This document shows positions 1-25,215 of a stretch of DNA of 25,215 bases, one piece after another; the first letter of the stretch is position 1; every line of letters starts with the position of its first letter. Made by a program: the position numbers and the translations under genes. The DNA is from Candidatus Schekmanbacteria bacterium RIFCSPLOWO2_02_FULL_38_14 (lineage in GTDB: Bacteria; Schekmanbacteria; GWA2-38-11): the NCBI GenBank assembly GCA_001790855.1, contig MGDH01000036.1:1-25215 (forward strand). The letters run 5' to 3'. The notes under the pieces are model-generated. The model did not search any database. It was not told the DNA's origin and saw nothing but the letters and a program-made list of their open reading frames with translations.

Positions 1-2799
1 ATTATCAAACAATATGGCTGTATCGTAAATACTGTCCCCAATGTCAGTAGCATAGAACTTAATTTTAAGATGTTTTCCAGCATATGCTGAGACATCTAAT
101 ACCTCGTTTATCATCCATCCGGTGTTGTAGACACCACCCCGGTCAAAGCTCACATCAGACTGAGAAACAGAACCGCACAGAGAATCAACATTCCTGCTAA
201 AGAGTACATCCTCAGCTCCCCAAGTGGCTGTTGCGTCATCATATACAGAAATTTTAACGACAAATGCATCTTGATACTGACTATTACAATACTCGATGAA
301 TTCCTCAGAGAAGAAGTTCCAGTCAAAGCTAATGGTGCTTAACTTGGATGAGGAGCAGAATTCCTGTTCGATGGAGCCGCTTGATGTTGTGTATCCCAAG
401 CCGGTTGAGATAATACCCATAAATGAACCTTCAGTCGGTGAGGTACCTCCGAGTTGGGTAATTATTCTACCATCTCCTGCGCTTACCCATGGAGTAAGCA
501 CACCGTCCTCAAACCCGGCATTTTCCAGTTCTCCAGAAGAAAGTACTAAGTTGCTGTTTCCTGTATAATACAGATAGGCAGGGTCTGCATCTGCGTCACT
601 TGCGCCATACGTGCTTATTGCATTAGCAACGCTTTGCGATACGGTTTTATCATCAAACATATCATTAATGATTTTGGTTGTAGTGTTTCTGGCATAAGCG
701 CTGTTAACATAATCAGAAAAACCTATTACAGCACCTGCTCCTTTAGAGAGAAATACATTCGCCATTGAATTGTTATACATGGACCTGCAAGCGCCAAGAA
801 CTACAAGGCTGTTTGGAAGTGAACCGAGATAATCAGAGAAGAATTTTGGCAGCAAGGAAACAGTTCCGCTCGGAGAAATTGCGATTCTCTTGGCTTTTAT
901 ATCAGCTTCATAGCCGGTAATGTCGAATGTACCATCCTCTTTCTTGGGAACTTTAACACCGGTTAATATTACCACCTGAGAAAGCGCTCCTTTCAAGAAA
1001 TCATTTGGTCCCCATGCCTCTTTCCATATACCAAGCAATCCTTCGAAATAGTTATCACCATGTGTAGAAACATGAATGTAACCATAATCTGAGAGGTTCT
1101 TGAATGTGTCAACTGAAACATTTATAGAGCCATTATTAACAACTTCTTTAGTTGCATATAAAGCACAGGATTTTTTATCTTTGATAGCTTGCCATGGCCC
1201 ATAATAATCGTCTGTATTGCCGAAGTTCGCGGTTGTGTTTGGATTATTTATATATGGGCTGATTAGGATTCCTTTAGTGCTTTTTATCTGATCCTTTTTT
1301 TCAGCTGCAGCTATGGAGAATTTTGCACTTTTCCCAATTCCAGTCAGTTTACTCCAGTAGGAAGGTGCATATTTAGAACGGTCTTGTAGGTACTCGGGTG
1401 GATAATATTTTACATCAGAGTTAGTGCCTTTAGTTGGTGTAGCAGATGAAACCTGAGAGCTTTTTTCACCGCTGCGGCTGCTACCAGACCTCTGTCCTGC
1501 TTTTGTCGGATGGTAAAGACCAAGAATACCATCATTTGTAACCCACCATACCCCACCTGTCCCGGTTGTATTTACAGCACCAATAGATAGGTCATCTTTG
1601 AGTGTATTCTTTACTTCCTCTGCAGCTTGTTTAAAATTCTTTTTATTAGCAATTGCATCGTTGAATATTTCCTCTGCTGAATCTGCAATACTTACCGCAT
1701 TATCAACCTGTTCACTGGTGAAATGAGAGGTTACCCAGATTGAGATAGTTTCAGAGGAATATGTGGTTTCACCTTTTGTTACTCCGACGCGGTAATAAAG
1801 GAATCCCTCCTCTGTAGGACTTAAGGATTGTGAAATTGTAAAGTTTCCATCTCCCTGAATTTCATCCGGGGAAACACCGTCATCTTTCATTTCTCCCAAT
1901 TCAACCGGATTTTCTCCATTTGCATCAGTTTGATATAATTTCACAACTGCATCAGTTGTATTTCCCAGACCAATAACGAATATAACGTTAGTGCTGTCAT
2001 TAACATAGAGAGCACTTATAGATTCTTTAAGTGTCTCATACTTCCCGGTTTCAGAGTTATAAACTTGAGATGTTTTGAAGAATGAAAGTGGCGTCGTAAA
2101 GTCAAGCGAAGGGTAGTAGGTCACAATAGTTGAGATTTCATTTTCAGAATTATCATCTGCAATTGCAAGAAAGCGGAGTTTGTTGTCTCCTTCTTGGAGT
2201 ATTATGCTGGCACTCCACTCTGTGGTTCCTGTAGCTTTTCCGCTTTTACCATTTGTATCGTTAAAATATTTTACAACGGAAATACCGGCATCAGATTGCG
2301 CAACACCAACAAAGGTTGCAGGGGTTGTATTTGTAACTTTAATTGATTCTCCAAGCCCTGTAATGGTTATGGAAACAGAATCTGCAAAGGTTTTCTTTTT
2401 CTTAATAAACTGGGCTTCAATAATTCCGTTTGAAGAAACATTCTTTAGTTTATAAACAAGTTGTTTCCCAGGGTTTCCTATCTTAACTGTCTGGCCATTC
2501 AGATTGATTATGGGGTAATAAGTATTGTTTTTTGGTATTGCTGTAAATGATTTTCCTCCCCCAGCTTTTATTACAATCTTTCCCTTGGGCCTGATTTTGC
2601 CGTTTGGTCCGGCTGTTGCAGTAATTGTGTATTTAGTAGGTAATGGTATTGTTGTGGTTGTTGTGTCTGTGGAAGTTGTTGTCGTAGTGATTGTTGTGGT
2701 TGTACTTGTGTCTGTAGTCGTGGTGGTATCTACAGCAACAGAAAGTGAAATCATAAAAATGGTGAAAATAATTATCAAACTGCAAACTTTTTTAATCAT
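1..2799 (-). CDS. Exported CHAT/caspase-fold cysteine peptidase-like protein (3' end outside window)
   Basis: The frame is open from ATG at 2799 to the window edge: 933 codons with no stop, checked codon by codon. A GAAGGAGT ribosome-binding site lies 8 nt upstream. Order of parts: signal peptide (about 1-22, probable cleavage after SVA); Thr-rich linker (25-50) ending in IP; a module at about 56-132 resembling divergent InlB B-repeats (YTITATAGPNGKI start, IIEAQF end); an Ig-like or beta-rich stretch; a clan CD peptidase domain at about 510-745; then from about 757 a choice-of-anchor-L-like module (FDWNFFSEEF at 825-834). Clan CD motifs are YIHVSTHGD (His580-Gly581) and SLVVLGACRS (Cys671), followed by FLSKGAGAVIGF, which is typical of CHAT domains. 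The His-Cys gap of 91 residues looks long for CHAT. I infer a secreted or surface protease that matures or cleaves other proteins; the substrate is unknown. A C25-like assignment is the main alternative. Confidence 0.85.
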   Translation of the reverse strand, partial: MIKKVCSLIIIFTIFMISLSVAVDTTTTTDTSTTTTITTTTTSTDTTTTTIPLPTKYTITATAGPNGKIRPKGKIVIKAGGGKSFTAIPKNNTYYPIINLNGQTVKIGNPGKQLVYKLKNVSSNGIIEAQFIKKKKTFADSVSITITGLGESIKVTNTTPATFVGVAQSDAGISVVKYFNDTNGKSGKATGTTEWSASIILQEGDNKLRFLAIADDNSENEISTIVTYYPSLDFTTPLSFFKTSQVYNSETGKYETLKESISALYVNDSTNVIFVIGLGNTTDAVVKLYQTDANGENPVELGEMKDDGVSPDEIQGDGNFTISQSLSPTEEGFLYYRVGVTKGETTYSSETISIWVTSHFTSEQVDNAVSIADSAEEIFNDAIANKKNFKQAAEEVKNTLKDDLSIGAVNTTGTGGVWWVTNDGILGLYHPTKAGQRSGSSRSGEKSSQVSSATPTKGTNSDVKYYPPEYLQDRSKYAPSYWSKLTGIGKSAKFSIAAAEKKDQIKSTKGILISPYINNPNTTANFGNTDDYYGPWQAIKDKKSCALYATKEVVNNGSINVSVDTFKNLSDYGYIHVSTHGDNYFEGLLGIWKEAWGPNDFLKGALSQVVILTGVKVPKKEDGTFDITGYEADIKAKRIAISPSGTVSLLPKFFSDYLGSLPNSLVVLGACRSMYNNSMANVFLSKGAGAVIGFSDYVNSAYARNTTTKIINDMFDDKTVSQSVANAISTYGASDADADPAYLYYTGNSNLVLSSGELENAGFEDGVLTPWVSAGDGRIITQLGGTSPTEGSFMGIISTGLGYTTSSGSIEQEFCSSSKLSTISFDWNFFSEEFIEYCNSQYQDAFVVKISVYDDATATWGAEDVLFSRNVDSLCGSVSQSDVSFDRGGVYNTGWMINEVLDVSAYAGKHLKIKFYATDIGDSIYDTAILFDN

Positions 2800-2865
2800 A
2801 ACTATTTACTCCTTCAATATAAATTTAAATCCTTAATTAGACTTTCAATAAATCATTTTGAGATA

Positions 2866-2894
2866 ATTATCCATTCAAATGACAGAATTGTCAA
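2866..2894 (-). promoter_or_regulatory. Sigma70-type promoter for the CHAT-like gene
   Basis: On the minus strand TTGACA (2894-2889) is followed after exactly 17 nt by GATAAT (2871-2866), a 6/6 and 5/6 match to the -35 and -10 consensus. Transcription would start near 2859, giving a leader of about 60 nt before the ATG at 2799. It begins 7 nt beyond the stop of the upstream TPR gene, so the exported protein is probably expressed separately from the lipM-TPR pair. Confidence 0.65.
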
Positions 2895-2900
2895 GGTATT

Positions 2901-4850
2901 TCATTTGTTTTTCAGTTCTTTAATTTTTTCCTTAGCTTCTTTGTTCTCCGGCTCAATTGAAAGTATATCTGCATATACTCTTAAAGCCCCCTGATAATTT
3001 TTCAGGTTTTCAAGTATAATTCCCTTGGAAATTTTAAGAGATATATAATCCTTTGCCTCATATCCGGGCGTGCCTAATCCGTTCTCCAGCGCCCTCTCGG
3101 CTTCCTCGAATAGACCTATTTTAACAAAACAATTCCCAATAAGGTTGCAGTAATCAAGAAACTTCTTTTCAACCCCTGCTTTTATCAAAGGGTCTTTTGA
3201 CGCTTTTTGAAATTCTTTGATTGCGTCATCAAACAGCTCCATCTCCATATAGGCAAGCCCTAAATTATAATGAGTGCTGTAATCCTCTGAATCAATCTGC
3301 TTTTCAATATTTTCCTTAAAATGGGTAAAAATATTTTCTAAAAACTTATCCTCTTCAACAAGATTTTTCTTTTCTTTTTTCCCATCCTGATTAAAAGGAT
3401 CCATCTCTCCTTTCAAAATCTCTCCGAGGTCAAAGAATTCTTTTGTCCCTTCCTCATTGCCTCTAACTTTAAGCTTAGGTTTTATATCTGTTGTTTCACC
3501 CTTATAATCAGCCATATTTGATTTTTCTGTCTTCTCTACCTCTCTCTTTTCCTCTTTCCCTTCAAGAAACTTTATAGCCTCTTCAACCAAGCCCTGTTTT
3601 AGCAGTTTTTCAATTTCTTCTAACCCATCATCATCTTTAACTTTTAAAGAGTATTCTTTTTCCGTCTTTTCATGAGCAAGAAACTTCTTTAAAAGCTCAT
3701 TTATACGTTCTTTTGAGCGCGGGAAGTCAGGGTCTATGGAAACTATTTCTTTCAAAGCCTTAATTGCCTTTTCATAAATCTTGTTGTCTTCGTAATTTTT
3801 TACCAGACTCTCGTATTCCTCAACTGCCCTCCTCTTTTCTCCTGCCATTTTTAACACTGAAGCAAATTTTTCTCTCATCTTATAATCAAATATAGCCTCT
3901 CCGCTTAACCCCTCCAGCAAGCTGATTGCTTCACTGAATTCCTTTCTAAAAATAAAGTCATTAACAACTTTTATGAATTCTGTCTTAGCTTCTTCAATAG
4001 CGCCATTTCTTAAATATAACCTCGCAAGCCTTTCCCGCGTTTCTGTAAGAGATGGCTCAAGATTTAATATTTTGATGAAAACATCTATCGCCTTCTCATT
4101 AAGTTCAATCCTGCAATAGCATCTTGCAAGAAAAGCCAGGCTGTCAATGTCATCAGGATTCAAGCTCAACGTTTTTTTAAAAAGCTGTATGGCTTTGTCC
4201 ATATCTCCTTCATCAAAGAAACATTTCCCAAGTCCCTTATAGCATGTAAAACTCCCAGGATTGAACTGAACCGCTTTATCAAAAAGAATTACTGCTTCCC
4301 TTCTCTCGCCCTTTTTGAACAATTCATTCCCAAGCTTTACAAATTCGCTTGATGCTTCAATCTGCATTCCGCCATCAATGCACATCTGCAAAAATTTTCT
4401 CCTAAGGTCAACATTGCCGGGTTCAAGGTTCAAGAGTTTTTTAAACACCTCAACCTTTTTTCTTTTTTCTTTTTTCCCCTCATAATAATCAAGCAACCAC
4501 TGGTAGTTGGTTTTTGCTTCAAAATAAAGTTTTAACTCTGTATAGAGTTCAGCCATCTTTTCATAAGGCTCAGGCATATCAGGAGAAAGGCGTGATATTT
4601 TTTTATAAAGGGCAACCGACTTGAGGAAAAATCCCTTCTCTTTTTGATTTTCAGCGACAAGAGAATATTCCCTTATAGCCTCTGGAATCCTGTTCTTTTT
4701 GACATAAAGGTCACCGAGGGTATTGTGTAGATTGAAATCACTCTGGTCTAATTTCAGCGCGCTTTCATACTCAGAAACAGCTTTATCAACATCCCCTCTT
4801 TGGAGGGCTTTCTGGGCAAGCTCTACTAATACATATTTTTCTTTAATCAT
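2901..4850 (-). CDS. Tetratricopeptide repeat protein
   Basis: This 649-aa protein has no signal peptide and is built of TPR-like helix pairs. Clear repeats run from residue 10 to about 290 (for example the units starting ALQRGDVDKAVSEYESALKL and AIQLFKKTLSLNPDD). A charged, low-complexity Lys/Glu stretch lies at about 405-480. A C-terminal block follows (FFDLGEILKGEMDPF, then HYNLGLAYMEMELFDDAIKEFQ, about 470-560) with two or more further TPRs. That C-terminal block resembles large TPR proteins common in deltaproteobacteria, often near motility or secretion genes; the exact role is unknown and probably scaffolding. The ATG lies 4 nt after the lipM stop, so the two genes are translationally coupled. 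It is cytosolic by sequence, so direct partnership with the exported CHAT-like protein is not implied. Confidence 0.85.
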   Translation of the reverse strand: MIKEKYVLVELAQKALQRGDVDKAVSEYESALKLDQSDFNLHNTLGDLYVKKNRIPEAIREYSLVAENQKEKGFFLKSVALYKKISRLSPDMPEPYEKMAELYTELKLYFEAKTNYQWLLDYYEGKKEKRKKVEVFKKLLNLEPGNVDLRRKFLQMCIDGGMQIEASSEFVKLGNELFKKGERREAVILFDKAVQFNPGSFTCYKGLGKCFFDEGDMDKAIQLFKKTLSLNPDDIDSLAFLARCYCRIELNEKAIDVFIKILNLEPSLTETRERLARLYLRNGAIEEAKTEFIKVVNDFIFRKEFSEAISLLEGLSGEAIFDYKMREKFASVLKMAGEKRRAVEEYESLVKNYEDNKIYEKAIKALKEIVSIDPDFPRSKERINELLKKFLAHEKTEKEYSLKVKDDDGLEEIEKLLKQGLVEEAIKFLEGKEEKREVEKTEKSNMADYKGETTDIKPKLKVRGNEEGTKEFFDLGEILKGEMDPFNQDGKKEKKNLVEEDKFLENIFTHFKENIEKQIDSEDYSTHYNLGLAYMEMELFDDAIKEFQKASKDPLIKAGVEKKFLDYCNLIGNCFVKIGLFEEAERALENGLGTPGYEAKDYISLKISKGIILENLKNYQGALRVYADILSIEPENKEAKEKIKELKNK

Positions 4851-4854
4851 TTTA

Positions 4855-5676
4855 CTACTTTACCTCATTCCATTCCTTTGTTAAATACTTTTCTTCAGCA
4901 AGTCTTTTAGCTTCTGATAATTCTTCAGGCGCAAGAGGCTCAGGAATGAATTTTATCCCGGATAAGTTCTTAAATCCTTCAATAATTGCTTTTTTGATAT
5001 CGGTTATGTCAGGAGTCATCTCTCCATTCTCCGCAAGGCTTGTAATATTTTTTTTTATCTCTGAAATTTTCTCCTCTGTTTTACCAGAGTCATCATCATA
5101 AACCTTAGCCATCCGCTCATAATCTATCCTGAGCATAACAGAGCCGTGCTGAAGCAGAGCGCCTGATATTCTTCTCTGTGCGCTGCCTGCCAGTTTTTTC
5201 CCTCCAATTGCAATTTCATAATTACTTCTGTTAAAAAAACAATTGTACGCCTTCTCATCTCTCTCTCTTGGTGGTGTTTCAGAAATAAAAGGCTGTACTT
5301 TAAAGCCAAGATTTTTCAATCCCTCCATTAATCCATTGCTTATTATCTTAAAAAGTCTCTCAGTCTTTGGAGGCTCAAGATAGCTTTCAGGAACTGCAAC
5401 GCTGTAAGTCAGGTCACAGTCGTGAAACACAGCCTGACCGCCTGTTATCCTCCGGACAACATCAATTCCCATATCCCTGCAGTTTTTCAGGCTAAATCCA
5501 TCCCCGAATTTCTGTGCATACCCGAGAGAAAGCCCGGAAGGGTTCCACTGATAAAAACGCAGTACAGGTTTTGCTCCGTCCTTCTTACAGGATAATATCA
5601 ATACTTCATCAACAGCCATATTGAAGTAGGCATCTGAAAAGCCGGTATCTATTAAACGCCAGATGTTTTCTTGCAT
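4855..5676 (-). CDS. lipM: LipM-type octanoyl/lipoyl-protein transferase
   Basis: This 273-aa protein belongs to the biotin/lipoate ligase-like (BPL_LplA_LipB) family. It has RRITGG (75-80) for the acyl/adenylate pocket, KKLAGSAQRR with Lys161 as the conserved lysine, and LLQHGSVML after it. Cys146 in YNCFF sits where Bacillus LipM carries its acyl-thioester cysteine, before the NYEIAIGGKKLAGSAQ segment, which favours the octanoyltransferase LipM over an ATP-dependent LplA. LipM enzymes attach octanoate to GcvH, and gcvH lies about 3 kb upstream on the same strand. No LipL-like amidotransferase or LipA is in the window. The start ATG has only a weak GAAAG ribosome-binding site. An LplA-like ligase remains possible. 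Confidence 0.8.
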   Translation of the reverse strand: MQENIWRLIDTGFSDAYFNMAVDEVLILSCKKDGAKPVLRFYQWNPSGLSLGYAQKFGDGFSLKNCRDMGIDVVRRITGGQAVFHDCDLTYSVAVPESYLEPPKTERLFKIISNGLMEGLKNLGFKVQPFISETPPRERDEKAYNCFFNRSNYEIAIGGKKLAGSAQRRISGALLQHGSVMLRIDYERMAKVYDDDSGKTEEKISEIKKNITSLAENGEMTPDITDIKKAIIEGFKNLSGIKFIPEPLAPEELSEAKRLAEEKYLTKEWNEVK

Positions 5677-5778
5677 GATATTTTACTGTAATTTCTTTCA
5701 GTTAATATTAATAAATCTCAAATCCCTTTCATTTGGAAATTCTCAACATCTTGCAGGTTGTTCGACAATTTAATATCT

Positions 5779-5955
5779 GTCATTGCGAGCGACCCAAGGG
5801 AGCGTGGCAATCCGGCGAAGCCGTTGCGAACATAGTGAAGCAATCCCATCGGGATTACCACGAGCCGATAAATCGGCTCTCGTAATGACCCTTCGGGTCA
5901 GATTGCGGAGCCTGTTCCGAGTCAATGAGATTGCTTCGCTATCGCTCGCAATGAC
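5779..5955. repeat. 177-bp GC-rich repeat element with 12-bp inverted termini
   Basis: The ends are gtcattgcgagc (5779-5790) and its exact reverse complement gctcgcaatgac (5944-5955). Inside are several hairpins: gagccgat-aa-atcggctc, and gaccc-ttc-gggtc. Copies of the terminal motif, with the adjoining gaagcaatct motif, recur near 11585, 14604, 18463 and 22007-22130, always between genes. It is non-coding and much richer in GC than its surroundings. This family is widespread in environmental genomes and behaves like a REP/MITE-type intergenic repeat; no transposase is encoded here. Confidence 0.75.
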
Positions 5956-5993
5956 AGACGAAGGAATCTCGCTCCTCGCAATAACATTCTCAG

Positions 5994-6009
5994 ACAGCCT
6001 GCAGGCTGT
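5994..6009. repeat. 16-bp perfect palindrome followed by a gggaagcttcaat tail
   Basis: acagcctgcaggctgt is a perfect palindrome, followed directly by gggaagcttcaat. The same tail follows a related GC-rich segment at 19019-19045. It lies about 40 nt beyond the stop of gcvPB, so the transcript would form a hairpin there; with no U tract it is not a classical terminator. Confidence 0.5.
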
Positions 6010-6047
6010 GGGAAGCTTCAATTTGTTTGGGATTTAGAATTTTATAG

Positions 6048-7496
6048 CTATATCTTTTTGTACCTTATATCAAGTTTCTTTACAGCCATAACCTCATCAA
6101 GCCTTGAGATATTAAGGCTTTCCGGCGCTCTCTTGACAATGTCAGGGTTCTCTTCAACCTCTCCTGCAATGCTTATTAAAGCGCTTGCAAACCTGTCAAG
6201 GGTATCAATATCCTCAGTCTCAGTAACCTCTATCATCAGCGCCTCATCAACAATTAAAGGAAAATAAATTGTCGGAGGATGAAAGCCGTAATCCATTATT
6301 CTTTTTGCTATATCAAGAGCCTTTACCCCTTTCTTTTTCTGTCTTCTTGCTGAAAGCACAAATTCGTGCATACAGGGCCTGTCAAATGGAAGGTCATAAT
6401 ACTCCTTCAGTTTTTTCATCAGATAATTGGCATTTAAAATTGATGTTCTCCCTACTTCTTTTAAACCTGACGGTCCCATTGTTTTTATATAAGCATAGGC
6501 TCTTACAAGCACTCCAAAGTTCCCGTAAAAGCCGTGAATCCTCCCTATGGATTTCTTTCCCTCCCAGTTAAAATAATAACTGTCATTCTTTTTTTCAACT
6601 GTTGGAAGCGGGAGAAAATATTTTAAATGCTCCTTTACTCCAAGAGGACCTGCCCCGGGTCCTCCGCATCCGTGCGGTGTTGAAAATGACTTGTGCAGAT
6701 TAAAATGTACAAGGTCAAACCCCATGTCTCCGGGCCTTGCCAGCCCGAGAAAAGCATTAAGGTTTGCACCGTCAAGATAAAGCAATCCTCCCTTGCTGTG
6801 AATAATTTCTGATATTTTAAGTATCTGGCTCTCAAAAATTCCAAGGGTGTTAGGATTTGTCAGTATCAGGGCAGCAGTTTTGTCGCTTACAATTTTTGAA
6901 AGGTCATCCAGGTCAACCTCGCCTTTTGAGTTTGACTTCACGGTTCTTACCTTCATTCCGGCAAGAGCAGCGCTTGCAGGGTTTGTTCCGTGTGCTGAAT
7001 CAGGAATTATCACCTCATCCTTTTTTTCATTCCTGTCAAGAAAATAAGCCCTGATAATTAGTGTCCCGCAAAGCTCGCCATGGGCACCTGCTGCCGGCTG
7101 AAGCGTTACCCTTGAAACCCCTCCGATTTCACAGAGCATCCCCTCAAGCTCATACATCAGTTTCAGCGCACCCTGACAGAATTTTTCAGGAGTATTTGGA
7201 TGGAGATTGGAAAACCCTGAAGAAGAAGCGGCTTCCTCATTAATCTTTGGATTGTATTTCATTGTGCAGGAACCAAGGGGATAAAAACCCTCATCAATCG
7301 AGTAATTTTTTTTGGAAAGGTTGACAAAATGCCTTACAATTTCAGGCTCGCTGACCTCGGGAAGATTGGTATCCTCTCTTCTCACAAGCCTGTCAGGAAC
7401 AACTCTTTCAGGCTGAACAACCGGAACATCAAGCTCAGGAAGGCTGTATCCCTCCCTCCCTTCAGAACTCACCTCAAAAATCAGCTTATCATACAT
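6048..7496 (-). CDS. gcvPB: Glycine dehydrogenase (decarboxylating) subunit 2, P-protein beta
   Basis: This 482-aa C-terminal half of split P-protein decarboxylates glycine with pyridoxal phosphate and passes the aminomethyl group to lipoyl-GcvH. The PLP lysine is Lys269 in [11 protein letters not shown], followed by the glycine-rich [11 protein letters not shown] loop. Other family signatures are [14 protein letters not shown] (71-84) and [11 protein letters not shown] (166-176). Length matches the family. Its ATG lies inside the end of gcvPA (8-nt overlap), so translation is coupled and the two subunits are made together. The repeat block downstream marks the end of this tightly packed set. 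Confidence 0.97.
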
Positions 7497-8826
7497 TTTT
7501 TAATCCTTCCGCAAGGTTATCAATCTCCTCTTTTGTTCTCTTTTCAGTCACAGCTACCAAAAAACTGTTTTTCAAATCCTCCGAACAAGAACTCAAATCC
7601 GGTCCGGCAAGCAACTTTTTCCCAGCTATTTCATCAAGAACAGATGAGGAATCTTTTTTTGACTTGATTGTAAACTCCTTAAAAAATGGTTTCCTGTAAA
7701 GAAGCTCAAAACCGTCAAGCCTGCAAATTCTTTCCATTGCATAATGCGCTTTTGAAAGGCACTGGGATGCAACATCCCTGAGCCCTTTCTTTCCCATTGT
7801 TATCAGATATATTGCTGATGAAAGAGCAGTCAGCGCCTGGTTTGTGCAGATATTAGAGGTAGCCTTTTCCCTTCTGATATGCTGCTCCCTTGTCTGGAGG
7901 GTCAGAGTAAAACCCCTTTTCCCGTTTTTATCAACAGTTGCGCCAACTATTCTTCCCGGAAGCTGTCTTATATAATCCTTTTTACAGGAAAAAAATCCAA
8001 GATATGGACCTCCGAAGCTCATCCTGTTCCCGATACTCTGCCCTTCACCGACTATTATGTCTGCGCCAAATTCAGCAGGAGATTTCAATATCCCCATTGC
8101 AATCGGGTCAATGCAGAAAACCAGCAAAGCACCACTGTTTTTTACTGTCTCTGAAATTTTCTCAATATCTTCAATGATGCCAAAAAAATTTGGATACTGG
8201 AAAACTGCACAGCATATTTTTTCAGACAGCCTCTTTTTTAACCTGTCAGTATCAGTACATCCATCTGCTGATGGAACTGTTTCAACTGACACTCCGACTC
8301 CGCTGCAGTAAGTTGAAATAACCTGCCTGTAAGCAGAATTCACAGTTGATGAAACAAGGACTTTATCATTTCCGGTTATGCGGCTAGCCATGAGCACTGC
8401 CTCGGCAAGCGCAGAAGCTCCGTCATACATTGAGGCATTGGCTATGTTCATTCCCGTAAGCTGGCATATGAGCGACTGGTATTCGTAGATTGTCTGGAGT
8501 GTTCCCTGGCTTATCTCTGCCTGATACGGTGTATATGCTGTTAAAAACTCTGACCTTGAAATAATGCTCTGGATTATTGCAGGAACAAAATGGTCATAAG
8601 AACCGCCTCCAAGAAAAACAGAGTAATCATTACTGCCTGCATTTTTTTTAGCCAACTTGTCTATATCCCGCAAAAGCTCAATTTCACTCAATGGACCGGG
8701 AACTTTCAGTTCTCCCTTTAACCGGATTTCAGGGGGAATGCAGTCAATCAGCTCTTCAAAGCAGGATATCCCTAAAAATCTTAGTATGTTCTGCTTTTCC
8801 TTTTCAGTGGTAGGGATATACCTCAC
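7489..8826 (-). CDS. gcvPA: Glycine dehydrogenase (decarboxylating) subunit 1, P-protein alpha
   Basis: This 445-aa N-terminal half of split P-protein pairs with GcvPB. It lacks the PLP lysine, as expected for the alpha subunit, and has the conserved [14 protein letters not shown] and [14 protein letters not shown] segments and the [14 protein letters not shown] motif. The start is GTG at 8826, supported by GAGGAG 8 nt upstream, and it overlaps the gcvH stop in a GTGA arrangement that implies translational coupling. The order gcvT-gcvH-gcvPA-gcvPB is the classical arrangement for split-P organisms. Confidence 0.97.
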
Positions 8827-9218
8827 TTGCTTTTCTCCTCTTCCTCAACATAAGCCTGATACTTGGAAGCATCAAACAAGCCGCCGAGCTCTCCCTTGTC
8901 CTTCATCTCAACTACAATCATCCATCCCTTTCCGTAAGGGTCCTTGTTGACGTGTTCAGGTGCATCATTCAGCTCGCCATTGACTTTAACAACTTTTCCG
9001 CTTATTGGCGAATACAGGTCGGAAACAGCCTTCACTGATTCAACCACACCAAATGTAGAATTCTGCTCCACTTCTGAATTTACTTGAGGTAAATCAACAA
9101 AAACTATATCTCCGAGCTCTTTCTGAGCGTAATCAGTAATTCCGACAGTGGCATTATTACCATCAACCCTTACCCATTCGTGCTCTTTTGTATACTTTAA
9201 GTCATTTGGAAAACTCAT
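8823..9218 (-). CDS. gcvH: Glycine cleavage system H protein
   Basis: This 131-aa lipoyl carrier shuttles the methylamine group from P-protein to T-protein. The lipoylated residue is Lys63 in [15 protein letters not shown]. The hammerhead fold is recognisable from [10 protein letters not shown] at the start and [12 protein letters not shown] near the end. A strong ribosome-binding site (AAGGAGGG) precedes the ATG. It starts 28 nt after the gcvT stop and overlaps gcvPA by 4 nt. In LipM-dependent organisms GcvH is also the entry point for octanoate, which gives meaning to the lipM-like gene downstream. Confidence 0.98.
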
Positions 9219-9246
9219 AATATTATCCCTCCTTCTTCATGATTAG

Positions 9247-10350
9247 CTATAAGCTTCTTTTGTAGAACGGTGTCTCTATAACCCTTGCTTTATAAAACTT
9301 CTCTCTTATCTTCACCTCAAACTTCGAACCGGTTTCTGAATATTCGCTCAAAACAAGCCCGATTCCTATCCCCCTGTTAAGATGCCACGAAAGCATTCCG
9401 CTTGTAACCTTTCCTATCAGTTTTCCATTCCTGTAAATATCAAAACCGTGTCTTGGGATTGAATGCTCAGTCATTTCAAAACCAACAAGCCTTCTTTTAA
9501 TTCCATTTTCTTTCTCTTTTAAAAGACTATCCCTTCCAATGAAATCTCCCTTGTTAAAATCCACATATCTCTCAAGACAGGCTTCAAGGGGAGAAACATT
9601 CTCATCTATCTCATTTCCGTAAAGCGTATATTTCATCTCAGTCCTCAGCGTATCCCTTGCGCCAAGCCCTGCAGGTTTTAAGCCATACTCTTTTCCTTTT
9701 TCTGAAATCCTTTCCCATATATCAGCAGAGTGCTCTCTCCTGATATATAACTCAAACCCATCTTCTCCTGTATAACCTGTCCTTGAAATCAGAATCTCAG
9801 CGCTATCCATCAATCCCGCTCTGAACCAGAACGGTTTTATTTCTTCAAGATTTACATTTACAAGATTCTGAAGTATTTTTTGAGCTTTTGGTCCCTGCAA
9901 TGCTATTATTGAAACCTCCCCGTTCAAATTTACAAGCCCTGCATTCCCCCTGATATTCTTTCTTATCCATTCATAATCCTTGCTTGTATTTGAAGCATTA
10001 ACACAGAAAAAATAGTGCGATGAGTTTATACGGTACACTGTCACATCATCTATAATACCGCCATTCTCATTGCACATCAGCGAGTAGATGACCTTTCCAT
10101 CCTTCATATTTGAAGCATTGTTTGTTGTGAGATATTGAACATTTGCCAGAGCGTCAGCACCCTTAAAATCAATTCTTCCCATATGGCTTACATCAAAAAG
10201 CCCGGCACTGTTTCTCACGCAGAAATGCTCGGATTTTATCCCTTCATACTGAATTGGCATCTCCCATCCTGAAAAATCCACCATCTTTGCGCCAAGCCTC
10301 AGATGGATGTTATAGATGGGAGTTCTTTTAAGTTGGTTGATTGGCTGCAT
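9247..10350 (-). CDS. gcvT: Aminomethyltransferase, glycine cleavage T protein
   Basis: This protein of about 367 aa transfers the one-carbon unit from aminomethyl-lipoyl-GcvH to tetrahydrofolate and releases ammonia. Diagnostic segments are LKRTPIYNIHLRLGAKMVDFSGWEMP (named by its first part, LKRTPIYNIHL), GLFDVSHMGRIDF, FCVNASNTSKDYEWI and SRTGYTGEDGFELYI, with the C-terminal barrel domain present. I use ATG at 10350; an in-frame TTG at 10356 would add two residues. Neither has a good Shine-Dalgarno sequence, so translation is probably coupled to secG, whose stop lies 8 nt upstream. Confidence 0.96.
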   Translation of the reverse strand: MQPINQLKRTPIYNIHLRLGAKMVDFSGWEMPIQYEGIKSEHFCVRNSAGLFDVSHMGRIDFKGADALANVQYLTTNNASNMKDGKVIYSLMCNENGGIIDDVTVYRINSSHYFFCVNASNTSKDYEWIRKNIRGNAGLVNLNGEVSIIALQGPKAQKILQNLVNVNLEEIKPFWFRAGLMDSAEILISRTGYTGEDGFELYIRREHSADIWERISEKGKEYGLKPAGLGARDTLRTEMKYTLYGNEIDENVSPLEACLERYVDFNKGDFIGRDSLLKEKENGIKRRLVGFEMTEHSIPRHGFDIYRNGKLIGKVTSGMLSWHLNRGIGIGLVLSEYSETGSKFEVKIREKFYKARVIETPFYKRSL

Positions 10351-10358
10351 CAGCAAAT

Positions 10359-10700
10359 TTATTTTGTTTGGGATGGAATTCCCTGCTGTCTGGAAGGCGT
10401 TTCCTGTCCTGATGCTTTACCCTTGTCAGCAACTCTCTCCCCTTTCACATTGGGAAGCAATGATGCAGCTTTTCTGGCAGATGACCACCAGGCAAGAGTT
10501 AATGATGTAATCATGAATATAACTGCAGCTGCTGTTGTTATCCTGGCAAGAAAACTTGTCGGACCTGCAGAACCAAAAAGTGTCTGGCTTGCGCCCCCAA
10601 AGGCTGCTCCCATATCAGCGCCCTTTCCGGTCTGAAGAAGAACTATAAGAATTAAAACAAAGCACATCAGCACGTGAACAATAATTAAAAACGAAAACAT
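10359..10700 (-). CDS. secG: Preprotein translocase subunit SecG
   Basis: This 113-aa inner-membrane protein has two transmembrane helices (about 1-22 and 50-72) separated by the conserved cytoplasmic loop with LQTGKGADMGAAFGG and SQTLFGSAGPTSFLARIT. It assists SecYE in protein export. ATG at 10700 is preferred because AAGGAG lies 8 nt upstream; a TTG at 10706 would be too close to it. The C-terminal tail of about 40 residues is polar and Gly/Ser/Gln-rich, as is common. The tpiA-secG pairing is conserved in many bacteria. Confidence 0.95.
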   Translation of the reverse strand: MFSFLIIVHVLMCFVLILIVLLQTGKGADMGAAFGGASQTLFGSAGPTSFLARITTAAAVIFMITSLTLAWWSSARKAASLLPNVKGERVADKGKASGQETPSRQQGIPSQTK

Positions 10701-10802
10701 AACCAATTCTCCTTTTTTGTATTACTCTTTAGCTAATTGTTTTAGGCAAAAATAATTATAATTTCAAATGTCAAAATTCAAATATCAAATAATTGCCAAA
10801 AC

Positions 10803-11552
10803 TTAATACTTAACAAGCTTTAAAAAATCAATTCCCTTGAGGCTTGCTCCGCCAACAAGGGCACCGTCAATCTCGCCCTGCTCCATCAATCCCTTAATAT
10901 TATCAGGCTTTACACTTCCTCCATAGAGAATAGACAGATTATCAGAAATTTCCCTGTTAAAAAATTCCTTTATTAAATTCCTGATAAAAAGATGAACCTC
11001 ATTTGCCTGCTTAGGAGTTGCAGTCTTGCCTGTTCCAATAGCCCACACCGGCTCATATGCTATTACAATATTCTTAATCTCTGAAGCGCTTAATCCGGCA
11101 AATTCTTTTTCAACCTGTCTCCTTATCACCTCAAAAGTTTTTCCTTTCTCTCTCTCCTCAAGGGTTTCTCCTGCACACACTATAGGATTGAGATTGTATT
11201 TCATAGCGGTTTTTATCTTCTGATTAACAGACTCGTCAATCTCTCCAAAAAACTGCCTTCTCTCTGAATGACCTATTATTACATATTCACATCCCGCGTC
11301 TTTGAGCATTGACGCTGAGATCTCTCCAGTGTAAGCGCCATTTTCTTTCCAGAATAAATTCTGAGCAGAAAGTTTAACCTTTGAGCCTTCAATCTCCTTT
11401 GAAACAGGATATAGGGATGTAAAAGGAGGCGCTATTACAATCTCTCTTCCCTTCACATCATCAACAGAAGCCGCTATTTCCCTTGCAAGAGAGACAGACT
11501 CCTTTACAGAGTTATTCATCTTCCAGTTGCCTGCTATGATTGTTCTGCGCAT
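10803..11552 (-). CDS. tpiA: Triosephosphate isomerase
   Basis: This complete 249-aa TIM-barrel enzyme interconverts dihydroxyacetone phosphate and glyceraldehyde 3-phosphate. All catalytic residues are present: Lys11 in GNWKMN, His95 in IIGHSERR, and Glu167 in AYEPVWAIGTGKTAT, where the AIGTGKTAT stretch is the mobile loop. Phosphate-binding GGSVKPDN and GALVGGASL complete the site. It lies between pgk and secG. Upstream is a 154-nt gap holding repeat DNA, and the ribosome-binding site is weak. Confidence 0.98.
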   Translation of the reverse strand: MRRTIIAGNWKMNNSVKESVSLAREIAASVDDVKGREIVIAPPFTSLYPVSKEIEGSKVKLSAQNLFWKENGAYTGEISASMLKDAGCEYVIIGHSERRQFFGEIDESVNQKIKTAMKYNLNPIVCAGETLEEREKGKTFEVIRRQVEKEFAGLSASEIKNIVIAYEPVWAIGTGKTATPKQANEVHLFIRNLIKEFFNREISDNLSILYGGSVKPDNIKGLMEQGEIDGALVGGASLKGIDFLKLVKY

Positions 11553-11584
11553 ATTTTTTTCAATTTACCAGCAATTCTCTTTTT

Positions 11585-11676
11585 GTCATTGCGAGCATCA
11601 GCGAAGCAATCTCACAATGTAGAAACAGACCTTTAGGTCTGTTGTTTCAATAACAGGTTTAAAGACCTGTTTCTAC
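11585..11676. repeat. Intergenic repeat with nested stem-loops between pgk and tpiA
   Basis: It begins with gtcattgcgagc (11585-11596) and gcgaagcaatctc, the start motif of the window's repeat family. From 11619 to 11676 there is a separate nested dyad: outer arms gtagaaaca and tgtttctac enclose two hairpins, acagacc-tt-taggtctgt-like and acaggt-ttaaag-acctgt. It lies inside the pgk-tpiA transcript and would fold into a branched RNA structure there. Confidence 0.6.
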
Positions 11677-11706
11677 AGGTTTTCAATCTGACCGCTGACA
11701 GCTTCT

Positions 11707-12891
11707 TTATTTATTTGTCAAACACTCAATCCCCGGCAGTTTTTTCCCCTCAAGAAATTCAAGAGAAGCCCCGCCGCCGGTTGAAAGGTGCGAAAACTTC
11801 TTTTCAAGCCCTAAACTTTTTATTGCTGCAACAGAATCTCCTCCTCCAACAATGCTCAGGGCGCCTGACTCAGCAATTGCTCTGGCAATTGCAAAAGTTC
11901 CTTCAGAGAATTTCTTTATCTCAAAAACTCCGAGCGGCCCATTCCATAAAACTGTTTTTACACCCTTAAGCGCCTCTCTGAAAGCAGCGATTGTCTTTGG
12001 ACCTATATCAACTCCAATATAATCATCAGGAATATCTTTTCCTGAGGTTGTTTCTGACTGAGCATCTTCCTTGATTTCTCTTGCAACCACATTATCAATT
12101 GGAAGAAGGAGTTTAATATTTTTTTGTTCTGCCTTCTCTCTTATCCCATTTGCAAGACTAATCTTATCCTCCTCAAGCAGAGACTTTCCGATTTTGTATC
12201 CCTCAGTCTTTAAAAATGTATATGCCATTCCGCCGCCAATAATGAATGTATCAACTTTCCCCATCAGGTTTTCTATCACGCCAATCTTGTCAGAGACCTT
12301 TGCGCCCCCAAGAATTGCGACAAAAGGCTTTTCAGGTTTTAACAATATTTTTCCGAGACACTCTATCTCTTTTTCAAGCAGGAATCCTGAAACCGCCCTT
12401 GGAACAAATTTTGTAATCCCTGCAACTGATGCATGGGCGCGGTGTGCAGCGCCAAAGGCATCATTTACGTAGAGTTCTGCAAGGGAGGCAAGCTGTTTTG
12501 AAAATCCTTCATCATTTGTCTCTTCCTCTTTGTGAAATCTGAGGTTTTCAAGCAAAAGCACTTCACCGTCTTTTAATCCCTGAACAAGTGAGAAAACTTC
12601 AGGACCTATACAGTTTCCTGCCATCTTAACCTCTTTACCTAAAAGCTTGCCAAGGTGTTTTGCTACAGGCTTGAGGCTGTATTTTTCATCAACCTTCCCC
12701 TTGGGTCTTCCAAGATGAGAAGCAAGAATTATCCTTGCACCCTTTTCAATGGCATAGTTTATTGTTGGAAGTGCTTCCCTGATTCTTGTATCATCAGTTA
12801 TGACACCTTCCTTTATAGGGACATTAAAATCGACCCTGATAAAAACCCTTTCACCTTTAAGGTCGAAATCTCTGATTGTAAGCTTGTTCAT
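11707..12891 (-). CDS. pgk: Phosphoglycerate kinase
   Basis: This complete 394-aa two-domain enzyme makes ATP from 1,3-bisphosphoglycerate and ADP. The N-terminal domain has [12 protein letters not shown] (15-26), the substrate-binding SHLGRPKG (58-65) and the [13 protein letters not shown] segment. The nucleotide domain has [12 protein letters not shown], the [11 protein letters not shown] motif and the C-terminal GGGDSVAAI and [13 protein letters not shown]. It is the first gene of the glycolysis-secG-gcv series and has its own promoter at 12974-13002. The ribosome-binding site (GAG near 12898) is weak. Confidence 0.98.
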
Positions 12892-12973
12892 AGTTATCTC
12901 AGCCTATTCAATCTGGTAGCCCGTAATTTAAATGCACCCTATAGGTTAATTCCAAAATTTTAAAAGCAGGCGT

Positions 12974-13002
12974 ATTATGCAGATAGACACCCTTCTTGTC
13001 AA
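12974..13002 (-). promoter_or_regulatory. Sigma70-type promoter upstream of pgk
   Basis: TTGACA (13002-12997) and CATAAT (12979-12974) on the minus strand are separated by exactly 17 nt, a 6/6 and 5/6 consensus match. Transcription would start near 12967, giving a leader of about 75 nt. The next upstream gene (lipoprotein, stop at 13022) ends 20 nt before the -35 box, so pgk starts its own transcript. The leader shows no recognisable riboswitch. Confidence 0.6.
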
Positions 13003-13021
13003 GCCTGAGTTTTCCAAGCAA

Positions 13022-13417
13022 TTATTCTGTCTTTGGTCCCTTTACATACCCTGTTAAATTTACAATTTTTAAAAGAGAGATTCTGTCATCAGCAGTTTTT
13101 GTGCCTGCAAAATGGGCAATACCGCCTACTTCAATATTCTCAGGCTTCCCCATTATAATTTTTGCATTCTTCCATCCTACAGCCTTCAGAAAAAAACCTG
13201 AACGTTGATTATAGTCTTTTCCGCCTGTAAGGACTTCAAGAGTCAATGTGTCGCCATTTACCTCTTTAATCTCACAAACAACCTTAACCTCTTCTCCAAT
13301 AGTAATTCCCTTGAGTTCTTCAGGAGTTGTTCTTGAAGCCTTCATGCAGGATGTAAAAAAACCTGCAGCAACAAAACATATAACTATAAGGATGATACTT
13401 ATTTTTTCAAGATTCAT
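13022..13417 (-). CDS. Small lipoprotein, function unknown
   Basis: This 131-aa protein has a signal peptide with a hydrophobic core at 7-21 and a lipobox FTSC, with Cys24 the predicted lipidation site. The mature part of about 107 residues is rich in alternating hydrophobic and charged residues (EEVKVVCEIKEVNGDTLTLEV, named by its start EEVKVVCEIK), suggesting a small beta-barrel, possibly OB-fold-like; I do not recognise a named family. A strong AGGAGGAAATAG ribosome-binding site precedes the ATG. It is transcribed away from the zinc ribbon gene at 13652, with a shared AT-rich spacer of 234 nt. Confidence 0.75.
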   Translation of the reverse strand: MNLEKISIILIVICFVAAGFFTSCMKASRTTPEELKGITIGEEVKVVCEIKEVNGDTLTLEVLTGGKDYNQRSGFFLKAVGWKNAKIIMGKPENIEVGGIAHFAGTKTADDRISLLKIVNLTGYVKGPKTE

Positions 13418-13532
13418 CTATTTCCTCCTATAAAAATATGAATTTTTCTATCTTTACCATTTGGAACAAAGTTCTTCAATAAGTTTTTGTTCAATTATTA
13501 TTTTCTATGTTTAAGTTATTTGCTTTTAATTT

Positions 13533-13573
13533 TATGACATATATCATACCAAATAATCTGATAATTTTATAAC
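13533..13573 (+). promoter_or_regulatory. Candidate Crp/Fnr-type operator and -10 box
   Basis: TATGACATATATCATA (13533-13548) is a dyad with 5-bp arms TATGA and TCATA spaced by 6 nt, the spacing of Crp-type sites. TATAAC (13568-13573) is a 5/6 -10 match. A start near 13580-13582 would put the dyad centre at about -40 to -41.5, the class II activator position. No good -35 box is visible, which fits activator dependence. The target would be the plus-strand zinc ribbon gene at 13652. Confidence 0.4.
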
Positions 13574-13651
13574 ATAATTCTATTTAGACTAATGAAGTTG
13601 CAAAGGCGTATGAAAAAATAACGTTTAAAACTTTTTTAAGGAGAAACGACT

Positions 13652-13789
13652 ATGGCAGACAAAGAAGAAATCAAAACCTGTTTTAGCTGCGGAAGGGATG
13701 AAAACAATGGTTACCTTTTTCCTGTAAGAACAAAAGGCGAGGACAAGTGGGTTTGCTCAAAATGCATCCCAATGCTGATTCATGGCTAA
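13652..13789 (+). CDS. 45-aa zinc ribbon protein
   Basis: This small complete gene has a clear AAGGAG ribosome-binding site 8 nt before its ATG. Two CxxC knuckles, Cys10/Cys13 (CFSCG) and Cys35/Cys38 (CSKC), would bind one zinc; the C-terminus is IPMLIHG. The 21-residue gap between knuckles and the short length match single treble-clef or zinc-ribbon domains. I do not assign a function. It is followed by a DsrE-like gene; the spacing suggests the two were adjacent before the four-helix-bundle cassette came between them. Confidence 0.8.
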   Translation: MADKEEIKTCFSCGRDENNGYLFPVRTKGEDKWVCSKCIPMLIHG

Positions 13790-13792
13790 AAA

Positions 13793-14214
13793 AGTGAACA
13801 GTGAATAGTGTTTAGTGAATAGTTATGGAAAATAAGATAAAAAACTTTAAAGACTTAAAAATCTGGCAGAATGGGATAGAATTAGTGAAAAAGGTTTATC
13901 AAATGACAAATTCTTTCCCTGCTAAAGAAACATACGGCATTGTCAGTCAGATGAGAAGATCATGTGTATCAATTCCTTCAAATATAGCTGAAGGTTTTAT
14001 GAGAAGACACAATAAAGAATTTAAGCAATTCTTGTATATTGCTCTAGGCTCTTTAGCAGAATTAGAAACACAAATTGTTCTATCAGAAGAATTAGGCTTT
14101 TTGAAAAATGAACAAGGCAAAAATATAAAAGCTAACATTTATGAACTGAACAAAATGATAACAGGATTAATTAAATGTCTTTAACCATTCACTATTCACT
14201 AAATACTATTCACT
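13793..14214 (+). mobile_element. Inverted-repeat-flanked cassette carrying a four-helix-bundle gene
   Basis: The left repeat (13800-13823) and the reverse complement of the right repeat (14191-14214) match at 23 of 24 positions. Both are built of the unit AGTGAATAGT, and partial further units extend to 13793 and 14184. The enclosed gene begins 1 nt after the left repeat and ends 6 nt before the right one. Outside, the zinc ribbon stop (13789) and the DsrE ribosome-binding site (14221) would be under 15 nt apart without the cassette. TAAAA on both sides may be a target duplication, but the AT-rich context makes that weak. Confidence 0.55.
13825..14184 (+). CDS. Four-helix-bundle protein (S23/IVP-type)
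   Basis: This 119-aa, all-helical protein belongs to the four-helix-bundle family first seen in 23S rRNA intervening sequences (TIGR02436-like, related in fold to Avd of diversity-generating retroelements). Family signatures are NFKDLKIWQNGIELVKKVYQ (7-26), the QMRRSCVSIPSNIAEGF motif (about 42-58), and the FLYIALGSLAELETQI helix with the EELG turn. There is no recognisable Shine-Dalgarno sequence; the ATG abuts an inverted repeat. The gene sits in a non-rRNA context between the zinc ribbon and DsrE genes. Its cellular role is not established. No reverse transcriptase is nearby, so it is not an Avd in a retroelement here. Confidence 0.9.
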   Translation: MENKIKNFKDLKIWQNGIELVKKVYQMTNSFPAKETYGIVSQMRRSCVSIPSNIAEGFMRRHNKEFKQFLYIALGSLAELETQIVLSEELGFLKNEQGKNIKANIYELNKMITGLIKCL

Positions 14215-14234
14215 CATAAAAGGAGAAATTAAAA

Positions 14235-14564
14235 ATGAAAAAAGTAGCTTATTTAGTAACAAGAAACGGGACAAGGGAATTAATCGAAGGATGTCTTCTC
14301 ACCTCAATCAGCGCAGGAGTTCACGGCGCAAAGGTTCTCGTGATGCACTTTGCAGAGGATGGTGTCTATCATCTTGTTAAGGAAACAACCACTGCAAAGA
14401 AGATTAAGACTGCAATGGATAAGTACAAGGTAAAAATAATTGCCTGCGAGTGCTCTGTGAAAAACAGGGGGATTCAGGATAAGTTGATTGATGGAGTGCA
14501 GATTGGCCACTTCAATACTTTCTATAAAGCTGCGGAAAAAGCTGACCACGTAGTGGCAATTTAA
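14235..14564 (+). CDS. DsrE/DsrF-like protein
   Basis: This 109-aa cytosolic protein has the DsrE/F Rossmann-like fold: KKVAYLVTRNGTRELIEGC at the start and the strand-helix unit KVLVMHFAEDGVY. It has cysteines at 71 and 73 (IACECSVKNRGI) in the position where sulfur-relay members carry the active cysteine, plus Cys20. Family members carry persulfide sulfur (TusD, DsrE) or have unknown redox roles. The ending IGHFNTFYKAAEKADHVVAI (named by IGHFNTFYKAA) is well conserved. AGGAG lies 9 nt before the ATG. No dsrAB, tus or other sulfur genes are in the window, so substrate and partner are unknown. Confidence 0.85.
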   Translation: MKKVAYLVTRNGTRELIEGCLLTSISAGVHGAKVLVMHFAEDGVYHLVKETTTAKKIKTAMDKYKVKIIACECSVKNRGIQDKLIDGVQIGHFNTFYKAAEKADHVVAI

Positions 14565-14603
14565 CTTAGTCAACTATTGTTAATGAGGTTGTGTCATAAT
14601 GTT

Positions 14604-14652
14604 ATCATTGCGAGAAGCAAAGCAACGAAGCCTGCCGCAGGCAGGTAATGAC
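14604..14652. repeat. Short intergenic repeat between convergent genes
   Basis: It begins atcattgcgag and ends taatgac, a degraded pair of the terminal motifs at 5779-5955, and encloses the hairpin cctgcc-gca-ggcagg (14631-14645). It lies between the DsrE gene and the convergent cytochrome partner gene and could end transcription from both sides through its hairpin, although no U tract follows. Confidence 0.55.
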
Positions 14653-14690
14653 TAAAAAGAATTATAACTCAGTCTTTAGTGACTTGTCTT

Positions 14691-15836
14691 TCAGGTTGAA
14701 AGCCCTGAACTTTGAGCAGTAATCTTCCTCTCAGCCGCAACCACTTTGCTGACCATCCAGACTACAACTCCAAGCCCTGCAACAAAAAGAACAAGAAAAG
14801 TTATCATCGGGCTCCACTGCATATTGACCTGCTCTGCACTTACATCAATATATTTCTTAAGCTCTGTGTTCTGAACAATCTGCCTGCTTACAGCATTAAT
14901 GGCAAGAACGCCAACCTGTGCAATCCCTGTAAAGGCTGCAATGCTTCTCGCTACTCCCTTTCTCTGCGCAAGAATCAGAAGCCACGCAAGTCCCGGGCAT
15001 ATGGCTGTTGTCACAGTGTGAAAAAGAAGAGGTGCAGTAAACATCTTTGCGCGCAATTCCTCTGACCATGTCCCGAAAACATACCAGCTACCCATAGCAG
15101 CAAACCAGACCATCCCAAAGGTGTATAACTTGAATGCAAAAATTGGAACCCATTTCTTGTATGCCTCGCTCTCCCTGCCTGCAAAATATGCGGCATCAAA
15201 TACTGTATATGCTGCAGTGGTCATAACAGCCAAACCAAACATCAAAAGCCATCTCGGGAAAAGCGTGGGGTCAGCAATATTAAGCGCAGTCCCAAGAAGC
15301 GCGCCACCAAGACTTGTTTTTTTCCACAAACCTTCCCATGCACCAATATTTACCATAAGGCTGAACGCATTTGAAAAAATAAATCCTGTTATTATAAAAA
15401 AAACTGCGGATATCCAGCCTGCCAATCTTTTTACTGCTGTCATTGTGTTGTTGCGAAGTCCAATCACATAAATATACACCCCGTAGTAGGCAAGTGTGAC
15501 AAAAACAATTACTGCAAACCATGGCCATGCCATCAGGATTGTTGCAGGATAAAAGACCCTGTAGTATGCAACCTGCGTGAAAAGTAGAGGCACTATTCCA
15601 AAATTTACACCTGACGCTACAATAACAGGCATCTGGTTTGCTATGCGCGCAGACCATTTCTTTCCATTCTCACTCCCAAAAATTTGCATCAGCATTATGA
15701 GAATCATTCCTGCAAACCAGATATTCATTGGAACCATGTGAAGTATGAAACCGAACACTTTGAAGAACTCAATAAACCAGAACGGTGCCGGAAAACCAAG
15801 CGGGCTTGAAGGACCTATTAACTCTGTTGGATTCAT
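14691..15836 (-). CDS. CydA-like membrane subunit, partner of the cytochrome c-fused subunit
   Basis: This 381-aa polytopic membrane protein has about nine hydrophobic helices. It parallels the upstream 458-aa protein and bd-oxidase subunit I: an N-terminal amphipathic start (GFPAPFWFIEFFK), His33 in TM1 (ILHMVPMNIWF), a VASGVNFGIVPLLFTQ helix matching the CydA second-helix region, and a late AVSRQIVQN motif where CydA has its GRQPW-type loop. It is likely a second haem b-carrying or structural subunit of a quinol-linked enzyme. ATG at 15836 is chosen because AAGGAGAG lies just upstream; a longer TTG start would overlap it. The gene lies 164 nt after its partner on the same strand. No classical CydB is present. 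Confidence 0.75.
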   Translation of the reverse strand: MNPTELIGPSSPLGFPAPFWFIEFFKVFGFILHMVPMNIWFAGMILIMLMQIFGSENGKKWSARIANQMPVIVASGVNFGIVPLLFTQVAYYRVFYPATILMAWPWFAVIVFVTLAYYGVYIYVIGLRNNTMTAVKRLAGWISAVFFIITGFIFSNAFSLMVNIGAWEGLWKKTSLGGALLGTALNIADPTLFPRWLLMFGLAVMTTAAYTVFDAAYFAGRESEAYKKWVPIFAFKLYTFGMVWFAAMGSWYVFGTWSEELRAKMFTAPLLFHTVTTAICPGLAWLLILAQRKGVARSIAAFTGIAQVGVLAINAVSRQIVQNTELKKYIDVSAEQVNMQWSPMITFLVLFVAGLGVVVWMVSKVVAAERKITAQSSGLST

Positions 15837-15910
15837 TATTTCTCTCCTTTTCAAAAGCTGTCTGCTATAAGCTTACAGTCATAATATGTATTTTAAAATC
15901 TGTCAGTCTT

Positions 15911-15956
15911 AATCCCCCTCCATTCCCCCTTTAGAAAAGGGGGGAGATGGGGGATT
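15911..15956. repeat. CCCC-TTTAGAAAA-GGGG imperfect dyad, copy 1
   Basis: This segment runs from aatccccctc to gggggattt and contains ccccctttagaaaagggggg, an imperfect dyad within a longer one (aatcccc and ggggatt arms). It lies between the two CydA-like genes. A second copy with the same core is at 18889-18934, so it belongs to a dispersed repeat family distinct from the cattgcgagc family. Confidence 0.6.
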
Positions 15957-16000
15957 TGATTCTGTGTAATCATTTTCAAATAAATGTTATAAATTATTAG

Positions 16001-17377
16001 TTATAAGTTATTCCCAAAGTACATTCCCTTAGGATGTTCTGGTGCAATTGATTTAAGGTACTTTGATAGCACCTCAGCCTCCTCATCAGTCCCTGGAAAT
16101 GGAGGCATAAAGAAATGTATTTTTTCAGGCTCCTTGACAACCTCTTTAATCATATCCTTTGTCCATCCTCTTATCATATGCCCTACAGGAGAATAACCGT
16201 CCTTGGTTGCGTGGCAGTCATTGCAGGCATACTGGAAAAGAACCTCTCCAAGCTTAATCTGTTCTTCTTCTGGCAGGATCAAAAATTTCGCTTCATCAAT
16301 CTTTCCGTCTTCAACTACTTCAGGATATTTTATTTTAACATAAGCCCTTGTCCACACTCCGCCCTCAAGATAGCCTTTCTGGCGAAGGACAGGAATCTCC
16401 TCAGGCAGAATCTGGTTGCTCATCACAACGTTGTAGACAATATATGGTTTTCTCACTGCTTCCCTTAAATACTCTCCTGTCGCAATTGCAGCAAAACCAA
16501 GTGCAAGAAAAAGGATTGCAAAACCCGGAGAAAGCCAGTTTGGGTTTTTATAAGGACCAAAGTAAAGCATTACAAACACAGCAAATGTAAAGGCAAAAAT
16601 TAAGACCATTAAAACATTCAGCACACTTGCAGCCTGAAGCGTTGCCCTTGCAGACTCAGGAAGGAAGTAGAACCACCCTGCCCCTCCGACACAAACAAGG
16701 ATTGCGCCAAGAAGCCCCGGCCTTGTTGAACGTGATGCAATCATGTCACGCAACCCGCTATCCTTTAGCCTGAACGAGGCATGGGCATAAACATAAAGGG
16801 ACGAAAGCAGCAATGAGCCTCCTGTGCGCGAGAGTACCTGAGGCAAGAACTGAGGGTTTAAAAAACCTGCCCAGAAATTTTTGTTCGCGAGCCATGAACC
16901 CGGATTTAACATGAACGCAGTGATTCCTGTAATCAGCACAAGGCTTATCCATGCTGATATTCCGTAAATCCACCCGATTATCTGATGGGTTTTAGGGTCA
17001 AGCTTTTCCCAGTAGTAGTAAAATATGAAGGCAGAGGCTATCTCAATAAAAAAGAAAACATACTCCATTGCCCAACCAAAAAGAAATATGTGGATGAGTG
17101 TTTCAGTTGCAAGTGGCGAAGAAAGACCTATTGTCCACCATATGCCAACCCCGGTTATTGCTCCATAGACTACAGTAAGCAGTATAAAAAACCACGCGTG
17201 GTCTTTCAGATATGCAAGATATTTGCGGTTATTCGTTTTGTATGCATACTGTGTCTCTACGGCTAAAAAAAGCCCGCCACCTACTGCATAGTGAGAAACA
17301 ATCACATGAAATACTGAAATTGCCGCAATGAGCATTGGCGAAGTTAAGAACGGTACATACCACCATGGATAATGCAT
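16001..17377 (-). CDS. CydA-like quinol oxidase subunit with fused C-terminal cytochrome c
   Basis: This 458-aa protein has a CydA-related membrane part (about 1-310, eight to nine helices) followed by a periplasmic mono-haem domain. Membrane signatures are FHVIVSHYAVGG (His24, His29), GAITGVGIWWTIGLSSP (73-89), and GEYLREAVRKPYIVYN (301-316), the counterpart of the bd-oxidase GRQPW loop. The c-haem site is CNDCH (385-389), with Met424 in FFMPPF the likely sixth ligand. It probably takes electrons from quinol through b haems to, or from, the c haem; whether it reduces oxygen is not shown. A strong AAGGAGATATTCA ribosome-binding site precedes the ATG. It resembles bd-like oxidase relatives known from Nitrospira-type bacteria. 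Confidence 0.85.
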   Translation of the reverse strand: MHYPWWYVPFLTSPMLIAAISVFHVIVSHYAVGGGLFLAVETQYAYKTNNRKYLAYLKDHAWFFILLTVVYGAITGVGIWWTIGLSSPLATETLIHIFLFGWAMEYVFFFIEIASAFIFYYYWEKLDPKTHQIIGWIYGISAWISLVLITGITAFMLNPGSWLANKNFWAGFLNPQFLPQVLSRTGGSLLLSSLYVYAHASFRLKDSGLRDMIASRSTRPGLLGAILVCVGGAGWFYFLPESARATLQAASVLNVLMVLIFAFTFAVFVMLYFGPYKNPNWLSPGFAILFLALGFAAIATGEYLREAVRKPYIVYNVVMSNQILPEEIPVLRQKGYLEGGVWTRAYVKIKYPEVVEDGKIDEAKFLILPEEEQIKLGEVLFQYACNDCHATKDGYSPVGHMIRGWTKDMIKEVVKEPEKIHFFMPPFPGTDEEAEVLSKYLKSIAPEHPKGMYFGNNL

Positions 17378-17485
17378 TGAATATCTCCTTAAAAAATCTA
17401 TTACTTTTCTTCAGCAAACTACAAGAAATTATTAAATTAACTATTTTTTATGATTAAGCAATTTCTGTGCCATCCTCTATAAATT

Positions 17486-17514
17486 CTTAAAATTCAATTA
17501 ATACAATATGTCAA
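17486..17514 (-). promoter_or_regulatory. Possible promoter for the CydA-like pair
   Basis: TTGACA (17514-17509) is followed after 17 nt by TTTAAG (17491-17486), a perfect -35 but a 4/6 -10. It lies about 110 nt upstream of the 458-aa gene in a 207-nt gap that otherwise holds nothing I can identify. The arsM gene ends at 17585, so this would separate the cytochrome genes from the arsenic genes. Confidence 0.35.
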
Positions 17515-17584
17515 CTGCTATTTAGTAGGAGAGTAACTTTTGTAGGGGTGTTTCAGTTTTGAATAGTTTTTTAATATTGAAACT

Positions 17585-18418
17585 TTATCTTGGTTTTAGT
17601 CCATAAACTCTTATACTCATAACAGAGACGGAAATCTCCTTAAGCTGTTCATGAGATATTTTAAAACTCTCCATAATTGCTTTTGCAGTTGGGTCATTAG
17701 ACATGCAGTCCATTGAGAAAGATTTTTCATCCTGCATTATCTTAACTTCATCAAATCCAGCTCTCTCTATAGCCGCTATGTAATCCTCCTTCAGTATTGC
17801 TCCGGTAAGGCAACCAACATACGACTCTATAGAAGACTTTATAGAATCAGGGAATTCTTTCAACAATACCAAGTCAGAAACCATAAGTCTTCCACCCTGC
17901 TTTAACACTCTGAATGCTTCTTTAAAAACTTTTTTCTTATCCGGTGAAAGGTTGATAACACAATTTGATATCACCACATCAACAGAATTATCTGCAACAG
18001 GCAGATTTTCAATTTCTCCGAGTCTAAACTCAACATTCTCATATTTACCTTTTCTTGCATTTTCTCGCGCTTTCTCAATCATCTCTGGTGTCATATCAAC
18101 ACCAATGACTTTTCCCTTTTTTCCAACTTTATTTGCTGCAAGAAAACAATCAAAACCAGCACCTGCACCAAGGTCAAGAACAGTCTCTCCTTTTCTTAAA
18201 GTTGCAAGAGCAACAGGATTCCCACATCCAAGACCCAAATTTGCACCTTCAGGAACAACTTTCAGTTCTTCATCAGTATATCCAATCTTTTTGCTTATAC
18301 GCTCTGCAAGCTCTTTACTTCCAAAGCTAGAACTTACAGGTTCACAGCAAGAGCTTTCTTTTTTAGCTATTTTCCCATATCCTTCCTTTACAGCTTTCTT
18401 AATTTCTCTGTTATCCAT
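17585..18418 (-). CDS. arsM: Arsenite S-adenosylmethionine methyltransferase
   Basis: This 277-aa class I SAM methyltransferase converts arsenite to methylated arsenicals in the cytosol. The SAM site is VLDLGAGAGFD (80-90), followed by GVDMTPEMIEKAREN. The As(III)-binding cysteines are in place: Cys65 in LGLGCGNP, Cys153 in ISNCVINLSPDK and Cys203 in YVGCLTGA, matching the three essential cysteines of characterised ArsM enzymes. An extra CC pair (24-25) is near the N-terminus. The start is ATG at 18418 with GGAGGG 7 nt upstream; the longer TTG start is rejected. It follows a Cys-rich AbrB-type regulator by about 70 nt, probably as one transcript. Confidence 0.92.
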   Translation of the reverse strand: MDNREIKKAVKEGYGKIAKKESSCCEPVSSSFGSKELAERISKKIGYTDEELKVVPEGANLGLGCGNPVALATLRKGETVLDLGAGAGFDCFLAANKVGKKGKVIGVDMTPEMIEKARENARKGKYENVEFRLGEIENLPVADNSVDVVISNCVINLSPDKKKVFKEAFRVLKQGGRLMVSDLVLLKEFPDSIKSSIESYVGCLTGAILKEDYIAAIERAGFDEVKIMQDEKSFSMDCMSNDPTAKAIMESFKISHEQLKEISVSVMSIRVYGLKPR

Positions 18419-18462
18419 TTTAATTCCCTCCAAGGTTATTTAATTTCTTGGTTATCACACTC

Positions 18463-18490
18463 GTCATTGCGAGCACAGCAAAGCAATCCT
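18463..18490. repeat. Short cattgcgagc-family repeat at the end of the AbrB-type gene
   Basis: gtcattgcgagc (18463-18474) and agcaaagcaatcct repeat the start of the 5779 element and run into the TAG stop (18491-18489) of the AbrB-type gene. The repeat probably inserted at, or replaced, the gene's original end. It lies inside the AbrB-arsM transcript, between the two genes. Confidence 0.55.
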
Positions 18491-18767
18491 AACCCACCAT
18501 TCCCTTCATCATTGGACCAAGAAAACCCTTTACCATCTCTGCAAAATCTTCAGCTTTAACCAACGAAATACAGCAAACTTTCTCACCCTTTTCCCAGCTT
18601 ATAATTGCTAACTTATCTCCAGCTTTGATTTTTGCTCTGTCTCTTATCTCCTTTGGAAGCACCATTTGTCCCCTATCATCCACAGTTATTAGCGATTCAA
18701 CCTTACAGCAACCAATCTCCTTACCTACCGGTGGACAACAAAATTCTTTTTTACCTTTTTTTGCCAT
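18489..18767 (-). CDS. Cys-rich AbrB/SpoVT-type regulator (HgcC-like)
   Basis: This 92-aa protein has an N-terminal Cys-rich leader (FCCPP at 9-13, IGCCK at 18-22), a swapped-hairpin AbrB domain (VESLITVDDRGQMVLPKEIRDRAKIKAGDKL, named by its core RGQMVLPKEIRDRA, about 32-45), a second CC (VCCISL) and a C-terminal FLGPMMKGMVG. It resembles the small AbrB-type proteins called HgcAB-associated or found beside arsM. hgcA and hgcB are not in the window. The three Cys pairs could bind As(III) or another thiophilic metal, making it a plausible metal-sensing repressor of itself and arsM; this is inference. A GGAGGTGAT ribosome-binding site is very strong. Confidence 0.85.
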   Translation of the reverse strand: MAKKGKKEFCCPPVGKEIGCCKVESLITVDDRGQMVLPKEIRDRAKIKAGDKLAIISWEKGEKVCCISLVKAEDFAEMVKGFLGPMMKGMVG

Positions 18768-18814
18768 CTCATCACCTCCATGATTTATAATTATCTGATT
18801 AATTAAATATTTCT

Positions 18815-18864
18815 GATTATTCAGATTATACTGAATAATCTAATACATTAAATAAATTTGTCAA
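18815..18864 (-). promoter_or_regulatory. Palindromic operator over the promoter of the AbrB-arsM unit
   Basis: On the minus strand TTGACA (18864-18859) is followed by a perfect 10-bp inverted repeat, GATTATTCAG and CTGAATAATC (18840-18831 and 18824-18815), spaced by TATAAT (18830-18825). A -10 with 16-18 nt spacing (TAGATT or GATTAT) overlaps the palindrome's upstream arm. A protein bound here would block RNA polymerase. The palindrome lies about 50 nt before the AbrB-type ATG. Its size and AT content fit an ArsR- or AbrB-type binding site. Confidence 0.6.
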
Positions 18865-18888
18865 GTGGTTTTTAATGAGGTCTTTGGA

Positions 18889-18934
18889 AATTCCCTCTTT
18901 GCCCCCTTTAGAAAAGGGGAAGAATGGGGAAATT
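18889..18934. repeat. CCCC-TTTAGAAAA-GGGG imperfect dyad, copy 2
   Basis: This copy shares the core cccctttagaaaagggg and the flanking aattccc and ggggaaattt arms with 15911-15956, with scattered differences. It lies between the AbrB-type promoter and the Yip1-like gene. Confidence 0.6.
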
Positions 18935-18990
18935 TGAAAATAGAACTTCGACAGATTGGTCGGTTATGATATTTTGAGAATGCATACCAA

Positions 18991-19045
18991 GCCTGCCTAC
19001 CGCAGGCAGGCACATTCCCCGCAGCTTGTTCTGGGAAGCTTCAAT
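18991..19045. repeat. GC-rich repeat with gcctgcc/ggcaggc arms and gggaagcttcaat tail
   Basis: It begins gcctgcctac-cgcaggcaggc, an imperfect hairpin, and ends ctgggaagcttcaat. The tail also follows the palindrome at 5994-6009, and the gcaggcagg arms recur at 14631 and 22061. It lies about 35 nt downstream of the Yip1-like gene's stop and may fold at the end of its transcript. Confidence 0.5.
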
Positions 19046-19079
19046 ACTATTTAATGTTTCAACCCCTATACAAAAAATA

Positions 19080-19613
19080 TCAGAGTGATTTCACAGAACT
19101 ACCCACGACAGAAAACAACAAGATAAAAATTATAACCTGAATTATCCAGCCAATCACACAAATCCCTACAGCGCGTAATGTGCTCTTGTAATCAAGAGCC
19201 TGTTTGACTGCAATCACCATTGCTACAAGCATCCAAATTGAGGAGACTAACAAAACCACCTCTAGCAGTCCTGGAATGATACCCAATACTCTAATCAATC
19301 CGGGTGAGCTTGAAAATCCTATAGTACGCAGTAATTCACCGGGAGCTGCTTTGGTCTGAGGCTCTGGAAGAAATTTTGTACCAATAAAGTAAGTGAGATA
19401 TGCCCAGATATACCATCCTATAAGGGCGGCAATAGTTCCGATCAAAATCCCGCTAATCCCTGCTCTTCCAATACTCCCTATTCCAGCTGCTAAACTTGAG
19501 AGAACAACAACTCCCATAGCCTGACCCATTGCTCCCTTGTCAGCCTCAACCTCTTCATAGAGGTTAGCATCTAACTTGGCAGCACGAATAATGCGATCCT
19601 TGAAACTGGCCAT
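19080..19613 (-). CDS. Yip1-like integral membrane protein
   Basis: This 177-aa protein has a short cytosolic N-terminus (SFKDRIIRAAKLDANLYEEVEAD) and five hydrophobic helices, with polar positions and Gly-rich packing (LSSLAAGIGSIGRAGISGIL, IGWYIWAYLTYFIGTKF, IRVLGIIPGLLEVVLLVSSIW, and a C-terminal helix). Length and pattern fit bacterial Yip1/YIP1-family proteins, whose function is unknown. ATG at 19613 follows AAGGAGGTGGAA; a GTG at 19619 would overlap that ribosome-binding site and is rejected. A promoter at 19696-19723 suggests independent transcription. Confidence 0.8.
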   Translation of the reverse strand: MASFKDRIIRAAKLDANLYEEVEADKGAMGQAMGVVVLSSLAAGIGSIGRAGISGILIGTIAALIGWYIWAYLTYFIGTKFLPEPQTKAAPGELLRTIGFSSSPGLIRVLGIIPGLLEVVLLVSSIWMLVAMVIAVKQALDYKSTLRAVGICVIGWIIQVIIFILLFSVVGSSVKSL

Positions 19614-19695
19614 TTCCACCTCCTTCTGAGTTTATTTAATTATTTACACTCTAAATACTTAGCAGTTTTTCTTAGATAAGATTTATTTTATTTTT

Positions 19696-19723
19696 AATAT
19701 AAGAGGCTTGACTTTTATGTCAA
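19696..19723 (-). promoter_or_regulatory. Promoter with a TTGAC/GTCAA dyad upstream of the Yip1-like gene
   Basis: TTGACA (19723-19718) and TATATT (19701-19696) are spaced by 16 nt on the minus strand, a 6/6 and 5/6 match. The -35 box is half of a dyad, TTGAC-N6-GTCAA (19723-19708), which could be a regulator site overlapping the promoter. The leader to ATG 19613 is about 75 nt. The rest of the 207-nt gap up to glgX shows no gene. Confidence 0.5.
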
Positions 19724-19820
19724 TGTTTTTTTCTTTTGGTCTCTGAAAAAGTCTCTTTTTTGGTGGGGGGCTATTGAACAAAAAATTGTTGCCAGCGAAT
19801 ATTTTAGGAAAAACTATAAA

Positions 19821-21953
19821 TTAATCGCCATGCTTTGCCTTCAATAAAACCACTACACTTCTCTGAGTAACGAGGTAATTTTTCTGTAAAGGCAGGGGAA
19901 AGGCTTTCTCATCTTCAGAAGCATCCTGTCCTGCGGGCAGGGAAGTATCAATCAGCCTGTACCATATTCCCCCGCTTTTAGTTTCAGGGATGAGAAAATT
20001 TTTATCCTCCCAGTGAAAGTTTAAAAACACCATAATATCCCATTTAACTCCCTGAGAACTTTCCCTCAACTCACTACCATCAATCAGGAAAGCAATGTGC
20101 CGGTTTTCAAGATTGTTCCAGTCAGGCACGGATAAATTTTCGTTATACCAGTTAATGTCTTTGAAACTGTCTAAATCAATATCCTGACCTGTAAAAAACA
20201 AGGAACGCCTGAAATGAGGAATGCGTTTTCTTAAAGCTATCACCTTGCGGACAAATTCCACCATGTCATTATTCTTCCTGACTAAGGACCAGTCAAAATG
20301 GCTTGTTTCATTATCCTGACAGTAAGCATTATTGTTTCCTTTCTGAGTCCTTAAAAACTCATCTCCCCCAAGAATCATTGGCACACCCTGTGATATCATG
20401 AGAATGGTAAAAAAGTTTTTTACAAGCCTTTTTCTGAGATTGTTAATCTGAGGATCAGTTGTTTCACCCTCTGCACCCCAGTTCCATGATTGATTGGTGT
20501 CATTGCCATCCCTGTTGTTCTCAAGGTTTGCTTCATTATGCTTATTGGCATAGGAAACAAGGTCATTTAGACTAAAACCATCATGGCAGGTAATGAAATT
20601 TATGCTGTGATACGGAGTCCTGCCATCATCTCCGTATAGGTCTGAACTACCGGTCAGACGATAACCCATCTCAGGCAATATCCCTGAGTCTCCCTTGACA
20701 AACTTTCTTATACAGTCGCGATACTTGCCATTCCACTCTGCCCAGTCAATTGGAAAATTTCCCACCTGATATGAATCCCAGGCAATATCCCAGGGCTCGG
20801 CAATAAGTTTGATCCTTGAAAGCACAGGATCCTGATGGATGGCAGTGAAGAAACTTGAAACTACATCAAATCGTCCTTGTTCCCTGCCAAGGGTAGATGC
20901 CAGGTCAAAACGGAAACCGTCAACGTGCATCACCTCAACCCAAAACCGTAATGAGTCCATCACGAGTTTTATAACCTGAGGCTCATCAAAATTCAGGCTA
21001 TTCCCGCACCCTGTGTAATCCATATAATAGCGCCTCTCAGGTGCCAGCTTGTAATAAGTCGGGTTATCAATTCCACGGAATGAATAACTTGGTCCCCTTT
21101 CATTGCCTTCACATGTATGGTTATAGACCACATCAAGTATAACCTCTATGCCTGCTTTATGCAGTGCCTTAACCATCTGTTTAAATTCCTCTACCTGAGA
21201 TCCCGGATATTTGTTTGTGCTGTATCTGCTATCCGGGGCAAAAAAACCCAGAGTATTATATCCCCAGAAATTGGTAAGCCCCTTTTGGGGAAGAAAATCC
21301 TCTCCCTGGCAGTGATGCACCGGAAGAAACTCTACTGAAGTTATTCCAAGATTTTCAAGATAGGGAATTTTTTCAATAACACCAAGATAGGTTCCAGGAT
21401 TTTTTGCTTGCGAAGACCTGTGAGCAGTTAAACTTTTAAGATGGACTTCATAGATTATGGTATTCTCCATTGGAATCCGCGGAGGCTTATCACCTTCCCA
21501 GTCAAATCCATCATCAATTACCAAACACTTTGGAGAACCCCCGGCATTGTCCTTGCTATTAAAAGAGAGGTCTGCAAAGGATGAATAAGAGTCGTAACCG
21601 AGGTGGCACCAATTGGAATCAAATTTCCCTGTAATGGCTTTTGCATAGGGGTCAATTAAAAGGCGGTTTGGATTAAAACGCAATCCCCATTCAGGCATAT
21701 AAGCTCCCCTGACTCTGTATGCATAGATGCTGCCTGCGCCAATCCCTTCCACAAAACAATGCCAGACAAAGCGGGTTTTATTCTTAATGTGTATTACCTC
21801 ATATGGTATGGCATCTGATGGTTTATCAAAAAGGAGGAGGTCCACTCCGTCGGCATACTTGGAATAAAGGGCAAAGTTTACCCCTCCCTCCCCTGGAGTC
21901 GCACCCAATGGGAAAAAGTTTCCTGCTGTAACCCTTCTTTTTTCTCTGCTCAT
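19821..21953 (-). CDS. glgX: Glycogen debranching enzyme GlgX (isoamylase-type, GH13)
   Basis: This 710-aa cytosolic enzyme hydrolyses alpha-1,6 branches of glycogen or limit dextrin. The N-terminal CBM48 domain (about 10-100, PLGATPGEGGVNFALYS) precedes the GH13 barrel. The catalytic set is present: Asp350 nucleophile in VDGFRFDLAS, Glu386 acid/base in LIAEPWD, and Asp458 in FITCHDGFSLND. Substrate-loop motifs VILDVVYNHTCEGN and GNFPIDWAEWNGKYRD are as in GlgX/TreX. The C-terminal beta domain ends RSVVVLLKAKHGD. The start is ATG at 21953 with GGGAG 9 nt upstream; a TTG at 21959 is too close to it. No other glycogen genes are in the window. Confidence 0.95.
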   Translation of the reverse strand: MSREKRRVTAGNFFPLGATPGEGGVNFALYSKYADGVDLLLFDKPSDAIPYEVIHIKNKTRFVWHCFVEGIGAGSIYAYRVRGAYMPEWGLRFNPNRLLIDPYAKAITGKFDSNWCHLGYDSYSSFADLSFNSKDNAGGSPKCLVIDDGFDWEGDKPPRIPMENTIIYEVHLKSLTAHRSSQAKNPGTYLGVIEKIPYLENLGITSVEFLPVHHCQGEDFLPQKGLTNFWGYNTLGFFAPDSRYSTNKYPGSQVEEFKQMVKALHKAGIEVILDVVYNHTCEGNERGPSYSFRGIDNPTYYKLAPERRYYMDYTGCGNSLNFDEPQVIKLVMDSLRFWVEVMHVDGFRFDLASTLGREQGRFDVVSSFFTAIHQDPVLSRIKLIAEPWDIAWDSYQVGNFPIDWAEWNGKYRDCIRKFVKGDSGILPEMGYRLTGSSDLYGDDGRTPYHSINFITCHDGFSLNDLVSYANKHNEANLENNRDGNDTNQSWNWGAEGETTDPQINNLRKRLVKNFFTILMISQGVPMILGGDEFLRTQKGNNNAYCQDNETSHFDWSLVRKNNDMVEFVRKVIALRKRIPHFRRSLFFTGQDIDLDSFKDINWYNENLSVPDWNNLENRHIAFLIDGSELRESSQGVKWDIMVFLNFHWEDKNFLIPETKSGGIWYRLIDTSLPAGQDASEDEKAFPLPLQKNYLVTQRSVVVLLKAKHGD

Positions 21954-22006
21954 CCACAATTCTCCCTACTCTTAAAACAATTTATAAATAATAAAAAATA
22001 TTTTCT

Positions 22007-22130
22007 TGCGAAGCAATCTCTTTCTTGGCTATCAGTTATCAGCTTTAATTGAGATTGCCACCTGCCTGCCGGCAGGCAGGCGCTCCCGGAGCCTGTCCTG
22101 AGCAATGCCGAAGGAGTCGCTCGCAATGAC
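22007..22130. repeat. GC-rich repeat element with a 20-bp perfect palindrome
   Basis: It starts with tgcgaagcaatctc, contains the perfect palindrome cctgcctgccggcaggcagg (22061-22080), and ends with gctcgcaatgac (22119-22130), identical to the right end of the 5779-5955 element. It lies between nuoN and glgX, so it sits downstream of the nuo genes and upstream of glgX. Short frames through it are repeat translation and are not called. Confidence 0.7.
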
Positions 22131-22172
22131 GGAGCAGAGGGTTTTTTAAAGACCTCATAAACCTAAAAATCC

Positions 22173-23627
22173 CTACCACGCAAAAAGCACTGATGACTGG
22201 GTAAGCTGGAGTGTTGAAGACGGGAAGATTCCCATTAGAACAATGCCCAGCGCACAGCAAAGGATTGCAGCAACAAGTGAGGGAGAGATAATCAGCCCTG
22301 AAAATTCTCTGTCAGGTTCTTTCATGTACATATATACAATTATGCGGAAATAATAAAATACTGAAACGGCGCTGTTCAGGACGCCTATCACTGCAAGCCC
22401 TATGTAACCTGCTTTAACAGCAGCGCTGAAAATATAAAACTTTCCAATAAATCCTGCTGTTGGAGGAATCCCTGCAAGGGAAACCATGAAAACTGTCATG
22501 CAGATTGCAAGAACAGGATACCTGAAGCCTATCCCGGAATAATCTGAAAGGTTTACAGCCGGGTCTTCCTTCCTGCTTAAAAAAATAACAACACCAAACG
22601 CTCCGATGTTCATAAACGTATATGCAAGGAGATAATAGAGAAGCCCTGATGTCCCCATCTCGTTTGATGCAACAAGTGCTACAAGGATGTATCCGGCGTG
22701 GGCAATGCTTGAATAAGCAAGCATCCTCTTAATATTATCCTGCGCAATCGCAACAATATTTCCAAGAGTCATGGTAATTACCGCAATTACCCAGATAAGC
22801 GATGTAATGTCTGTTTGTATTGATGACAGGGCTGAGTTGACAACCCTGAAAAGCGCAGCAAAGCCTGCAGCCTTTACTGCAGCCGACATAAAAGCGGTTA
22901 TCGCTGTTGGCGCTCCCTCATAAACATCAGGAACCCACATATGAAACGGCACTGTGGCTATTTTGAAACAAAAGCCTATTATCAGAAGGCCTGCGCCAAC
23001 ATAGAAGAGCGGGTCAACTGAACTTGAAAGAGGTGAAAGGACCTGAGAAATTGTTTTCAGCTTTGTGCTTCCTGCAACTCCGTATATCAACGCAATACCA
23101 TAGAGAAGAAATGCGCTTGCAAAAGCCCCAAGGAGAAAATATTTCAGGGCTGACTCGTTTGAAAGGGGATTCTTCTTTTCAAATCCTGCAAGGACATAGA
23201 TTGCAATTGACATTATCTCAAGCCCGAGGAAAATCATTATCATATCTGCCCCTGAAGCCATGAACATCATCCCTGAAACAGCAAAGAGTATTAAGGAATA
23301 ATATTCCCCGTGCCCGAACTTCTCACTATTCATATGACCTACTGAGATAAGTATTGTCAGGGCGGCTCCAATCAGGAAAATCAGGTTAAAGAAAAGCGAG
23401 AAATTATCTACAATCATCATATCCCTGAATATATACTCTTTCCTTCCCCATAAAAAGACAGTAGACTTGAAGGCAAGAAATATTCCCATAATGGAAAGAA
23501 ATGCCAGCGAAGTCTTGCTTATTCTTGGAAAAACTGCATCAATCAATAAAACCAGACATGCAAAAACTACAAGCATGATTTCAGGCGCTATAGCAAAGAG
23601 ATTTATATCAGGAAGAAATAAATCCAT
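22173..23627 (-). CDS. nuoN: NADH-quinone oxidoreductase subunit N
   Basis: This 484-aa antiporter-like subunit of Complex I is an inner-membrane protein with about 14 helices that pumps protons. Family marks are GLEIMSIAIYVLAGFEKKN, the KYFLLGAFASAF helix, and the discontinuous-helix motif FKIATVPFHMWVPDVYEGAPT with its conserved Lys; AIAQDNIKRMLAYSSIAHAGY contains further conserved charged and polar residues. ATG at 23627 has a near-perfect AAGGAGGG 8 nt upstream and begins MDLFLPDINLFAIAPE, as expected for NuoN; a longer frame from 23717 would add 30 residues coded by repeat DNA and is rejected. It starts 1 nt after the nuoM stop. Confidence 0.95.
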   Translation of the reverse strand: MDLFLPDINLFAIAPEIMLVVFACLVLLIDAVFPRISKTSLAFLSIMGIFLAFKSTVFLWGRKEYIFRDMMIVDNFSLFFNLIFLIGAALTILISVGHMNSEKFGHGEYYSLILFAVSGMMFMASGADMIMIFLGLEIMSIAIYVLAGFEKKNPLSNESALKYFLLGAFASAFLLYGIALIYGVAGSTKLKTISQVLSPLSSSVDPLFYVGAGLLIIGFCFKIATVPFHMWVPDVYEGAPTAITAFMSAAVKAAGFAALFRVVNSALSSIQTDITSLIWVIAVITMTLGNIVAIAQDNIKRMLAYSSIAHAGYILVALVASNEMGTSGLLYYLLAYTFMNIGAFGVVIFLSRKEDPAVNLSDYSGIGFRYPVLAICMTVFMVSLAGIPPTAGFIGKFYIFSAAVKAGYIGLAVIGVLNSAVSVFYYFRIIVYMYMKEPDREFSGLIISPSLVAAILCCALGIVLMGIFPSSTLQLTQSSVLFAW

Positions 23628-23628
23628 T

Positions 23629-25215
23629 TCAGGAACCCTCCTTGCTGATACTACTGTTTTGCTGGTAGCCGCAGGCTTTAGCCTGCGTATTATTAAACAG
23701 ATTCGCTTTTCTTGCAAATCCTATAGGCAGGACATTCTTGTCCTGCAATGACGAGGTCAGAAAACCCCGTTTATCAAATAGATTTTTTCCTACTCTATTA
23801 TCCAATTCAACAGGCATATTCTTCTTCTCAACAACCTGATACTGCCCTTTTATCCTGCTTATGAGGTCTTTTATTGTAACCTCTGTTTTATTCAAAAACG
23901 GTGCAGGATAAACGCCAATAACAATAATCAGAATGACAATTGGCACTAAAACAATTATTTCTCTGAGCGAGAGGTCCTTAAGGTTTTTATTCTCAGGGTT
24001 TTTAATCTCTCCAAACATAACCCTCTGAAACATCCACAGCATATACACAGCAGTAAAGATTATTCCTGTTGCCGCAAGAAATGCATATGTGCGGTTTTCC
24101 TGAAAAGTTCCAAGAAGGATCAGAAATTCTCCAACAAAACCGTTAAGCCCCGGCAATCCGATTGATGATAATGTTACAATCATAAAAAATGTTGCAAAAA
24201 TCGGCATCTGCTTTGACAGCCCTCCAAAATCCTCAATCATCCTTGTATGCCTTCTCTCATAAATCATTCCAACAATCAAAAACAGAGCCCCTGTGCTTAA
24301 GCCGTGATTTATCATCTGCAGAAGCCCGCCTTCAATTCCCTGCAAATTTATTGTAAACAGCCCGAGCATTACAAACCCGAGATGGCTCACGCTTGAATAT
24401 GCTACAAGTTTCTTTATGTCCTTCTGCACCATTGACACAAGCGCGCCGTAGATTATACCTATGATTGCAAGGATTGATATTAAAGGAATAAACTCATATG
24501 AAGCCTGAGGAAAAAGAGGAAGGCAAAAGCGAAGGAATCCATATGTCCCCATTTTCAGAAGAACCCCTGCAAGGATAACAGACCCTGCAGTTGGCGCTTC
24601 AACGTGCGCATCAGGCAACCACGTGTGGAAGGGAAACATGGGAACCTTTATGGCAAAGGCAATACCGAATGCAAGAAACAGCCATATCTGGATGCTGAAA
24701 GGAAGGTTCAACTCATAGAATTTAAGCAAATCAAAACTGTATTCACCTTTCTGGCTGTAATTGATGAAATAAAGAACCAGAATGCCGACAAGCATCAGCA
24801 CGCTTCCTGCCATTGTGTAAAGGACAAATTTTATTGCAGCATATATCCTTCTCTTGCCTCCCCATATCCCTATAAGCAGATACATTGGTATAAGCATTAC
24901 TTCCCAGAAAACATAAAAGAGGAAAAGGTCAAGGGAGACAAAAACACCTATCATTCCTGTCTCAAGAAAAAGCAATACAATCATATATTCCTTCACCTTT
25001 TCTTGAACAGCCTTCCATGAAGAAAGTATTGCAAGGGGTGTTATAAATGTTGTGAGCAGTACAAGTAAAAGGCTTATGCCGTCAATGCCAACATGGTAAT
25101 TAACTCCCCATTCCCTAATCCAGACTGAAAACTCCTCAAACTGCATGTTTGACGTGGTTGAATCAAAGTAATTATATATGTGAAGGGAGAAGAAAAAATT
25201 GATTACTGAAGTAAG
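23629..25215 (-). CDS. nuoM: NADH-quinone oxidoreductase subunit M (5' end outside window)
   Basis: The frame stays open to the window's right edge. It reads upstream of the internal Met at 25146 as NuoM-like sequence ([20 protein letters not shown]), so the gene is partial. 528 residues are visible. Conserved features are [18 protein letters not shown] (Glu in the proton path), [37 protein letters not shown] (conserved Lys in the broken helix) and [19 protein letters not shown]. The last 40 or so residues are unusual: they are polar and coded by two hairpin repeats (23670-23746). The stop lies 1 nt before the nuoN ATG. nuoL and nuoK are expected upstream. Confidence 0.95.
23670..23746. repeat. 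Two hairpin repeats inside the 3' end of nuoM
   Basis: cgcaggct-tt-agcctgcg (23670-23687) and gcaggaca-ttct-tgtcctgc (23727-23746) are perfect inverted repeats with 8-bp arms. They belong to the intergenic repeat style seen elsewhere in the window, and the second is followed by aatgacgag. Here they lie within the open reading frame of nuoM, where they encode part of its odd C-terminal tail, and just upstream of the nuoN ribosome-binding site. Confidence 0.7.

What the first reader, a model, noticed from the sequence alone, without database searches (positions are those of the whole stretch)
1..2799. Exported CHAT-like protease with Thr-rich linker, InlB-type module and choice-of-anchor-L-like domain
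Clan CD motifs (YIHVSTHGD, His580; VVLGACRS, Cys671; FLSKGAGAVIGF) lie in a protein with a signal peptide and surface-type modules. CHAT domains are mostly known from cytosolic TPR-CHAT or NTPase-linked systems, so an extracellular CHAT domain followed by a choice-of-anchor-L-like module is unusual. The His-Cys gap of 91 residues suggests an insertion in the catalytic domain. A strong dedicated promoter indicates independent expression. It could be an extracellular processing or toxin-type protease.
Basis: partly seen in the sequence, partly recalled or inferred. Interest (0 to 1): 0.65.

Follow-up and report, generated by a model that had tools for sequence, protein, structure and literature searches.

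The report
Exported caspase-like surface protease family
The gene makes an exported bacterial protein with a caspase-type cutting domain related to, but separate from, the CHAT proteases; the same cutting unit recurs on surface proteins of several unrelated bacterial phyla and even inside some bacterial competition toxins, but nobody has yet shown what it cuts.

Summary
Window 1-2799 (minus strand) encodes a 933-aa exported protein cut off by the contig end. His580-Gly and Cys671 are the strongest signal in it: in 21 aligned homologues from at least four phyla the only invariant columns of the catalytic domain are His, Gly, one Pro and Cys. A model of the domain (pLDDT 73, pTM 0.77) matches clan CD peptidases, SAVED-CHAT (Z 13.6) and DdvA (Z 13.5) first; His and Cys follow beta-3 and beta-4, as the clan requires. 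The domain forms a clade apart from canonical CHAT and has a conserved insert between His and Cys. The contig-end question is settled by a sister genome: the gene ends about 8 residues further on, without a sorting signal. The choice-of-anchor L module is supported; its model resembles CBM- and MAM-type beta-sandwiches. Relatives sit outside the cell through lipoboxes or SLH domains; two SLH members are HINT pretoxins (one with EndoU). The window protein has no toxin domain. Most likely it is an exported, surface-retained clan CD peptidase; whether it cuts in cis or in trans is undecided. New variant of a known kind.

The parts
1..2799 (-). coding sequence, 933 aa seen; true end about 8 codons beyond the contig end
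   Evidence: ORF; sister gene ends DNIVLTDAP*; contig C2 of the same genome carries the 3' end of the same or a near-identical gene, DNITITDAP*, followed by the same downstream gene
2866..2894 (-). sigma-70-like promoter TTGACA-17-GATAAT in the gap after the TPR gene
   Evidence: consensus match only
2809..2814 (-). ribosome-binding site AAGGAG, 9 nt before the ATG
2734..2799 (-). probable signal peptide (residues 1-22)
   Evidence: sequence; homologues carry signal peptides, lipoboxes or SLH domains
2644..2736 (-). Thr-rich linker, 21 of 31 residues Thr (22-52)
2395..2637 (-). InlB/repeat-like beta module (residues 55-135)
   Evidence: similarity to repeat proteins, E 8e-7 to 3e-5; no Pfam match
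2116..2382 (-). Ig-like module (residues 140-228)
   Evidence: Glucodextran_B / Big_7 / Big_13, weak, in 4-8 of 21 members
1726..2115 (-). choice-of-anchor X-like module with DDG..DEI.GDG loop (residues 229-358)
   Evidence: NCBIfam NF041940 18.4 bits, cut-off 25; D306 G308 D312 D317 at least 90% conserved in 21 homologues
1522..1722 (-). two helices plus GGVWWVTNDGI beta element (residues 360-426); G424 invariant
1288..1521 (-). variable linker before the catalytic domain (residues 427-504)
   Evidence: alignment and pLDDT below 50
535..1287 (-). clan CD peptidase domain, CHAT-related (residues 505-755)
1060..1062 (-). His580, predicted catalytic, after beta-3
   Evidence: invariant; model strand 574-577 precedes it
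787..789 (-). Cys671, predicted nucleophile, after beta-4
   Evidence: invariant; model strand 665-668 precedes it
808..1053 (-). stretch between His and Cys, lengthened by a family-specific insert with LTG..YExD...GR...P.F (P651 invariant)
1..531 (-). choice-of-anchor L beta-sandwich (residues 757 to the end)
   Evidence: CBM28/CBM27/MAM-like matches

Best explanation
An exported, surface-retained cysteine peptidase of clan CD, in a distinct family related to CHAT. The protein leaves the cell through its signal peptide; Thr-rich, InlB-like and Ig-like parts form a stalk, the anchor-L beta-sandwich probably binds a surface or extracellular polymer, and a Cys671-His580 dyad cuts peptide bonds. 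The most likely use is processing in cis: cleavage of the flexible linker in front of the catalytic domain (residues 427-504), which would free the peptidase and whatever lies C-terminal to it from its N-terminal anchor. Shown: gene, homology, invariant dyad, fold by prediction, export features across relatives. Inferred: catalytic activity (about 0.8), cis rather than trans cleavage (about 0.45), Ca2+ control through the Asp-rich anchor-X loop (weak guess).
For: Only H580, G581, P651 and C671 (and G424 upstream) are invariant in 21 homologues from at least four phyla; five further weak hits keep HG and C. Catalytic-domain model pLDDT 73.1, pTM 0.77; best VIA rows SAVED-CHAT Z 13.6 (180 aligned, 3.0 A), DdvA 13.5, separase 12.8, TPR-CHAT about 11, gingipain 10.9, then metacaspase, legumain, caspase: 47 of 50 rows are named clan CD enzymes. 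His and Cys follow beta-3 and beta-4, the clan's defining positions (PMC4357240). Profile match to 23 canonical CHAT domains E 5.5e-11 with His on His and Cys on Cys; reversed and other-domain controls fail. Relatives swap N-terminal anchors and accessory domains (lipobox, SLH, PASTA, PKD) but keep the peptidase. Two SLH members put it between the anchor and a HINT pretoxin end. Autoprocessing clan CD domains in surface proteins and toxins are an established idea (PMC3482391), and C80 peptidases cut about 30 residues before beta-1 (PMC4357240).
Against: No conserved cleavage site was found in the linker. In most members nothing but anchor-L lies downstream, so there is little obvious cargo. 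In the pretoxin members the peptidase sits more than 850 residues before HINT, unlike usual releasing peptidases. No activity data exist; the larger model (residues 360-933) has low confidence (54).
Confidence: 0.45

Rival explanations
1. Same exported clan CD peptidase, but cutting in trans: a clostripain- or gingipain-like endopeptidase for external proteins or neighbouring surface proteins, held at its target by the anchor-L sandwich.
For: Secreted clan CD enzymes of this kind are known (PMC3482391, PMC4357240). The peptidase plus anchor-L pair is kept together in most members and the anchor-L model resembles CBM28/CBM27 and MAM sandwiches. One genome has four copies on one contig.
Against: No substrate candidate; no conserved neighbour except the small downstream gene shared with the sister genome. 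Some members lack anchor-L.
Confidence: 0.35
2. A non-catalytic or sensory clan CD domain; DdvA shows that a CHAT-like fold can sit in an anti-sigma factor.
For: DdvA is one of the two best structural matches.
Against: The dyad is invariant in every member examined, whereas 3 of 23 canonical CHAT domains had lost His or Cys in the same alignment; no transmembrane or signalling domain follows.
Confidence: 0.12
3. Part of a toxin or defence system.
For: Two relatives are HINT pretoxin proteins, one with EndoU; canonical CHAT occurs in defence.
Against: No toxin domain, and the gene ends right after anchor-L; no PADLOC match; upstream neighbours are a TPR protein, a lipoate ligase and glycine-cleavage genes.
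Confidence: 0.05

Closest known systems
CHAT domain (Pfam PF12770; SAVED-CHAT, TPR-CHAT/Csx29)
   Same: Same fold; aligned His and Cys; best structural and profile match
   Different: Below the Pfam cut-off (12 of 24 bits), separate clade (support 1.0/0.95), longer conserved stretch between His and Cys, exported with surface modules, no TPR or SAVED
Separase (C50), gingipain (C25), metacaspase/caspase (C14), legumain (C13)
   Same: Clan CD fold with the dyad after beta-3 and beta-4
   Different: Lower structural scores for most; no sequence-level match found
Caspase-like releasing peptidases of polymorphic toxins (PMC3482391)
   Same: Internal clan CD domain in exported multi-domain proteins; two relatives are HINT pretoxins
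   Different: Window protein has no toxin; in the pretoxin relatives the peptidase lies far upstream of HINT
Choice-of-anchor L domain proteins (NCBIfam NF038133)
   Same: C-terminal module matches, above cut-off in four homologues
   Different: The name implies a following sorting signal; here the protein ends within about 8 residues of the domain

Membership tests
Peptidase clan CD | His then Cys dyad at the C-terminal ends of beta-3 and beta-4 | tested here: met
   Model strands 574-577 and 665-668 followed by His580 and Cys671; fold matches; criterion from PMC4357240. On a predicted model only.
Peptidase clan CD | Conservation of the dyad among homologues | tested here: met
   Invariant in 21 of 21 and in five further hits
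Peptidase clan CD | Cysteine-dependent proteolysis | not testable with these tools
   needs an assay
CHAT (PF12770) | Score above the curated Pfam cut-off | tested here: not met
   12.0 bits in the window protein, 22.5 in the sister gene, cut-off 24; 3 of 21 members match at all
CHAT (PF12770) | Homology with aligned catalytic residues | tested here: met
   hhalign E 5.5e-11, His on His, Cys on Cys; controls negative
CHAT (PF12770) | Placement inside the canonical CHAT clade | tested here: not met
   Clean split of 21 family and 23 CHAT sequences, support 1.0 and 0.95; midpoint-rooted, long branches advise caution
Choice-of-anchor L (NF038133) | Score above the curated cut-off | tested here: inconclusive
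   22.2 of 27 bits in the truncated window protein; 32-39 bits in four homologues over the same stretch
Choice-of-anchor L (NF038133) | C-terminal sorting signal after the domain | tested here: not met
   Sister gene and contig C2 end ...TDAP*
Polymorphic toxin | C-terminal toxin domain with neighbouring immunity gene | tested here: not met
   Gene ends after anchor-L; next gene is a small putative lipoprotein without Pfam match

The most novel reading that the evidence does not exclude
An undescribed, portable 'self-shedding' unit (anchor-X, clan CD peptidase, anchor-L) that bacteria of several phyla place between a cell-surface anchor and a C-terminal cargo, cutting itself loose on a signal; some SLH-bearing Bacillota use it to release pretoxins.
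Probability: 0.25. Interest if true: 0.65.

Novelty: new variant of a known kind. Interest (0 to 1): 0.48.

Why it matters
It defines an exported caspase-type peptidase family that Pfam, NCBIfam and PADLOC do not name; it is sporadic (about 1-3% of the genomes sampled here) but spread over Schekmanbacteria, Hydrogenedentes, Planctomycetota, Bacillota and unnamed lineages. It extends CHAT-type folds from intracellular signalling and CRISPR to the cell surface, and gives a direct test of whether surface proteins and polymorphic toxins use such domains to release themselves.

Tried and rejected
Viral contigs: no relatives in two scans. The single phage-collection hit (MT835937, E 2e-7) lies among genes that read as bacterial housekeeping (TsaE-, TsaB-, RpiB-, Upp- and FtsW-like) in an UNVERIFIED record, so it is taken as bacterial DNA. 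Plasmids: listed matches cover only the SLH part. TPR-CHAT idea (the upstream gene 2904-4850 is a TPR protein): rejected, because the sister genome has a different gene upstream. Partner-lipoprotein idea: small putative lipoproteins follow the gene in both Schekmanbacteria and in L068, but the L068 one is not similar (E 0.65). PDB sequence search: nothing significant. Rfam and tandem repeats in the window: none. The model of residues 360-933 (pLDDT 54) was too weak for fine reading, so the catalytic domain was modelled alone. Literature: no paper on this family or architecture was found in the held library. The HetF paper was checked for an extracytoplasmic CHAT domain: it makes no such statement in the passages read. 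L018 is labelled Proteobacteria by its submitters, but its genome came up within the phylum of the Planctomycetota genome, so it is not counted as a separate phylum.

Full report
Observation. The window begins at base 1 of contig C36 of a 2.68-Mb genome. On the minus strand 2799..1 encodes 933 residues without a stop. Pfam gives only a weak CHAT match (E 0.14); NCBIfam gives choice-of-anchor L and X matches below their cut-offs.

C-terminus. The sister MAG Candidatus Schekmanbacteria GWA2_38_11 holds a 912-aa orthologue, 68% identical, that ends DNIVLTDAP* directly after the anchor-L domain. Contig C2 of the window's own genome begins with a near-identical 3' end (349 of 382 bases; 94% in protein) that ends DNITITDAP*, followed by the orthologue (73.7% identical) of the gene that follows in the sister genome. 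So the protein most likely ends about eight residues past the contig edge and has no sorting signal. The two ends differ at 33 sites, so they are either tandem copies or strain variants; the contig breaks inside a run identical in both.

Homologues. One genome carries four copies on one contig. Across 21 full proteins the invariant columns are G424, H580, G581, P651 and C671; for the catalytic domains alone, with a 436-aa minimal member included, they are H, G, P and C. Five further weak hits keep HG and C. The catalytic pair is what selection has kept.

Fold. A 260-residue model from five sequences has pLDDT 73 and pTM 0.77. Foldseek and VIA-align rank SAVED-CHAT, DdvA, separase and TPR-CHAT high, followed by gingipain, metacaspase, legumain and caspase. 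Strand order puts His580 after beta-3 and Cys671 after beta-4, the clan CD rule (PMC4357240). A profile of the family matches a profile of 23 canonical CHAT domains at E 5.5e-11 with both catalytic residues aligned; reversed CHAT and other parts of the same proteins give nothing. In a tree the family separates cleanly from CHAT. The His-Cys gap is 68-110 in the family against 40-50 in 20 of 23 CHAT domains, because of an insert with its own conserved YExD...GR...P.F pattern.

Surface architecture. N-termini vary: Thr-rich stalk, lipobox with PKD, lipobox alone, SLH, PASTA. Two proteins of 2187 and 2193 residues carry SLH, Ig, this peptidase with anchor-L, TSP3 and pretoxin HINT; one also has EndoU.

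Function. Shown are export features, the fold by prediction, and an invariant dyad. Activity is inferred. Because the unit sits between exchangeable anchors and, in some relatives, exchangeable C-termini, and because clan CD domains in surface proteins and toxins are thought to process their own chains (PMC3482391), self-processing is the leading guess at 0.45, with a trans-acting surface peptidase close behind at 0.35. A toxin role for this protein is unlikely.

Verdict. A real, under-described family: a new variant of the clan CD/CHAT kind, exported to the surface.

Noticed in passing
G000 contig C22:125379-126200 (L001 337-3252, minus strand): The same genome's only canonical CHAT protein joins a class III nucleotide-cyclase-like domain (Pycsar cyclase matches) to CHAT, a hydrophobic segment and a C-terminal region.
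   Followed up: partly
L075 3202-9762 and L076 5011-11589: SLH-anchored HINT pretoxin proteins (EndoU in one), each followed by a small gene that may be the immunity protein.
   Followed up: partly
L065 (G857 contig C65): Four copies of the family close together with a 931-aa gene of unknown kind between them; a relative of that gene (47.5% identical) also adjoins the family member in L066.
   Followed up: no
L023 522-1016 and L022 11513-11968: Small putative lipoprotein conserved downstream of the gene in both Schekmanbacteria genomes, no Pfam match.
   Followed up: partly
L008 1-180 (contig C2 start): The first bases of contig C2 recur nearly exactly from base 97 on, probably an assembly artefact at a repeat.
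   Followed up: partly
MT835937.1 (L101): Record labelled Bacteriophage sp. reads as bacterial chromosome from a gut organism; it encodes a minimal signal-peptide plus peptidase member without anchor-L.
   Followed up: partly
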